A stretch of 64,000 nt of DNA from Candidatus Thioglobus perditus (GTDB taxonomy: Bacteria > Pseudomonadota > Gammaproteobacteria > PS1 > Pseudothioglobaceae), in assembly GCA_002909145.1 (NCBI GenBank), contig PNQY01000062.1, positions 62,001 to 126,000 of the forward strand, written 5' to 3'. The notes under the pieces were generated by a model that saw only the letters and a list, made by a program, of their open reading frames with translations, was not told where the DNA came from and did not search any database. This document shows positions 1 to 64,000 of the stretch, in pieces. A program made the translations under genes and the position numbers. Positions within the stretch are counted from its first letter, which is position 1; every line of letters begins with the position of its first letter.

Positions 1-2
1 AT

Positions 3-341
3 ATTGCACCTAGAGCGCTTTTGTGGTTTAGAATGGCAGCAGCTACAACTTGGGCATTAGGTTTAATTCTTCTAGCTCTACAAGGTCGTGGTGTTGATGG
101 TGTTGTCGGTGCGTTTACTCTTGCTCAGGGTTACGAGATAATTGGCATAGGTGCATGGATGGGTACAATCATGGCATTTAATGTTTGGATCATCATCTGG
201 CCAAATCAACAAAAGATCTTAGGTATGGTTTCAGCATCTGCTGAAGAGATTGTCACAGCGAAGAAGAATGCGGCGTTGGCATCTTCAATAAACGTAATAT
301 TGTCTATCCCAATGTTATTAGCAATGATTGCATGGCACTAA
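3..341 (+). CDS. PuuD-like (urate hydroxylase N-terminal type) membrane protein, C-terminal part
   Basis: The reading frame is open from the first bases of the window, so this is the 3' end of a longer gene; the TTG at 21 is not a real start. The visible product has three hydrophobic stretches, the motif FNVWIIIWPNQQKILGM, and near the end SIPMLLAMIAWH. This pattern is familiar from the C-terminal end of the membrane domain of the PuuD/urate-oxidase N-terminal family (PF06181). Members outside urate catabolism occur as stand-alone inner-membrane proteins of unknown role, and nothing in this window points to purine degradation. The family call is from memory of the motif; the function is not established. 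Confidence 0.6.
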   Translation: MAPRALLWFRMAAATTWALGLILLALQGRGVDGVVGAFTLAQGYEIIGIGAWMGTIMAFNVWIIIWPNQQKILGMVSASAEEIVTAKKNAALASSINVILSIPMLLAMIAWH

Positions 342-373
342 TATAGATTCTAATTTTTGTTAATTTCTTTGTT

Positions 374-433
374 GGGCTGTTTGTTTGACTTGTCGTGTAT
401 GTTTTATACCTTCCGATTTCAAACAGACAGCCC
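374..433. repeat. 15-bp imperfect inverted repeat with 30-base loop
   Basis: Bases 374-388 pair with 419-433 over 15 positions with a single G-T wobble. It lies 33 bases after the stop of the PuuD-like gene. No T-run follows on either strand, so it is not a standard terminator. It could be an RNA-stabilising 3' structure or a remnant of a small mobile element. Confidence 0.55.
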
Positions 434-485
434 GCCTCAAACTTAACTAAAAATTAAAACTATATACATACATTTATAAGTCATT

Positions 486-514
486 AAAAAACCGAGAACG
501 TATCTCGGTTTTTT
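486..514 (+). terminator. Rho-independent terminator after PuuD-like gene
   Basis: Perfect 12-bp inverted repeat (486-497 with 503-514), loop of 5, GC-rich core CCGAGA/TCTCGG, with an A-run before and a T-run after, so it could act in both directions. It closes the transcription unit of the PuuD-like gene. Confidence 0.9.
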
Positions 515-805
515 ATTGTCTGAAATTTAATGACATATATATAAGTATAGAAAAGAGACATTAAATGCTATTAAAAATCCAATCAAAAGCTATTGTTGTC
601 ATTGTTTTAAGGCAATTTTAATTACTTGCCACTTCTAAGTTGAGGGTGGCTGTGTGTCTCTTGTAGTATTTTTGCAAAAATGTAGTATTTTTACTTAAAA
701 GTACTGAAAATCCTATTAAATAAGGCTTTTCAGACTGTTTTTAGTTACTAAGAGTACTATATTTGTAGTAAATATGTGTTTTTTGTATTTTTTTTGCAAA
801 AAGTG

Positions 806-833
806 TTGACTTTTAAAATAATATTCTTATAAT
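806..833 (+). promoter_or_regulatory. Sigma-70-type promoter of the porin gene
   Basis: TTGACT at 806-811 and a perfect TATAAT at 828-833 with a 16-base spacer. Transcription would start near 840, leaving a leader of about 70 bases before the porin ATG at 911. It is the best -35/-10 pair in the window and fits the expected high expression of a major porin. Confidence 0.75.
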
Positions 834-865
834 ATGCACTATCTTGACAAAAAGTTGGGAAAACC

Positions 866-883
866 GTCAGAAATTATTCTGAC
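866..883 (+). promoter_or_regulatory. Stem-loop in porin leader
   Basis: GTCAGAA (866-872) pairs perfectly with TTCTGAC (877-883) across a 4-base loop, inside the predicted porin 5' leader and ending 27 bases before the ATG. A T-rich run follows. It may stabilise the mRNA or take part in post-transcriptional control; which one cannot be told from sequence. Confidence 0.5.
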
Positions 884-910
884 ATTTTTATTTAATTTTG
901 GAGACAAAAA

Positions 911-1828
911 ATGAAAAAACAATTAATCGCAGCTGCAGTAGCAGCTACAATGACTTCAGTTGCTATGGCTGATATTTCTATCACTGGTACTGCTAAAGCA
1001 AACTACAAGAACAAAGATGCTAACGGTACTACTACTGACACAGTTACTAACGAAGTTGACTTAGTACTTGCTGGTTCAAACGGCGACTCTAAAGTTCACG
1101 TTGAACTTTCTATGGACGGTGGTAGCTCAACTAATACTGAAGATGCATGGTTATCAACTAAAGTTGGTGACGTAAGTATTAAGGCAGGTACTTGGAACCC
1201 TGGAGATACAGTTTTTACTGGTAATGCTACTCGTTCAACTGGTAACTGGATTCTTTCAAGTAGCGTTTCTGGTGTTAAAATTGCTTTAGAAGGTGATTCT
1301 CAAAAATCTGCAACTAAAACTACTTTTTCAGGCGACCTTGGTGGTGTGAATCTTAAGTACAACATGAAGCACACTTCTGATGAAGTATATGCATCAACTG
1401 ACCTTTCTGGCTTTGCTCTTGGTTTTGCTACGATCAGTGCTGACGCTGCAAACTCTGATGCAAGTTACGTAACTCTTTCTAAAGAATTAAACGGCGTAAC
1501 AGTTACTTTAGCAGATGCTAATGCTGATTCAAGCTACACTTTTGCTGGTGATACTAGTTACTTCGGTGATTCTGCTGCTAACGGTGTGGGTGCAGGCGAT
1601 GATCTTACTTCTGTTAAGCTTGCTGGTTCTGTTGGCGGTAACAAAGTTTCTGCACGTTTCGTATCAGTTGACTCTGCTGCTTCTACAGACTTCGACGTAA
1701 ACACTTTCCAAGTAACTCGTCCATTAGCTGGTGGCTCAACTCTTGAAGTAACTTACACAGATACTGATAAAGCTGGAGCTACTAATGACACAGAAGTTTT
1801 AGACTTTGAGCTAGCTGTTAAATTCTAA
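911..1828 (+). CDS. Outer-membrane porin, Gram-negative trimeric type
   Basis: A 305-residue exported protein expected to form a beta-barrel diffusion pore in the outer membrane. It has a clear signal peptide (MKKQLIAAAVAATMTSVAMA, cleavage before ADIS or DIS), alternating polar/hydrophobic strands rich in Gly, Ser, Thr and Asp, and ends in phenylalanine (LAVKF), the usual signal for barrel assembly. A GGAG ribosome site lies just upstream. Codons are strongly biased (GGT, ACT, GCT, AAC), unlike most neighbours, which indicates very high expression. It stands alone between a strong promoter and a strong terminator. The barrel is short for the family (often 320-400 residues). Solute specificity is not visible. 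Confidence 0.85.
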   Translation: MKKQLIAAAVAATMTSVAMADISITGTAKANYKNKDANGTTTDTVTNEVDLVLAGSNGDSKVHVELSMDGGSSTNTEDAWLSTKVGDVSIKAGTWNPGDTVFTGNATRSTGNWILSSSVSGVKIALEGDSQKSATKTTFSGDLGGVNLKYNMKHTSDEVYASTDLSGFALGFATISADAANSDASYVTLSKELNGVTVTLADANADSSYTFAGDTSYFGDSAANGVGAGDDLTSVKLAGSVGGNKVSARFVSVDSAASTDFDVNTFQVTRPLAGGSTLEVTYTDTDKAGATNDTEVLDFELAVKF

Positions 1829-1872
1829 ATCTTATTTAGAAAACAGTTAACTTAAACTAAAAGTTTAAGTCT

Positions 1873-1904
1873 AAAACCCCCAACTTCAGTTGGGGGTTTT
1901 TTTT
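1873..1904 (+). terminator. Rho-independent terminator of porin gene
   Basis: AAAACCCCCAAC pairs with GTTGGGGGTTTT around a short TTCA loop, followed by a run of T. It lies 44 bases after the porin stop. G+C-rich stem and eight Ts make this a strong terminator. Confidence 0.93.
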
Positions 1905-1913
1905 CACCTCTTT

Positions 1914-1937
1914 GAGGAAGGCAAGGCCTTCCCCACT
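1914..1937. repeat. REP-like palindromic element, left copy
   Basis: 24-base element with a perfect 7-bp palindrome GGAAGGC-AAG-GCCTTCC (1916-1932) followed by CCACT. An identical 24-base copy lies at 2633-2656. The two flank the transposase gene in direct orientation, as expected for REP sequences mobilised by a RAYT-type enzyme. Confidence 0.85.
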
Positions 1938-1965
1938 AATGGTAAATTTATGTACAATATTTAAT

Positions 1966-2631
1966 ATGGGTATTAGAAATATAGAATTTTCAAACGGTGA
2001 GTATTATCATGTGTTTAATCGCGGGGTAGATAAGCGCATTATTTTTAACACCAAAGAACAGCAAGAATTTTTCTTTAACAGGATGAAACTGTTAAATACG
2101 ACAGATAGTAGAAAATATATTGCTAATAAGCGTAGTCGCTATAAAGATAAGACTATTATTGCTAGTGGTGATCAGCTGGTGAGTATTGTTGCCTATTGTT
2201 TGTTGCCGAATCATTATCATTTGTTGTTAAGACAAGAAATTGACAATGGCATTTCACAATTTATGCAGCGACTTGGTACGTCTTACACAATGTATTTCAA
2301 TCAACAAGAAAAAAGAAGCGGAAGTTTGTTTCAAGGTAAATTTAAAGCAAAGCATTTAAGTGGAGATTTTGCACTGCCAGTTGTTTCAGCTTATGTAAAT
2401 CTTAATTATAAGCATCATAAAATTAATCCAAACTTGCACTTGGTAAAATCTAGTATTAATGAATATATTCAGCCAGCGCTTGGTAAAAATATTTGCAACG
2501 AAGAAATTATACAATCCATTATTGCCGAAACAGGATCATTGGCTGATTACAAAATGTTTATCAAAAAAGCGTCTTTATCCTTTGCTGACAATAAAAATAA
2601 CCCATTAACTATTAATGATTTTGAGTTTTAA
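1966..2631 (+). CDS. REP-associated tyrosine transposase (RAYT, IS200/IS605-related Y1 HUH)
   Basis: A 221-residue single-strand DNA transposase-like enzyme. The HUH metal-binding pair is visible as HYH in PNHYHLLL, and a conserved downstream segment reads SGSLFQGKFKAKHL; Tyr residues in the YVNLNYKHH region are candidates for the catalytic nucleophile. The frame stays open back to a TTG at 1912, but those codons are the translated REP element, so ATG 1966 (protein starting MGIRNIEF) is the credible start. The gene is flanked by two identical REP-like elements, the right one beginning two bases after the stop. Such proteins excise and move REP sequences and are usually single-copy and domesticated. 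The reading frame looks intact. Confidence 0.85.
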   Translation: MGIRNIEFSNGEYYHVFNRGVDKRIIFNTKEQQEFFFNRMKLLNTTDSRKYIANKRSRYKDKTIIASGDQLVSIVAYCLLPNHYHLLLRQEIDNGISQFMQRLGTSYTMYFNQQEKRSGSLFQGKFKAKHLSGDFALPVVSAYVNLNYKHHKINPNLHLVKSSINEYIQPALGKNICNEEIIQSIIAETGSLADYKMFIKKASLSFADNKNNPLTINDFEF

Positions 2632-2632
2632 T

Positions 2633-2656
2633 GAGGAAGGCAAGGCCTTCCCCACT
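2633..2656. repeat. REP-like palindromic element, right copy
   Basis: Identical over 24 bases to the copy at 1914-1937, with palindromic core at 2635-2651. It begins two bases after the transposase stop codon, so the two copies bracket the gene closely. Confidence 0.85.
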
Positions 2657-2729
2657 TTATTGCGCTAGAAAAAGTGAATTATTGGTAAATCATTTAAAAT
2701 ATAGGTTTTATTAATTAATATACTGTTTA

Positions 2730-3527
2730 ATGATTACAAAGTTAAAAGACAGAGGGTTGTTAAAACTTAATGGCGCCGATGTGCAGAGCTTTTTACAAGG
2801 TCAATTTTCCAATGACATTGATGCCTTAGAAGAAGGCAAAGTTCAGCTAAATGCCTATTGCCAGCATCAGGGTAGAATTATTGCACTTATTTGGGTGATG
2901 AAAAAAGATGATGGCTTTTACTTGTCTTTTCCAAGTGATTTATTAAGCATTATTGTTCAAAAGTTAACTATGTTTAAGATGATGTCTGATGTGGTTATTG
3001 AAGATATATCTGATCAAATAATCCAGCTTGGCTTGGTTGATGAGGTGCTTGAGGGTGCTTTTAGCTTAAATAATAGGCAGTCTGTTGCCTTGGTTGATTC
3101 GATTAAGGGTATTGAGATTTCACATTATGAAAACTGGTCTCAAATTTGTATCGAGAAACAGGTTCCTGAGGTATATTTGAAAACATCCGAGCAATTTGTG
3201 CCACAAGTGTTAAACCTTGATATTGATGAAAAAGGCGTAAGTTTTACCAAAGGGTGCTATCCAGGTCAGGAAGTGGTTGCACGCTTGCATTATCTTGGTA
3301 AGGCTAAAAGACGAATGTATCAGTTTGAATGTGAGGGCGATATTGGCATTGGAGATGGGTTAATTGTAAGTAATTCAAAATCTGCTAAAGCTTCGGGTGT
3401 GGTTATACGTAGTGTAAAATCATTAGGCAAATCGCTATGTTTGGCAACCATTGAGGTTGAATACAAGGATAGTGAAATTAGACTTGATAATATTAACGGG
3501 GAAATAGTCTCAAGGATTGAAAAATGA
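2730..3527 (+). CDS. ygfZ: Folate-binding protein YgfZ (CAF17-like)
   Basis: 265 residues, related to the folate-binding T-protein of glycine cleavage. YgfZ/CAF17 proteins help the maintenance or assembly of certain iron-sulfur enzymes, including the tRNA methylthiotransferase MiaB, using tetrahydrofolate. The family signature K-G-C-Y-P-G-Q-E is present at residues 174-181, with the invariant cysteine at 176. The length is somewhat shorter than E. coli YgfZ (326). Its stop overlaps the start of nhaD by four bases (ATGA), so the two are translationally coupled although functionally unrelated. Confidence 0.9.
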   Translation: MITKLKDRGLLKLNGADVQSFLQGQFSNDIDALEEGKVQLNAYCQHQGRIIALIWVMKKDDGFYLSFPSDLLSIIVQKLTMFKMMSDVVIEDISDQIIQLGLVDEVLEGAFSLNNRQSVALVDSIKGIEISHYENWSQICIEKQVPEVYLKTSEQFVPQVLNLDIDEKGVSFTKGCYPGQEVVARLHYLGKAKRRMYQFECEGDIGIGDGLIVSNSKSAKASGVVIRSVKSLGKSLCLATIEVEYKDSEIRLDNINGEIVSRIEK

Positions 3528-4882
3528 ATAAATTAGTATTTTTATTATTACTTTTACCAGTATCTGTATTTGCTTCATCAGGGGTTGCAGATAGCGAAAC
3601 AATTGATCTAACTACACATTGGGTAGGTTATTTTGCACTGATTTTGTTTGTACTTGCATACGCCTTGGTAATGGTAGAGGAATTTACTCACTTTAGAAAA
3701 TCAAAGCCAGTTATTCTTTTGGCAGGTCTTATTTGGGGCTTGATTGGTTGGGAATATGCTGCAAATGGTATACCGCATGCTGCAGAATCTGCTCTAAGGC
3801 ATAATTTTTTAGAATATGCTGAATTGTTATTATTCTTGCTGGTTGCCATGACTTATATTGAAGCAATGCGTGAGCGTAATGTATTTGAACAACTGAAAGA
3901 CTGGCTGATTAACAAAGGTTTTAATTTCAAGCAGTTGTTTTGGCTTACTGGATTTTTAGCATTTTTCCTTTCTCCAGTGGCTGATAATTTAACAACAGCG
4001 CTTATCATGGGTGCGGTAGTTATGACTGTAGGTAAAGGCAACCCGGTGTTTGTATCAATTTCATTTATTAATATTGTAGTGGCGGCAAATGCTGGTGGCG
4101 CATTTAGTCCGTTTGGTGACATTACTACTCTTATGGTATGGCAAAAAGGCATAGTAGAATTCTCTGAATTTTTTGCATTATTTATTCCATCGCTCGTTAA
4201 TTTCTTGGTGCCGGCATTTATCATGCAGTTTGCTATTGAAAATAAAGAGGTTCACCTCCCAGAACAAGATGTTCTAATTAAAGAAGGTGGTATTGTAATA
4301 ACTGTTCTATTTATGATTACCATCGCAACAGCAGTAAGTTTTCACAACTACCTACATCTACCTCCAGCTATGGGAATGATGACAGGTTTGAGTTATTTAT
4401 TAATTACAGGATTCTTTATTCGAAGATCTGCAAAGAAAAACAATCAAGAATTCGATATTTTTAAAAACGTTTCCAACGCTGAGTGGGATACATTGTTATT
4501 CTTCTTTGGCATTATTGTTAGTGTTGGCGGTCTTGGTTTTATTGGTTATTTAGAGTTAGCATCAGGCTTAATGTATGCTGATTTAGGTCCAACAAATGCT
4601 AATATTTTAGTTGGCATCCTTTCAGCAATTGTGGATAACATTCCTGTTATGTTTGCTGTACTTACTATGTATCCTGAGATGTCGCACGGTCAATGGTTAT
4701 TGGTTACACTTACTGCTGGTGTTGGAGGCTCTCTACTTTCAATTGGATCTGCTGCAGGTGTGGCGCTTATGGGTCAATCAAAAGGGTTGTATACATTTGG
4801 ATCGCACCTTAGATGGACACCTGTCATTGCGCTGGGGTATGCTGCAAGTATTTATGCACACATCCTTATCAATGGCTTATAA
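3524..4882 (+). CDS. nhaD: Na+/H+ antiporter NhaD
   Basis: 452-residue inner-membrane sodium/proton antiporter of the NhaD type (ion transporter superfamily), common in marine bacteria for pH and Na+ homeostasis. It starts with a signal-like segment (to about residue 18, FASSG) and then about twelve hydrophobic helices. Conserved buried motifs are visible: DNLTTALIMG near residue 153, ANAGGAFSPFGDITT near 190, and VDNIPVMFA near 370; the Asp residues of these are the expected cation sites. Overlaps ygfZ by four bases. A coastal, marine or high-salt habitat is consistent with it but not proven. Confidence 0.92.
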   Translation: MNKLVFLLLLLPVSVFASSGVADSETIDLTTHWVGYFALILFVLAYALVMVEEFTHFRKSKPVILLAGLIWGLIGWEYAANGIPHAAESALRHNFLEYAELLLFLLVAMTYIEAMRERNVFEQLKDWLINKGFNFKQLFWLTGFLAFFLSPVADNLTTALIMGAVVMTVGKGNPVFVSISFINIVVAANAGGAFSPFGDITTLMVWQKGIVEFSEFFALFIPSLVNFLVPAFIMQFAIENKEVHLPEQDVLIKEGGIVITVLFMITIATAVSFHNYLHLPPAMGMMTGLSYLLITGFFIRRSAKKNNQEFDIFKNVSNAEWDTLLFFFGIIVSVGGLGFIGYLELASGLMYADLGPTNANILVGILSAIVDNIPVMFAVLTMYPEMSHGQWLLVTLTAGVGGSLLSIGSAAGVALMGQSKGLYTFGSHLRWTPVIALGYAASIYAHILINGL

Positions 4883-4994
4883 GGCTTATCACCTGCTGGT
4901 AAGCTCTTGGGCCTAAATCGACCCTGTACTTCAGTATAAGTAAAAATACAGTAACTTATAAAACCAGTCTATAAATTACATTTAAACTGTAACA

Positions 4995-5663
4995 ATGAAT
5001 AATTTGTTCTTGGATGTTGGTAATACTGCAGTTAAATGGCTATTTGATGGTGAGTATAGCTCAGCACTAGCTAAGGGTTTTGATGTTGCACAATTACCAC
5101 CAGCTGAAAAAGTTTTTGTTAGTTGTGTGGGTGATAGATCTATTTTGGACGGGTTAACAAATGCTGTGTTTGTAGAATCAAAACCTAGTCTTAATAACTT
5201 TCAAAGCGCTTATAAAAACCCCAGTGAACTTGGTGTTGATAGGTTTTTGGCGATACTAGGCGGCATAAGCAAACATCCCAGTCAAAATCTGTTGATAGTC
5301 GATATTGGTAGTGCGCTTACTTTTGATGTTGTACTTGCCGATGGCAAGCACCAAGGCGGGTTAATAATGCCCGGGATTAAAGCATTGCGCAATAGTTTTG
5401 ATAATTTTTCTACTAGTTGTATTAAACTAAAGTCTGGCAATATTGCTGATAATACTAAAGATGCTTGGAGTTTTGGTACTACACAAATGTTGATTAGCAC
5501 TATTGACAGACAAATTGATATTTATCTGGAATCTTATAATGATTTAACGATTATGTTAACTGGTGGAGATGCAGAGAATATAGCCCCCATATTAAGTCAT
5601 AAAGTTGAGCTACATAAGAATCTTGTACTGGACGCTCTAGAGCAGTACTCGGGTATAATCTAG
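4995..5663 (+). CDS. coaX: Type III pantothenate kinase
   Basis: 222 residues; phosphorylates pantothenate in the first step of coenzyme A synthesis. The ASKHA-fold phosphate loop is seen as DVGNTAVKW at residues 7-15, followed by GVDRFLAILGG and DIGSALTFDVV, with GGLIMPG further on. It is slightly shorter than most CoaX proteins (about 240-260). The next CoA gene in the window, coaD, is about 19 kb away, so the pathway is not clustered. Twenty-seven bases separate it from trpS, with which it may be co-transcribed. Confidence 0.9.
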   Translation: MNNLFLDVGNTAVKWLFDGEYSSALAKGFDVAQLPPAEKVFVSCVGDRSILDGLTNAVFVESKPSLNNFQSAYKNPSELGVDRFLAILGGISKHPSQNLLIVDIGSALTFDVVLADGKHQGGLIMPGIKALRNSFDNFSTSCIKLKSGNIADNTKDAWSFGTTQMLISTIDRQIDIYLESYNDLTIMLTGGDAENIAPILSHKVELHKNLVLDALEQYSGII

Positions 5664-5690
5664 CCATTTAATTAGGCAAATATATACATA

Positions 5691-6890
5691 ATGCAAGACA
5701 ATCGAGTTTTATCAGGCATGCGTCCAACTGGACGACTTCATTTAGGTCATTATCATGGGGTTCTGAAGAATTGGCTAGAATTACAAAATGAGTATGATTC
5801 TTACTTTTTTGTGGCTGATTGGCATGCATTTACCACTCACTATTCTGACAAGATTGACCTTGAAGCTAATGTTATGGAGATGGTGGTTGATTGGCTAGCG
5901 GCTGGAATTAACCCAAACACTTCTACAATTTTTGTACAGTCAAAAGTTCCAGAACATGCGGAGCTACACTTGTTGTTGTCAATGTCTACACCACTTTCCT
6001 GGTTAGAGCGTGTACCGTCTTACAAAGACCAACAGCTTAAATTAAAAACTAAAGATTTAGGCACCTATGGATTTTTAGGCTATCCGCTTTTACAAAGTGC
6101 TGATATATTAATTTATAAGGCCGGATTAGTGCCGGTAGGTGAAGATCAAGTTGCACATGTAGAACTAACACGTGAAGTTGCTCGACGTTTTAACCATATT
6201 TATGGCCGTGAAGCTGATTTTGAAGAAAAAGCAGAGGCCGCTATTGGTAAGATGGGCAAAAAACAAGCCAAATTATTTCGCTCATTACGTAAAGCCTATC
6301 AAGAAACTGGAGATGATGAGGCTCTAGTTAAGGCACAAGCGCTATTACAAGAGCAACAAAATATTACTCTTGGTGATCGTGAGCGTTTAGCAGGATATAT
6401 TGAAGGAGTGGGTAAAATAATTTTGCCAGAGCCGGATTCGTTATTAACCAAAGCATCGAAGATGCCAGGATTGGATGGGCAAAAAATGAGTAAATCATAT
6501 GGCAATACTATCTCCCTGCGTGATACAGTGGATGAAATTGAGACAAAGATTAAGCGCATGCCAACAGACCCTGCACGTATTAAGCTTACAGATCCTGGAG
6601 ATCCTAAAAAATGTCCAGTATGGCAATTACACAATGTGTATTCAGATAATCAAGTCTGTGATTGGGTTGTTGAAGGTTGTACAGGTGCGAAGATGGGTTG
6701 TGTGGAATGTAAACAGCCAGTTATTGATGCAATGAAGTCTGAACTTTTACCAATGCAAGAGCGCATTGCTAAGTATCAGGCCGATCCTGATTTAATTAAA
6801 CAAATTATTCATGAGGGGTCTGAAAAAGCTCGTAGTGTAGCTAAAGAAACTATGGCCGAAGTTAGAGAGTCAATGGGAATTATTTACTAA
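5691..6890 (+). CDS. trpS: Tryptophanyl-tRNA synthetase
   Basis: 399-residue class I synthetase charging tRNA-Trp. HIGH-type motif HLGH at residues 17-20 and KMSKS at 265-269. Compared with the 334-residue E. coli enzyme there is an extra segment of about 60 residues (roughly 178-240, FEEKAEAAIGKMGKKQ...), highly charged, placed just before the KMSKS loop. Such long forms are known in a subset of proteobacteria, so this is a variant and not a fusion. A cysteine cluster CTGAKMGCVEC follows near residue 325. Confidence 0.95.
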   Translation: MQDNRVLSGMRPTGRLHLGHYHGVLKNWLELQNEYDSYFFVADWHAFTTHYSDKIDLEANVMEMVVDWLAAGINPNTSTIFVQSKVPEHAELHLLLSMSTPLSWLERVPSYKDQQLKLKTKDLGTYGFLGYPLLQSADILIYKAGLVPVGEDQVAHVELTREVARRFNHIYGREADFEEKAEAAIGKMGKKQAKLFRSLRKAYQETGDDEALVKAQALLQEQQNITLGDRERLAGYIEGVGKIILPEPDSLLTKASKMPGLDGQKMSKSYGNTISLRDTVDEIETKIKRMPTDPARIKLTDPGDPKKCPVWQLHNVYSDNQVCDWVVEGCTGAKMGCVECKQPVIDAMKSELLPMQERIAKYQADPDLIKQIIHEGSEKARSVAKETMAEVRESMGIIY

Positions 6891-6966
6891 GCCCATAAAA
6901 TGAAAAATTACACAAAACTTATTATTAACAGGATATTCTGTTTTAAATTTATTCTAGATTGTTATT

Positions 6967-7695
6967 ATGGCTGAAAGACTACAAAAACTTATTGCAACTG
7001 CTGGCTATGGATCGCGCCGTTGGGCTGAAAGGCTAATAGAGCAAGGTCGTATTGAAGTTAATAATAAGACTGCTCAGATTGGTGATAAGTGTGAAATTAC
7101 TGACAAGGTAAAGATTGATGGTAGAAGCGTTGATCTTGAGCGCTACAAAGAGGAAGAGACCAAAGTTATTATTTTAAATAAGCAAGCTGGTGTTATTTGT
7201 TCAAATAAGGACGACGAGGGGCGCAAGAGTGTTTATAGTTTGCTGCCTAAAGAGTCGCGTTGGGTTATGGTAGGGCGCTTAGATCTTAATACTTCTGGTT
7301 TGTTGCTGTTTACCAACAATGGTGATTTGGCCAATAAGTTAATGCATCCAAGCTCAGAAATTGACCGAGAATATGCGGTTCGCGTGCTCGGTCAGGTTGA
7401 GAATGAGGATATAAAAAAACTAACTAAAGGTGTTGAGTTAGATGATGGTTTTGCTAAATTTAATCAAGTCACTATCGGCGGTGGAGAGGGCGCTAATCGT
7501 TGGTATAAGGTTGTACTTAAAGAAGGTAAAAAGCGTGAAGTTAGACGCTTATGGGAGGCTTTAGGTTTTAAAGTTTCACGTCTAATACGTATACGTTTTG
7601 GAGAAATTCGTCTACCAGAAAACCTTAAAGCTAACCAATATGACTATCTAAAACCTGGACAGGTAAAACTGCTTCTTAATTCAGTAAAATTATAA
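6967..7695 (+). CDS. rluB: 23S rRNA pseudouridine synthase RluB
   Basis: 242 residues. An S4 RNA-binding domain occupies the first 60 residues (LQKLIATAGYGSRRWAERL), then the RsuA/RluB-type catalytic domain with GRLDLNTSGLL, where the Asp near residue 105 is the catalytic nucleophile. The family modifies U2605 of 23S rRNA in E. coli. RsuA/RluF paralogues share the fold; the long S4 region and the GRLDLNTSG form favour RluB. It lacks the long basic C-terminal tail of the E. coli protein. Confidence 0.85.
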   Translation: MAERLQKLIATAGYGSRRWAERLIEQGRIEVNNKTAQIGDKCEITDKVKIDGRSVDLERYKEEETKVIILNKQAGVICSNKDDEGRKSVYSLLPKESRWVMVGRLDLNTSGLLLFTNNGDLANKLMHPSSEIDREYAVRVLGQVENEDIKKLTKGVELDDGFAKFNQVTIGGGEGANRWYKVVLKEGKKREVRRLWEALGFKVSRLIRIRFGEIRLPENLKANQYDYLKPGQVKLLLNSVKL

Positions 7696-7845
7696 TTTTT
7701 TAAAAATAATTACTGACACAGTATCTTGGAGTGGTATTTTCTTTATTTCAGCATCAATAATTGTTGGGATTTTAATTAAGCTTTACTACTCTAAACAGCA
7801 ACAAATATAGCCATTTATCGTTTTCAAAAAACTTTAAGCATAAAG

Positions 7846-7883
7846 TATAATTACGCTTTTATTTATAACACTTTTAAGCGTAA
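7846..7883 (+). promoter_or_regulatory. ileS promoter -10 with overlapping inverted repeat
   Basis: A perfect TATAAT lies at 7846-7851, with only a weak -35 (TTCAAA at 7823-7828, spacer 17). The inverted repeat TTACGCTT (7851-7858) / AAGCGTAA (7876-7883) starts on the last base of the -10 and ends at the base before the ileS ATG. A start near 7857 would give a leader of about 27 bases without a Shine-Dalgarno sequence. Confidence 0.5.
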
Positions 7884-10652
7884 ATGTCTGATTACAAGTC
7901 AACCCTAAATCTACCTGCCACTAAGTTTGCTATGAAGGCAAACCTTGCTAATAGAGAGGGTGGTTTTCTAAAACACTGGCAAGACGATAATCTTTACGCA
8001 CGCATTCGTGAACATAATCAAGGTAAGCCAAAGTTCATCTTGCATGATGGCCCTCCGTATGCAAATGGCGATATTCATATTGGCCATGCTGTTAATAAAG
8101 TACTAAAAGATATTATTGTCAAATCAAAATCATTATCTGGTTTTGATGCTCCGTATGTTCCTGGTTGGGATTGTCATGGCTTGCCAATTGAGCTTAATGT
8201 TGAAAAAAAGAAAGGCAAAGTTGGAGTTAAGATTGATGCCAATACTTTTAGGGCAGAGTGCAGAAAATATGCTGATGTTCAAGTTGCTAAGCAAAAACAA
8301 GATTTTCAACGCTTAGGAATACTAGGCGATTGGGATAATTCGTACCTAACTAAAGATTTTCAATATGAAGCTGATATTGTGCGCGCACTAGGCAATATTG
8401 TTGAAAATGGCCATGTGTCAAAAGGCTATAAGCCAGTGCATTGGTGTACTGATTGTGGATCGGCTTTGGCTGAAGCAGAGGTTGAATACAAAGATAAACG
8501 CTCCGAAGCTATTGATGTTAAATTCCAAGTTATTGATGATGCTATCTTTGGTGTTGATAAGTCAGTTTTTGTTGTTATTTGGACAACCACGCCATGGACA
8601 CTGCCAGCTAATGAGGCAGTTGCTCTTCATCCGGAGCTTGATTATGTTTTGGTTGATACTGGTAGTGAGTATTTGTTACTGGCGCAAGCTTTGGCAGAAA
8701 ATGCAATTAGTCGCTATGGTATAGATGCTGTTATTTCTGATAAAACCTTCTCCGGTGTTGATTTAGAAGGCTTAAAAGCAAAACATCCTTTTTATGATAA
8801 ACAAGTGCCTATTATTCTAGGTGATCATGTAACCACCGAAGCTGGCACTGGTGCAGTGCATACAGCACCTGCACATGGTCAAGAAGACTTTGCTGTTGGC
8901 AGAAAATATAATTTGCCAGTTGAGTGTCCAGTAGACGGAAGAGGTGTGTTTTTTGAAGATACTGAACTTTTAGGTGGCCAGTTTATTTTTAAGGCTAATG
9001 CTAGTGTGATTGATATTCTAGAAAAAGCCAATACTCTTGTAAAGCATGAGTCTCTAGAGCACTCATATCCACATTGTTGGAGACATAAAACGCCAGTTAT
9101 TTTTAGAGCCACTCCACAGTGGTTTGTATCTATGCAACAAAATGGACTTAGAGATGTGGTTAATTCTGAGATTCCAAAAGTTAAATGGATACCTGATTGG
9201 GGGCAAAAGCGTATTGAGCTTATGGTTGGTAATCGACCTGATTGGTGTATCTCTCGCCAAAGATTTTGGGGTGTACCAATTACTTTATTTACACATAAGC
9301 AAACTGGAGAGCTACATCCAAATACAAATGAATTGTTTGATAAGATCTCAAGCATGATTGAAGAAGGTGGAATTGAGGCTTGGTTTGAAGCTAGCATTGA
9401 AGACTTGCTTGGTGATGATGCCGATAATTATGACAAGGCTACAGACACGCTAGATGTTTGGTTTGATTCTGGAGTTAGTCATTTTGCAGTGTTAAAAGCT
9501 AGAGAAGAGTTATCTGATGTGGCAGATTTATATTTAGAAGGGTCTGATCAACATCGCGGCTGGTTTCAGTCATCAATTATTTCTTCAGTGGCTATTAATG
9601 GCAAGGCGCCTTATAAGCAAGTTCTTACACATGGGTTTACTGTTGATAAGGATGGTAAAAAAATGTCAAAATCGCTTGGCAATGTTATGAGTCCACAAAA
9701 GGTGGTGAACAATTTAGGTGCAGATATCTTGCGTATGTGGATTGCATCAACAGATTACACTGGTGAGATGACAGTGTCTGATGAGATTCTAAAGCGTTCA
9801 GCTGATTCTTACAGAAGAATTCGTAACACAATACGTTTTATGTTGGCTAATACCGCTGGATTTAATCCAAAAGAACACCAGTTGGATGGCAATGAATTGT
9901 TAGATTTAGATAAATGGATTATTACAAAAACTGCTGAAATTCAATCACAAGTAATTGAATCTTATGATAATTATAATTTCCACAATGTAATGCAATTAGT
10001 GCTTAATTTTTGCACCAATGATCTTGGCGGATTTTATCTTGATATTATTAAAGACAGACAGTACACTACTACTGAGAATTCATTAGCAAGAAGAAGTGCT
10101 CAGAGCGCACTTAATCATATTGTTGAGTCAATGGTGCGTTGGTTGTCTCCAGTGTTGTCATTTACTGCAGAAGAGATTTGGCAAAACATGCCTAGTGAAA
10201 AGAATGGCAGTGTGTTCCTTGAATCTTGGTATGAAGACCTAACAAGTGGATATGAGAATGATGCAATTGATGCGGCTCGTGTAATTAACCCGCATATTCG
10301 TAAGCAAATGGAAGGCATGCGTAGTGAAAAAATTATTGGTTCTTCGCTAGACGCAGAGGTAGATATTTATTGCAATGATGATATTTATAAGTCACTGACA
10401 AAGTTAGGTGACGAGCTTAGATTTGTATTTATTACTTCATATGCTAGAATTCACCCATTAGACGAAAAAACTGACAAGTGTATTGAGGCTGGAGATGGAG
10501 TGTTTATTGAAGTTACTAAATCTGAGTATGAGAAATGTGTGCGTTGTTGGCATCACCGCGAAGATGTTGGTAGTAATGACAAACATCCAGAATTGTGCAC
10601 TCGCTGTGTTGAAAATGTGGCTGGTGATGGTGAAAAAAGAGAGTTTGCATAA
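7884..10652 (+). CDS. ileS: Isoleucyl-tRNA synthetase
   Basis: 922-residue class I synthetase charging tRNA-Ile, with an editing domain that removes mischarged valine. The signature [13 protein letters not shown] sits near residues 57-68, a [11 protein letters not shown] editing-domain motif near 235, and KMSKS near residue 593. The C-terminal zinc-binding region has two Cys pairs, CVRCW and CTRC, near residues 880-905. It is the short, eubacterial ileS1 type. No clear ribosome binding site precedes the ATG. The last base of its TAA is the first base of aroB, so the two are coupled. Confidence 0.96.
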
Positions 10653-11737
10653 TGCGACAACTTAATCTTGATTTAGATGAAAAATCTTACCCGATTTATA
10701 TTGGTCAGGATTTATTATCAAATTCAGAATTACTAACAAAACATATTGCTGGTAAGCAGGTTATGATTGTAACCAATACTACTGTTGCGCCACTTTATTT
10801 GGATAAGGTTAAAGCTTTACTAGAAGGTTATAAAATCTCTGAAGTCATTCTTCCAGATGGAGAGCAGTACAAGACCTTAGACACAGTTAATACTATCTTT
10901 AGTGCATTGTTAGAGGTAAGATTCGATCGTTCTTGTACTTTAATTGCACTTGGTGGCGGTGTTGTAGGTGACATGACAGGTTTTGCCGCAGCAAGTTATC
11001 AACGCGGGGTGAATTTTATACAAATACCCACCACACTTCTATCGCAGGTTGATTCATCTGTTGGTGGTAAGACTGGAGTTAATCACGAGTTAGGTAAGAA
11101 TATGATTGGTGCATTCTATCAGCCAAAGTGTGTAGTGATCGACATGGATACACTCGATACTTTAGATGATAGACAGTATTCAGCAGGTATGGCTGAAGTT
11201 ATTAAATATGGCTTACTAGGAAATATAGAGTTTTTAGAGTTCTTAGAAAATAATATCGATGGTTTGATGGCTAGAGATAAGTTGTTAATGATTGAAGCGG
11301 TATACCAATCATGCTTAGATAAGGCTAATATTGTTGCTCAGGATGAGCTAGAAGCAGGAAAAAGAGCTTTGTTAAATCTTGGTCATACATTTGGTCATGC
11401 AATTGAAAATATTCTGGGTTATGGTGTGTACCTACATGGCGAGGCTATTGCTGTAGGTATGCTTATGGCTGCAAGGTTGTCTCAGTCGGAAGGTTTTTTA
11501 AGTGCAGATGATATTAACAGAGTTAGGGGTTTATTAGAGAATGCTAATTTACCAAGTACGATTTATGGTAAAATTACGCCTTCTGATTTCATGAAGTCTA
11601 TGTCTGTTGATAAAAAAGTTATTGATGGTAATATTCGTTTAGTATTGTTAAGGAAATTAGGTGATGCATTTATTTGTAACAATTATCAAGACATCCTGTT
11701 GGACCAGGTGATTGGTGAGTTTTGCTTAACAACTTAA
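10652..11737 (+). CDS. aroB: 3-dehydroquinate synthase
   Basis: 361 residues; second step of the shikimate pathway, converting DAHP to 3-dehydroquinate with NAD+ and a divalent metal. Visible are the NAD-binding GGGVVGDMTGFAA, the IPTTLLSQVDSSVGGKTGVN segment, and the metal-ligand histidines in LGHTFGHAIE and LHGEA. Length is typical. Shares one base with the ileS stop codon. Other aromatic pathway genes are not in the window. Confidence 0.95.
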   Translation: MRQLNLDLDEKSYPIYIGQDLLSNSELLTKHIAGKQVMIVTNTTVAPLYLDKVKALLEGYKISEVILPDGEQYKTLDTVNTIFSALLEVRFDRSCTLIALGGGVVGDMTGFAAASYQRGVNFIQIPTTLLSQVDSSVGGKTGVNHELGKNMIGAFYQPKCVVIDMDTLDTLDDRQYSAGMAEVIKYGLLGNIEFLEFLENNIDGLMARDKLLMIEAVYQSCLDKANIVAQDELEAGKRALLNLGHTFGHAIENILGYGVYLHGEAIAVGMLMAARLSQSEGFLSADDINRVRGLLENANLPSTIYGKITPSDFMKSMSVDKKVIDGNIRLVLLRKLGDAFICNNYQDILLDQVIGEFCLTT

Positions 11738-11755
11738 TAAACACAAGGTAATATT

Positions 11756-12331
11756 ATGACATTTAAAGAACAAAAATCAGCTATAGATCATAAAACTGAA
11801 GTTCCTACGATAGAATGTTTGGAGAGCTTAGTTACAAAAATGGAAGAGCAAACCAGTTCTAAATTTGAGCGTTTGTTCCTGCCTGCTCTTGCAGTATTTA
11901 GTGCTATTATTATTGGATTTTTTGTGGTTATTTACTCAATTACTCAAGATATGACGCGTTTAGCAAACTCTATGGACCCGAATATGGGCGGCAATATGAG
12001 TTCTATGGTTGTAAGTATTGATAAGCTTTCTAAAAATGTTACACAAATGACAAGTTCGGTTGCACATATGCAAAAGAACTTTAATGAAGTTAATAACAAT
12101 ATGGTAATTGTTGCTGGAAAGCTAGATAATTTAGATAATATTTCTGCTGATTTAACTCATGTTAGTGCCAAAATGGATGCCTTAGAGCCTATGCTTATTA
12201 ACATGGAAGAAATGAACAAGAATATGACAACTATGCAGGATTCAATGCAATGGATGCAGCGCGATCTAACAATACTACGCTCTTCATTTGCAAAACCTCT
12301 TAGCGTTTTTAACAAAATGCCAATGCCGTAA
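11756..12331 (+). CDS. Unknown membrane-anchored, methionine-rich coiled-coil protein
   Basis: 191 residues, not assigned to a named family. A short cytoplasmic N-terminus with a coiled-coil stretch is followed by one transmembrane helix (about 42-64, LPALAVFSAIIIGFFVVIYS) and then about 125 residues of predicted helical coiled coil with methionine at many heptad-like positions (20 Met in total). Hydrophobic spacing suggests an oligomeric rod outside or inside the membrane. No cysteine beyond one at the N-terminus and no enzyme motif. It lies 18 bases after aroB and 5 before gatC, so it is embedded in an operon-like run. Homologues with a vague hypothetical label are known in sulfur-oxidising gammaproteobacteria, as I recall. 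Confidence 0.75.
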   Translation: MTFKEQKSAIDHKTEVPTIECLESLVTKMEEQTSSKFERLFLPALAVFSAIIIGFFVVIYSITQDMTRLANSMDPNMGGNMSSMVVSIDKLSKNVTQMTSSVAHMQKNFNEVNNNMVIVAGKLDNLDNISADLTHVSAKMDALEPMLINMEEMNKNMTTMQDSMQWMQRDLTILRSSFAKPLSVFNKMPMP

Positions 12332-12336
12332 TTAAT

Positions 12337-12624
12337 ATGTCATTAACCCAGGATCAGGTTGGTCAAATTGCATATTTAGCGCGCTTATCTTTAAGCGACG
12401 AACAACTTGAAAGCAATACAAAAGATTTAAATTCAATTCTTGGTCTAGCAGAGCAATTAGCAGATATTGATACTGACGATATCGAGCCAATGGCTCATCC
12501 ACTACATATGTCTCAACGTCTTAGAGAGGATGTTGTTAACGAGCAAGACCAATCTGAATTGTTTCAAACAATAGCTCCTAAGATTGGAAATAAACATTAT
12601 TTAGTACCAACTGTAATCGAATAA
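12337..12624 (+). CDS. gatC: Asp/Glu-tRNA amidotransferase subunit C
   Basis: 95 residues. The small subunit that holds GatA and GatB together in the GatCAB complex, which converts misacylated Glu-tRNA(Gln) or Asp-tRNA(Asn) to the amide form. Recognised by the N-terminal [14 protein letters not shown] pattern, the central [11 protein letters not shown] helix and the DIEPMAHPL segment. First gene of a tight gatC-gatA-gatB set (7- and 1-base gaps). Its presence implies at least one of asparagine or glutamine tRNA charging is indirect. Confidence 0.95.
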
Positions 12625-12631
12625 ATTCATA

Positions 12632-14074
12632 ATGCATAAAAAAACTATTGTCGAATTAGCGCAAGGGCTTAAGGATAGAGAGTTTTCATCAGTTGAGCTA
12701 ACTAAATATTATCTTGATCGTATTAACAAATCAGATCTTAATGCTTTTATTACTGTAACTGATGATTTAGCTATGATCCAAGCACAAGCTGCAGACGATA
12801 AAATTGCAGCAGGCGATAGTGGTATTCTTACAGGCATCCCTTATGCGCATAAAGATATTTTTTGTACCAAAGGTGTGAAGACCTCTGCAGGCTCAAAAAT
12901 GCTTGATAATTTTGTCTCACCTTATGATGCAACTGTTAGTCACAAGCTAAACTCTGAAGACTTAGTTATGCTTGGTAAAGCTAATATGGATGAATTCGCT
13001 ATGGGCTCTAGCAATGAAAATTCATACTATGGAGAGGTTAAAAATCCGTGGAATAAAACCAAAATACCAGGCGGTTCATCTGGTGGATCAGCAGCCAGCG
13101 TTGCTGCTGGATTAAGTGTTTTTGCCACAGGAACCGATACTGGTGGTTCTATTCGTCAACCATCTAGCTTGTGTGGAATTACTGGACTTAAACCCACTTA
13201 TGGGCGTATTTCTAGATACGGCATGATTGCTTATGCATCTAGTCTTGATCAGGCCGGACCAATGACAAAAACAGCGCAGGATTCAGCGATTGTTTTAAAT
13301 GCAATGGCTGGTTTTGATGAAAAAGATTCAACTAGTGCACAAGTTGATGTGCCAGATTACACGGCTAATCTGAATAACTCAATTGAAGGTTTGACTATTG
13401 GTCTGCCGAAAGAGTTCTTCTCAGAAGGTCTGGATGATGTTGTTGCTAGTAGTGTTATGGCAGCTGTTAAAGAATTTGAAAAAATGGGTGCAACTGTTAA
13501 AGAAGTGTCTTTACCTAATTCAGCTTATGCAATTCCAACTTATTATATTGTTGCTCCTTGTGAGTGCTCATCAAACCTTTCAAGGTTAGATGGTGTTAGG
13601 TATGGATATCGCTGTGAAGACCCTAAAGACTTAGAGGATTTATACTTGCGTTCACGTAGCGAGGCTTTTGGTGATGAAGTTAAGCGTCGTATCATGATTG
13701 GAGCTTATGCTCTTTCTGCTGGATACTATGATGCTTATTACTTAAAAGCACAAAAAACTAGACATTTGATTAGTGATGATTTTAAAAAGGCATTTACAGA
13801 AGTGGATGTTATTATGGGTCCGGTATCGCCAACTACAGCCTTTGACCTGGGTTCAGTGAAAGATCCGGTATCAATGTATTTAGCTGACATTTACACGCTT
13901 TCTGCTAATTTGGCAGGCTTGCCTGGTATGAGCATCCCAGCTGGATTTGCACAAAACTTACCGGTAGGATTGCAGCTTATTGGTGATTATTGGTCAGAAT
14001 CCAAACTACTTAATATTGCACATCAGTTCCAGTTACAAACTGATTGGCATACTAAAGAGCCACAGGAGAATTAG
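12632..14074 (+). CDS. gatA: Asp/Glu-tRNA amidotransferase subunit A
   Basis: 480 residues; the amidase subunit that releases ammonia from glutamine or asparagine. The Ser-cisSer-Lys triad of amidase-signature enzymes can be placed: Lys in AHKDIF (about residue 74), the glycine-serine loop GGSSGGSAA (about 148-156) and the second serine in [10 protein letters not shown] (about 172). Length is normal. It sits between gatC and gatB, with its stop one base before the gatB ATG. Confidence 0.97.
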
Positions 14075-14075
14075 T

Positions 14076-15506
14076 ATGCAGTGGGAAACAGTTATTGGAC
14101 TAGAAATCCATGCACAACTTAGTACTAAATCTAAGATTTTCTCAGCGGCATCTACAAAATTTGGACAAGAGCCAAATTCACAAGCATGCGCGGTAGATCT
14201 TGGTTTGCCAGGAGTTCTTCCAGTTCTGAATAAGGAAGCGGTTGATAAGGCAATTAGATTTGGATTGGCAGTTAATGCGCATATTAATCAGCGCAATGTA
14301 TTTGATAGGAAAAATTATTTCTACCCTGATCTACCAAAAGGATATCAAATTTCACAACTTGATTGGCCAATAGTTGGAGAAGGTGAAATTGAGATTAGTA
14401 TTGGGGATGAAACCAAAATAATCGGCGTTACTCGTGCGCATCTAGAGGAGGATGCGGGTAAGTCAGTACATGATATGTTTGATGACTATAGCGCTATTGA
14501 TCTTAATCGTGCTGGTACTCCACTATTAGAAATTGTATCTGAGCCAGATATGCGTAGTGCCAAAGAGGCGGTTGCATATGCTAAAAAAATTCATGCTTTG
14601 GTGCAATATATTGGTATTTGTGATGGCAATATGCAGGAAGGGTCGTTTCGTTGTGATGCTAATGTTTCTATCCGTCCAATGGGGCAAGAGAAGCTTGGTA
14701 CTCGTGCAGAATTAAAAAATATTAATTCATTTAAATTTTTAGAAAAAGCCATTAATTTAGAGGTTGAACGTCAGCAAGACATTATCGAGGATGGGGGCGA
14801 GGTTGTACAAGAAACACGCCTGTACGATGCAGTAAAGAATGAGACTCGCTCTATGCGCTCAAAAGAAGAGGCAAATGATTATCGTTATTTTCCAGATCCA
14901 GATCTTTTACCGGTTGAGATTTCAGATGAAATGCTAGAAAATATTAAATCTGAATTACCAGAGCTTCCGCAAGAGAAAAAAGCCAGATTTATAAATGATT
15001 TAGGCTTAAATGATTATGATGCTGATGTGCTTACTTCACAAAAATCTTTAGCTGATTATTTTGAAATCATGCTAGAAGGCAATACATCAAACGCAAAACT
15101 TTGCGCAAACTGGGTTATGGGTGAGCTTTCTGCATCACTTAATAAAAATCAAATTGAAATTGATAATTCTCCAGTATCAGCGCAAGATTTATCTCTACTT
15201 ATTACCCGTATTGGTGATGATACTATTTCTGGAAAAATTGCCAAAGATGTTTTTAAGGCTATATGGGATGGTGAGGGCAGTGCAGATGAAATTATCGATG
15301 CTAAAGGTCTAAAGCAAATGACCGACACTGGGGCAATTGAGGCAATTGTTGATGAAATTATTGCTAATAATGCACCTCAAGTAGAGCAGTTTAAGTCTGG
15401 TAATGAAAAGATATTAGGATTCTTTGTTGGTCAGGCTATGAAGGCCACCCAAGGCAAGGCAAACCCTAAACTACTTAATGAATTGTTAAGATCTAAGTTG
15501 TCTTAA
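14076..15506 (+). CDS. gatB: Asp/Glu-tRNA amidotransferase subunit B
   Basis: 476 residues; the kinase/transamidase subunit that activates the misacylated tRNA and receives ammonia from GatA. The start [15 protein letters not shown] is the family's typical N-terminus, which fixes ATG 14076; the frame is open further back inside gatA, but that part is not conserved. [21 protein letters not shown] and the C-terminal YqeY-like helical tail are present. It ends 17 bases from the convergent M50 protease gene. Confidence 0.97.
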
Positions 15507-15523
15507 ATTTATTCAAAGATTCT

Positions 15524-16159
15524 CTATACAAGTCCAACTCCAACAATAGCAAATAAAAATTGCTGAATAATTTTAACAATTGGCAAAATGACATTTTGAA
15601 ATATTCCAAGGAATAACAACCCCAATAATATATACAATCCATATGGCTCTAATTGATCGTACTGGTAGGACAATCTTCCTGGTAATAGTGAGCTAACAAT
15701 ACGACCACCATCAAGCGGTGGTAATGGCAATAAATTAAGTACAGCCAATAGTAAGTTAATCTGAATACCAACTTGTGCCATATCGGCTAAAAATTGCGAC
15801 CCAAGGTTGATAGCAATTAAAATCAACCCTAACCATAATATAGTCATTACAAAATTACTTGCTGGTCCAGCAATAGCAACCCAAAACATATCCTTTTTTG
15901 GCGATCTCAGAGCGTTAAAGTTAACAGGTACTGGCTTGGCCCAGCCAAATATAAATCCAGATGTAAAGTATAAAAATGCTGGCACAAGTATAGTGCCAAC
16001 TGGATCTATGTGTTTGATAGGGTTGAGTGTTAGTCTCCCCATCATTTTTGCACTATGATCTCCTAAAATAGATGCCACCCATCCATGTGCAGTTTCGTGT
16101 ACAGTTATAGCAAATAGTACAGGAATAGCGTAAATTAAAATAGTTTGAATATCACTCAT
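15524..16159 (-). CDS. Site-2 protease family protein (M50)
   Basis: 211-residue membrane metallopeptidase of the small stand-alone M50B type. The zinc motif HETAH is at residues 21-25, and the second metal motif is NLLPLPPLDGGRI near residue 145, where the Asp of LDGG is a ligand. Four to five hydrophobic helices; no PDZ domain, unlike RseP. The substrate is unknown. It is transcribed away from proS with only 47 bases between starts and converges on gatB. Confidence 0.88.
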   Translation of the reverse strand: MSDIQTILIYAIPVLFAITVHETAHGWVASILGDHSAKMMGRLTLNPIKHIDPVGTILVPAFLYFTSGFIFGWAKPVPVNFNALRSPKKDMFWVAIAGPASNFVMTILWLGLILIAINLGSQFLADMAQVGIQINLLLAVLNLLPLPPLDGGRIVSSLLPGRLSYQYDQLEPYGLYILLGLLFLGIFQNVILPIVKIIQQFLFAIVGVGLV

Positions 16160-16206
16160 AGGTAAAATTAGAAAATTATTATATTTTTTCGTTTATTTTA
16201 TACCCA

Positions 16207-17889
16207 ATGAAAACCACTAATCTTTTAATCCCTACACAAAAAGAAGCGCCAAATGATGCGCAAATTATCTCACATCAGTTGATGATACGATCTGGGCTTA
16301 TTTCTAAACTAGCGTCTGGCCTGTATTCATACTTGCCTATGGGGGTAAGGGTTTTGCAAAAAGTTGAGAATATTATTCGCCAAGAGATGAATAATTCTGG
16401 AGCACAAGAGGTATTAATGCCAGTTGCTCAGCCAGCTGAATTGTGGCAAGAGTCTGGGCGTTGGGATCAGTATGGTCCAGAACTATTGCGTTTTAATGAT
16501 AGACATAATCGTGAATTTTGTCTTGGCCCAACACATGAAGAGGTTATTACTAATTTAGCATCTCAATATTTGCGTAGCTACAAGCAATTACCAATGAATT
16601 TTTATCAAATTCAGACTAAATTTAGAGATGAGATTCGTCCACGTTTTGGTGTGATGCGCTCACGTGAGTTTATTATGAAAGATGCGTACTCATTTCATCT
16701 TAATCAAGACTCCTTGCAACAAACCTATGACATTATGCATAAGACTTACTGTAATATTTTTGATCGTCTGGGTCTTGAATATCGCTCAGTACTGGCTGAC
16801 TCTGGATCAATTGGTGGTGACAGGTCACATGAGTTTCACGTACTAGCAGATAGTGGCGAGGATGCAATTTGTTTTTCAGATGAGTCTGATTATGCCGCAA
16901 ATATAGAAAAAGTAGCTTTTTCTAAGCAAGATAATAACTGTCAAGCTAAGTCAACCGAAGAGCAGGTTTTAACAAAGAAGAAAACCAGTATTGAAGATGT
17001 AGCTGAGTTTTTAAATGTCGATAAGTCACAGTGTGTTAAAACTCTAATAATTAAAATTGGTGATAACTTTAAAGCTCTAGCGTTGCGCGGTGATCATGAT
17101 CTAAATGAGATAAAAGTAAACAATCTATTTGGTGATTTTGAATTTGCCAGTGATGATGAGATTAAATCATTAGAACTTAAAAAAGGCTTTATTGGTATTA
17201 AAGGTTTAGGTATTGATCTTGTTGTTGATTATTCTGCAAGTGTTATGTGTGATTTTGTTTGTGGTGCTAATGAATGGGACCATCACTTAACAGGTGCAAA
17301 CTGGCAAGATATTGAGTTTACTGAGGCTGATATTCGTAATGCAGTAGAAGGTGACAAATCTCCTGATGGCAAGGGTAGATTGGTAATTAAGCGCGGTATT
17401 GAGGTTGGGCATATTTTTCAATTGGGAACTAAATATTCTGAGGCGATGAAGGCTAATGTTATTGGTGAATCTGGCAAGGCTGTAACTACCACAATGGGAT
17501 GTTATGGTATTGGGGTTACTCGAGTTATTGCTGCTTCTATTGAGCAAAATTATGATGATAGGGGTATTATTTTTCCTGAGGCTATAGCTCCGTTCCAAAT
17601 AGTTATTGTGCCTATTAATTACAACAAGTCCACCAGAGTTAAGGGTCTAGCTGATGATTTATATCAACAGTTTTTAGACAGTGGTATAGAGGTATTGCTA
17701 GATGATCGTAAAGAGCGTGCAGGAATTATGTTTGCTGATTCTGAACTGCTTGGTATCCCGCATCGCATGGTAATAAGTGATACTCACGCAGACAATGGTA
17801 ATGTAGAATACAAAGCTAGAAATAATGCAGAAAAAATAGATGTTAAGTTCGATGATGCATTAGCGTTTATACAGTCTAAGCTAATATAG
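16207..17889 (+). CDS. proS: Prolyl-tRNA synthetase
   Basis: 560-residue class II synthetase of the bacterial type. Motif 2 ([17 protein letters not shown]) and motif 3 ([13 protein letters not shown]) are clear, and between them lies the inserted editing domain (about 225-390) that removes mischarged alanine, followed by an anticodon-binding domain starting near [10 protein letters not shown]. Length is typical (E. coli 572). Shares one base with the GTG start of psd. Confidence 0.96.
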
Positions 17890-18701
17890 TGATATTCCTA
17901 CAATACATAATTCCTCAGCATCTACTCTCAAAGTTGATGTTTCGTTTTGCACGTATTGAAAATACCTTCCTAAAAAACACTTTTACTCGCTGGTTTGTTA
18001 AGTCATATAAAGTAGATTTAAGCCAAGCCGTACGTGAAAGGGTTGAAGACTATAAGCACTTTAATGACTTTTTTACTCGTGCATTAAAGTCTGGAGAAAG
18101 GGTTATAGGTGATAGTAGTATTATCTGTCCAGTAGATGGCGCAGTATCGCAAGTTGGATTAATAGATAACACACAGATACTACAGGCTAAAGGTCGCAGT
18201 TATAGTGTAGATGCAATACTTGGTAATGACTTTAGAGCCAGCAGCTTTACAGATGGTTTTTTTACTACTATTTATCTATCTCCCAGGGATTATCATCGTA
18301 TTCATATGCCTTATGATGGCAAGCTGATATCAATGAGTTATATTCCTGGAGATCTATTCTCGGTGAATAAAAAAACCGCACAAAATGTAGATAATTTATT
18401 TGCTAGAAATGAGAGGGTGGTTTGCTATTTTGAAACTGAGTTTGGCCTGTGCGCTTTTATACTTGTTGGCGCCATATTTGTAGGATCTATGCAGACTGTG
18501 TGGCATGGTCAAATAAACCCTCCTTATAAAAAACAAGTGCAAAATTTTGAGTATACAAGTCAAAATATAAACCTTAAAAAAGGTGATGAGCTAGGTAGGT
18601 TCAATATGGGCTCAACTATTGTTATGTTAATGCCAGATCAACAAAATAAGTTTAATTTGTCTGTAGATGAGAAAGTAAGAATGGGGCAGGATTTAGTCTA
18701 G
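17889..18701 (+). CDS. psd: Phosphatidylserine decarboxylase proenzyme
   Basis: 270 residues; makes phosphatidylethanolamine at the inner membrane. The pyruvoyl group forms by self-cleavage at the Gly-Ser of FNMGSTIVML (about residues 240-243), leaving a short alpha chain. PVDGAVSQVG and YLSPRDYHRIHMP are also typical. The start is GTG at 17889, which overlaps the proS stop by one base; no better ATG fits the conserved N-terminus. Its last nine bases overlap the convergent corC-like gene. Confidence 0.93.
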   Translation: MIFLQYIIPQHLLSKLMFRFARIENTFLKNTFTRWFVKSYKVDLSQAVRERVEDYKHFNDFFTRALKSGERVIGDSSIICPVDGAVSQVGLIDNTQILQAKGRSYSVDAILGNDFRASSFTDGFFTTIYLSPRDYHRIHMPYDGKLISMSYIPGDLFSVNKKTAQNVDNLFARNERVVCYFETEFGLCAFILVGAIFVGSMQTVWHGQINPPYKKQVQNFEYTSQNINLKKGDELGRFNMGSTIVMLMPDQQNKFNLSVDEKVRMGQDLV

Positions 18702-19940
18702 TTTTGTTAGTTTAACCAATTTAATGGTTTGTTCTGATATTTGCATAATTTCAATTAATATATTGTTAATTTTTAAGCTAATATCACGCTTAGGAATACT
18801 CTGAAGCTCTTCAAGAATTAAGCCGTTAAGAGTTTTTGCCTTGGTAACGGACAAGTTTATTTTGAGCATGGTATTAAGCTCTCTAATACTGATTCTTGGG
18901 TCAACCAAATAGCTACCATCTTTTTGCTGGGTAATTTCTTCAATACTTTCATTTTGATTTGAGGTAAATTGACCAACAATCTCTTCAAGAATGTCTTCTA
19001 GTACAACCAACCCTCTAACTTCACCATACTCATCAACAATAAGCCCGAGTCGCCTTTGTTGTTGTTGAAAGTGTTCTAATTGGTGTGCAAGACTAGTACC
19101 CTCTGGCACAAAGTAAGGTTCACGAATTAATTCCAGTACATTACTAATACTAAAATTACCTTTGGCGTATAAATTAACCACATCTCGCATATGCAGTATG
19201 CCAGTTATGTTGTCAGATGAGTTATCGTAAGTTAATAATCTAGTGTGCTGTATGCGTCCTAATTGTTTGACAATCTCATCTGGTTTGTTAATATCGACAC
19301 TAATTAATTCATGACGTGGGATCATAATGTCTTCAACTTTAACCTTCTCTAGGTCAATAATATTAAGTAGCATTTTTTGATAATTAGAAGCAATGATTGG
19401 TTTAGCGTCACCAACAATCATCTTAAGCTCTTCCGAGCTTAGATTGTTATCTTGCTTATCATCCTTAACCCCAAGTAATCTAAGAATTATCTTTGATATT
19501 TTTGCTATTAACCATACGAATGGCTTAAATAGCTTAATTAGTGTCTCAATAATGATCGCAGCTGGCAGGGCGATCTTTTCAGGGTTCTTTGCTGCAAAGG
19601 TTTTGGGCGTGGTTTCTGCAAAGATTAAAATTACAAATGTGAGTGTAATTGATGCTAGTACTACAGAGCCTTCTCCCCATAATTTGATTGCCAGCACTGT
19701 GGCGATGCTTGAGGCAAATATATTAACAAAGTTATTGCCTAGCAGGATAGTTCCTATCAAGTGATCAATATCATTTAATAGTTTTTCTGTGCGCTTTGCG
19801 CTTTTATTATTTTTACTAAGGGCTTTTAGACGATAGCGATTAATCGCCATCATTGATGTTTCGCTACTTGAGAAAAATGCAGAGGCTAGTATTAAACCTA
19901 TAAGGATAATACTGAGCCAAAAGGTTGAGAGTGATTCCAA
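18693..19940 (-). CDS. CNNM/CorC-type transporter-associated membrane protein with CBS domains (YfjD/HlyC family)
   Basis: 415 residues. An N-terminal DUF21/CNNM membrane domain with FFSSSETSMMAINRYRLKAL after the first helix, then a CBS pair (about 200-320, with EDIMIPRHELISVD and GLIVDEYGEVRGLVVLEDILEEIVG) and a CorC_HlyC C-terminal domain (DGSYLVDPRISIRELN). CNNM proteins are linked to Mg2+ or other cation efflux. The start is TTG at 19940; no ATG is available that retains the first helix, and no strong ribosome site is visible. Lies 37 bases downstream of eno in the same direction. Confidence 0.88.
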   Translation of the reverse strand: MESLSTFWLSIILIGLILASAFFSSSETSMMAINRYRLKALSKNNKSAKRTEKLLNDIDHLIGTILLGNNFVNIFASSIATVLAIKLWGEGSVVLASITLTFVILIFAETTPKTFAAKNPEKIALPAAIIIETLIKLFKPFVWLIAKISKIILRLLGVKDDKQDNNLSSEELKMIVGDAKPIIASNYQKMLLNIIDLEKVKVEDIMIPRHELISVDINKPDEIVKQLGRIQHTRLLTYDNSSDNITGILHMRDVVNLYAKGNFSISNVLELIREPYFVPEGTSLAHQLEHFQQQQRRLGLIVDEYGEVRGLVVLEDILEEIVGQFTSNQNESIEEITQQKDGSYLVDPRISIRELNTMLKINLSVTKAKTLNGLILEELQSIPKRDISLKINNILIEIMQISEQTIKLVKLTKLD

Positions 19941-19977
19941 TCAGTTATTTTTTTTTGAGTATTAAATACTTAGCAGT

Positions 19978-22381
<2,404 letters not shown>

Positions 22382-22397
22382 AACTACCTTAATAAAT

Positions 22398-22435
22398 TAA
22401 AAAACCTTCTTCAAGATTGAATTCCTGAAGAAGGT
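22398..22435 (-). terminator. Intercistronic terminator between dnaK and dnaJ
   Basis: ACCTTCTTCA (22404-22413) pairs perfectly with TGAAGAAGGT (22426-22435); on the minus strand the stem is followed by a run of T. Thus transcripts leaving dnaK meet a terminator before dnaJ. Partial read-through would give less DnaJ than DnaK. Confidence 0.8.
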
Positions 22436-22464
22436 CAGTTTTTAGTTATAAAAAATTTAATTTT

Positions 22465-24372
22465 TTATTTATCGTCCTTAACTTCCTCAAAGTCAGCATC
22501 AACTACATCATCACCAGCATCTGTAGCTTCGGCTCCAGCTTCGGCACTTCCTGCTTTAGCTTGAGCTTTCTCAGCTAGTGGTTGGGCTTTTTCGCTTAGA
22601 TTTTGAACTTTAGTATCAATTGCCTCTTTATCATCACCCTTAATAGCCTCTTCAAGCTCAGTAATTGCGCCTTCAATAGCAGCCTTTTCATCATCAGATA
22701 CTTCATCCTTAAGCTCTTCTAAAGTTTGATTAGTAGAATGAATTAAAGAGTCGGCCATATTGCGAGAAGTAACTAGTTCTTGGAACTTCTTGTCTTCATC
22801 TGCATGGGCCTCAGCATCTTTAATCATTTTTTCAACTTCCTCTTCACTTAGGCCAGATGACGCTTTAATAGTAATTGACTGCTCTTTTCCAGTATTTTTA
22901 TCTTTAGCAGATACATTTAAAATACCATCAGAGTCAATATCTAAAGTTACCTCGATTTGAGGAGTGCCCTTTGGCGCAGCATCAATACCCTCAAGATTGA
23001 ATTGACCAAGTGATTTGTTTGCACTAGCAACTTCACGCTCACCTTGTAACACATGTACTGTTACTGCTGATTGATTGTCAGCTGCAGTAGAGAATATTTG
23101 TGAGGCATTGGTAGGAATGGTAGTATTCTTCTCAATTAGTTTGGTCATTACTCCACCCATAGTTTCAATACCTAGAGATAAAGGAGTCACATCAAGCAGT
23201 AATACGTCCTTAACATCACCACCTAATACACCAGCCTGAATTGCTGCACCCATAGCTACAGCCTCATCAGGGTTTACGTCTTTCTTTGGCTCTTTGCCAA
23301 AGAAATCTTGCACCATCTGTGATACTTTAGGCATACGAGTTTGGCCACCAACAAGGATAACCTCGTCAATATCATTAGCTGAAAGGTCTGCATCTTTTAA
23401 TGCAACCTTACAAGGATCAATAGAGCGCTTAAGTAGATTAGCAACTAATGATTCTAATTTTGCACGTGTTAATTTAATATTAAGGTGTTTAGGGCCTGAT
23501 GCATCTGCAGTAACATAAGGTAGATTTACTTCAGTTTGCTCAGACGATGATAATTCAATCTTAGCTTTTTCAGCCGCCTCTTTTAAGCGCTGTAGAGCCA
23601 TTGGATCATTTTTCAAATTAACACCTTGCTCTTTTTTAAACTCATCAACTAAATAGTTAATAATGCGTTGATCAAAGTCCTCACCACCTAAGAAGGTGTC
23701 ACCGTTGGTTGATAGAACTTCAAAATGTTTCTCGCCGTCAATATCTTCCATTTCGATAATTGATACGTCAAATGTACCACCACCTAAGTCATATACTGCT
23801 ACAGTTTTATCACCTTTGAGCTTATCAACACCATAAGCTAGAGCTGCTGCTGTTGGCTCATTAATAATACGTTTAACTTCTAGACCGGCAATCTTTCCAG
23901 CATCTTTAGTTGCCTGACGTTGTGAGTCATTAAAGTAAGCTGGTACAGTAATAACTGCTTCGGTTACTTTTTCACCAAGGTAGTCCTCAGCAGTTTTTTT
24001 CATTTTTTCAATTACTTTTGCTGAGATTTCTGGTGCGGCCATCTTCTTACCATTTACCTCTACCCAAGCATCACCATTGTCGGCTTTAATAATTTTATAT
24101 GGAACTAGGTCAATATCTTTTTGTACTGCCTCTTCATCAAAACGACGGCCAATTAGACGCTTAATTGCAAATAATGTATTTTCAGGGTTTGTAACAGCTT
24201 GACGTTTTGCTGGCTGTCCAACCAGGATTTCATCAGAATCTTTTGGGTAGGCGATAATTGACGGGGTAGTGCGATCACCTTCAGAATTTTCAATAATCTT
24301 AACACTGCCACCATCCATAATGGCTACACATGAATTTGTTGTACCTAAGTCAATACCTATAATCTTTGACAT
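22465..24372 (-). CDS. dnaK: Chaperone DnaK (Hsp70)
   Basis: 635 residues; ATP-driven chaperone. N-terminal [27 protein letters not shown] and [10 protein letters not shown] mark the ATPase domain; the substrate domain begins after [14 protein letters not shown], and a helical lid with an acidic end ([11 protein letters not shown]) closes the protein, ending in the usual EEVxD-type tail. Ribosome site AAGGAG precedes the ATG. A sigma-32-like promoter is just upstream. grpE is not adjacent. Confidence 0.98.
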
Positions 24373-24404
24373 TTTTTTACTCCTTGTATTTGATATACCA
24401 CCTA

Positions 24405-24431
24405 TATAGGGGTGTTCATTTATTTTTCAAG
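24405..24431 (-). promoter_or_regulatory. Heat-shock (sigma-32) promoter of dnaK
   Basis: Read on the minus strand, CTTGAA (plus 24426-24431) is followed after 13 bases by CCCCTATA (plus 24405-24412). This matches the sigma-32 consensus CTTGAA-N13-17-CCCCAT-T well and places a transcription start about 25 bases before the dnaK ATG. Confidence 0.82.
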
Positions 24432-24460
24432 GATTTTTATTAAAAAAATTGAGTAAGATT

Positions 24461-24937
24461 CTACGTACTTTGTTTTAGTAGTTTCTCTACTGGTTTTGGC
24501 ACAAAATTACTTATATCTCCGCCAAGCAGCAAGATTTCCCTTACTAGGGATGATGATATATTAGCATGTTCCTCTGCAGGGGTCATAAATAAAGTCTCGA
24601 TATTCGAGTTTAGATGTTTGTTCATGCCTGAGAGTTGAAACTCATATTCAAAATCAGATACTGCGCGCAAACCACGTAGAATTATTTGTGCATTTTGTGC
24701 TTGAGCAAAATCTACTAAAAGTGTATCAAAACTAATAACACTAACATTTTTAATATCTTTCAGCGAAGTTATGGCGATGTCAATTCTTTGGTCAACATCT
24801 AAAAAAGCAGATTTTTTACTATTTTGGGTAATACCAACAACAATCTCATCAAATAATTTGCTAGCGCGTTTAATTAAATCTACATGTCCATTGGTAATTG
24901 GATCAAATGATCCTGGATAAATTGCAATTGTTTTCAT
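24461..24937 (-). CDS. coaD: Phosphopantetheine adenylyltransferase
   Basis: 158 residues; penultimate step of coenzyme A synthesis, joining 4'-phosphopantetheine and ATP. Nucleotidyltransferase motif PGSFDPITNGHVDLI at residues 8-22 and the C-terminal ISSSLVREI are diagnostic, as is GLRAVSDFEYEFQ. Normal length. Its ATG overlaps the rsmD stop by four bases, the common rsmD-coaD pair of bacteria. Confidence 0.95.
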   Translation of the reverse strand: MKTIAIYPGSFDPITNGHVDLIKRASKLFDEIVVGITQNSKKSAFLDVDQRIDIAITSLKDIKNVSVISFDTLLVDFAQAQNAQIILRGLRAVSDFEYEFQLSGMNKHLNSNIETLFMTPAEEHANISSSLVREILLLGGDISNFVPKPVEKLLKQST

Positions 24938-25512
24938 AATACTTCTAATAAGCAGTAATTAACCGCACCGGATTGTTGTTGTTTGTTGATTTTAATTTTT
25001 TCTGAAAAATTTTCTCTTAAAAATTTTAATGTTATTTCAAATTCAGATTCTATATAGATTTTACTGCCATAATTAACAAAATCACCTTTTGCAAGTAATT
25101 TTAAGGCTTTTGGTAGGATGTTTTTATTAAAAGGCGGGTCCAGAAAGACAAAATCAAATAATTTGCTGTTTTTTTTAGATAAAAAAACAAGCGCATCTTG
25201 GTTGAGTATGCTGATTTTGTTTGATTTTAAGGTTTTCCGATTTTTTTCTAAATTTTTATAGGCGTTTGCATCTTTTTCTATACTAATAATTTGTTTTGCA
25301 CCACGAGACAGAGCCTCAAAGCTAAGTGATCCACTACCGGTAAATAAATCTAGATAGGTTTTATCGTAAGCTTCAAATTGAATCCAGTTGAATAAGGTTT
25401 CACGCACCTTGCCTGGAGTTGGTCTTAGTCCTGGAGCATCGGGGAAGTTTAATTTTCTGCCCCGATACTCTCCAGAAATTATTTGAAAAAAATTATTTTT
25501 GATAGGCGTCAA
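24934..25512 (-). CDS. rsmD: 16S rRNA (guanine966-N2)-methyltransferase RsmD
   Basis: About 192 residues with the TTG start chosen here. SAM-dependent enzyme methylating G966 of 16S rRNA. Conserved GEYRGRKLNFPDAPGLRPT near the N-terminus, LDLFTGSGSLSFEALSRGA (SAM site), and FVFLDPPFNK (catalytic NPPF-like DPPF). The start is uncertain: an ATG at 25560 is in frame but would overlap ppa by 68 bases, while TTG at 25512 gives 11 residues before the conserved IISGEYRG. Sits between ppa and coaD in a tight operon. Confidence 0.87.
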   Translation of the reverse strand: MTPIKNNFFQIISGEYRGRKLNFPDAPGLRPTPGKVRETLFNWIQFEAYDKTYLDLFTGSGSLSFEALSRGAKQIISIEKDANAYKNLEKNRKTLKSNKISILNQDALVFLSKKNSKLFDFVFLDPPFNKNILPKALKLLAKGDFVNYGSKIYIESEFEITLKFLRENFSEKIKINKQQQSGAVNYCLLEVL

Positions 25513-26023
25513 ATGACTCTTGCAGTTCTTTTTTAGCCTCTTTTGAATCACCCCATCCATCTATCTTAACCCATTTGCCCTCATCAAGATCTTTGTAATA
25601 AGTAAAGAAGTGTTCAATTTGATCTTTTAAGGTGACCCCAATATCATCAATGCATTTGATATTATGATAGGATTTACAAAGCTTATCTGTTGGTACAGCC
25701 AAGATCTTGGAGTCTTTTCCAGCCTCATCAGTCATTTTAAGCACGCCAATTGGGCGAACAGTAATAACAGAGTCGTGAATTAGCGGATATGGAGTAATAA
25801 CCAGTACATCTGCAGGGTCACCATCATCTGCTAGAGTTTCAGGCACAAATCCATAGTTACACGGGTAGAACATTGGTGTTGAAATAAACCTATCAACAAA
25901 CATTGCTCCAGTTTCCTTATCAATTTCGTATTTAACTGGTGAAGAGTTTGCCGGAATTTCAATAATTACGTTAACTTCATCAGGTATGTTTCCAGCTGTT
26001 ACTGGTCTTAAACTATTTTGCAT
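25493..26023 (-). CDS. ppa: Inorganic pyrophosphatase
   Basis: 176-residue family I soluble pyrophosphatase, pulling biosynthetic reactions forward by hydrolysing pyrophosphate. The active-site signature DGDPADVLV is present (about residue 66-74), with YPCNYGFVPET before it and KGWGD-like DGWGDSKEAKKE near the C-terminus. Overlaps rnd by 11 bases upstream and rsmD downstream. Confidence 0.96.
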   Translation of the reverse strand: MQNSLRPVTAGNIPDEVNVIIEIPANSSPVKYEIDKETGAMFVDRFISTPMFYPCNYGFVPETLADDGDPADVLVITPYPLIHDSVITVRPIGVLKMTDEAGKDSKILAVPTDKLCKSYHNIKCIDDIGVTLKDQIEHFFTYYKDLDEGKWVKIDGWGDSKEAKKELQESFDAYQK

Positions 26024-27047
26024 TTTCTATCTCCCCTTGTAGAATTTCGTATCGCCAACCTTTTAAAAAGATTACTGAACGATCGCCACGAATAAAACTT
26101 AACAATGACTTGCCATTAGCAATAATTTTATCGTCTAGATTATACTTATTTGCAATTTTTTGTATCAGTTTTTGTAACTCTTTCTTTTGCATCTTTTCAG
26201 CTTTGGTTGGTATTTTGTTACTAATCATAACCTTTATAGACTCAAGGCTTTGATTGTTAGCAATAAACTTATTAAATGAGTCTTCTGCTTTCTTTGAGAG
26301 TTTTTCACTTCCAAGCACATAAGCAATTAATTTATCATCAGCCATTATCCATTTTCTAGGTTTATTTTTGCTTTTTGCCTGTTGCTCTCTATATGCTGCA
26401 AGTTGTGCTGCATAAGTATGGTATTTTTTTGCTAGGCGTGAAAAACCTTTGACTTTCTGCCAAGCATTATCAACAGGTGGGTTGTACAATTGCACATCTA
26501 GTAAATAGTTTGACTCTTCACTAATCCAATTTAGTTTGCCTTCTGATTCTAGCTGTTGCTCTAATTGAAAGTAATTTTTGATTAAATAACGCACATCATC
26601 AAGTGCATACTCTATAGCACCATCTGGCAATGGTCTTGTGGTCCAATCAAGTCTAGTGTAGGCTTTTTCTAGAAATACGTTTTGCAATGACTCGGTAAGT
26701 GCTTGATAAGAAATTTGACCGGGATAGTTAAGCAAACTAGCTGCAATTTGAGTGTCAAATAATTTCTTAGGCAGTTTATTTGATAAGTAATATAGAGCCT
26801 CAATATCTTGGCGGGCAGAATGTACAATCCATAAACATTCATCTTGATATAGTTTATCAAATAGTGGTGTTAAGTCATTAATTGCTAAAACATCTATGCA
26901 GTCGGTATTGCTTTTAGTTGCTATTTGTACCAAGCATAGAACCGGATAATAGGTACTGGTGCGCTTAAATTCAGTATCAATTGCTAGATGTGTTTCATTG
27001 CGTATCGAATGTATGAAATTCTCTAATTGCTTCTGTGTTTGTATCAT
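26013..27047 (-). CDS. rnd: Ribonuclease D
   Basis: 344 residues; 3'-5' exoribonuclease acting in tRNA 3' maturation. DEDD-type catalytic residues are seen in LAIDTEFKRTSTYYP (Asp and Glu), SARQDIEAL and the YALDDVRYL segment; one HRDC domain follows (from about 205). First gene of rnd-ppa-rsmD-coaD; divergent from ntrY with 86 bases between starts. Confidence 0.9.
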   Translation of the reverse strand: MIQTQKQLENFIHSIRNETHLAIDTEFKRTSTYYPVLCLVQIATKSNTDCIDVLAINDLTPLFDKLYQDECLWIVHSARQDIEALYYLSNKLPKKLFDTQIAASLLNYPGQISYQALTESLQNVFLEKAYTRLDWTTRPLPDGAIEYALDDVRYLIKNYFQLEQQLESEGKLNWISEESNYLLDVQLYNPPVDNAWQKVKGFSRLAKKYHTYAAQLAAYREQQAKSKNKPRKWIMADDKLIAYVLGSEKLSKKAEDSFNKFIANNQSLESIKVMISNKIPTKAEKMQKKELQKLIQKIANKYNLDDKIIANGKSLLSFIRGDRSVIFLKGWRYEILQGEIENAK

Positions 27048-27133
27048 TGTTGTATTTTATCAACAACTCACATAAACTCTTGATTTTTTATGAGATAATT
27101 CAGATAAAAAATATTAACTCATATTAGTATTCA

Positions 27134-29410
27134 ATGATTTTTGATCAAAGCCTTAATTTAAGAAAAACCCCGCCAATTTGGTTTTGGGTGACGGTTTTCT
27201 TGTTTTCCATTTCTGGCACATTCTATTTGGGTCTTAATCCAGATTTCATCGAGGATTGGTGGTGGCCTTTAGTTACTTATAACGTGATTATGGGGTTGCT
27301 GGCAGCTTTCTATATTTACTCCAGTGTAAGAAGTCTTAAGAAAAATACCAAAGCAGGAATCATAGGCTCAAGATTTACTTTATCATTTATCAAGATTATT
27401 CCAATATTGGCAATTGTCCCAGTACTGTCTTTTTATATGTTCTCTTTTCAGACCATTCAGAACAATGTAATTGATTCAGAAAAGGCATTTTCCTCATATA
27501 GTAAAAAATTTGTTAATCAAGTAGATGGCCTGTATCAAGGCGTGCAAGATGTGCGTGACGAGACTTATACTGTTCAAGCCAAAAGATTGTTAGAGCTCAT
27601 ATCTGCATACTCTAAGCATCAAGAAGGACTGGAAACATACAATAGCAATATGCTAGCTTTTATCGAAAACAGAGTAGATTTAGGTTGGGCTTGTAGAATT
27701 TCACTTTTCGATGAGAAGGATGCCCTAATTGCACAAACTAGCGAAGTTGACGTATGTAGTATTATTGAAGATCAGTATTTGCCAAGCAATCAGACATTAA
27801 TGATTAATGAAGATGAAAAAAGCAATACTATTCAGGTTAAGATGTCAGAGCGCTATTTACTTCGCGTACCAGTGAAAAAATATTTAGTAGTAGATGCTAT
27901 TTTTAAAACTGACCCTGGGTTGTTGGGTTTTTTGAATAATGTTAAAAGATTCAGCGATGCTACTAAAGGTATGAAGATTACTGTTAATACTTCTATTACA
28001 CAAAAACGCTTTTTAATTGATTTTTCCTCAACTATATTGTTAACAATTTTAAGTGTATTAATGATTGTTATGAGTATGTTAGAGCGTTTAATGAGACCGC
28101 TACATAACCTTTCATTAGCCACAAGTGAAATTGCACAAGGTAACTACGATGTGCAAATTTACAATAAAGATGAGAATCAAGACATACATAAGCTAATCAA
28201 GGGCTTTAATAATATGTCTGAACAGATAAAAGCCTCAAGAGAGGGTTTGGATACGCATAACCTTTATTTAGAAACCATTCTTAAATATTCATATGGCGTT
28301 ATTGCTCTTGATCAGCAAAGAAAAATAAAGCTGATTAATCCAGTAATTGGAAAAATGCTTTGCATTGACAATGAGAAAGAATTTATTGGTAAGTCGTGCA
28401 AAGATATTGCTAAAAAATATCCTAGCTTGCAGCCGTTGTTTAATATGACAGTGCAAAATTACAAAAGATATAAAAATGAGTGGAGCAAGGAGATTGAAGT
28501 TTCACTAGCAGATAGGCATATATTGTTGTCTTGTCAAGGAGCAGTGTTAGATATTGATGATAAAGCCTTAGGGTATGTAATTATTATCAAGGATATATCA
28601 CAACTTCATAGGGCGCAAAAGAAGGCAGCATGGGGTGAAGTTGCTATTCGTATGGCTCATGAAATTAAGAATCCACTAACACCTATACTATTATCCGCAC
28701 AACGCCTTAGAAATAGATTTATGGATAGTTTAAAAGACAAGGATTTAGAAGTAATAGATAAAACCACCAATATTATTATTGACCAAGTTCGATCAATGGA
28801 TACTATGGTTACAGCGTTTGCTGATTATGCTAACACCCCAAAAATTGAAAGAAAGCTTGTTGATCTAAACACTGTTATCAATCAGTCAATATCACTTTAT
28901 GATGCACAAAGCAATATAAGTATTAACTTTGATTTATCTGGTGATATTCCAAAGTTATTGTTAGATGCTAATAGTATTTCTAGAGTTTTAATTAATTTAG
29001 TAAAAAATGCCAGTGAATCAGTTGAAATTGAGCGTGATTTAAATGTAAATATTGCCACCCAGTATTTAGGCGACGAGGGTATAGTGCGCTTAACTATTGC
29101 TGATGATGGTGATGGGTTTGATAAAGGGGTGGTTGACAGGGTGTTTGAGCCTTATGTTACCACTAAGATTAAAGGTAGTGGATTAGGCATGGCAATCGTA
29201 CAGAATATTGTTGAGCAACATGATGGCAAGATTTATGCTGGAAATATTAAACCACATGGTGCTATTATTACTATTGAGTTTAGTTACAAAGATAAATCTA
29301 TGGATTTATCTGAATCTGAAAACAAACTAGACCAGGTTCTTGAATTAGAAAAAGTTGATGCAAGAATTTGGTCTAGTTTAGCTACAAAGATAAATAGAAA
29401 ACAGAGGTAG
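27134..29410 (+). CDS. ntrY: Sensor histidine kinase NtrY
   Basis: 758-residue inner-membrane sensor kinase. Layout: two or three N-terminal helices (to about 110), a large periplasmic region (about 112-290), another helix, HAMP (about 320-370), PAS (about 380-490), dimerisation box with the phosphorylated His in AHEIKNPLTP (about 510), and an ATPase domain with GLGMAIVQNIVEQHDG. This layout is the NtrY type, tied to nitrogen and redox control in proteobacteria. Two bases separate it from the response regulator gene. What it senses cannot be read from the sequence. Confidence 0.9.
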   Translation: MIFDQSLNLRKTPPIWFWVTVFLFSISGTFYLGLNPDFIEDWWWPLVTYNVIMGLLAAFYIYSSVRSLKKNTKAGIIGSRFTLSFIKIIPILAIVPVLSFYMFSFQTIQNNVIDSEKAFSSYSKKFVNQVDGLYQGVQDVRDETYTVQAKRLLELISAYSKHQEGLETYNSNMLAFIENRVDLGWACRISLFDEKDALIAQTSEVDVCSIIEDQYLPSNQTLMINEDEKSNTIQVKMSERYLLRVPVKKYLVVDAIFKTDPGLLGFLNNVKRFSDATKGMKITVNTSITQKRFLIDFSSTILLTILSVLMIVMSMLERLMRPLHNLSLATSEIAQGNYDVQIYNKDENQDIHKLIKGFNNMSEQIKASREGLDTHNLYLETILKYSYGVIALDQQRKIKLINPVIGKMLCIDNEKEFIGKSCKDIAKKYPSLQPLFNMTVQNYKRYKNEWSKEIEVSLADRHILLSCQGAVLDIDDKALGYVIIIKDISQLHRAQKKAAWGEVAIRMAHEIKNPLTPILLSAQRLRNRFMDSLKDKDLEVIDKTTNIIIDQVRSMDTMVTAFADYANTPKIERKLVDLNTVINQSISLYDAQSNISINFDLSGDIPKLLLDANSISRVLINLVKNASESVEIERDLNVNIATQYLGDEGIVRLTIADDGDGFDKGVVDRVFEPYVTTKIKGSGLGMAIVQNIVEQHDGKIYAGNIKPHGAIITIEFSYKDKSMDLSESENKLDQVLELEKVDARIWSSLATKINRKQR

Positions 29411-29412
29411 AT

Positions 29413-29988
29413 ATGGAAGATGCAGTATCAATTGGCAAAATTCTTATTATTGATGATGAGAGTATTAATGCTGAAACAATGAAAGACACCCTTGAAGATG
29501 TGAATTATGAGGTTGTGTTGGCTGCTAATGCTAACGAAGCTAAGGCAATTGCTAAAAGTCAAGCTTTTGATTTAATAATGATGGATGTTTGGATGCCGGG
29601 TCAAGATGGCATGTCTTTATTAGAAGAGTGGATTACTCAAGGTTTTTCTATGCCGGTAGTAATGATGTCTGGACATGCAGAACATAAAGACGTAGTTAAG
29701 GCTATTAAGCTTGGCGCAGTTGATTTTTTAAAGAAACCTCTGCATGATATTTTGCCATTGGTGCGTAGAATATTGTCTGAACAAACATTAGCAATAGTAG
29801 ATGAAAAAATTAGTGGTATTGATTTTAATGTGCCACTTAAAACAGCAAGAAATGTATTTGAAAGACAATATTTCAATCATCATTTAAATGAAAATAATCA
29901 TAATATTGCCAAAGTTGCAGCTCTTGCTGGATTGGAGCGTACAACTTTATATCGTAAATTAAAAGATTTGGGAATAGATAAAAAATGA
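29413..29988 (+). CDS. NtrX-like response regulator lacking the AAA+ domain
   Basis: 191 residues: receiver domain (about 8-125) with acidic pair DD at 14-15, phospho-acceptor Asp58 in MMDVWMPGQDG and the conserved Lys in FLKKP (about 109), then directly a Fis-type helix-turn-helix (about 148-190, HNIAKVAALAGLERTTLYRKLKDLGI). The middle sigma-54-activating ATPase domain of normal NtrX (about 230 residues) is absent with no sign of a broken frame. The position after ntrY and the NtrX-like DVWMPG and HTH sequences point to NtrX ancestry; the layout resembles RegA/ActR. It can therefore bind DNA but should not activate sigma-54 polymerase. Overlaps trkA by four bases. Confidence 0.85.
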   Translation: MEDAVSIGKILIIDDESINAETMKDTLEDVNYEVVLAANANEAKAIAKSQAFDLIMMDVWMPGQDGMSLLEEWITQGFSMPVVMMSGHAEHKDVVKAIKLGAVDFLKKPLHDILPLVRRILSEQTLAIVDEKISGIDFNVPLKTARNVFERQYFNHHLNENNHNIAKVAALAGLERTTLYRKLKDLGIDKK

Positions 29989-31355
29989 AAATCTTAATTT
30001 TAGGTGCTGGGCAGGTTGGTTCTACTTTGGCAAAATACTTAAGTTCTGATAATGAAAATAACATAACTGTTATTGATAAAGACGATTCTAATTTATTAGC
30101 ATTGCAACGTCATTTAGACATTAAGACCATTAGTGGTCATGCTTCATATCCAAATATTTTAGAAGATGCAGGTATTAAAAATACGGATATGCTTATTGCA
30201 GTTACCAACTCCGATGAGAGTAATATGTTGGCTTGTCAAATGGCACACACCTTGTACCAAGTTGATAAGAAAGTAGCGCGAGTGCGTACTGCAGAATATT
30301 TACACAGAAAAGAGCTGTTCTCAGATGATGCAATTCCAATTGATTTTGTTATTACTCCAGAAGGGCTTGTTACTAATTATATAAAAAGAGTGGTTGAGGA
30401 GCCCGGAGCTGAACAGGTTTTTGAGTTTGAAAACGGCTTGGTGCAGTTGGTAGAAACTAGAGCATATGCCGGAACTCCAATTGTTGGGCATCCTATTAAA
30501 GACTTGCATGAGCACTTGCCAAAGACTCGAATGCGTATTGTTAGTTTGTATAGAAATGGTAGGGCTATCCCAGCATACGGGGATACAGTGATTCGTGATG
30601 GTGACCGCGTTTATTTTGTTACTAAAAAAGAAAGTGTTTCTAAGGTTATTAAGGAGTTTAGGCGTCTAGATAAAGTTTATAGAAATATCATAATTGCCGG
30701 TGGTGGGCGTATTGGCCTTGATTTGGCTAAGTTTTTAGAGAAAAATCATCGAGTTAGAATAATCGAGCTAAATAAAAAACGTGTTGTTGAAATTGCTGAT
30801 CAGCTTGAAGATGCTTTAGTGTTGTGTGGTAATGCATCCGATGAGGAGTTATTGTTAGAAGAGGGTATTGAAAATACAGATTTATTCTTGGCGCTTACAG
30901 ATTCTGATGAAATCAATGTTATTGTATCAATTTTAGCCAAACGCTTAGGCGCACACAAAACCGTTGCTTTAGTTAAGCGCAATGTTTATGAAGATCTTGC
31001 CGAGCAGAGTGAAGATGTAGATATGGTGGTTTCTCCTGACCAAATTACTGCTAGTGGTATTTTGGCGCATATTCGTAAAGGTGATACTATGATGGTGCAT
31101 TCATTGCGTCAAGGTAAATCTGAGGCAATTGAAATAATTGTGCATGGTGATAGAGAGCACTCAGATGTGGTGGGCAGAACCGTAGAAGAAATCAACCTAC
31201 CAACTGGAGTTGTGGTTGGCTCAGTGGTTAGAAACAATGAAGTTATTATGGGGTCACGTACACTTGTTATAGAAGAGGGCGACCATGTATTGTTAGTACT
31301 TACAGATGTAGATAGAATTCATACAGTTGAGGCATTGTTTGCCGAAAATGAGTAA
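29985..31355 (+). CDS. trkA: Trk potassium uptake regulatory protein TrkA
   Basis: 456 residues; cytoplasmic NAD-binding ring subunit that gates TrkH. Two tandem RCK units are visible, each with a Rossmann glycine motif (ILGAGQVGSTLAKYL at 4-18; IIAGGGRIGLDLAKFL near 236) and a C-terminal TrkA_C part. Normal full length. Start overlaps the response regulator stop; six bases separate it from trkH. Confidence 0.95.
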   Translation: MKILILGAGQVGSTLAKYLSSDNENNITVIDKDDSNLLALQRHLDIKTISGHASYPNILEDAGIKNTDMLIAVTNSDESNMLACQMAHTLYQVDKKVARVRTAEYLHRKELFSDDAIPIDFVITPEGLVTNYIKRVVEEPGAEQVFEFENGLVQLVETRAYAGTPIVGHPIKDLHEHLPKTRMRIVSLYRNGRAIPAYGDTVIRDGDRVYFVTKKESVSKVIKEFRRLDKVYRNIIIAGGGRIGLDLAKFLEKNHRVRIIELNKKRVVEIADQLEDALVLCGNASDEELLLEEGIENTDLFLALTDSDEINVIVSILAKRLGAHKTVALVKRNVYEDLAEQSEDVDMVVSPDQITASGILAHIRKGDTMMVHSLRQGKSEAIEIIVHGDREHSDVVGRTVEEINLPTGVVVGSVVRNNEVIMGSRTLVIEEGDHVLLVLTDVDRIHTVEALFAENE

Positions 31356-31361
31356 ATAATT

Positions 31362-32810
31362 ATGCAGTTTAGTATAGTATTCAAAACTATTGGATTATTG
31401 TTAATGGTGTTTAGCTTGACGCAATTACCGCCAGTAATTGTTGATTTTATTTATGCTCAAAATGAATACAAATCTTTTGTTACAGCATTTACTCTTACTT
31501 TAATTAGCGGATTCATTTTATGGGTTCCCTTTAGAAAATCAAAAAAAGACTTTAGAATTCGCGAAGGGGTTTTAGTTGTTGTTAGTTTTTGGTTTGTATT
31601 ATCAATATTTGCTACCACGCCGTTTTTACTTTCTACATCACTTAGTATGTCGTTTAGTGATGCATTTTTTGAGTCAATGTCAGGTCTTACTACTACTGGT
31701 GCAACAGTATTGTCTGGACTAGATGATCTACCTAAGGCGATTTTATATTATCGTCAACAGCTGCAGTGGCTTGGGGGAATGGGTATTATTGTTTTGGCTG
31801 TTGCTATTTTGCCAATGCTTGGAGTTGGTGGTATGGAGCTTTACCATGCTGAATCTAGTGGTATATCTAAAGATAGATTAACTCCAAAGCTTACCCAGAC
31901 TGCAAAAGCGCTATGGAAGATATATATCAGCTTTACTATAATCTGTGCTATTGGTTATTATCTCGCCGGAATGGATTGGTTTGATGCTATTGGCCATAGT
32001 TACTCTACTGTTGCTATCGGGGGTTTTTCTACCCATGATGCATCAATTGGCTATTTTGACTCTGTAGCAATTGAATCGGTGGCAATTATATTTATGCTTC
32101 TTGCTGGTATTAATTTTTCCCTGCATTTTTTTGTATGGCAAAAGAAGAACGTCTTTACTTATACTCAAGATTCAGAGTTTAAAGCTTATATATTTGTTTT
32201 AATTGCATCTATAGCCCTGGTTTCTATTTATTTGTTTAATAGTGGATACTATCAAAGTGCAGACGATGCATTTAGATTTGGAATTTTTCAAAGCGTATCA
32301 ATAGCAACAACTACTGGATTTGCATCTACTAATTTCTCGTTGTGGCCATTAATATTGCCAGTGCTTTTGATTTTTTCTAGTTTTGTTGGTGCTTGTGCTG
32401 GGTCTACTGGTGGTGGCATTAAGGTGGTTAGAATGTTACTGATGTTTAAATTAGCAATGAAGGAAATTAAAAAGTTTATTCATCCTAATGCTCAGATTAA
32501 CATTAAACTTAATCAAAAAAGTGTGTCTGAGGCCGTATTAGTTTCAGTTTGGGGCTTCTTTTCTTTGTATGTGGTAGCGTTCGTTATTATTATGATTGCA
32601 TTAATGTTTACTGGGCTTGATCAAGTAACTGCATTTTCTGCAACAGCTGCCTCAATTAATAATCTTGGCCCAGGTCTGGGAGATGTTGCGGCTAATTATG
32701 GCGGCATTAGCGATGCATCAAAGTGGACTTTAAGCTTCTCGATGTTATTAGGTCGCTTAGAAATATTAACGCTAATGGTTTTGTTGCATAAGGCCTTTTG
32801 GCGTTTTTAA
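31362..32810 (+). CDS. trkH: Trk potassium transporter TrkH
   Basis: 482-residue K+ channel-like inner-membrane protein with about ten helices and four selectivity-filter loops, seen as MSGLTTTGATV, VAIGGFSTHD, TTTGFASTNF and AASINNLGPG. GACAGSTGGGIKVVR after the third loop is typical. Works with TrkA for potassium uptake. Ends 11 bases from the convergent dinG. Confidence 0.95.
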   Translation: MQFSIVFKTIGLLLMVFSLTQLPPVIVDFIYAQNEYKSFVTAFTLTLISGFILWVPFRKSKKDFRIREGVLVVVSFWFVLSIFATTPFLLSTSLSMSFSDAFFESMSGLTTTGATVLSGLDDLPKAILYYRQQLQWLGGMGIIVLAVAILPMLGVGGMELYHAESSGISKDRLTPKLTQTAKALWKIYISFTIICAIGYYLAGMDWFDAIGHSYSTVAIGGFSTHDASIGYFDSVAIESVAIIFMLLAGINFSLHFFVWQKKNVFTYTQDSEFKAYIFVLIASIALVSIYLFNSGYYQSADDAFRFGIFQSVSIATTTGFASTNFSLWPLILPVLLIFSSFVGACAGSTGGGIKVVRMLLMFKLAMKEIKKFIHPNAQINIKLNQKSVSEAVLVSVWGFFSLYVVAFVIIMIALMFTGLDQVTAFSATAASINNLGPGLGDVAANYGGISDASKWTLSFSMLLGRLEILTLMVLLHKAFWRF

Positions 32811-32821
32811 TTAAAAAGACT

Positions 32822-34882
32822 CTATCTTTCAATAACAATATTGTAGCCGGGCAGAGCACTCAAAAGCTGTTTGCCATAAAATTTGGTCACCAATCGATTG
32901 TCAAAAATAGTAATTCTTCCATTATCAGTTTCGGTGCGAATTAGTCTTCCACATGCCTGAATTAATCTAAGCGAAGCATCTGGAAGTGATATTTCCATAA
33001 ATGGGTTGCGGTTTTGTAATTCTAGGTATTGTGCTAGAGTTTTATCAATTGGTGATGTTGGCACGCTAAAACGTAGTTTGGCAATTATTACATGAGTTAG
33101 ATTATCGCCTTTAAGATCAACCCCTTCAGCAAAACTATCAAGTCCAAAAATTACACTGCCTTTTCCTTGTTTGCGCAATTTTTTGTGTTTTTTTAATATT
33201 AGTTTTTTGGAAAATTCCCCTTGTACAAATAAATCACATCCAAGTTTTCCATCTACCAAATCAGCAACCATCTGCATTTGTTTATTTGAGGCAAATAGCA
33301 CCAGTGTTCCTGTGTTTGGATCTATACGTTTTAGAAGTTGTGAGCCAACTTCTTGAGTGTGTTCATACACTTGAGTTGGGTTTGATCTGAATTTTGCAAT
33401 TATAAAATCAACCTTACTATGGTCAAAGGGTGACGGAAGGCGTAGATATTGGTTTTCATTTTTGATCAATCCTAGCTGCTGATTAAGTCTAGCAAAACTA
33501 CCAAGCGATGATAGGGTTGCAGAGGTAAGCACAACACCTTCCGCTTTTGACCAAATAAGGCTGTCTAGATTTTTGGAAATATCAGTTTGCGCACTATTAA
33601 AAATATAGTTAATTTTTTTGTTAGCTAGTTTAGTTTTTTCGATCCAGCGAGAATATGGAGCTTGACTATTCTCATCTGTTTGTAGCATTGATGAAAATAA
33701 TGCAGTAATAGATAGTAGGTGTTGCTCGCACTCGCCACTTGCATTATTTAATGGCTCGGCTATAGTTTTATCTACTACTTTTATTTTTAAATAGTCAGAC
33801 CATGATTGTTTTAATGTTTCAAATTTAGTCTGAATTGAGGTAATTGCGTTTAGTAGGTTTTTAGATACTAATTTCATTTCATTATCAACCTCTCCCTGTT
33901 CAAACAAGTGTGTATCTTCATCAAACTCTAGAGGTTTTAATAATTGAATTAAATCATTCAGGTAATCATCAATTTGTTTAATATTAATATCTATTAAATC
34001 TTGCTTAGTGATTTTACAAAGCTGTTCACTCACGCCTTTAGTTTGCCTTATGCTGGTTTTAATGTATTCAGTGCTAGTACTAAGCGAGAAGTGTGACAAT
34101 GCCTTAGCATTTAGGTGATGCGCTTCATCAAAAATAAATATAGATTCATCAACATCAGGAAGAACAGTGTTTCCAGTTGAAAGATCTGCCAAAATCAGGT
34201 CATGATTGGCAATAATAACATCGGCTCTAGTTATCTGTTTGCGCGCCTTAAAAAAAGCGCAGTCATCATAGAATTCACAACTTTTTGCACTACAAGTGAA
34301 TCTATTGCAAGACACTTTTTGCCATATGGATGAATCAGGGGTGGTAATTAAATCATCAATTTCACCGTTCCACTTTTTATCTGAGTAGTCTTGCAACATT
34401 TCAGTTATTTGTTCTAGTTGGTGTTTTCCTGGCGGTACGTCCCACATTAGTGCTGAGTCAAATAGTGAATCTGTGCTAGCATTATCCTCAGCTAAATTAA
34501 TAAGGTTGCGAATACACACATATCTAGAGCGACCCTTAACCAAAGCGTACTTAAAATCAACCTGGCAATATTTTTGCGTCTCAACAATGTCTTTGTTAAG
34601 TAGTTGCTCCTGCAAAGCAACGTTTGCACTGGATACTACAAGTTTCTTCTTACTGTTTTTGGCAATAGGAATAGCACTTAAAAGATATGCAAAGGTTTTT
34701 CCTGTGCCAGTTGGGGCTTCAACACATAGGATTTTGTTACTATTTTCATATTCTCCAGTTAAAGTCTTGGAGATCTCAGCTATCATCTTATTTTGCGCAT
34801 TACGAACTATAAATCCATCCATGCCTATTTTTAGCGCATTGAATGATTCGCGTATTTGAGCTTTAAGCTCTGAAGATAGCAT
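32822..34882 (-). CDS. dinG: ATP-dependent DNA helicase DinG-like
   Basis: 686-residue superfamily 2 helicase of the XPD/DinG type. Walker A in EAPTGTGKTFAY (about 55-66), DEAH box in IFDEAHHLNA, and between them four cysteines (YVCIRN, RFTCSAKSCEFYDDC) that should bind a 4Fe-4S cluster. Motif VI is ACGRLIRTETDNG near the C-terminus. DinG unwinds R-loops and D-loops at stalled forks. The YoaA paralogue has the same parts, so dinG versus yoaA is not settled. Third gene after rlmE and ispB. Confidence 0.82.
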   Translation of the reverse strand: MLSSELKAQIRESFNALKIGMDGFIVRNAQNKMIAEISKTLTGEYENSNKILCVEAPTGTGKTFAYLLSAIPIAKNSKKKLVVSSANVALQEQLLNKDIVETQKYCQVDFKYALVKGRSRYVCIRNLINLAEDNASTDSLFDSALMWDVPPGKHQLEQITEMLQDYSDKKWNGEIDDLITTPDSSIWQKVSCNRFTCSAKSCEFYDDCAFFKARKQITRADVIIANHDLILADLSTGNTVLPDVDESIFIFDEAHHLNAKALSHFSLSTSTEYIKTSIRQTKGVSEQLCKITKQDLIDINIKQIDDYLNDLIQLLKPLEFDEDTHLFEQGEVDNEMKLVSKNLLNAITSIQTKFETLKQSWSDYLKIKVVDKTIAEPLNNASGECEQHLLSITALFSSMLQTDENSQAPYSRWIEKTKLANKKINYIFNSAQTDISKNLDSLIWSKAEGVVLTSATLSSLGSFARLNQQLGLIKNENQYLRLPSPFDHSKVDFIIAKFRSNPTQVYEHTQEVGSQLLKRIDPNTGTLVLFASNKQMQMVADLVDGKLGCDLFVQGEFSKKLILKKHKKLRKQGKGSVIFGLDSFAEGVDLKGDNLTHVIIAKLRFSVPTSPIDKTLAQYLELQNRNPFMEISLPDASLRLIQACGRLIRTETDNGRITIFDNRLVTKFYGKQLLSALPGYNIVIER

Positions 34883-34902
34883 TGAGGTTTTTTTTAAAAT
34901 AC

Positions 34903-35874
34903 TTAATATTTACGTTTTAAAGATAGGTCGCACAATAAAATAAGTGCATCTTTGTATTCAGAGTCAGGCATTAAATTCAAAGACTGCTTTGCAAGCTGTG
35001 CAGACTCTTGTGCTTTTGAGTTTGTATAGTCAAAAGCCTTGACTTTATTAAGAATATCTATAACTTGCGAGATATTGGAATTATCAGCATTATTGATTGC
35101 GTCTTCAAGTATTTGTTTCTCAGCACCAGATGTATTTTCCAGTGCATAAATCATTGGCAAGGTGGTTTTGCCTTCAGCCAGATCATCACCCACTTCTTTT
35201 CCCATAGTTTGAGCATCTGATTGGTAATCAAGCACATCATCAATAATTTGAAATGCATTACCTAGGTGCAGACCATAGTTTTTTAATGCTAACTCTTCTT
35301 CGGCATTAACTGCTGATAAAACCCCACCAATTTGTGTTGCAGCTTGGAATAGTACGGCAGTTTTTCTCTCAATAACCTGATAATACTCTTCTTTAGTTAA
35401 GTTAGAATTTTGGCAGTTTAGCAGCTGCAACACCTCACCTTGAGCAATTTCATTTGTGGCTTTTGCTAATATTTTCATAATATCCATCGAGCCTGGTTTG
35501 ACCATCATCTCAAATGCTCGTGAATAAAGAAAATCTCCAACTAGTACACTAGGAGCATTACCCCATACTTCATTGGCAGTATTCTTGCCTCTACGGGTAG
35601 CTGATTCATCAACAATGTCATCGTGCAAAAGAGTGGCAGTATGAATTAGTTCAATCACTGCCGCCATTAGATGGTGATACTCACCCTTGTATCCAGTTGC
35701 GCGCGCACAAAGAAGCAATAGTAGTGGGCGTAGTCGTTTACCACCGGCACCAATGATGTAGTTACTCATTTGATTAATAAGTGCAACGTCAGAGCTAAGG
35801 TGATCTATTAATACCTGATCAGTTTTCTCTAAGTCTGATTTAATTAAGGCTTGAATATCATCAAAATTTTGCAT
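34903..35874 (-). CDS. ispB: Octaprenyl diphosphate synthase
   Basis: 323-residue trans-prenyltransferase building the long side chain of ubiquinone (or menaquinone). The two Asp-rich motifs are DDIVDESATRRG and DDVLD, with GGKRLRPLLLLL upstream. Chain length cannot be read directly, but the sequence follows the IspB pattern of gammaproteobacteria. Lies between rlmE and dinG on the minus strand. The MEP genes dxs and ispG elsewhere in the window supply its precursors. Confidence 0.9.
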   Translation of the reverse strand: MQNFDDIQALIKSDLEKTDQVLIDHLSSDVALINQMSNYIIGAGGKRLRPLLLLLCARATGYKGEYHHLMAAVIELIHTATLLHDDIVDESATRRGKNTANEVWGNAPSVLVGDFLYSRAFEMMVKPGSMDIMKILAKATNEIAQGEVLQLLNCQNSNLTKEEYYQVIERKTAVLFQAATQIGGVLSAVNAEEELALKNYGLHLGNAFQIIDDVLDYQSDAQTMGKEVGDDLAEGKTTLPMIYALENTSGAEKQILEDAINNADNSNISQVIDILNKVKAFDYTNSKAQESAQLAKQSLNLMPDSEYKDALILLCDLSLKRKY

Positions 35875-35878
35875 GGCG

Positions 35879-36496
35879 CTATTTTAAACCATTAGCTAGC
35901 AAATATACTTCTTTAGATCTTGCTCTAGAGGCTTTTGGTTTTCGAATAATAACTTTTTTGAAAGACGCCCTGCAAGATTTAACATACTCATCAAAACCAG
36001 CACCTTGAAAGACTTTAATAAAAAAATATCCATCTTTTGCTAAGGTTTTAATCGCCATATCTAGCGCCAAATCACACAAATACATTGATTTTGGAATATC
36101 AACAGATAGTTGTCCACTCATATTGGGGGCCATATCACTTAGTACCACGTCTATTTTTTTACCGGCAGTTAGAGCAAGTAATTTCTCGTAAACACTGTCT
36201 TCAGTAAAGTCACCACAAAGAAAATCAACATCATCAAGTGGCTCGATATCTAAAATATCACTAGCAATAACCTGTCCAGACTTGCCAACAATTTTTTTAG
36301 CTACCTGACTCCATCCTCCGGGGGCAGCACCCAAATCTAAAATCTTATCTCCTGATTTAATGAATTTATCTTTATCAACAACCTCTGTAAGCTTGTATAC
36401 AGCACGTGAACGATATCCTTCTTTTTGTGATTTTTTTACATATTCATCGTTTAGATGTTCATTCATCCAACGACTAGATGAGCCTTTCTTAGACAT
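35879..36496 (-). CDS. rlmE: 23S rRNA 2'-O-ribose U2552 methyltransferase
   Basis: 205 residues; also called FtsJ/RrmJ. Heat-shock-linked methylation of U2552 in the ribosomal A loop. SAM motif [13 protein letters not shown] and [12 protein letters not shown] are typical, and Lys in YKL (N-terminal), Asp in SDMAPN, Lys in FIKVFQG and Glu in SKEVYLL form the K-D-K-E catalytic set. Start taken at ATG 36496 ([14 protein letters not shown]); the upstream ATG at 36508 adds four unlikely residues. First gene of rlmE-ispB-dinG, divergent from typA. Confidence 0.94.
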
Positions 36497-36576
36497 ACAA
36501 TCGCACATTAATAATTTCTAATATTATATTGAACTTAGGGGATAATAGTGTCTTTTTCGTAACAGCCCACCTTAGT

Positions 36577-38394
36577 ATGGATACTAAATTAAGAAATATT
36601 GCTATTATTGCTCACGTTGATCACGGCAAAACCACCCTGGTCGATAAATTACTAGAGCAATCGCAAACTTTTGATGATCGTTTTGAGTCAACCGATAGAA
36701 TGATGGATTCTAACGATCTTGAAAAAGAACGTGGGATTACCATTAGTTCAAAAAATACAGCAATTAAATGGAACGACTACCGTATTAATATTGTAGACAC
36801 TCCAGGACACGCTGATTTTGGCGGAGAGGTTGAACGCGTACTTTCAATGGTGGACAGTGTATTGTTATTGGTAGACGCACAAGAGGGCCCAATGCCGCAA
36901 ACGCGTTTTGTAACTAAAAAAGCCTTTGATCAAGGTCTTAATCCGATTGTAGTTATTAATAAAATTGATAAGGATGCCGCTCGACCTGATTGGGTAATTG
37001 ACCAGGTATTTGATTTATTTGACCAGCTTGGTGCTACTGATGAGCAGCTAGATTTTCCTATTATTTATGCATCGAGCATTAATGGTTACGCCTCACTTGA
37101 AGATGATGTACGTGAAGGTGATATGACACCAATGTTTGAAACTATTGTTGATAAAGTTGAAGCTCCAGATGTAGATATAGATGCACCATTGCAAATGCAA
37201 ATAACTGCACTAGATTACTCATCATTTGTTGGTGCGATTGGTGTTGGTCGTATTACTCGTGGAACTATAAAGAAAAATATGCAGGTGGTTGTGGTAGATA
37301 GCAACGGCAATCAGCGTAAGGCAAAAATTGCACAACTGATGGGCTTTATGGGTCTTGATAAGGTTGAGGCTAATAGTGCTGATGCTGGTGATATTGTTGC
37401 AATTACTGGAATTGAAGGCATATCCATTTCTGATACAATTTGTGATCCTGAGACAGTTGAAGCTCTACCACCATTGAGTGTTGATGAACCAACAGTGTCT
37501 ATGGCGTTCCGTGTAAATGATTCCCCATTTGCAGGTCTTGATGGTAAATATATTACCTCTAGAAATATTAGTGATAGACTGGACAAGGAGCTTATTTACA
37601 ATGTAGCTCTTAGGGTTGAAAATACTGAAGATCCTTCTGAATTTGTTGTCTCTGGCCGTGGTGAATTACATTTATCAGTACTTATTGAAACTATGCGTCG
37701 TGAAGGTTTTGAGCTTGCAGTAGGCAGACCTCAGGTTATCTTAAGAGAGATTGATGGCGTTGTTTGTGAGCCGTTTGAGGATTTAAGTGTGGATGTTGAA
37801 ACTCAACATCAAGGCACAGTTATGGAAAAACTTGGTGAGCGTAAGGCTGAGCTTACTAATATGACCCCTGATGGCAATGGCAGAGTTAAGCTTGACTTTA
37901 ATATTCCAGCACGTGGTCTCATCGGCTTTAGAACTGAGTTTTTAACAGCTACAACTGGTACCGGTTTAATGAACTCAACATTTGATGCTTATAAGCCACA
38001 AAAACCAGGTGAAATTGGGCAAAGATCTAATGGTTCATTGATTTCTATGAATCAAGGTCAAGCTGTTGCATATGCAATCTTTAACTTGCAAAAAAGTGGA
38101 AAATTCTTTGTTGAGCATAATACTGATGTATATGAAGGTATGGTGGTTGGAATTCATACTCGAGATAAAGATTTAGTGGTTAATGTAATGAAAGGTAAGC
38201 AATTAACCAACGTACGTGCATCTGGTACAGATGAGGCGGTTGTATTAACTCCAGCAATTAAGCTAGATTTAGAGCAGGCGTTAGAATTTATTGATGATGA
38301 TGAATTGGTAGAGGTAACGCCAAACAATATCCGTATCCGTAAACGTTTGCTTACTGAAAATGAACGTAAAAGAGCGCGCAACAACACTAAGTAG
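36577..38394 (+). CDS. typA: GTP-binding protein TypA/BipA
   Basis: 605-residue translational GTPase related to EF-G, needed for ribosome assembly and growth at low temperature or under stress. G1 motif AHVDHGKTT near the N-terminus, [14 protein letters not shown] (G3), [10 protein letters not shown] (G4), followed by beta-barrel, EF-G-like domains and the TypA-specific C-terminal domain. The start is ATG 36577 ([10 protein letters not shown]); the frame is open back to 36529 but that stretch is not conserved. Length matches E. coli (607). Confidence 0.96.
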
Positions 38395-38449
38395 TTTTTA
38401 GTTAAAATTCCAATACTTGATTTTTTGAGTTTTGGTATACTTTTGAGCT

Positions 38450-41400
38450 ATGAATAGTATTCTTAATTTCTTAGTTCGTCAGAAAAAACTGGCGTTGGTT
38501 TTCACTATTAGTGTTATAGCTGTTGGAATGATAGTTCTTAATGGCATCCAGAGAGATCAATTTCCAGAAGTTGATTTTGAAATTATGGCTATTGTTACTA
38601 ACTACCCTGGGGCTTCCCCAGAGGATGTTGAGCAAAACGTTACCAATCCAATTGAGGATGAGCTTAGTAACATCTCTGGTATAGATAAATTTACCTCGGT
38701 ATCAAGATCTGGAACGTCTTCTATAATAGTATCTTTATCACAGGACACTAGCGACATATCAGAGTTAAAGCAAGAAATTCGTAATGCGGTTAATCGTATT
38801 AAATCTCTGCCTAAAGAGGTTGTTGATTTGCCCAGAGTGGTTGATCAAAAAACTTCAAAAAAGAGCATATTAAAGATCAGCATTGGTAGCGAAAATGTTG
38901 ATTACGCATCTCTTCGAGATATTGTTGACAATATTGCCAATTCCATTGAATTAGTGGATGGGGTTTCAGAGGTTATTAAGCAGGGATATCTAGATAAAGA
39001 AATTCAAGTGAAAATTAATCCAAAAAAACTCTATTTGCACAAGCTTTCATTGCCACAAGTCATGGAGGCGATTAACAAGCGTAATAATCGTTATACGGTT
39101 GGTAGTAACAACAACAACAAAGATGAGAAAACTATTGTTGTACTTTCTAAGTTCGGGCAAGCCGATGACGTTGGTAATGTTATTATTAAATCAACCTTTA
39201 AAGGTCCAATAATTAGATTAAAAGATATAGCAACTATTTACTCTGGAACAGTCGAACAAAGTTCAATTGTTCGTGTTAATGGCAAGAAAGGTTTTATATT
39301 GAAAGTCAAAAAACAAGAGCAGGCAGATGTAATAAAAACTGTTGATTTAGTTAAAGAAAAGATGCTTGAAATTAATGATAAATATGAAAATACATTGCAA
39401 ATTTTCTATTCATCTGATATGTCTAAGTATGTTCGCAATCGACTTAATATTGTGACTAATAATGGCATGATGGGGTTATTCTTGGTGTTGATTGTATTAG
39501 GTCTGTTCTTATCTTTTAAGACTGCATTTTGGGTTTCTATTAGTTTGCCTGTGAGTCTTTTAGGTACGGTGGCTTTGTTGGGTGCAACAGGAGAAACAAT
39601 TAATCTAGTTTCACTCGCAGCAATGATTTTGGTTCTGGGAATAGTTGTGGATGATTCAATTATTGTTGCTGAGAGTATTCATCACTACAAACAGATTGGC
39701 AAAGATAATTATGACTCAGTAGTTCATGGATTTAAAAGAGTAATAATGCCGGTGGTAACTACTATCCTAACTACAGTATTAGCTTTTTCATCAATGTTTC
39801 TGATGGATGGCACCATGGGCAAGTTTATATATACCATTCCTTTGGTTGTTATTTTTGCCTTATCTTTGTCATTTTTAGAGGTCTCAATAGCTCTTCCTGC
39901 ACACCTTGCAGGTGGGGCTAAAGAGGAAAAGTCTAGAAACTGGTTTAATTATTTTGAGAAGAAGTTTGAAATATTTTTAACAAGAGTGCTTAAATTGCGT
40001 TATTTGGTGGTTGCAATATTTACCTTGGCGTTAATTTTGTCACTTTATTTTGCTAAAACCCAAATGAAGTTTGTATTGTTTCCAGCTATTGGAGTTGATA
40101 CCATAAGTGCAAGGCTAGAAATGGGTGTTGGATCATCCCTTGTAAATACTGAGGTAAAAGCTGAAGAGGTAGAAAGATTAATAACTAGAGTTGTAGGTGG
40201 TGACTTGGTTTCAGTTACTACCGATGTAGGTAAATACTTTACTCACAAGGCCAAGTTTATTATTGAGCTTGAGCCATCTAGTAATAGAGAGAGTGACTCT
40301 AAAACCATACTTAAAAAACTTAAACTTAATGCTGAGGAGATTTCTGGAATTAGTAAATTAAAATTTTCTGTAAATCGTCCAGGTCCTCCACAGGGAGAAG
40401 ATGTAGAGATAAATTTAGTAGGTGAAAGTGATATTGAGATAGCACAAGCCAGTAACAAATTAGAGAAAATACTTCTATCAATAGATGGCGTTGATAATGT
40501 TAATCGTGATGATGATCCTGGAAAAAATCGTCTTGAAGTGACACTTGATTATGAAAAAATGGCCAGACTTGGGATAGACCAATCGGTTCTTAATCAATAT
40601 TTACGTGCAGCCTTTACTGGTATTGATGTAACTAATATACGCGAGGGTCAAAACGATATTAATTTCAGAATATATTTGGGCGACAATAATAATTCAGAAG
40701 ATTTTATTAAGTCAATAGAAGTTGTTAATCAACAAGGTCAAATGGTCCCAATTACCAATTTTGCTAGTATTAAGCCAATCGTTGGGGAGCCAAATTTTAA
40801 TCATTACAACGCCCTTAGATCAACTACACTGAGTGCAAGTGTCGATGATGAAATAACCTCTACTCAAGAGGTTATGAAAAGCGCCCTTGAACAACTTGAC
40901 CTTAATAACAACTTTCCTAGTGTAAGAGCAATAAGTGAGGGCGGTGCTAAAGAGACTATGGAGTCTATGGATAGCTTTATGCAGGCATTTGTAATGGCTA
41001 TATTTGGTATATTTTTATTACTAGTGCTTTTATTCAATTCATATACCCAGCCACTACTTATATTAAGTGCCATTCCGTTTTCAGTTATTGGTGTTATTTG
41101 GGCATTCTTCCTGCATGGAGAAACCCTAAGTTTCTTTGCTATCCTGGGGACTCTAGCCCTAGTTGGGGTAATTGTTAATGACTCACTGGTTATGGTGTCG
41201 CACCTAAATTATTTGAAAGATAAGGCTTTAGAGAGATTAGGTTTGTATGAGTGGATTGTCCAAGGCGCCAAAGACAGATTAAGGGCTGTTGTGCTTACTA
41301 GTTTAACAACTTTGGCTGGAATTATTCCATTGGCTTATGGCATTGGAGGTACAGACTATATACTACAGCCTATGGCTCTATCTCTTGGATATGGCCTGCT

Positions 41401-41497
41401 ATTTGGTACATTAATGACTCTTGTATTGTTGCCGTGCTTGTATTTAATGAATTATGAGTTTATAAACTGGATCAAAAGATTTAGAAAACTCAACTGA
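38450..41497 (+). CDS. RND efflux transporter permease
   Basis: 1015-residue inner-membrane RND pump of the AcrB-like HAE superfamily. It shows the usual duplicated layout: one helix, a periplasmic porter domain (about 35-330), six helices, a second porter domain (about 560-835) and five or six final helices. GIVVDDSIIVAE in TM4 contains the proton-relay Asp pair, and GVIVNDSLVMVSH is the matching second-half motif. No membrane-fusion partner or outer-membrane channel gene is adjacent, so it must pair with proteins encoded elsewhere. Substrate unknown. Confidence 0.88.
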   Translation: MNSILNFLVRQKKLALVFTISVIAVGMIVLNGIQRDQFPEVDFEIMAIVTNYPGASPEDVEQNVTNPIEDELSNISGIDKFTSVSRSGTSSIIVSLSQDTSDISELKQEIRNAVNRIKSLPKEVVDLPRVVDQKTSKKSILKISIGSENVDYASLRDIVDNIANSIELVDGVSEVIKQGYLDKEIQVKINPKKLYLHKLSLPQVMEAINKRNNRYTVGSNNNNKDEKTIVVLSKFGQADDVGNVIIKSTFKGPIIRLKDIATIYSGTVEQSSIVRVNGKKGFILKVKKQEQADVIKTVDLVKEKMLEINDKYENTLQIFYSSDMSKYVRNRLNIVTNNGMMGLFLVLIVLGLFLSFKTAFWVSISLPVSLLGTVALLGATGETINLVSLAAMILVLGIVVDDSIIVAESIHHYKQIGKDNYDSVVHGFKRVIMPVVTTILTTVLAFSSMFLMDGTMGKFIYTIPLVVIFALSLSFLEVSIALPAHLAGGAKEEKSRNWFNYFEKKFEIFLTRVLKLRYLVVAIFTLALILSLYFAKTQMKFVLFPAIGVDTISARLEMGVGSSLVNTEVKAEEVERLITRVVGGDLVSVTTDVGKYFTHKAKFIIELEPSSNRESDSKTILKKLKLNAEEISGISKLKFSVNRPGPPQGEDVEINLVGESDIEIAQASNKLEKILLSIDGVDNVNRDDDPGKNRLEVTLDYEKMARLGIDQSVLNQYLRAAFTGIDVTNIREGQNDINFRIYLGDNNNSEDFIKSIEVVNQQGQMVPITNFASIKPIVGEPNFNHYNALRSTTLSASVDDEITSTQEVMKSALEQLDLNNNFPSVRAISEGGAKETMESMDSFMQAFVMAIFGIFLLLVLLFNSYTQPLLILSAIPFSVIGVIWAFFLHGETLSFFAILGTLALVGVIVNDSLVMVSHLNYLKDKALERLGLYEWIVQGAKDRLRAVVLTSLTTLAGIIPLAYGIGGTDYILQPMALSLGYGLLFGTLMTLVLLPCLYLMNYEFINWIKRFRKLN

Positions 41498-41572
41498 CAA
41501 TCTTAGGGTTTTTACAATAAGAAAGCTATTTATTACAAGCTTTATACTAGCGGAATTAAATTTTGTAAGTGA

Positions 41573-42163
41573 TTACTTATTTTGTAGTGCTTGACGGATC
41601 AGTTCTTCAGTGGAAAGAGAGTTATCACTAATGGCATTAAGCATTTTTTCAGACTCTTTTATCTTAAAGCCTAAAGCTTGAAGTGCGGCAGATGCTTTCT
41701 GTGTATTTGGGTTGGTATTTGAATGCATACTAATTTTTTGATTATTTGCACTGCTTAGTTCAAGTTTTTCTAGTCTATCTTTAAGCTCTACAATAAGCTT
41801 CTGTGCAGTTTTCTTGCCAATCCCTGGAGTTTTTGATAAGAGCACATCATCTTCATTGGCTATTGCATTCATAAGTGACGCTATATCTAGATGCGATAGA
41901 ATGGCAAGCGCTACTTTGGGCCCAACTCCGTTGACTCTAATCAACTCTCTAAATAGGATTTTTTCGTCTTTAGAGATAAAGCCATACAGGGTCTGTGCAT
42001 CCTCTTTAACATGAAAATGAGTGTGTAGTGATATATTGGATTTATCGCTAATTTTGTAGAATGTTGACATTGGACATAGAATCTCATAGCCAATACCTCC
42101 AACCTCAAGCAATATTTCAGGTGGGTTTTTTTCCAGAATTTTTCCAGTTAAGTATCCAATCAT
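41573..42163 (-). CDS. ruvA: Holliday junction branch migration protein RuvA
   Basis: 196 residues; tetrameric protein that binds four-way junctions and loads the RuvB motor. N-terminal OB fold (MIGYLTGKILEK), two helix-hairpin-helix motifs (IRVNGVGPKVALAIL; KTPGIGKKTAQKLIVEL) and a C-terminal RuvB-binding domain (ASAALQALGFKIKESEKM). ruvB and ruvC are not beside it; it follows leuD by nine bases. Confidence 0.95.
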   Translation of the reverse strand: MIGYLTGKILEKNPPEILLEVGGIGYEILCPMSTFYKISDKSNISLHTHFHVKEDAQTLYGFISKDEKILFRELIRVNGVGPKVALAILSHLDIASLMNAIANEDDVLLSKTPGIGKKTAQKLIVELKDRLEKLELSSANNQKISMHSNTNPNTQKASAALQALGFKIKESEKMLNAISDNSLSTEELIRQALQNK

Positions 42164-42172
42164 TATTAATGA

Positions 42173-42787
42173 TTATAGCCAAGAATAAGTATTGAAATAG
42201 TTCTTCTCAAATGCTTTTATGTCATCAGCATACTGCAACGTTATACCAATATCATCAAGTCCATTTAATAGTCGACGTTTACGCTCAGGATCAACCTCAA
42301 AGTTGTAATTTTTATTATTAGCATTTATATTTTGTGATTCAAGATCAATAGTTATCTTGCCAGTAAATGCAAATAATTCATCCATTGTTTGATTGTTTTG
42401 GACGATAGGAAGTATGCCATTTTTAAAGCAGTTATTGTAGAAAATATCAGCAAAACTTGGTGCAATTATTGCTCTAAATCCATAGTCTTCCAGGGCCCAT
42501 GGGGCGTGTTCGCGCGATGATCCACAGCCAAAATTTTCACGTGCAAGTAGTATTTGTGCACCTTGATATTCTTCTTTGTTTAAAACGAAATCCTTATTAA
42601 GTGGGCGTTTAGAATTGTCCATTCCAACCTCACCGTGATTTTCATAGCGCCATTCATCAAACAAATTTGGACCAAATCCAGAGCGCTTAATTGATTTTAG
42701 AAATTGTTTGGGGATAATGGCGTCAGTATCAACATTGGCACGATCAAGTGGTGCAGCAATGGATTTTAGTATGGTGAATTTTTCCAT
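42173..42787 (-). CDS. leuD: 3-isopropylmalate dehydratase small subunit
   Basis: 204 residues; the swivelling domain partner of LeuC in isomerising 2- and 3-isopropylmalate in leucine synthesis. Typical [16 protein letters not shown] and [15 protein letters not shown]. Start shares one base with the leuC stop. Normal length. Confidence 0.96.
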
Positions 42788-44187
42788 TATTTAACCTCCG
42801 AAAAATGACCAGCAATCGCACTTGCTGCTGCAATAGTGGGACTTACTAAATGAGTGAATGAACCTTGTCCTTGGCGACCTTCGAAGTTACGATTAGAAGT
42901 TGAGGCGCAGCGCTCACCCACCTCTAATTTATCTGCATTCATAGCTAGGCACATTGAGCATCCAGCTTCACGCCATTCGAACCCTGCAGCAATAAAAATT
43001 TCATTCAACCCTTCTTTTTCTGCCTGTGCTTTAATTAGCCCAGACCCAGGCACTGCAAGTGCTAGTTTAATATTACTAGCAATATGCTTTCCTTCTAATA
43101 CTTTGGCAGCTGCGCGTAAATCTTCGATACGAGAATTTGTACAAGAGCCAATAAATACCTTATCAATTGAGACAGTGTTAATATTTGTATTTGGCTCTAA
43201 ATGTATGTAATTTAATGCATTTTTAATACTTTCGGCCTTAACTGGGTCGGTTTGTTTTTCAGGGTCAGGAATAGCTCCATCAATAGCAATAACCATTTCT
43301 GGAGAGGTGCCCCAAGTAACTTGTGGCTTAATATCTTTTGCATCAATATTGATAGTTTTGTCAAAGTGTGCGTTATCATCAGAGTGTAGAGTGCTCCAAT
43401 ATTTAACCGCTTTATCCCACTGTTCGCCAGTTGGCGACATTGCTCTTCCTTTTACATATTCAAGAGTTTTATCATCAACTGCTACCATACCAGCACGAGA
43501 ACCCGCCTCAATTGCCATGTTGCATAAGGTCATGCGACCTTCAATAGATAGATTTTCAATGGTTGATCCAGCAAACTCCATGGCAAATCCTGTTCCACCA
43601 GCAGTGCCAATTTGACCAATAATATAGAGTGCTATATCTTTTGCACTAACAAACTCATTTAGATCTCCATTCACCTCAATTTTCATATTTTTCGATCTAG
43701 CTTGCCACAGGCATCCTGTTGCCAAAACATGCTCAACTTCAGAAGTTCCAATACCAAAAGCAAGCGCTCCGAGTGCGCCGTGAGTTGAAGTATGAGAATC
43801 ACCACAAACAATACTCATGCCAGGTAGGGTGGCTCCTTGTTCTGGACCGACCACATGTACAATGCCTTGGCGAATATCATTCATCTTAATTTCATTAATA
43901 CCAAACTCTTCACAGTTCTTATCCAGTGTTTCAATTTGTAGTTTTGAAATCGGATCTTCAATACCACTAACACCACTTGATCTCTGTGTAGTTGGCACGT
44001 TGTGATCAGGCACCGCTAGATTAGCGTCAACTCTCCACGGCTTTCTTTTGGATATCTCCAGACCTTCAAATGCCTGAGGTGAGGTTACTTCATGAATAAG
44101 CTGCCTATCAATGTATATCAATGCTGTTGAGTCTTCTTCTCGCACTATGTGTGCGCTCATTAATTTGTCGTAGAGTGTTTGAGCCAT
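42787..44187 (-). CDS. leuC: 3-isopropylmalate dehydratase large subunit
   Basis: 466-residue aconitase-family enzyme of leucine synthesis. The 4Fe-4S cluster ligands are seen in FIGSCTNSR (one Cys) and [10 protein letters not shown] (two Cys), with [12 protein letters not shown] upstream. Operates with LeuD. First gene of leuC-leuD-ruvA; leuA and leuB are not in the window. Divergent from the amidotransferase gene with 68 bases between starts. Confidence 0.97.
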
Positions 44188-44255
44188 TTACTTAAACGTA
44201 ATACTTGATAAAATAAGCTATTTTACATTTTCTCTAACCATAAGGTTTTTAAAAT

Positions 44256-46034
44256 ATGTGTGGTATTTGTGGCCAATTAAGATTTGATAATAATATAGTT
44301 AAATCTAATGATTTAACTACAATGATGCAAAAAATTGCACGCAGAGGTCCAGATTCTTCTGGGCATTGGTCTGAAAAGGCGGTTGGCTTTGGTCATCAGC
44401 GATTAAGCATTATTGATTTATCAAATCATGCATCACAACCAATGATAGACGATACTCTTAACTTAGTATTGGTGTTTAACGGCACAATTTATAACTATAA
44501 GGAACTTCGTGCAGACTTAATTAAACAAGGTTATTCATTCTTTTCACACTCTGATACTGAGACTATTATTAAGGCTTATCATCTTTGGGGTGAGGATTGT
44601 GTATTGCATTTAGATGGCATGTTTGCATTTTGTATTTGGGATAGGCAAAAACAGCAATTATTTGTAGCTCGTGATCGTATGGGCATAAAGCCACTATATT
44701 TTAATTTAACCGATAAGGCTTTTAGTTTTGCCTCTAATACGCAAGCATTGGTGGGAACTGGTGCTGATACTAGTATTAATCATATTGCCTTGCAACAGCA
44801 ATTATCTCTACATGCAGTAGTGCCAGCGCCTAATACTATTTTAAATGGTGTTAAGAAGATCAAACCAGCCACTACACTTACTATTAATACAAGTGGAAAA
44901 ATTGTTGAAAAGACTTATTGGCAGCCAAAAGCCCAGCGTCCAAAAGAGTTGTATTCAAACGCTGAATATATTGAGCACACACATAAACTTTTAACTGATG
45001 CTGTATTAAAAAGAATGAATGCTGCTGATGTGCCAATTGGAGTGCTTTTATCTGGAGGACTGGATTCATCATTATTGGTGGCACTTTTGCGTGAAGCTGG
45101 TCATGATGATATTCGTACATTCTCAATTGGTTTTGAAGATATTGATGATGAGGCGGGGTCTGAATTTGAATATTCTGACCAAATTGTAGATAGGTTTAAT
45201 ACCGCACATGAAAAATATGTAGTCAATAATTCTCAGGTGTTACCGCGCTTGGGTGAGGCTGTTGCCAATATGGCAGAACCTATGGTTGGTCAAGATGCGG
45301 TAGCTTTTTATTTGCTCTCTGAGCAAGTATCAAAACATATTAAAGTAGTGCTTTCTGGTCAAGGTGCAGATGAAGCTTTTGCTGGATATTTTTGGTATCC
45401 ACGTATGCAGGCAGAAGCAGGTAGTGAAGTTGAAAGATTCTCTAAGCATTATGTTGATAGACCATATGAAGAGTATCTGCAAACGGTAAATAATAAATAT
45501 CATACAGGCAATCATACCGAGACCTGGCTCAATAAGGAGTTCTCTAAAACTAATACAGATGAATTTATGGATAAGGTTTTCCGTACCGATATTACCCGCC
45601 TAATTGTTGATGATCCAGTTAAACGAGTTGATAATATGACTATGGCTTGGGGTTTGGAAGCACGTGTACCATTTATGGATTATAAGTTAGTGGAGCATGC
45701 GCTGAGTATGCCACCAAGTCTTAAAATGAGTGAGGAGGGTAAGCACCCACTTAAACAGATCTCTCGTGGATTATTGCCAGATAGTGTGATTGATCGTAAG
45801 AAAGGTTATTTTCCAATGCCAGCGTTAAAGTATGTACGTGGTGAATTTTTGGAATTTATGTCTGATATCTTAACTTCAAGTGCTTGTTTAAATAGAGGGG
45901 TCTATAATCAGAGCTTTGTTCAAAAAGTTATTAATAAGCCTGAAGAATATATGACTGCACTTAATGGATCTCGTTTGTGGCATTTGGCTTTACTTGAGTA
46001 TTGGTTGCAAATTAATTTGGATAGTAATAAATAA
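44256..46034 (+). CDS. Asparagine synthetase-like amidotransferase, N-acetylglutaminylglutamine (NAGGN) type
   Basis: 592 residues. N-terminal class II glutamine amidotransferase domain with catalytic Cys2 ([10 protein letters not shown]), then an asparagine-synthetase domain with the ATP loop [15 protein letters not shown]. Details such as [14 protein letters not shown] and [18 protein letters not shown] match my memory of the enzyme that amidates N-acetylglutaminylglutamine to the osmolyte NAGGN. Its usual partners (NAGGN synthetase and a peptidase-like gene) are not adjacent; rnhA follows after one base. A general AsnB role is the main alternative. Confidence 0.78.
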
Positions 46035-46035
46035 A

Positions 46036-46482
46036 ATGGAAAAAATTATTATTTACACCGATGGTGGTTGCAGAGGTAATCCAGGTATTGGTGGTTGGGG
46101 TGTGTGGCTTCGCTATGGCGACCATGATAAAAAACTTAAAGGTGGTGAAAAAAATACCACTAATAATCGTATGGAGCTTACTGCTGCCATTAAAGCTTTA
46201 GAGGCAATTAAATCTAGTAGCATCTCTATTGAACTGTTTACTGATTCTAAATATGTAATGACTGGTATTAATGAATGGATTAAATCCTGGAAGTCTAAAG
46301 GCTGGAAAACCTCTAACAAGAAACCTGTTAAAAACGTTGATTTGTGGCAGCAATTAGATGCTTTGAATATGCATCACAATGTTGATTGGCATTGGGTTAA
46401 AGGCCATAGTGGAGATAAAGGCAATGAGATGGCTGATGAGCTTGCTAATCTAGCTATGGATAGTATTGAATTGTTAAAATAA
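46036..46482 (+). CDS. rnhA: Ribonuclease HI
   Basis: 148 residues; removes RNA from RNA-DNA hybrids. Catalytic acidic set: Asp in [12 protein letters not shown], Glu in NRMELTAA, Asp in [11 protein letters not shown] and Asp in [10 protein letters not shown], plus the basic [14 protein letters not shown] handle and [12 protein letters not shown]. The start is ATG 46036, one base after the preceding stop; an earlier in-frame start lies within the upstream gene and is not credible. Confidence 0.96.
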
Positions 46483-46597
46483 TTCCATTTAAATTAGAAT
46501 ATTATAATATATAGATAGTCTAAAAAAAGCTATCAAATAATTAACATAGATGGTATAACCATAATTTTTGACAACAATCAATAAAGGGGGTAGAGTA

Positions 46598-46825
46598 GTG
46601 AGAAGATTAGCGGTATTGTTTGGATTTTTATTAAGTTTTAATGTTTTTGCAAGTGCGGAAGACGGTGTTAAGCCATTAGGAGCTAACCCAACAGATGAGC
46701 AAAAACAAGTTATTCGAGATGCTGCAAAGAACGCTTGTGATGAAAAAGAAGATGATGAGCGTGAAGAGTGTGTAATGGATTATTTTGCTAATCACAATTT
46801 AGAAGAAGAGCCAAGCTGTGATTAA
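46598..46825 (+). CDS. Small exported cysteine-containing protein of unknown function
   Basis: 75 residues if it starts at GTG 46598, which has an AAAGGGGG ribosome site about 9 bases upstream; the frame is open to a TTG at 46568 that has none. A signal peptide (MRRLAVLFGFLLSFNVFASA) leads to a mature part of about 55 residues, very rich in Asp and Glu, with three cysteines (NACDEKED, EECVMDY, PSCD). No family recognised. The odd cysteine number would allow one disulfide plus a free thiol. It lies 102 bases before the first exported rhodanese and may belong to the same functional group. Confidence 0.65.
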   Translation: MRRLAVLFGFLLSFNVFASAEDGVKPLGANPTDEQKQVIRDAAKNACDEKEDDEREECVMDYFANHNLEEEPSCD

Positions 46826-46927
46826 TCAAAAAAAGAATTTATAGTTTGATCATTTGAGAAGACTATAGGTATAGGTAATAAACTCGATAAAGAGTTATTT
46901 TTTAAAATAAAGAGGAGAGAAGTAAGT

Positions 46928-47557
46928 ATGAAACTTAAAACATTAGTAGTAAGCGCTGCATCAGTAGCATTATTAGCATCAACAGCTGTAACAGCTAAAC
47001 CTGTTGGTATCGTTAAAGGCGTTATGGACATTGCTGGTATTTCACGTAACCAAGACAATGCAGCGACAATCGACCCTGCGTTTGCAAAAACATCACGTCC
47101 TTGCCCACCATTTTGTATTCAACCAACTAATCCGTTTGCGCCTGCAGCAGTTGACACAGTTTCTGAGTTAGACATAATTCATGCGGTACGCGATTCAGCA
47201 GAATGGGAAGATGCTTCAGTCTTGGTGGTTGACGCACGTACACCGGGTTGGGTTAAGAAAGGTACAATCCCAAATTCAGTAAACGTTCCATTTACTAAGC
47301 TTAACTCTAAGGCATTAGCTAAAGATCCGATGGCTGTAGTAGATGTATTGACAGATAACTTTGGCGTGAAAGATATGGACGGCGTACTAAACTTTGATAA
47401 AGCTAAGACACTATACTTGTTCTGTAACGGTTCATGGTGTGGTCAGTCTCCAGCGTCAATTAGAGCATTGTTGACTATGGGTTACCCTGAGAACAAGATT
47501 AAGTACTACCGTGGTGGTATGAACGCTTGGAAATCTTTAGGTTTAACAACTAAATAA
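46928..47557 (+). CDS. Exported rhodanese-domain protein, copy 1
   Basis: 209 residues. Signal peptide MKLKTLVVSAASVALLASTAVTA, then KPVGIVKGVMDIAGISRN, a double-cysteine motif RPCPPFCIQP, and a rhodanese fold with VVDARTPGWVKKG and the active-site loop LFCNGSWCGQS (catalytic Cys near residue 166, second Cys five residues on), ending in YYRGGMNAWKSLGL. Rhodaneses carry sulfur as a Cys persulfide; the extra cysteines suggest thiol-disulfide control. A strong AGGAG ribosome site precedes the ATG, and codons are biased, so expression is probably high. Its own terminator follows at 47565. Paralogue of the next gene; substrate unknown. Confidence 0.85.
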   Translation: MKLKTLVVSAASVALLASTAVTAKPVGIVKGVMDIAGISRNQDNAATIDPAFAKTSRPCPPFCIQPTNPFAPAAVDTVSELDIIHAVRDSAEWEDASVLVVDARTPGWVKKGTIPNSVNVPFTKLNSKALAKDPMAVVDVLTDNFGVKDMDGVLNFDKAKTLYLFCNGSWCGQSPASIRALLTMGYPENKIKYYRGGMNAWKSLGLTTK

Positions 47558-47564
47558 TTGATTT

Positions 47565-47605
47565 AAAAGGCGCTCACTCTCACTAGCTGAGTGCCTTTTT
47601 ATTTT
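47565..47605 (+). terminator. Terminator between the two rhodanese genes
   Basis: GGCGCTCA (47569-47576) pairs with TGAGTGCC (47588-47595), one G-T pair, 11-base loop, followed by TTTTTATTTT. It lies 11 bases after the stop of copy 1, so copy 2 is transcribed by read-through or from its own start. Confidence 0.75.
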
Positions 47606-47616
47606 AGGAGATTATT

Positions 47617-48327
47617 ATGAAAACTAAATTATTAGTGGCTCTAGTAGTATCAACATTCGCTGTTGGCGCTCAAGCGGCTTCTTGTGGTTCAGCATGGAAC
47701 TGGAATACCTCTTGTTCTGACGCGAACAAGGAAAAAGTAAGGATTGCCGCTGAAATTGCTGCCAGTAAGCCTGTTGGTATCGTTAAAGGTGTTATGGAAA
47801 TTGCGGGTATTTCACGTAATACAAATAACTCAAACCTTGTTGATCCTGCGTTTGCAAAAACATCACGTCCTTGTCCACCATTCTGTATTCAACCAACTCA
47901 TCCGTTCGCACCTGCAGCAGTTGAGACGGTATCTGAGTTAGATATGATTCATGCAGTACGCGATTTAGCAGAATGGGGCGACGCTTCAATCTTGGTGGTT
48001 GACGCACGTACACCGGGCTGGGTTAAGAAAGGTACAATCCCACACGCAGTGAACGTTCCATTTACTAAGCTTAACTCTAAGGCATTAGCTAAAGATCCTA
48101 TGGCTGTTGTAGATGTATTGACAGCTAACTTCGGCGTGAAAGATATGGACGGCGTACTAAACTTTGATAACGCTAAGACACTATACTTGTTCTGTAACGG
48201 TTCATGGTGTGGTCAGTCGCCTGCGGCAATTAAAGCATTGTTAACTATGGGTTACCCGCAAAGCAAAATCAAATACTACCGTGGTGGTATGAATGATTGG
48301 AAATTGTTGGGCCTAACAGTTAAGTAA
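47617..48327 (+). CDS. Exported rhodanese-domain protein, copy 2
   Basis: 236 residues, paralogue of the preceding gene: about 24 differences over roughly 186 aligned residues by eye. It has a different signal peptide (MKTKLLVALVVSTFAVGAQA) and about 28 extra residues after it (ASCGSAWNWNTSCSDANKEK...), adding two cysteines. RPCPPFCIQP, VVDARTPGWVKKG and LFCNGSWCGQS are unchanged. AGGAG precedes the ATG. Large parts are identical in DNA, so this is a recent tandem duplication or is kept alike by gene conversion, with the N-terminal part replaced. Likely periplasmic sulfur transfer; partner unknown. Confidence 0.85.
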   Translation: MKTKLLVALVVSTFAVGAQAASCGSAWNWNTSCSDANKEKVRIAAEIAASKPVGIVKGVMEIAGISRNTNNSNLVDPAFAKTSRPCPPFCIQPTHPFAPAAVETVSELDMIHAVRDLAEWGDASILVVDARTPGWVKKGTIPHAVNVPFTKLNSKALAKDPMAVVDVLTANFGVKDMDGVLNFDNAKTLYLFCNGSWCGQSPAAIKALLTMGYPQSKIKYYRGGMNDWKLLGLTVK

Positions 48328-48328
48328 A

Positions 48329-48877
48329 TTGTTTTATGGTTTTAAGAAAGGGGCGTTAGTAGCGTCCCTTTTTTTTGTATTAAGTTTCTATTTTGCGCAT
48401 GCAAAAACCGAGACCAGGTTTGATCGTTGGTATCAAATTGGCTATGATTATTCCCAGATGGGTCGCAATGATGACGCATTTTTATGGATGTTAAAAGCTG
48501 CTGAAGGTGATCATATGGCTGCACAAAATAATATTGGCCTTAGTTATTTGCACGGGTTAGGCGCTAAAAAAGATAATAACAAGGCGTTTTATTGGTTTAA
48601 TAAGGCCGCTAATCAAGGATTGTCTTATGCACAGAGCGAGCTAGCAATGCTTTACTATAAGGGTAAAGGCGTTAAAAAGGACGACATCAAAGCTAAGCAA
48701 TGGTGGATGAATGCCGCCAAGCAAGAAGATGAGTATGCTCAGTTCAATTTAGCATCACTTTTTTTGGAAGAGGGTGATATAAAGCAAGCATATTATTGGT
48801 TTAATAGAGCTACTAAAAACAATCATCCATATGCCGATCATGCTATCGAATTATTAAATAAAGAGTATGTTGAATAA
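48329..48877 (+). CDS. Exported Sel1-repeat protein
   Basis: 182 residues from a TTG start at 48329, one base after the rhodanese stop. The signal peptide FKKGALVASLFFVLSFYFAHA needs this start; no ATG occurs before residue 43. The mature part is a row of Sel1/TPR-like helical repeats (for example NNIGLSYLHGLGAKKDNNKAF, SELAMLYYKGKGVKKDDIKA), built for protein-protein contacts in the periplasm. Its codons 7-16 form a strong terminator hairpin (48347-48376), so expression depends on read-through. Ends in an 11-base overlap with the next gene. Confidence 0.75.
   Translation: MFYGFKKGALVASLFFVLSFYFAHAKTETRFDRWYQIGYDYSQMGRNDDAFLWMLKAAEGDHMAAQNNIGLSYLHGLGAKKDNNKAFYWFNKAANQGLSYAQSELAMLYYKGKGVKKDDIKAKQWWMNAAKQEDEYAQFNLASLFLEEGDIKQAYYWFNRATKNNHPYADHAIELLNKEYVE
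48347..48376 (+). terminator. Strong terminator lying inside the Sel1 gene start
   Basis: AAAGGGGCG (48347-48355) pairs with CGTCCCTTT (48363-48371), one G-T pair, 7-base loop, followed by a run of T to 48376. It begins 20 bases after the rhodanese copy 2 stop and is within the Sel1 signal-peptide codons. Confidence 0.85.
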
Positions 48878-49742
48878 GTTATTTTTTATATTTATTGCAT
48901 TATATTTTCAGTCTAGTTTGGCATTTTTACCAAACTCCACAATATTTCCAGAATTGCCAAAAATTGGTGATTTTGATCCAAATTCGTTGCAAGAATTCTT
49001 TAATGAATTTACTCAGGCAAGGCCAAACTTAGAACGAGAGTCTCGTATGATAGGTGAAATTGAAGACTCAATAATGGATGGTGAAATAGAGTACTTGCAT
49101 CTTGATGGTGATAAGGAGTTTTCTAGTGTTTATATGGAGCCTGAAACCAACAGCCCAAAAGGTGGTGTGATTATCTTGCATTCTCGTGGTTACCATGCTA
49201 ATTGGGCTAGTGTGGTCCATCCTGTGAGAGTTGGTTTGGCAGAAAAAGGTTGGCATAGTCTTTCATTGCAGATGCCAGTATTGGAAAAAACTGCTAAATA
49301 TTATGATTATGTTCCGATTTTCCCCTACGCCCATGAGCGCATAGAAGCGGCAATTGATTTCTACAAACAGCGTGGTGTAGACAATATTGTGCTTATTGCC
49401 CATGGTTGTGGTGCGCATATGTCTATGAGTTATATCGATAAGTTTGGTGATGATAAAATTTCATCCTATGTTGGTATTGGTATGGGAGCAACTGACTATC
49501 GTCAAAAAATTGTTAAGCGGTTCCCTCTTGATAAGATGTTAGTGCCAGTTTTAGATGTGTTTGGAGAGAATGACTTTCCTGGGGTTATAAGACTCGCCCA
49601 GTCAAGAAAGTCTTTAATGGATATTTCTGGCAATGCGAAAAATGCACAAATAGTTATTGATAAGGCCGATCATTATTATAAAGAAGGTGATACATCGCGA
49701 GTATTGGTGGAGACTATTGATAATTGGCTAAGTGCCTTGTAA
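48867..49742 (+). CDS. Exported DUF3530 family protein (alpha/beta-hydrolase-like)
   Basis: 291 residues. Signal peptide MLNKLFFIFIALYFQSSLA, then a hydrolase-like fold: GGVIILHSRGYHANWASVVHPVR, ERIEAAIDFYKQRG, IVLIAHGCGAHMSMSY, and a C-terminal DVFGENDFPGV and DKADHYY. This pattern fits DUF3530 (PF12048). At the nucleophile elbow, where hydrolases read G-H-S-x-G, this protein reads A-H-G-C-G, so the serine is missing; Asp and His of a triad may remain. It overlaps the Sel1 gene by 11 bases and the convergent DUF455 gene by 15. Function unknown, perhaps non-enzymatic binding. Confidence 0.8.
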   Translation: MLNKLFFIFIALYFQSSLAFLPNSTIFPELPKIGDFDPNSLQEFFNEFTQARPNLERESRMIGEIEDSIMDGEIEYLHLDGDKEFSSVYMEPETNSPKGGVIILHSRGYHANWASVVHPVRVGLAEKGWHSLSLQMPVLEKTAKYYDYVPIFPYAHERIEAAIDFYKQRGVDNIVLIAHGCGAHMSMSYIDKFGDDKISSYVGIGMGATDYRQKIVKRFPLDKMLVPVLDVFGENDFPGVIRLAQSRKSLMDISGNAKNAQIVIDKADHYYKEGDTSRVLVETIDNWLSAL

Positions 49743-50516
49743 ATACTCAAGCTCAGTTTTCGAAAAATTTGCTAATTTTCTGCCTTCAATATTAAAAGGA
49801 CCTCTAAGCTTTTCCCCGATGTGCCTTTCTATTAGCTGGTCAAATACTACCATTGAATCTAAATTTCTTTGTTTACAGAGACGGTTAAACCAATAGTTAC
49901 CTATTTTTACATGACCAATTTCATCTTTAAATATTACATCTAGAATTTCAACCATTGGCTTAAAGTTAGAATTTTTAAATCTTTTTTGAATCTTTGGTGT
50001 TGCATCCAAACCCCTGGCCTCAAGCACTCTAGGCACTAATGCCATCCTTGCAAGCACATCATAATCTGTATCTATTGTCATTTTCCATAAGCCATTGTGA
50101 GCTTCAAAATCACCATATTTATAGTTATTCTTATTTAGGTAATCATTTATCAATATAAAATGCTGAACTTCTTCAAACGCTACTCTTATCCAGTCTTGGT
50201 AGAATTTATCCTCCATATCTCTAAATCTATATACTGCATCAAGTGCCAAATTAATAGCGTTAAACTCAATATGACAAATTGCATGAATAGTTTTAATCAT
50301 ACCAACATCTGATTTATCACGTTTTGGTACTGATTTAAATCTAACTAAGTCTGGTTTTTCTGGCCTGCCAGGGTCTGCTATTGATTTTATGTGGCAACTA
50401 CTTTGATAGTCTAGAAGATTTGAGTTTTTGTAATTATTTAACTTGGTAACAAGATCTATCTTTTCCTTAATAGAGTTATTAATTAAAGCTGTATATGCAA
50501 GTTCAAATACGTTCAT
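49728..50516 (-). CDS. DUF455 family ferritin-like protein
   Basis: 262 residues from ATG 50516 (MNVFELAYTAL); a TTG three codons earlier is less likely. The family (PF04305) has a ferritin-like four-helix bundle with putative di-metal ligands, seen here as ICHIEFNAINLALD, FEEVQHFILI and KDEIGHVKIGNYWF (Glu and His in each). An RPEKPDLV segment precedes the bundle. Members are linked to tRNA modification in some reports (MiaE-related fold), but no role is proven. The start overlaps rluE by 14 bases; same-strand unit ratA-rluE-DUF455. Confidence 0.85.
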   Translation of the reverse strand: MNVFELAYTALINNSIKEKIDLVTKLNNYKNSNLLDYQSSCHIKSIADPGRPEKPDLVRFKSVPKRDKSDVGMIKTIHAICHIEFNAINLALDAVYRFRDMEDKFYQDWIRVAFEEVQHFILINDYLNKNNYKYGDFEAHNGLWKMTIDTDYDVLARMALVPRVLEARGLDATPKIQKRFKNSNFKPMVEILDVIFKDEIGHVKIGNYWFNRLCKQRNLDSMVVFDQLIERHIGEKLRGPFNIEGRKLANFSKTELEYLQGT

Positions 50517-51027
50517 AAGATCCAAGTTCTGTATTATTTAACTTCCAATCTCCAACTTGGGACCTAATAAGTCTAAGTGTTGGGAAGCCAACATTTGCAC
50601 ACATACGCCTTACTTGGCGGTTTTTACCTTCGGTTATTTTAAGCTCAATCCAAGAGGTTGGTATGTTTTTACGTATGCGTATGGGTGGCAATCTTTCCCA
50701 TACCCACTCTGGTTTGTTAATAATTCTAGCTTTTGCGGGTTTGGTTTTTCCATCTTTTAAAATTACACCCTTTGTTAGTTTATCGATGGCCTCGTTGTTG
50801 ATACTTCCATCCACTTGCACTATGTATGTTTTTTCTTTATCAAATTTAGGATGAGAAATTTTATGCTGTAGCTTGCCATTATTGGTAAGAATTACTAAAC
50901 CTTCCGAGTCTTTATCTAGCCTTCCAGCAGGATATATATTTTTTATATTAATGAAACTGGATAAGTTTTTATCTTCGCCACTAAATTGGCATACTACACC
51001 AAAAGGCTTATTAAATAATACAATCAC
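50503..51027 (-). CDS. rluE: 23S rRNA pseudouridine synthase RluE-like
   Basis: 174 residues, without an S4 domain. Catalytic Asp in YPAGRLDKDSEGLVILTN (near residue 38), with FNKPFGVVCQF at the start and EGKNRQVRRMCANVGFPTLRL at the end. The short form and these motifs match RluE, which modifies U2457 in E. coli 23S rRNA. The start is GTG 51027, two bases downstream of the ratA stop. Confidence 0.88.
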   Translation of the reverse strand: MIVLFNKPFGVVCQFSGEDKNLSSFINIKNIYPAGRLDKDSEGLVILTNNGKLQHKISHPKFDKEKTYIVQVDGSINNEAIDKLTKGVILKDGKTKPAKARIINKPEWVWERLPPIRIRKNIPTSWIELKITEGKNRQVRRMCANVGFPTLRLIRSQVGDWKLNNTELGSYERI

Positions 51028-51029
51028 AC

Positions 51030-51458
51030 CTAATACACTTGTTTAGCGCGGAAAACAAAGGCATCAAGTTGTGAATTGGCAATCGAGGTAAAGATAGGTG
51101 AAATTGCCATATCAACTATTTTTGATGAAAAGTTAAAGTCCAATTCTAACTCAACTTTACATGCATAGTCATTTAGTTTGGTAAAAATCCAAGCTCCATT
51201 TAAACTCTTGAATGGCCCATCCTTGAGTTGCATATCAATTCTCTTGTTTTTTGTTAGGTTGTTAATAGTGGTGAAACTCTGGTTAAAGGCGCCTTTATTA
51301 ATCTTTACTGAGGCTGTAATTTGACTTTCGGTTTGCTTTAAAATAGAGGCGTCTACACACCAATTAAGAAATTCTGGATAGTTGTCAACTTGGTTTACAA
51401 GCTGATACATTTGTTCAACTGAGTAGGGTACGATGGCACTTTTAGAAATATGATGCAT
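51030..51458 (-). CDS. ratA: RatA/Coq10-like START-domain protein
   Basis: 142 residues. The start [22 protein letters not shown] matches the usual N-terminus, so ATG 51458 is taken over a longer frame that would run into smpB. A hydrophobic-cavity START fold (PF03364). The E. coli homologue was described as a ribosome-association toxin, while the mitochondrial Coq10 relative binds ubiquinone; a lipid or quinone role is at least as likely here. It is divergent from smpB with only four bases between start codons, the usual ratA-smpB arrangement. Confidence 0.87.
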
Positions 51459-51462
51459 AGCT

Positions 51463-51948
51463 ATGGGTAAAAAATCCAAAAAAGCAAAAACTAATTCAAA
51501 TACAATTGCTGTAAATAAAAAAGCAAGACATGACTATTTTATCGAACAAACACTTGAAGCTGGATTAAGTTTAGAGGGCTGGGAGGTAAAGAGTTTGCGT
51601 GATAAGAAAGTGCAAATTAAAGAAAGCTATGTTATCTTAAAAAATAATGAAATATTTTTGTTTGGAGCCCATGTATCCCCACTTAAGAGTGCATCGACCC
51701 ATGTTAATGCTGATCCAACTCGAACTCGTAAATTATTATTACACAGGCTGGAAATTAATCGCATTAAAGATAAGGTTAATCAAAAAGGTGCAACAGTTGT
51801 TCCACTTAAGCTTTACTGGTCTAAGGGTAAGGTGAAGTTAGAGATTGGTGTGGCCAAGGGTAAAAAGTCCCATGATAAGCGTCAAGATATTAAATCTAGA
51901 GATTGGCAAAGAGATAAGCAAAGAGCGCTAAAAAATGTTAATAGATAG
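51463..51948 (+). CDS. smpB: SsrA (tmRNA)-binding protein
   Basis: 161 residues; partner of tmRNA in rescuing stalled ribosomes. [29 protein letters not shown] is the conserved OB-fold core (quoted in part: ARHDYFIEQ and GWEVKSLR), and the basic C-terminal tail [16 protein letters not shown] is present. The ssrA gene itself is not in the window. Its ATG lies four bases from the ratA ATG on the other strand. Confidence 0.95.
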
Positions 51949-51989
51949 TAATTTGCATACATCACACATATTAATTTTTTGAAAATTTA

Positions 51990-52019
51990 TTGATTTAACA
52001 GTTATTTTTTAATTATAAT
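51990..52019 (+). promoter_or_regulatory. Candidate promoter of the HU gene
   Basis: TTGATT at 51990-51995 and TATAAT at 52014-52019, spacer 18. It would give a leader of about 100 bases before the HU ATG at 52128, where a good AGGGGAAG ribosome site is found. Confidence 0.5.
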
Positions 52020-52127
52020 TGAGTAAAATTATTTGCCAAAGGCGGCGTCTGTTGTGTCTAATATTTCAACATATTAATAATTTTAATTTTTACAAAATTT
52101 TTTTATATATAAAACACAGGGGAAGAA

Positions 52128-52403
52128 ATGAATAAATCAGAATTAATCGATGCAATTGCATCAGCAGCAAATCTATCTAAGGCAGATGCAGGTAGAGCAC
52201 TTAATGCTACTACAGACGCTATTTCTAGCGCTATGGCTAGTGGTGACGGTGTACAACTTACAGGCTTTGGCTCTTTTGTAGTTAGAGATCGTGCGGCGCG
52301 TACAGGTCGTAATCCACAAACTGGTGCTGCAATTCAAATTGCCGCTTCTAAAGTAGCAGCATTCAAGGCCGGCAAGGCTTTAAAAGACGCAGTTAATAGC
52401 TAA
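52128..52403 (+). CDS. hup: DNA-binding protein HU
   Basis: 91-residue nucleoid protein that bends and wraps DNA as a dimer. [25 protein letters not shown] and [21 protein letters not shown] (the DNA-clasping arm with the RNPxTG tip) are diagnostic. Alanine-rich and codon-biased, so abundant. It has its own promoter-like region and terminator. The alpha/beta HU distinction is not applied because only one copy is in view. Confidence 0.95.
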
Positions 52404-52420
52404 CTGAATCTTTATGAATT

Positions 52421-52452
52421 AAAAAAAGGGCATCCATTGGATGCCCTTTTTT
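52421..52452 (+). terminator. Terminator of the HU gene
   Basis: AAAAAGGGCATCC pairs with GGATGCCCTTTTT around a 3-base ATT loop, followed by T. Perfect G+C-rich stem 18 bases after the hup stop. Confidence 0.95.
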
Positions 52453-52542
52453 GTAAACTTAAGAACACCATTAGTATTTAACGGCCCAACTTAATCATTA
52501 TGATAAAATGTCGCTTTATCTTATTATTGTGGAGACAAACTG

Positions 52543-52968
52543 ATGGAACGCACTTTATCAATCATTAAGCCTGACGCTGTTGCAAAAAATGTTATCGGTA
52601 AAATTTATTCTCGTTTTGAGGATGCTGGATTTAGAATTGTAGCTGCAAAGATGTTACATCTTGACGAAGAACTTGCTGGTGGCTTTTATGCAGTACATAA
52701 AGACCGACCTTTTTATAATGACCTTGTGGATTTTATGACGTCAGGACCAGTAATTGTTCAAGTCCTTGAGGCTGAAAACGCTGTTGTTAAGCACCGTGAA
52801 ATAATGGGAGCAACCAACCCTAAAGAGGCTGAATCAGGGACTATACGTGCTGATTTTGCAGACTCTCTAGATGAAAATGCTGTTCATGGCTCAGACTCGT
52901 TAGAAAATGCAGCTATTGAAATAGAATATTTCTTTGGCAATACAGGAGTTTGTCCTAGAACACGTTAA
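52543..52968 (+). CDS. ndk: Nucleoside diphosphate kinase
   Basis: 141 residues; exchanges phosphates among nucleoside triphosphates. [15 protein letters not shown] at the start, the active-site histidine in [12 protein letters not shown] (about residue 117), and [14 protein letters not shown] are all conserved. A GTGGAGA ribosome site precedes the ATG. Alone between hup and rlmN, which it often precedes in gammaproteobacteria. Confidence 0.97.
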
Positions 52969-52989
52969 TTTTTTATTTTTTTATTTAAT

Positions 52990-53020
52990 ACAGCGCGGTT
53001 ATTCTGCGCTGTTTTAGTTT
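52990..53020 (+). terminator. Terminator after ndk
   Basis: ACAGCGC (52990-52996) pairs with GCGCTGT (53006-53012), 9-base loop, followed by TTTT and more T-rich sequence. It lies between ndk and rlmN and ends 13 bases before the rlmN ATG, so rlmN may be reached by read-through. Confidence 0.75.
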
Positions 53021-53032
53021 AAGATACTTCGA

Positions 53033-54094
53033 ATGTTAGACAAAAAAAACCTTTTAGGATTTACACAACAACAGCTAAATGAGTTCTTTTCACAAATGGG
53101 TGAAAAGCCATACAGAACGAGGCAGTTGATGCAGTGGATTTATAAGAGGCATGAGTTTGATTTTGATAATATGCTTAATCTTAGCAAAACCCTTAGGGGG
53201 AAATTAAAATCTATTGCTAATATTAATCTGCCAAATGTTGTTAAACAAAATTTTGCCACAGACGGGGTGATAAAGTGGGTAGTGGGTCTTGGTGAGCATA
53301 ATAATATCGAGATGGTGTATATTCCAGAGAAAGATCGAGGCACACTTTGTATCTCATCTCAGGTTGGCTGCGCTTTAGCTTGTACGTTTTGTTCCACAGG
53401 TATGCAAGGGTTTAATCGCAACTTAAGTACTGCTGAAATTATTTCTCAAGTATTGATTGCTAGTAAGTATCTAGATTCACAAAATAAGAGAATTTCTAAT
53501 GTAGTGTTTATGGGAATGGGAGAGCCTTTGTTAAATGAGGAAGCAGTTTATGATGCCTGTGATTTGTTGCTTGATGATCTAGCATTTGGTCTTTCCAGGC
53601 GTAAAGTAACTATATCAACCTCAGGCGTGGTTCCAGCTATGTTGCGTATGGCTGATAGAACAAATGTAAGTCTTGCCATCTCTCTTCATGCTCCAGATGA
53701 TAAATTACGCTCCGAACTAGTGCCAATTAATGAAAAATATCCAATTAATGAGTTGTTAGCCGCCTGCAAGAACTATCTTAAAGCTGGAGATCAGGAGCGT
53801 CATATATTGTTTGAATATGTAATGTTAGATAGGGTTAACGATAGCGTTGATTATGCTAATAAATTAGCAAAATTACTAAAAGGTATATCTTCAAAAGTTA
53901 ACCTGATACCATTCAACCCATTTCCACAAACTAATTACAAAACTTCAAAATCCTCAGCTATTGAAAGGTTTCAAGATATATTGCATAATTCAGGTATTCG
54001 TACCATGACTCGTAGGACTAGGGGTGAAGATGTTGACGCTGCTTGTGGACAACTTGCTGGAAAAGTTCTAGACAAAACCAAAAGAAATATCTAA
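53033..54094 (+). CDS. rlmN: Dual-specificity 23S rRNA/tRNA adenine-C2 methyltransferase RlmN
   Basis: 353-residue radical-SAM enzyme methylating A2503 of 23S rRNA and A37 of some tRNAs. Radical-SAM cysteines in CALACTFCSTG (CxxxCxxC), and the second methyl-carrying cysteine is expected in DAACGQLAGK near the C-terminus, which is present. ISTSGVVPAM and NLIPFNPFP are typical. First of a short run with a small membrane protein and ispG. Confidence 0.96.
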   Translation: MLDKKNLLGFTQQQLNEFFSQMGEKPYRTRQLMQWIYKRHEFDFDNMLNLSKTLRGKLKSIANINLPNVVKQNFATDGVIKWVVGLGEHNNIEMVYIPEKDRGTLCISSQVGCALACTFCSTGMQGFNRNLSTAEIISQVLIASKYLDSQNKRISNVVFMGMGEPLLNEEAVYDACDLLLDDLAFGLSRRKVTISTSGVVPAMLRMADRTNVSLAISLHAPDDKLRSELVPINEKYPINELLAACKNYLKAGDQERHILFEYVMLDRVNDSVDYANKLAKLLKGISSKVNLIPFNPFPQTNYKTSKSSAIERFQDILHNSGIRTMTRRTRGEDVDAACGQLAGKVLDKTKRNI

Positions 54095-54101
54095 TTAATA
54101 A

Positions 54102-54410
54102 ATGCTAGAAGGAATTGACTACTATCCGCAAAAAAAGAAAAAAAAGCATAATTCAAAATTATGGCTGATTTTTTTATCCGTACTTGGTATTGCTTCATAC
54201 TTATATTTCAATTTAGATAAAATAAAAGACACCCCTGTAAATAATAATTCTAATTTAATAGTAATTATTGAAGGTGAAAAACCAGAAGAGGCTATAGTGA
54301 CCAAAAGTACAATCAATACTAGTGACTCATTAGTATTCGAAGAAGATAATGCTGTTGTTAATTTAAAAGGGCTTGATGAAGTTATTCAGGTTTATAGCGA
54401 GGGTAAATAG
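54102..54410 (+). CDS. Small single-span membrane protein between rlmN and ispG
   Basis: 102 residues with a lysine-rich cytoplasmic start (KKKKKH at about 12-17), one transmembrane helix (about 20-38, [19 protein letters not shown]) and a 60-residue acidic, Asn/Ser-rich exported tail. No family recognised. In many gammaproteobacteria rlmN and ispG are separated by pilF and rodZ; this gene sits in that place and has a rodZ-like topology but neither the helix-turn-helix nor the length. Its stop overlaps the ispG GTG by one base. Confidence 0.65.
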
Positions 54411-55486
54411 TGAAACCAGTACACACTATAAAAAGAAGAGATTCTAGAAAGATATTTGTAGGTGATGTTGCTATTGGTGGTGATGCTCCAATTTCAGTGC
54501 AGAGCATGACTAACACCAATACTATTGATGTTGACTCTACACTTAAACAAATAAGATCTATTGAGAAAGCCGGGGCAGATCTTGTGCGTGTATCTATACC
54601 GACTATGGAAGCTGCTGAGGCATTTAAAGAAATAAAAAAACAAACAAATATTCCTTTAATTACTGATATTCATTTTGATTACAAAATAGCACTAAAAGTA
54701 GCAGAGTATGGGGCTGATTGTTTGCGTATTAACCCTGGTAATATCGGCAGAGAAGATCGTGTTCGTGAGGTTGTAGCAAGTGCTAAGGATCATAACATCC
54801 CAATTCGTATAGGTGTTAATGCTGGATCTTTAGAAAAAGATTTACAAAAAAAATACACTGAGCCAACGCCAGAGGCTATGGTTGAATCGGCATTTAGGCA
54901 TATTGACATTTTGGATAAGTTAAATTTTAATAATTTTAAAATTTCTCTTAAAGCTAGTGAAATATTTATGACTGTATTTGCTTATAAGCAGCTAGCTTCA
55001 CAAATTAATAATCCACTACATTTAGGTATTACTGAGGCTGGTTCATTTAGGTCTGGCACAGTTAAATCGGCTATTGGTTTGGGTATGTTGCTCTCAGAAG
55101 GCATAGGCGATACAATTCGTGTATCTCTCGCTTCTGATCCAGTTGATGAGGTGCGCGTAGGTTTTGATATTTTAAAATCACTAAATTTACGTCAAAAAGG
55201 CGTTAATTTGATTGCCTGCCCATCATGCTCCAGACAAAAATTTGATGTAATTTCAGTAGTAAATGAGCTTGAGTCTCGTCTTGAAGATATAACCCAGCCA
55301 ATAGATGCAGCGGTTATTGGTTGTGTTGTTAATGGCCCTGGCGAGGCAAAAGCGGTCTCTGTTGGTCTTACTGGTGGAGACCCAAACCTTTTGTATATTG
55401 ATGGCAACACACACTCTAAAATTGATAATGACAAGCTGGTAGATGAGCTTGAGGCTCAAATAAGAGCAAAGCTTAACGAGATTTAA
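54410..55486 (+). CDS. ispG: 4-hydroxy-3-methylbut-2-enyl diphosphate synthase IspG (GcpE)
   Basis: 358-residue 4Fe-4S enzyme of the MEP isoprenoid pathway. N-terminal [20 protein letters not shown], and cluster ligands in ACPSCSRQ and [11 protein letters not shown]. The start is GTG 54410, overlapping the previous stop by one base; the conserved N-terminus begins 12 residues later, so it fits. Ends 14 bases inside the convergent DUF2062 gene. Confidence 0.96.
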
Positions 55487-55967
55487 CTCTTTTATAGACT
55501 TTAAGTCGATAAATTGATTGTATTAAGAAGTATCCAGTAATTGAGCTAATTGTTGATGCAACAAAACACCCCAACAAAAATGGCTGCCAAATCACATCAA
55601 ACACTTGCCAAATATATTCTGAAGACATAACAAAATCTTGCTCTATAGATGTTCCTAAAATCCAGGATCCAAGTTTGTAACATCCGTAAAATATTGGCGG
55701 CATAGTTATTGGGTTAGTTATCCATACTAGTGCGATTGATAAAGGTAAGTTTGCAGAAAATATTACAGCTCCAGGAGCTGCTAATAACATTTGAAAAGGC
55801 ACTGGAATAAAAGCACAAAAAAGCCCAACAGCAAAAGCCTTGGAAACTGATTTGCGATTAAAGTTCCACAAACTTGAATCGTGTAAATGTTTATTTAACC
55901 AGCCTAGGTGTTTATGATTTTTTATTTTATCTGGATGAGGCGCATGTTTTTTAAGCAGTTTTTTCAT
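55473..55967 (-). CDS. DUF2062 domain membrane protein
   Basis: 164 residues with two or three hydrophobic helices and the DUF2062 pattern ([37 protein letters not shown]). Members are small inner-membrane proteins of unproven function. Its ATG overlaps the dxs stop by four bases, so it is co-expressed with dxs. Its 3' end overlaps ispG from the other strand by 14 bases. Confidence 0.85.
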
Positions 55968-57763
55968 GATGCTGCGTTAATAATTCCTCGGGAATTTAGA
56001 GAGTACAGATCATACAATTCTTGTTGAGATCCTTGCTCGGTAAACTCATCAGGCAAACCCAGAATATGTAGAGGCGTATTAATATTTTGCTGGTGTAGTA
56101 GTTCACTAATAGCGCTTCCAGCCCCACCTTTAATAGCATTATCTTCAATAGATATTAAATTCGAATGTGAATTTGCTAACTTTATAACTAACTCTTCATC
56201 AAGTGGTTTGACAAAGCGCATATCAACAACAGTTGCGCCTAGTTCTTTTCCAGCTTTGATTGCACTATTTAGCATTGTTCCAAAAGCAAATATAGCCATA
56301 TCTTTACCGTCAAGCACTATCTCGGCTTTACCAATTTCAATTGTTTTATCACTAGTGTAATCTTTAATATCTGAGAGTCCTCTAGGGTAGCGTACACACA
56401 TTAATCCATCATTTAAAAACGCACTATTAAGCATTTGATACATCTGTTTAGAATTGCTAGGCGCCATAATGGTTAAGTTAGGAATACAGCGTAAAAAACT
56501 AAGATCAAAGCTTCCAGCATGTGTAGCACCGTCACTCCCCACAAGTCCAGCTCTATCAATTGCAAACATCACATTAAGATCTTGTAGGGCAATATCGTGT
56601 ATAAGTTGGTCATATCCACGTTGTAAAAATGTGGAGTAAATTGAAACAATTGGCTTTAAACCTTTTGTTGCCAACCCACCTGCAAAGGTGATAGCGTGTT
56701 GTTCAGCAATACCAACATCAAAATATTGCTCTGGGAATTTATCTTCAAATTCACTCATTCCAGATCCAGTACACATTGCTGGTGTTATTGCCATTAAGTC
56801 TTTATTTTTTTCCGCATTATCAAGTAGCCATTTGCCAAATACATCGCTATAACTTGGCAGATCAGTTGAATTGGAATTAGCGGGAGAAATACCGTGGAAT
56901 TTGCAAGGATCATTCTCAGCAGTTTCTAAGCCATAACCTTTTTTAGTAATAATATGTAATAAACGCGGTTTATTTTGTGATTTTAGGTTTTGTAGTGTTT
57001 TTATAAGTAGTGGTAGATCGTGCCCATCAATTGGACCAAAGTAATCCACACCTAATTCTTCGAATAAAGTACCTGGAAGAATCATACCTTTTAGGTGTTC
57101 TTCAGAGCGCCTAGCAAATTCATGAATAAGTGGAACATTCTCAAGTAGTTTTAAAGATCGTGTTTTTACAGTTGAATAAGCCTTGCCAGACATTAGTTTG
57201 GTAAGGTATTTATTCATTGCCCCAACATTTTTTGATATAGACATATCATTATCATTTAAGATAATTAATAAATCGGCATCACTATCTCCAGCATGATTAA
57301 GTGCCTCAAATGACATTCCACCAGTAAGAGCGCCATCGCCAATAATTGCTATAGACTTATCATCACTATTGTTAATACTATTGGCAATTGCTATACCAAG
57401 GGCTCCACTTATTGAGGTTGAAGAATGACCAGTTCCAAAGCTATCATGCTCACTTTCACTTCTCTTGGTGAACCCAGACAATCCGCCTTTTTGACGTAGT
57501 GTACTCATTTTGTCCAATCTTCCAGTCAGAATCTTGTGTGTATAGGCTTGATGTCCAACATCAAATATAATGCTATCATGCGGAGTATTAAACACATAAT
57601 GCATAGCTATACTAATTTCAACTGTACCTAGATTTGGGGCTAAATGACCACCTGTTTTTTGCACATTACTGATTAAAAACGTGCGAATTTCATCCGCCAA
57701 TGATTGTAATTGATCAATATCTAGTTGTTTAATATCTGCAGGAGATTTTATTGAATCTAGCAC
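55964..57763 (-). CDS. dxs: 1-deoxy-D-xylulose-5-phosphate synthase
   Basis: 599-residue thiamine-diphosphate enzyme joining pyruvate and glyceraldehyde 3-phosphate, first step of the MEP pathway and a source of thiamine and pyridoxal precursors. TPP motif GDGALTGGMSFEALNHAG...NDN and the transketolase-type GIAEQHAITFAGG with DRAGLVGSDGATH are clear. The start is GTG 57763 (MLDSI). Slightly shorter than the E. coli enzyme (620). ispG is convergent with it about 0.5 kb downstream. Confidence 0.96.
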   Translation of the reverse strand: MLDSIKSPADIKQLDIDQLQSLADEIRTFLISNVQKTGGHLAPNLGTVEISIAMHYVFNTPHDSIIFDVGHQAYTHKILTGRLDKMSTLRQKGGLSGFTKRSESEHDSFGTGHSSTSISGALGIAIANSINNSDDKSIAIIGDGALTGGMSFEALNHAGDSDADLLIILNDNDMSISKNVGAMNKYLTKLMSGKAYSTVKTRSLKLLENVPLIHEFARRSEEHLKGMILPGTLFEELGVDYFGPIDGHDLPLLIKTLQNLKSQNKPRLLHIITKKGYGLETAENDPCKFHGISPANSNSTDLPSYSDVFGKWLLDNAEKNKDLMAITPAMCTGSGMSEFEDKFPEQYFDVGIAEQHAITFAGGLATKGLKPIVSIYSTFLQRGYDQLIHDIALQDLNVMFAIDRAGLVGSDGATHAGSFDLSFLRCIPNLTIMAPSNSKQMYQMLNSAFLNDGLMCVRYPRGLSDIKDYTSDKTIEIGKAEIVLDGKDMAIFAFGTMLNSAIKAGKELGATVVDMRFVKPLDEELVIKLANSHSNLISIEDNAIKGGAGSAISELLHQQNINTPLHILGLPDEFTEQGSQQELYDLYSLNSRGIINAAS

Positions 57764-57818
57764 GTAGTAATATCTAGCTTAAAAGACAGTATTATACTTG
57801 TAATAGCAAAGTTATTTA

Positions 57819-59174
57819 TTACCAAGAGGGGCGTCTGATTTTTTGTTTTGGATCTTTTTGTATGTTTTTATTTTTGATTTTAATCTTCTCATCAAAATTT
57901 CTAGCAATAAAACCAAGCTCTGGTTTTATTTCTCGCATAGGTATCCACACTTTATAGCCACTACCTTTGGCTACATCTAGCTCTTCATTGTATTGTGTTA
58001 CCATAGATTCAACTGTAGTATTGAAACACCCATCAGGCAAGATAACTTCAATAGAGTCGCCAACGCTAAATTTATTTTTAGCCTCAATAAATGCCTTGCC
58101 TTCTTTGTAGTCTAGTATCTCACCAACTACTTGCTGCTTATTGGAACGAGAGTAATTATCAAAGTAAGTTTGTAATTCTTCTGGTTGATGGCGACGATAG
58201 AATCCATCAGTATAGCCTCTATTTGCTAAATTTTCTAACACTCCAAAGGACTGAGCATTAAATTCACGTCCTGCCATAGCATCGTCAATAGCTTGTTTAT
58301 ACACTTGGGCTGTGCGAGCTGCATAATAGTGGGATTTTGTACGCCCCTCTATTTTTAATGAATCAATACCCATAGATGTTAGCGTATGTACATGCTCAAT
58401 AGCTCTTAAATCTTTAGAGTTCATAATGTAAGTGCCGTGTTCATCCTCAAAAGCTGGCATTAACTCACCCGGACGACCCTCCTCTTCTAAAAGTACAACT
58501 TGATCTTCTGGAGTTTTTATTTCAACAGCTTTAATGTCGCCCTCAAGTGTTTCTTCTGCCTCTTTTACATCATACTTCCAGCGACAAGAATTGGTGCACG
58601 AGCCTTGGTTAGGGTCACGATGATTAAAATAACCTGACAATAGACACCTGCCAGAGTAAGCAATACAAAGAGCGCCGTGTACAAACACCTCAAGCTCTAT
58701 ATCTGGACATTCTTGACGTATCTCTTTAATCTCATCAAGTGATAATTCTCTTGAGAGAATAATACGGCTAATTCCAGCACTTTCCCAGAATTTAACTGTT
58801 GCATAATTAATGGTGTTGGCTTGAACAGAAAGATGTATAACCTGATCTGGAAACTTTTCCTTAACCATCATAATTAGACCTGGATCAGCCATAATTAATG
58901 CGTCTGGATTGAGTTGAACTACTGGCTCAATATCATCCATATAGGTTTTGATTTTGGAGTTGTGCGGAATGATATTTGAAGCTACAAAGAATTTTTTATC
59001 ATTTTCATGTGCTTCATTAATGCCTTGTTTAAGTGTTTCAAAATCAAATGAATTGTTGCGAACTCTAAGGCTATATCTTGGTTGCCCTGCATAAACAGCA
59101 TCGGCACCATAAGCATAAGCATAGCGCATATTCTTAAGACTTCCAGCGGGAGAAAGTAATTCTGGTCTATTCAT
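57819..59174 (-). CDS. trhP: tRNA 5-hydroxyuridine-forming protease-family protein TrhP (YegQ, U32)
   Basis: 451 residues from ATG 59174 (MNRPELLSPAGSLKNMRYA), the conserved start; the frame is open 42 codons further back without conservation. Peptidase U32 family with the cysteine-rich SYSG-type segment around YSGRCLLSGYFNHRDPNQGSC and NSCRWKYDV. TrhP and TrhO make 5-hydroxyuridine at tRNA position 34; TrhP depends on prephenate and iron-sulfur. E. coli YegQ is 453 residues, matching well. Divergent from the methyltransferase gene. Confidence 0.88.
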   Translation of the reverse strand: MNRPELLSPAGSLKNMRYAYAYGADAVYAGQPRYSLRVRNNSFDFETLKQGINEAHENDKKFFVASNIIPHNSKIKTYMDDIEPVVQLNPDALIMADPGLIMMVKEKFPDQVIHLSVQANTINYATVKFWESAGISRIILSRELSLDEIKEIRQECPDIELEVFVHGALCIAYSGRCLLSGYFNHRDPNQGSCTNSCRWKYDVKEAEETLEGDIKAVEIKTPEDQVVLLEEEGRPGELMPAFEDEHGTYIMNSKDLRAIEHVHTLTSMGIDSLKIEGRTKSHYYAARTAQVYKQAIDDAMAGREFNAQSFGVLENLANRGYTDGFYRRHQPEELQTYFDNYSRSNKQQVVGEILDYKEGKAFIEAKNKFSVGDSIEVILPDGCFNTTVESMVTQYNEELDVAKGSGYKVWIPMREIKPELGFIARNFDEKIKIKNKNIQKDPKQKIRRPSW

Positions 59175-59231
59175 CCCACTTATTTTATCATCAGAGTAGT
59201 AACTATTACCCTTATGTATAATATGTCGTGT

Positions 59232-59822
59232 ATGTTTGTAAGAGATGATATTCCGGGCCTTAAGCAAGACTTGACTGTTAAAACAAATCTGCTTAACCAT
59301 GATTTAATTTTAAAAACCAGATGGGGTGTTTTTAGTCCAAGGTCTATTGACGATGGTACTAAGCTATTTATGCAGTATCTAGATATCTCTAAGGATGATA
59401 AGTGTCTTGACCTAGGCTGTGGTTATGGCCCTATTGGACTTGCTGTTGCTAAATCTTGTCCTAATGGTGAGGTGCATATGGTGGATAAGGATTTTATTGC
59501 AGTTGAATTATCTAATAATAATGCTAAGCTTAATAACATTAGCAATGCAAAGGCATACTTATCTGATGCTTTTTTGAGTGTAAATAAAAACAATTACTTT
59601 GACCAAATATTATCCAATGTTCCAGCCAAGGTTGGTAGGGAGCAGCTTAGTATTATTTTGTATGATGCTTATGATTCATTAAAACCTGGAGGTAAGATTA
59701 CATTTGTTACCATTAATGGTTTACGTAATTTTATTAAGGATAATTTTAAGTCAGTTTTTGGTAATTATAAAAAACTTAAACAAGGTCAAAAATATACAAT
59801 ATCACAAGCTATCAAAGAATAA
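59232..59822 (+). CDS. RsmC-like class I SAM-dependent methyltransferase
   Basis: 196 residues from ATG 59232 (MFVRDDIPGL); ATGs at 59214 and 59223 are also in frame, but the first lies in what looks like a -10 region (TATAAT). Single MTS domain: RWGVFSPRSIDDGTKL, SAM site LDLGCGYGPIGLAVAK, and SNVPAKVGRE in place of the NPPF motif, the form found in the small RsmC/YbxB-like group. The substrate is probably rRNA or another nucleic acid but is not defined. Confidence 0.8.
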   Translation: MFVRDDIPGLKQDLTVKTNLLNHDLILKTRWGVFSPRSIDDGTKLFMQYLDISKDDKCLDLGCGYGPIGLAVAKSCPNGEVHMVDKDFIAVELSNNNAKLNNISNAKAYLSDAFLSVNKNNYFDQILSNVPAKVGREQLSIILYDAYDSLKPGGKITFVTINGLRNFIKDNFKSVFGNYKKLKQGQKYTISQAIKE

Positions 59823-59892
59823 ATCCTTGTAAAAGATAAAATATATGAGTAAAATACTCAGAAATTTTAAATATTAAAGGAACACTAATAAA

Positions 59893-60222
59893 ATGGACGC
59901 AATGGAAAGAATTCAGCAACAAGTGGACAGTGCAGCGATCGTAATTTATATGAAAGGCACACCGCAATTCCCACAATGTGGTTTTTCTGCTAAAGCAGCA
60001 CAAACACTAGCCTCAACAGGGGTTGAATTTGCTTATGTTAATATTTTTGAGGATCAAGAAGTTTTTCAAAGACTGCCAGAATTTGCAGATTGGCCAACAT
60101 TTCCACAAATTTATTTTAATTCTGAGCTTATGGGCGGCGGAGATATTATTGTAGAAATGGCTGAAATGGGCACTCTAAAAGGTGAAATGGAAGCGGCTAC
60201 AGAGAAGTTTAATAATAAGTAG
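59893..60222 (+). CDS. grxD: Monothiol glutaredoxin (Grx4 type)
   Basis: 109 residues with the CGFS active site at 29-32 and the glutathione/cluster-binding pattern IYMKGTP, WPTFPQIYFN and ELMGGGDI. Such proteins carry a 2Fe-2S cluster with glutathione and deliver it, often with BolA. Ribosome site AAGGAAC upstream. Its 3' end faces the YgjP-like gene across an 18-base gap with a shared hairpin. Confidence 0.95.
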   Translation: MDAMERIQQQVDSAAIVIYMKGTPQFPQCGFSAKAAQTLASTGVEFAYVNIFEDQEVFQRLPEFADWPTFPQIYFNSELMGGGDIIVEMAEMGTLKGEMEAATEKFNNK

Positions 60223-60235
60223 TTTTAAATAACAC

Positions 60236-60267
60236 AATGGTTATAAGTTATGAAGCTTATAACCATT
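60236..60267. terminator. 12-bp perfect hairpin at the grxD / ygjP convergence
   Basis: AATGGTTATAAG (60236-60247) pairs exactly with CTTATAACCATT (60256-60267), 8-base loop. It begins 14 bases after the grxD stop and covers the last codons of the opposite gene. Without a T-run it is not a textbook terminator, but it may block or stabilise both transcript ends. Confidence 0.5.
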
Positions 60268-60891
60268 ATCTTTAAGCCAGCTTTTGTTGGTTTTGTAGTT
60301 TGGTAATATTTTCTCAACCAGGCTCCAAAAATCCTTTGAATGATTTTTATGAACTGTGTGGCATAGCTCATGCACAATAACGTAGTCAACCACGGCAATG
60401 GGTGCGCAAATTAATAGATAGTTTAAATTAATATTATTCGAACCACTGCAAGAGCCCCATAGAGTTTTTTGAGATTTTAGCCTTACTTGATTGTAATTAA
60501 ATTTATGATTTTTTGCATAATACTCAAGACGTGGTAGAGCGATCTTTTTGAAGGCAGCTTTATACCAAGCCAAAAACTCTTCTTTTCCGCCCGAGTGAAG
60601 GCTAAATGTATTTCCATTAAAAGCCAGTTTTTTTGGGTTTTTGCTGTTAATGTTTAGTGGGTATCTATTGCCTAAATATAAAAACTTTTCACCCTCTATG
60701 TAACTAGTTTTTTGAATTTTTTTTGATTGAATAGATTCTGATTTTTTATTAATCCAGTCATGTTTTTTATCAATAAATTGCTCTATTTTTTCTACAGATA
60801 ATCGATTTGGCGCACGCACAACAAGCTCAGCATTGTTGTTAATCTGCAGGCTTAGTGTTTTGCGTTTTGAGCGAATCAATTGGTAATTCAT
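60241..60891 (-). CDS. YgjP-like zinc metallopeptidase domain protein (M48-related, DUF45)
   Basis: 216 residues. Zincin motif VIVHELCHTVHKNHSKDFW with HExxH and the downstream Asp/Glu-bearing segment; N-terminal LIRSKRKTLSLQINNNAELVVRAP is typical of the family, also seen next to restriction systems as a WLM/SprT-like protein. No signal peptide. Substrate unknown. The C-terminal codons take part in a perfect hairpin shared with grxD. Confidence 0.87.
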   Translation of the reverse strand: MNYQLIRSKRKTLSLQINNNAELVVRAPNRLSVEKIEQFIDKKHDWINKKSESIQSKKIQKTSYIEGEKFLYLGNRYPLNINSKNPKKLAFNGNTFSLHSGGKEEFLAWYKAAFKKIALPRLEYYAKNHKFNYNQVRLKSQKTLWGSCSGSNNINLNYLLICAPIAVVDYVIVHELCHTVHKNHSKDFWSLVEKILPNYKTNKSWLKDNGYKLHNL

Positions 60892-61124
60892 AGTTGCTAT
60901 TTAACCCGAAAAATGATTCATTATTGAAATTTCCTAAATTTTTACTAATTATGAGTAAGTAATACCTATTTAGGCATAAAACCAGCCGTTTTAATGGTTT
61001 TTTTATCTATTTTTTGTTAAAAAAGCTTTTTAAGTCAATACTTGGATTCGTAGCATGATTTTGGTGAATAATAGATAATTATGCACTGTAAGGGTTGAGC
61101 GCAAGTTAAGAAAAAGGCATCTAT
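60892..61124. other. Intergenic region between ygjP and P-type ATPase
   Basis: 233 bases, AT-rich, with a weak hairpin (AAAACCA 60978-60984 / TGGTTTT 60995-61001) and a near-palindrome TTAAAAAAGCTTTTTAA. It should hold the promoters of the two divergent genes, but none matches the consensus well. It marks the change from genome-typical to higher-G+C sequence. Confidence 0.5.
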
Positions 61125-63971
61125 ATGAATAGTGATCTTACATGGGGGTTTGATATCGTGGTTACTCAATGGCCAATTATCCTTGCTGTGTTGGTTATTT
61201 TGGCAGTAGTGGGCGTTGTAGTAATACGTCAGCCACTTGGAGTATTTAAAAGTTTAGATAGTCGGCCAAACGCGAAGACTTTTCCATCTGAAAATTGGCA
61301 TACTAAAAGCACAAAAATAGTTCTTGAATTACTTAAAACAACTTTGAACGGACTATCAGAGGAAGAGATAAGTAATCTACTTACTAAGTATGGGCCAAAT
61401 CGTATTCCTGAGTCAAAGGTGCGCGGACCACTAGTGCGGTTTTTATACCAGTTTCATAATTTATTGATATATGTATTGGTTGCCGCAGGTATTGTCACAA
61501 GTGTGTTAGGGCATTTAGTGGATTCTGGTGTAATCTTTGGTGTGGTTTTTCTTAATGCAGTGATTGGGTTTGTTCAGGAAGGTAAGGCCGAAAATGCATT
61601 AAGAGCAATACGCCAAATGCTTTCGCCAAACGCTATGGTCATACGTGATGGTCGGCAAGTGAAAATCCAGTCTGAAGAGTTGGTGCCCGGTGATATCGTT
61701 CTGTTGCAATCAGGTGACAAGGTGCCGGCAGACTTGCGGTTGTTTCGTGTCAAGGGGCTTCAAATTCAGGAATCTGTACTGACAGGTGAGTCTATGGCGG
61801 TAGAAAAGGCCACCGAGCCTGTCAAACAGGAAGTCGCGATCGGCGATCGCAACTGTATGGCTTATTCGGGAACCCTTGTTACTCATGGTCAAGGGGGTGG
61901 TGTGGTTGTAGCGACAGGCGCACAAACTGAGATTGGTTGCATAAGTACACTAGTATCCGAAGTAGAGTTGGTAACAACCCCATTGTTACGTCAAATGGCC
62001 CAGTTTGGCCGTTGGCTTACGGCTGTAATTCTTGCTATTGCTATTATTACCTTCACGTTTGGCTTACTGGTTCGAGATTATGCGGTTGTTGAAATGTTTC
62101 TTGCCGCCGTAAGCCTTGCGGTGGCTGCTATTCCCGAGGGGTTGCCCGCAATTATGACTATCACGTTAGCTATCGGTGTACAGCGTATGACACGGCGTAA
62201 TGCTATTATTCGTAGATTACCTGCAGTCGAAACCTTGGGTGCGGTGTCGGTGATTTGTTCAGACAAAACCGGCACCCTTACTCGCAATGAAATGACCGTG
62301 CGTACGATCGCAACCAACAATAATTTGTTTGATTTGAGTGGTACAGGATACAATCCACACGGTGCAATATCTCTGTCAAACAAGGATGTTATCCCAGGAG
62401 AATTCCCTATTTTGCTAGAGATGGTTCGAGCCTCGATACTTTGTAATGATGCGTCTCTAGAGCAAAAAAATGGCAAATGGATTATCTATGGTGATCCAAT
62501 GGAGGGAGCGTTGTTGGTGGCAGGCTTAAAGGCTGAGTTGAATATTAAGGATGAAGGGGGGCAATATCCACGAACTGATCTAATACCTTTTGATTCAGAG
62601 CATCGTTTTATGGCCACACTTCACCACAGCCATACCGGAGATGCCTTTATCTTTCTCAAAGGGGCGCCTGAGCATGTATTGGAGATGTGTACTCGTCAAA
62701 GGAGTGATGATGGAGATCGTCCTCTGGATCAAAACTACTGGTTGAACTGTATTGAAGAAATGGCACAGCATGGTCAGAGGGTATTGGCAATTGCCTTTAA
62801 GAAAGTAAAATATGAACAGGTGGAGTTAAAGTTCAGTGATGTAGAAAGTGACTTGATTTTGCTTGGTATGTTTGGCTTGATAGATCCACCTCGTGAGGAG
62901 GCTATTGAGGCGGTACAAGTTTGCAATAAGGCAGGTATCAGGGTGAAGATGATTACCGGTGATCACGGCGCTACAGCACGCGCTATTGCCCGGCAACTGA
63001 AACTAGTTAATGCCGATGATGTGCTTACTGGACAAGAGCTTGAATCAATGAGTAAGGATGAATTGTATCAACGAGTGCAAAATGTTGACGTCTATGCTCG
63101 TGTAAATCCAAAACACAAGTTGCTTTTAGTTAGTCTGATGCAGGAACATGGTTTGATTGTAGCTATGACGGGAGATGGTGTAAATGATGCTCCAGCATTA
63201 AAACGTGCCGATGTAGGCACAGCTATGGGTTTAAATGGAACGGAAGCTGCCAAGGAGGCTGCAGAAATGGTATTGGTTGATGATAATTTTGCATCAATTA
63301 CCCATGCAGTGGAAGAGGGTCGCACTGTTTATGATAACCTCAAGAAAGCCATACTCTTTATTCTACCTACCAATGGAGGGGAGGCCTTAATTATTATTAC
63401 TGCCATTCTATTTGGCTTTCATCAGCTGCCGTTAACTCCAGTACAGATACTATGGGTTAATATGGTAACGGCCGTTACATTAGCACTGTCACTGGCATTT
63501 GAGCCGTCCGAACAGGATGTAATGCGACGCCTGCCACGTAATGCCCATGATTCGATACTTACATCACATCTTGTTTGGCGAGTTATATTTGTCTCAATTA
63601 TTCTAATGGGTGGAACATTTGGGCTTTTTTTGTTGGAGATGGAGCAAGGCTCTACTATCGAGCATGCGCGAACTGTAGCTGTAAATACATTAGTTATGTT
63701 TGAGATCTTTTATTTATTTAACTCTCGTTATATCACAGCATCAGTGTTCAACTGGGAAGGATTAACAGGCAACCGTTATGTGTTGATTGCCATTGGCCTG
63801 CTTATTATATTCCAGCTTGCTTTTACCTACCTTGAGCCAATGCAGATCTTATTTGGCACCACATCAATCGATTTTAGTATATGGCTACGCATTCTGCTTG
63901 TCTCCTCCTCGGTGTTATTTTTAGTTGAGTTTGAGAAGTATTTTGTGCGGCGCATAAGTCAAAATAGATAG
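61125..63971 (+). CDS. Cation-transporting P-type ATPase (P2A-like)
   Basis: 948-residue membrane pump. One extra N-terminal helix (about 15-35) precedes the usual cation ATPase N-domain; then LTGES (actuator), IPEGLPA in the fourth helix, phosphorylation site [11 protein letters not shown], nucleotide site [16 protein letters not shown] and [16 protein letters not shown] hinge. The layout resembles calcium pumps, but helix six reads [12 protein letters not shown], lacking the SERCA Asp, so Ca2+ is not assured; Na+, K+ or Mn2+ are possible. G+C and codon use (GGC, CTG, CGC, GCC) differ clearly from all other genes here, suggesting transfer. The frame is intact. Confidence 0.85.
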
Positions 63972-64000
63972 AGAATTAAACATAGCCAGATAAGGCATTG

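Follow-up and report, generated by a model that had tools for sequence, protein, structure and literature searches.

The ntrX gene of the SUP05 bacterium Candidatus Thioglobus perditus is best explained, taken as a whole, as an ntrX orthologue that has been cut down to its receiver and helix-turn-helix (HTH) domains, and whose product would act as a phosphorylation-dependent regulator of sigma-70 promoters. We put the probability of this reading at roughly 80%. Part of the same explanation, and held with the same confidence, is that the AAA+ domain was removed by a clean, in-frame deletion in the Thioglobaceae ancestor. The gene was analyzed within a 64,000-nucleotide stretch of contig PNQY01000062.1 (hereafter the window), and the coordinates of the features discussed below are collected in Table 1.

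Table 1. Features of the ntrYX-trkAH region, in positions of the window; the regulatory sites upstream of ntrY are candidates.
Feature	Position	Strand	Remarks
Palindrome TTGTTG-N8-CAACAA, candidate operator upstream of ntrY	27047..27066		Abuts the start codon of the divergent rnd
TATGAGATAAT, extended -10 element of putative sigma-70-type ntrY promoter	27089..27099	+	Conserved in upstream regions
ntrY, partner histidine kinase	27134..29410	+	HAMP, HisKA with HEIKN, HATPase; conserved neighbor
ntrX, short form	29413..29988	+	191-residue ORF; receiver and Fis-type HTH, no AAA+ domain
Receiver domain, residues 10-111, phospho-acceptor D58	29440..29745	+	PF00072; invariant residues
Fis-type HTH, residues 149-185, recognition helix ERTTLYRKL	29857..29967	+	PF02954; NtrX-type by profile; predicted three-helix fold
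trkA, K+ transport regulator	29985..31355	+	4-base overlap with ntrX
trkH, K+ uptake channel	31362..32810	+	Downstream of trkA

The 191-residue product gives only two Pfam matches, Response_reg (95 bits, residues 10-111) and the Fis-type HTH_8 (32 bits, residues 149-185), with no Pfam match to an AAA+ model, and the two domains are joined by a short linker alone. The residues associated with phosphorylation, namely D14 and D15 of the acidic pocket, the acceptor D58, S86, and K108, are all present and are invariant among 20 relatives. An AlphaFold2 model with a mean pLDDT of 82 predicts a receiver with five strands, a long helix, and an HTH of three helices, and the pLDDT falls below 50 for linker residues 126-134. 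The gene starts two bases after the end of ntrY, overlaps the beginning of trkA, and is followed by the trkA-trkH pair. The NtrY encoded in the window comprises 758 residues, compared with about 690-726 in most complete relatives, the extra length being apparently C-terminal, beyond the kinase domain.

The short form is conserved throughout the family. An intact short ntrX is found in 34 of the 36 Thioglobaceae genomes searched; the copy in G018 is cut at a contig end, and none was found in G005, which is 86% complete. Among 57 named loci from SUP05, Ruthia, Vesicomyosocius, and Bathymodiolus symbionts (a 58th locus of this search, L097, holds an unrelated receiver and is not counted among the 57), the ORF measures 184-231 residues in 56, the exception, L095, being cut by its contig. 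At these loci trkA adjoins ntrX in every case and trkH is present in 56 (L047 ends before it), and ntrY lies upstream in 55, the sequences of L082 and L095 beginning at a contig end. Because the gene is intact across the family, it is neither an assembly artefact nor a sequencing accident. The original prediction, according to which nothing but a receiver and a Fis-type HTH is encoded after ntrY, with the AAA+ domain absent, is thus borne out both by the Pfam matches and by family-wide conservation.

The identity of the two domains was judged from profiles built from 42 long NtrX proteins of the class, 15 long NtrX proteins of Burkholderiales-type genomes, eight RegA proteins, and six other NtrC-family proteins. 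The class sample follows GTDB and takes in the former betaproteobacteria, and "Burkholderiales-type" denotes the order of genome G166, presumably Burkholderiales. When 22 Thioglobaceae sequences were scored, their receivers reached 107-121 bits with the class NtrX profile versus 55-72 bits with the RegA profile, and their HTHs reached 74-92 versus 13-30 bits. The margin in favor of class NtrX is thus at least 43 bits for the receiver and at least 57 bits for the HTH in all 22 sequences, and both domains are also NtrX-type when set against the other NtrC-family proteins (22/22). Matches to whole proteins agree: the best NCBIfam match of the product is the NtrX model, covered in two stretches with 112 bits (the full-length cut-off is 600), and the closest solved structure is Brucella NtrX, again matched in two stretches. 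The neighboring kinase, which has the HAMP, HisKA, and HATPase domains of the NtrY type, scores 63 bits with the RegB model NF033792, for which the cut-off is 350. Judged by their sequence profiles, both domains are those of NtrX and not of RegA/ActR. The protein is accordingly NtrX-like, as originally proposed, and the suggested convergence with RegA/ActR also holds, in that the likeness lies in the architecture only.

The properties of the lost domain can be gauged from full-length relatives. The search around NtrY in the class gave 80 loci, 70 with an adjacent NtrX and four more with NtrX in fused or other frames; of the rest, three stop at a contig end and three have NtrY without NtrX. From 38 further loci came 31 long NtrX proteins (some of them truncated at the end of the retrieved sequence), two short ones, and five cases with none, bringing the full-length NtrX proteins to 105 (74 + 31). 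NtrY-type kinases that are not directly followed by NtrX occur in other genomes of the class (L110, L149, L160, L227, and L229). Neither GAFTGA nor a close variant is found in any of the 105 full-length NtrX proteins adjoining NtrY across the class, and GAFTGA is likewise missing from all 15 long Burkholderiales-type NtrX proteins; the motif or a close variant is present in five of six comparison proteins. The stretch from LFG to GGTL, where measurable, spans 23 residues in 51 of 65 long NtrX proteins versus 28 in the three comparison activators. The P-loop (pattern G..G.GK) is kept in 75 of the 105 long class proteins and in one of the 15 Burkholderiales-type proteins. With the Pfam sigma-54 domain, four of the long class NtrX proteins score 151-186 bits, compared with 55 bits for one from the Burkholderiales-type genomes and 222 bits for two true activators of rpoN-bearing SUP05 genomes. 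Lack of GAFTGA has been described for Caulobacter NtrX (PMC10274813) and is given in a table for NtrX of the gammaproteobacterium Thioalkalivibrio thiocyanoxidans (PMC5744179). Because the full-length NtrX proteins of the class are uniformly without GAFTGA, the deleted AAA+ domain was probably no sigma-54 activator, and, to judge from its sequence relatives, its contact with sigma-54 had probably been lost before the deletion. The prediction that the short regulator cannot drive sigma-54 polymerase is supported, as the product has no AAA+ domain, but its implication that a sigma-54 pathway was redirected by the deletion finds no support in these 105 relatives.

Three other explanations have to be weighed against a truncated NtrX orthologue. 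One holds that the gene encodes a regulator of the RegA/ActR/PrrA family that occupies the place of NtrX in the operon. The architecture and size are indeed the same as those of RegA references (L232-L241), and a reduced, 40-row tree places the long Thioglobaceae branch next to the RegA outgroup, with an unstarred support of 73. In a 99-row tree, however, the 22 Thioglobaceae sequences form one clade (99) beside long NtrX. Both trees omit two of the ten RegA loci (L233 and L240), and the smaller one also omits further long-branch rows. The tree with NtrX and RegA that had been proposed as a check therefore puts the protein on the NtrX side in the larger set and not in the reduced one; the trees alone, which leave the placement unsettled, are less decisive, and it is the profile scores that carry the identity. 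They favor class NtrX for both domains in all 22 sequences, and on these scores a RegA/ActR identity is ruled out. The RegA model NF033791 also gives no match above its cut-off in the organism's own genome, where its best match is another gene (the cut-off was reached in none of the 23 genomes searched), and the recognition helix ERTTLYRKL resembles ERTHLYRKL of NtrX and not HRRTLQRKL of RegA, all of which makes the RegA reading extremely improbable. It is also quite unlikely, in our estimate, that the Thioglobaceae had no deletion of their own and instead obtained their short NtrX, by inheritance or transfer, from the AAA+-less PlrR-type NtrX of betaproteobacteria. Betaproteobacterial NtrX without the AAA+ domain has already been published (PMC13001219, which cites Bonato 2016), and a review distinguishes four NtrX classes (PMC12697260). 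An approximately unbiased (AU) test on the 40-row set does not reject a single clade of Thioglobaceae and Burkholderiales-type short NtrX (p 0.513), which, together with the long branch beside the RegA outgroup, makes a single shared deletion possible. Against such an origin, the KP motif and the HTH are separated by a linker of 32-38 residues in 22/22 Thioglobaceae proteins versus 50-100 in 9/9 Burkholderiales-type short forms, the Thioglobaceae domains score higher with the class than with the Burkholderiales-type NtrX profile (receiver 22/22, HTH 21/22), and in the 99-row tree the Burkholderiales-type short forms are intermixed with their own full-length relatives. The pair rsmB and plrP (DUF4390) was not found directly upstream of the kinase gene in the window, where a divergent rnd is located instead, as at the majority of the 57 named loci. 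On this sequence evidence, the AAA+ domain was probably lost in the Thioglobaceae separately from the betaproteobacterial loss. The short form is itself a minority among Burkholderiales-type genomes, accounting for 10 of the 45 with a match, and the published general statement on betaproteobacterial AAA+-less NtrX therefore looks too broad.

The third explanation, raised as a possibility in the original prediction, is that NtrX dropped its AAA+ domain because the lineage had dropped sigma-54, so that a sigma-54 pathway became a sigma-70 one. The search for rpoN in the organism's own genome, which had been proposed as a check, finds none by either PF04552 or PF04963. A convincing PF04552 match is present in 10 of 60 Thioglobaceae genomes, leaving 50 without; the match in G063 is fragmented and contains a stop. 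The few rpoN genes that do occur in the family lie in local cassettes with an activator of their own (L219, L220, and L223; L221 and L222), one type combining a histidine kinase with a GSFTGA regulator and the other combining uptake hydrogenase genes with a GAFTGA regulator. For the Bathymodiolus-symbiont hydrogenase cluster, rpoN has been reported, but it is called a rubredoxin gene (PMC9789115). The organism's own genome also encodes a DctD-like response regulator of 435 residues that adjoins a histidine kinase (L001, on contig C4 of G000 at about 8.6-10.0 kb). The protein has kept its length, but its AAA+ region has lost a proper P-loop and GAFTGA, so that by its sequence it looks like a sigma-54 activator decaying in place, as expected after loss of sigma-54; similar decayed proteins are encoded in G030, G061, G387, and G035 (L212-L215). 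Since most genomes are without rpoN and this AAA+ region has decayed, a local link to sigma-54 loss within the Thioglobaceae is possible. As a cause of the deletion, however, sigma-54 loss is unlikely. Besides the absence of GAFTGA from all 105 full-length NtrX proteins, the two losses are uncoupled in both directions. Short NtrX occurs together with rpoN in G011, G022, and G027, which are the three of the ten rpoN-bearing family genomes covered by the NtrX search, and rpoN is kept in 10 of the 11 Burkholderiales-type genomes with short NtrX (including G282; the exception is G431). Conversely, G099, G146, G238, and G367, which are 93-99% complete but are drafts in which the PF04552 and PF04963 searches could have missed rpoN, have no rpoN and keep an NtrX of 458-495 residues, and the Burkholderiales-type genome G440 has a long NtrX frame and no rpoN. 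Because the losses occur separately, the rpoN searches of family, class, and Burkholderiales-type genomes leave sigma-54 loss unsupported as the cause. We accordingly retain a truncated NtrX orthologue as the preferred reading, and consider the chances about even that NtrX as a whole is a lineage of sigma-54 activators that abandoned sigma-54 ahead of any AAA+ loss: GAFTGA would have disappeared in a common ancestor, the ATP site would next have decayed in the Burkholderiales-type proteins, and the AAA+ domain would have been deleted at least twice, once in SUP05 and one or more times in betaproteobacteria.

Compared with known systems, the SUP05 protein shares the NtrX-type receiver, the Fis-type HTH, and the ntrY neighbor with full-length NtrX of Brucella, Caulobacter, and gammaproteobacteria. 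These proteins are also without GAFTGA, but have the central AAA+ domain that the SUP05 form lacks. Sigma-54 activators (bacterial enhancer-binding proteins) have an AAA+ domain with GAFTGA, and the SUP05 ntrX product has neither. RegA, ActR, PrrA, and RoxR are the same in architecture and size, but differ in their domain sequences and in having RegB as the partner instead of NtrY; they are presumed to bind at sigma-70 promoters in a phosphorylation-dependent manner. Defined by its AAA+ domain, NtrX comprises the alphaproteobacterial and most gammaproteobacterial forms and not the SUP05 form, which matches the AAA+-less proteins that go by the name of NtrX in betaproteobacteria (PMC13001219). 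Like the SUP05 form, Herbaspirillum NtrX and Bordetella PlrR consist of a receiver and an HTH only and have an NtrY-type partner kinase, and in the Bordetella PlrR operon trkA-trkH follow, as in SUP05 (PMC13001219). The betaproteobacterial proteins differ in the longer linker of the Burkholderiales-type sample, in having rsmB and plrP upstream in place of the divergent rnd, and in belonging to another branch by the domain profiles. The NtrC proteins of Rhodobacter capsulatus and Caulobacter are NtrC-family regulators that act independently of sigma-54 at sigma-70 promoters (PMC10274813); they have lost the sigma-54-contacting loop but kept the AAA+ domain, which in SUP05 is gone altogether.

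We propose that, as in response regulators in general, NtrY would phosphorylate D58 of the short NtrX, and that the phosphorylated protein would dimerize and then bind palindromic DNA through its unchanged NtrX HTH. It would thereby regulate ordinary sigma-70 promoters, as either an activator or a repressor, and its own ntrY operon is probably among the targets. Of the original proposal that the pathway acts through ordinary promoters or by repression, the part that stands is that sigma-54 cannot be driven; the sigma-70 mode itself is one that we infer.

A candidate operator for such regulation lies upstream of ntrY. Of the 58 upstream regions (57 named loci and the window), 48 could be used, the others beginning too near a contig end. 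The exact arms TTGTTG-N8-CAACAA occur in 38 of the 48, and the extended -10 element TATGNGATAAT in all 48; in 34 of the 38, the palindrome and GATAAT lie 27 bases apart. A simple scan for a -35/-10 pair at the ntrY promoter found none, and we estimate that the palindrome would be centered near -49, a usual position for an activator. The exact arms are absent from all 80 class loci and occur twice in the organism's own genome; as the sole second site (window 7300-7319) falls inside a rluB-like coding sequence, the genome offers no further target of this kind. The palindrome may instead belong to rnd, because it abuts that gene and because several of the 10 regions without exact arms come from lines in which rnd itself is absent, displaced, or decayed. 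On the opposite strand, the palindrome has TAAAAT at its center, six bases ahead of the start codon of rnd, and it may thus double as a -10 element for an rnd transcript without a leader. The published alphaproteobacterial NtrX site is CAAN3-5TTG (PMC9223101), which the candidate palindrome does not resemble.

A literature search that covered titles, the beginnings of abstracts, and few subscription papers returned no report of a short NtrX in SUP05. The SUP05 short NtrX has an architecture that is already known, here in a new lineage, and it carries an established trend one step further. The new points are that full-length NtrX lacks GAFTGA throughout the class and that AAA+ and rpoN losses are uncoupled in both directions. 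If NtrX as a whole did leave sigma-54 before losing its AAA+ domain, the family would offer a stepwise, traceable turning of an enhancer-binding protein into a sigma-70 regulator, with the palindrome and the extended -10 element as its first operator. NtrX is usually annotated as a sigma-54-dependent regulator, and given the class-wide absence of GAFTGA, this dependence should not be assumed from the annotation. In low-oxygen seas and in vent symbioses, SUP05 bacteria are important as chemoautotrophs, and tying their NtrYX system to ordinary promoters would narrow the search for the genes that it controls.

Follow-up and report, generated by a model that had tools for sequence, protein, structure and literature searches.

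SoxL-like rhodaneses duplicated outside the sox cluster: a candidate accessory sulfane-sulfur module in Thioglobaceae

SoxL has been proposed as the answer to what becomes of the sulfane sulfur of SoxYZ in bacteria without SoxCD. In Allochromatium vinosum its gene (Alvin_2171) lies in the order soxXAKL (PMC3368242; PMC10892978), and the protein is proposed to replace SoxCD by delivering the sulfane sulfur of SoxY to sulfur globules (PMC3368242). Two other described families are relevant here. One is SoxK, also termed SAXB, the SoxAX-binding protein. The other is DUF3530 (PF12048), whose members are described as having no catalytic triad and as probably non-enzymatic (PMC11878206); their described neighbourhood in Pseudomonas is lptD/murU.

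The window analysed here, a stretch of 64,000 nucleotides, comes from the 1.59 Mb genome of Candidatus Thioglobus perditus. It was compared with records of Candidatus Thioglobus, SUP05, Ruthturnera and Bathymodiolus symbionts as its near relatives (Thioglobaceae, family f1). It holds a block of five genes which, with a probability that we put at roughly 0.6, serves the periplasmic Sox system of thiosulfate oxidation in Thioglobaceae as an accessory module for sulfane sulfur, with Rho1 and Rho2 as its SoxL-like rhodaneses. The features of the block are as follows.

46598..46825, plus strand: acidic exported peptide with three Cys, 75 aa, GTG start (ORF reading)
46882..46903, plus strand: hairpin and T-run in the rho1 5' leader (AACTC..GAGTT ATTTTTT), kept in most relatives
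46928..47557, plus strand: Rho1, exported single-domain SoxL-like rhodanese (PF00581; C59/C63 in CPPFC, C166/C171 in CNGSWC)
47565..47599, plus strand: intrinsic-terminator-like hairpin separating rho1 from rho2 (predicted -17.1 kcal/mol)
47617..48327, plus strand: Rho2, second SoxL-like rhodanese (PF00581; leader 47617-47718)
48329..48877, plus strand: exported Sel1-repeat protein, TTG start immediately 3' of the rho2 stop (PF08238)
48344..48374, plus strand: intrinsic-terminator-like stem, 14 pairs followed by a T-run, within the sel1 signal-peptide codons
48867..49742, plus strand: exported DUF3530 alpha/beta-hydrolase-like protein, Gly replacing the nucleophile Ser (PF12048)

The five exported plus-strand ORFs that an earlier note had read from this DNA are indeed present, and the spacing is as it described, with one base between Rho2 and Sel1 and an 11-base overlap between Sel1 and DUF3530. 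The N-termini of all five proteins fit the signal peptides it had assigned, as judged by eye. Pfam finds PF00581 in both rhodaneses, three Sel1 repeats (PF08238) in the fourth protein and PF12048 in the last one, and an Rfam search of the five-gene block returned zero matches.

The grouping of these genes is not peculiar to the window. In about 20 Thioglobaceae genomes they are found together rather than scattered, in the same order (peptide, Rho1, Rho2, Sel1, DUF3530) and between rnhA and DUF455. Conservation of the block alone is weak proof of a joint function, because its flanks, leuC-asnB-rnhA and DUF455-rluE-ratA-smpB-hupB, show about the same degree of synteny. The adjacency of the exported genes might thus be a historical remnant in genomes that are small and syntenic, sulfur metabolism being served by the rhodaneses only, and the terminator-like elements between the genes would fit such a scenario. 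So would two genomes in which the rhodaneses have decayed: G001 retains intact peptide and DUF3530 genes, and in G019 the DUF3530 gene is the sole survivor of the block. We nevertheless consider this scenario quite unlikely, since elsewhere the block was lost cleanly and as a whole. In G006, G020 and G025 rnhA is directly followed by DUF455, at a distance of 2 bp in G006. The next gene after rnhA is an RluE-like gene in G002, and ratA in G009, G024, G029 and G033. These empty sites, in which rnhA abuts the downstream genes, indicate that the block is either present or absent as a whole, G001 and G019 being the exceptions. Moreover, insertions in G003 and G026 are found at the edge of the block and not within it, and DUF3530 genes adjoin members of the CPPFC/CNGxWC rhodanese family in three other lineages (G122, G242 and G290). 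Thus, the five genes are inherited as one module. In G010 and G014 the block has a single rhodanese. G007 has two Cys peptide genes (L041:6463-6705 and 9610-9852), the second one lying at the far block edge and in opposite orientation. Finally, the block is missing from several sox-bearing relatives, chiefly small symbiont genomes, and is therefore dispensable for Sox as such.

Both Rho1 and Rho2 are exported and have a single rhodanese domain with its active-site Cys. They are 80% identical overall and 87% identical in the core, which makes them closely alike, although "near-identical", the wording of the earlier note, is slightly too strong. The PCPPFC motif that it regarded as an extra of the two copies is real, but it is a signature of the wider rhodanese family, in whose aligned members CNGxWC is invariant. 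Rho1 and Rho2 occupy fixed positions and have distinct leaders, yet in G015, G018, G031, G003 and G007 their cores cluster within the genome, which points to concerted evolution of the catalytic cores, probably by gene conversion. A recent duplication was set aside as the cause of their likeness, since both positions are old and the cores still cluster within genomes. Scores for TIGR03865 (PQQ CXXCW) and TIGR04568 (SelU-like) lie far under the cut-offs. The AlphaFold model of Rho1 is moderate (mean pLDDT 74.6, and 52-60 for the first 60 residues), and a Foldseek search with this model gave only weak matches, all to rhodanese folds (best 3d1p, E 0.014). Thioglobaceae also encode a third rhodanese paralogue, which is devoid of CPPFC (L051:5874-6521; G000:C2:21879-22493); in G000 it shares a contig with soxA, about 21 kb away.

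A profile of the CPPFC/CNGxWC rhodanese family was searched in 369 Gammaproteobacteria genomes and gave matches in 82, and gene neighbourhoods were read for some 60 of the matches. SoxA was assigned with NCBIfam; SoxK was recognised by a clear match to the SAXB model, which lies under the cut-off of that model. The order soxA-soxK-rho is seen in G367, and in G037 and G381 it continues into soxB. In G131 and G245 SoxK and the rhodanese are fused, directly 3' of soxX-soxA (L176:7735-8697 and L182:7459-8430; pairwise comparison). Other family members adjoin soxZ-soxY-soxA (G340) or soxB (G193), or lie between a DUF3530 gene and soxXYZA (G242). Homologues of the pair are therefore encoded in soxXAK clusters, the position of SoxL, a protein with a proposed role (PMC3368242), and the system is not as "undescribed" as the earlier note had it.

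Most family members outside Thioglobaceae, however, adjoin unrelated genes rather than sox genes, and plasmid members in Salipiger, Hoeflea and Xanthobacter have no adjoining sox genes either. The rhodaneses might accordingly perform periplasmic thiol or persulfide housekeeping without a tie to Sox, detoxifying persulfides or cyanide or maintaining protein thiols; the cysteines of CPPFC and CNGxWC would be suited to thiol exchange as well. Co-occurrence with Sox would then only reflect that sulfur oxidisers make much sulfane sulfur. We regard such housekeeping as unlikely. Placement in sox clusters is repeated and independent and extends to fusion with SoxK, Rho2 carries a SoxK-type leader (see below), and SoxA is found in 77 of the 82 genomes with the family, compared to 85 of the 287 without it (Fisher 2e-27; common descent ignored). 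Within Thioglobaceae, SoxA is present in 20 of 21 genomes with the pair and in 8 of 15 without it (P 0.005; common descent likewise ignored). Of the sulfur or thiol handling in the periplasm that the earlier note suggested, sulfur handling is the best reading.

The Thioglobaceae sox clusters that we read have the order soxXYZA-soxK and then a DNA polymerase gene, and none includes a rhodanese. SoxCD is not known from Thioglobaceae and is absent from these clusters. What the pair has in common with SoxL is the architecture of an exported single-domain rhodanese, and a family that occupies the soxXAK-rho position and is linked to SoxA genome-wide. Likeness to SoxL was gauged via the soxXAK-linked protein of G367 as a stand-in for Alvin_2171; it is 48% identical to Rho1, and the G242 protein 50%. 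Unlike SoxL, the pair lies outside the sox cluster, is arranged in tandem with signs of gene conversion, has a SoxK-type leader on one copy, and is accompanied by the Cys peptide, Sel1 and DUF3530 proteins. In the tree it forms one clade beside the other paralogues of Thioglobaceae and falls outside the soxXAKL subclade (G367/G131/G245), and we therefore call it SoxL-like and not a SoxL orthologue. On our best reading of the sequences, these SoxL-like rhodaneses came to lie apart from the sox cluster and were duplicated, with gene conversion homogenising the copies.

Two kinds of leader connect the block with the sox cluster. The first one is the exported leader of Rho2, which together with the mature N-terminus (...HNWNNGSS in relatives) is common to SoxK and NapB; in G015, AGDSMPSTHNWN is found in both the SoxK and the Rho2 leader. 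Among 362 exported-looking ORFs of Thioglobaceae loci, only Rho2, SoxK and NapB reach Rho2-leader scores of at least 45; other kinds of protein score at most 38, a range into which some diverged Rho2 and SoxK copies also fall. The leader of Rho2 in the window is a diverged form of the one shared with SoxK and NapB. Rho2 itself is without a SoxK domain, and SoxK is encoded elsewhere in the genome, 3' of soxA. The three proteins are unrelated, yet they have one signal peptide and mature N-terminus (...QAxFFGxxHNWNN), which looks like the copying of a leader module between genes; copies are found at L197:8600-8920, L034:7809-8495 and L204:6440-7045 (G021) and at L228:3804-4280 (G000). A second soxYZ-like pair was read beside the nap operon in Thioglobaceae (L204:7557-8321 and L207:5351-6114).

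The second one is the 5' leader of rho1, consisting of a T-run, ATAT and GAGGAGAG with a hairpin upstream, and a similar leader precedes soxX. In G021 and G013 the pattern occurs at rho1 and soxX only. In G023 it is also found before the gene of a Gly/Asn/Trp-rich exported protein, and the single match in G000 precedes a solute-binding protein gene; the rho1 leader of the window does not match the strict pattern. We consider this link between rho1 and soxX to be of moderate strength, because a leader of this type might be no more than a sign of strong expression. The leader-bearing protein of G023 is an exported protein of 150 aa with NNGPW(G/N)N repeats (L308:1-1627, G023:C35; also L297, G023:C7), and is possibly sulfur-globule-like.

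The DUF3530 protein matches PF12048 with 102.8 bits, well above the gathering score of 29.8, and the earlier reading of a hydrolase fold without its nucleophile stands. The elbow of an active serine hydrolase is altered to AHGCGAH, with Gly in the five aligned Thioglobaceae block copies, whereas Ser is kept in the close homologues (26 of 27 outside the block); Ser is also missing from a few more distant homologues. The Asp and His columns are conserved. Its neighbours differ from those in Pseudomonas in being SoxL-like or sox genes, and in G036 a DUF3530 gene adjoins soxA. The protein probably acts as a partner without enzymatic activity. The three-Cys peptide is confined to the family, as judged from its sequence: its three Cys are invariant, all 17 aligned copies end in LEEEPSCD (the invariant end is also reported as NLEEEPSCD), a Pfam search gave zero matches, and no confident homologue was found outside Thioglobaceae. 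A relationship of the peptide to SoxK was rejected, since SoxK is found separately. For Sel1, the search for linkage beyond Thioglobaceae gave scattered weak matches only.

The short gene distances had been taken by the earlier note to imply a shared transcript. This is weakened by two terminator-like hairpins, one after rho1, present in most genomes compared, and one in the first sel1 codons. The predicted sel1 stem, which in the window occupies codons 6-16, has the G+C-rich stem and T-run of an intrinsic terminator and is conserved beyond coding need. It is present in 19 of 19 tested genomes with a rhodanese directly upstream, the window included, and a weaker version is found in G014, which has lost rho2. 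When the same Sel1 peptide was recoded synonymously, the strength of the stem was matched in 0-3.5% of the trials per genome. Pairing is kept in 98.1% of the cells, with nine double changes, only two base pairs varying on both sides. In a scan of 730 ORF starts such an element was detected at 16, all of which are sel1. Read-through is probably partial, and ribosomes starting at the sel1 TTG may open the stem.

If the block is an accessory module of Sox, Rho1 and Rho2 may be expected to act as SoxL is proposed to do in A. vinosum, and would accept the sulfane sulfur that remains on SoxYZ. The sulfur would be held as a persulfide on the active-site Cys of CNGxWC (C166 in Rho1), with the CPPFC pair possibly serving as relay or resolving thiols, and would then be passed to a periplasmic sulfur store or carrier. 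This transfer would free SoxY for another cycle. A more elaborate proposal, which we regard as very unlikely, is that the block is a self-contained station that unloads sulfur from SoxYZ in bacteria without SoxCD, the SoxL-like pair delivering it to the acidic peptide. One of the two enzymes would dock through its SoxK-type N-terminus, and the peptide would be a new family-specific sulfur carrier acting through its invariant C-terminal arm (...EEEPSCD), comparable to the Cys-bearing C-terminal arms of SoxY and DsrC. The nucleophile-less hydrolase would bind or scaffold, and a ribosome-dependent terminator in the sel1 signal-peptide codons would set the expression of Sel1 and DUF3530.

The sel1 stem, a coding-sequence element conserved beyond the need of the protein, is a separate and testable oddity of gene regulation. 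For SUP05 and other Thioglobaceae, which are important marine sulfur oxidisers, the locus provides a concrete candidate gene set for the fate of SoxYZ sulfur, and it names the DUF3530 protein and the small Cys peptide as possible partners of SoxL-like rhodaneses. The displaced pair also offers a reason why the Thioglobaceae sox clusters that were read have no soxL.
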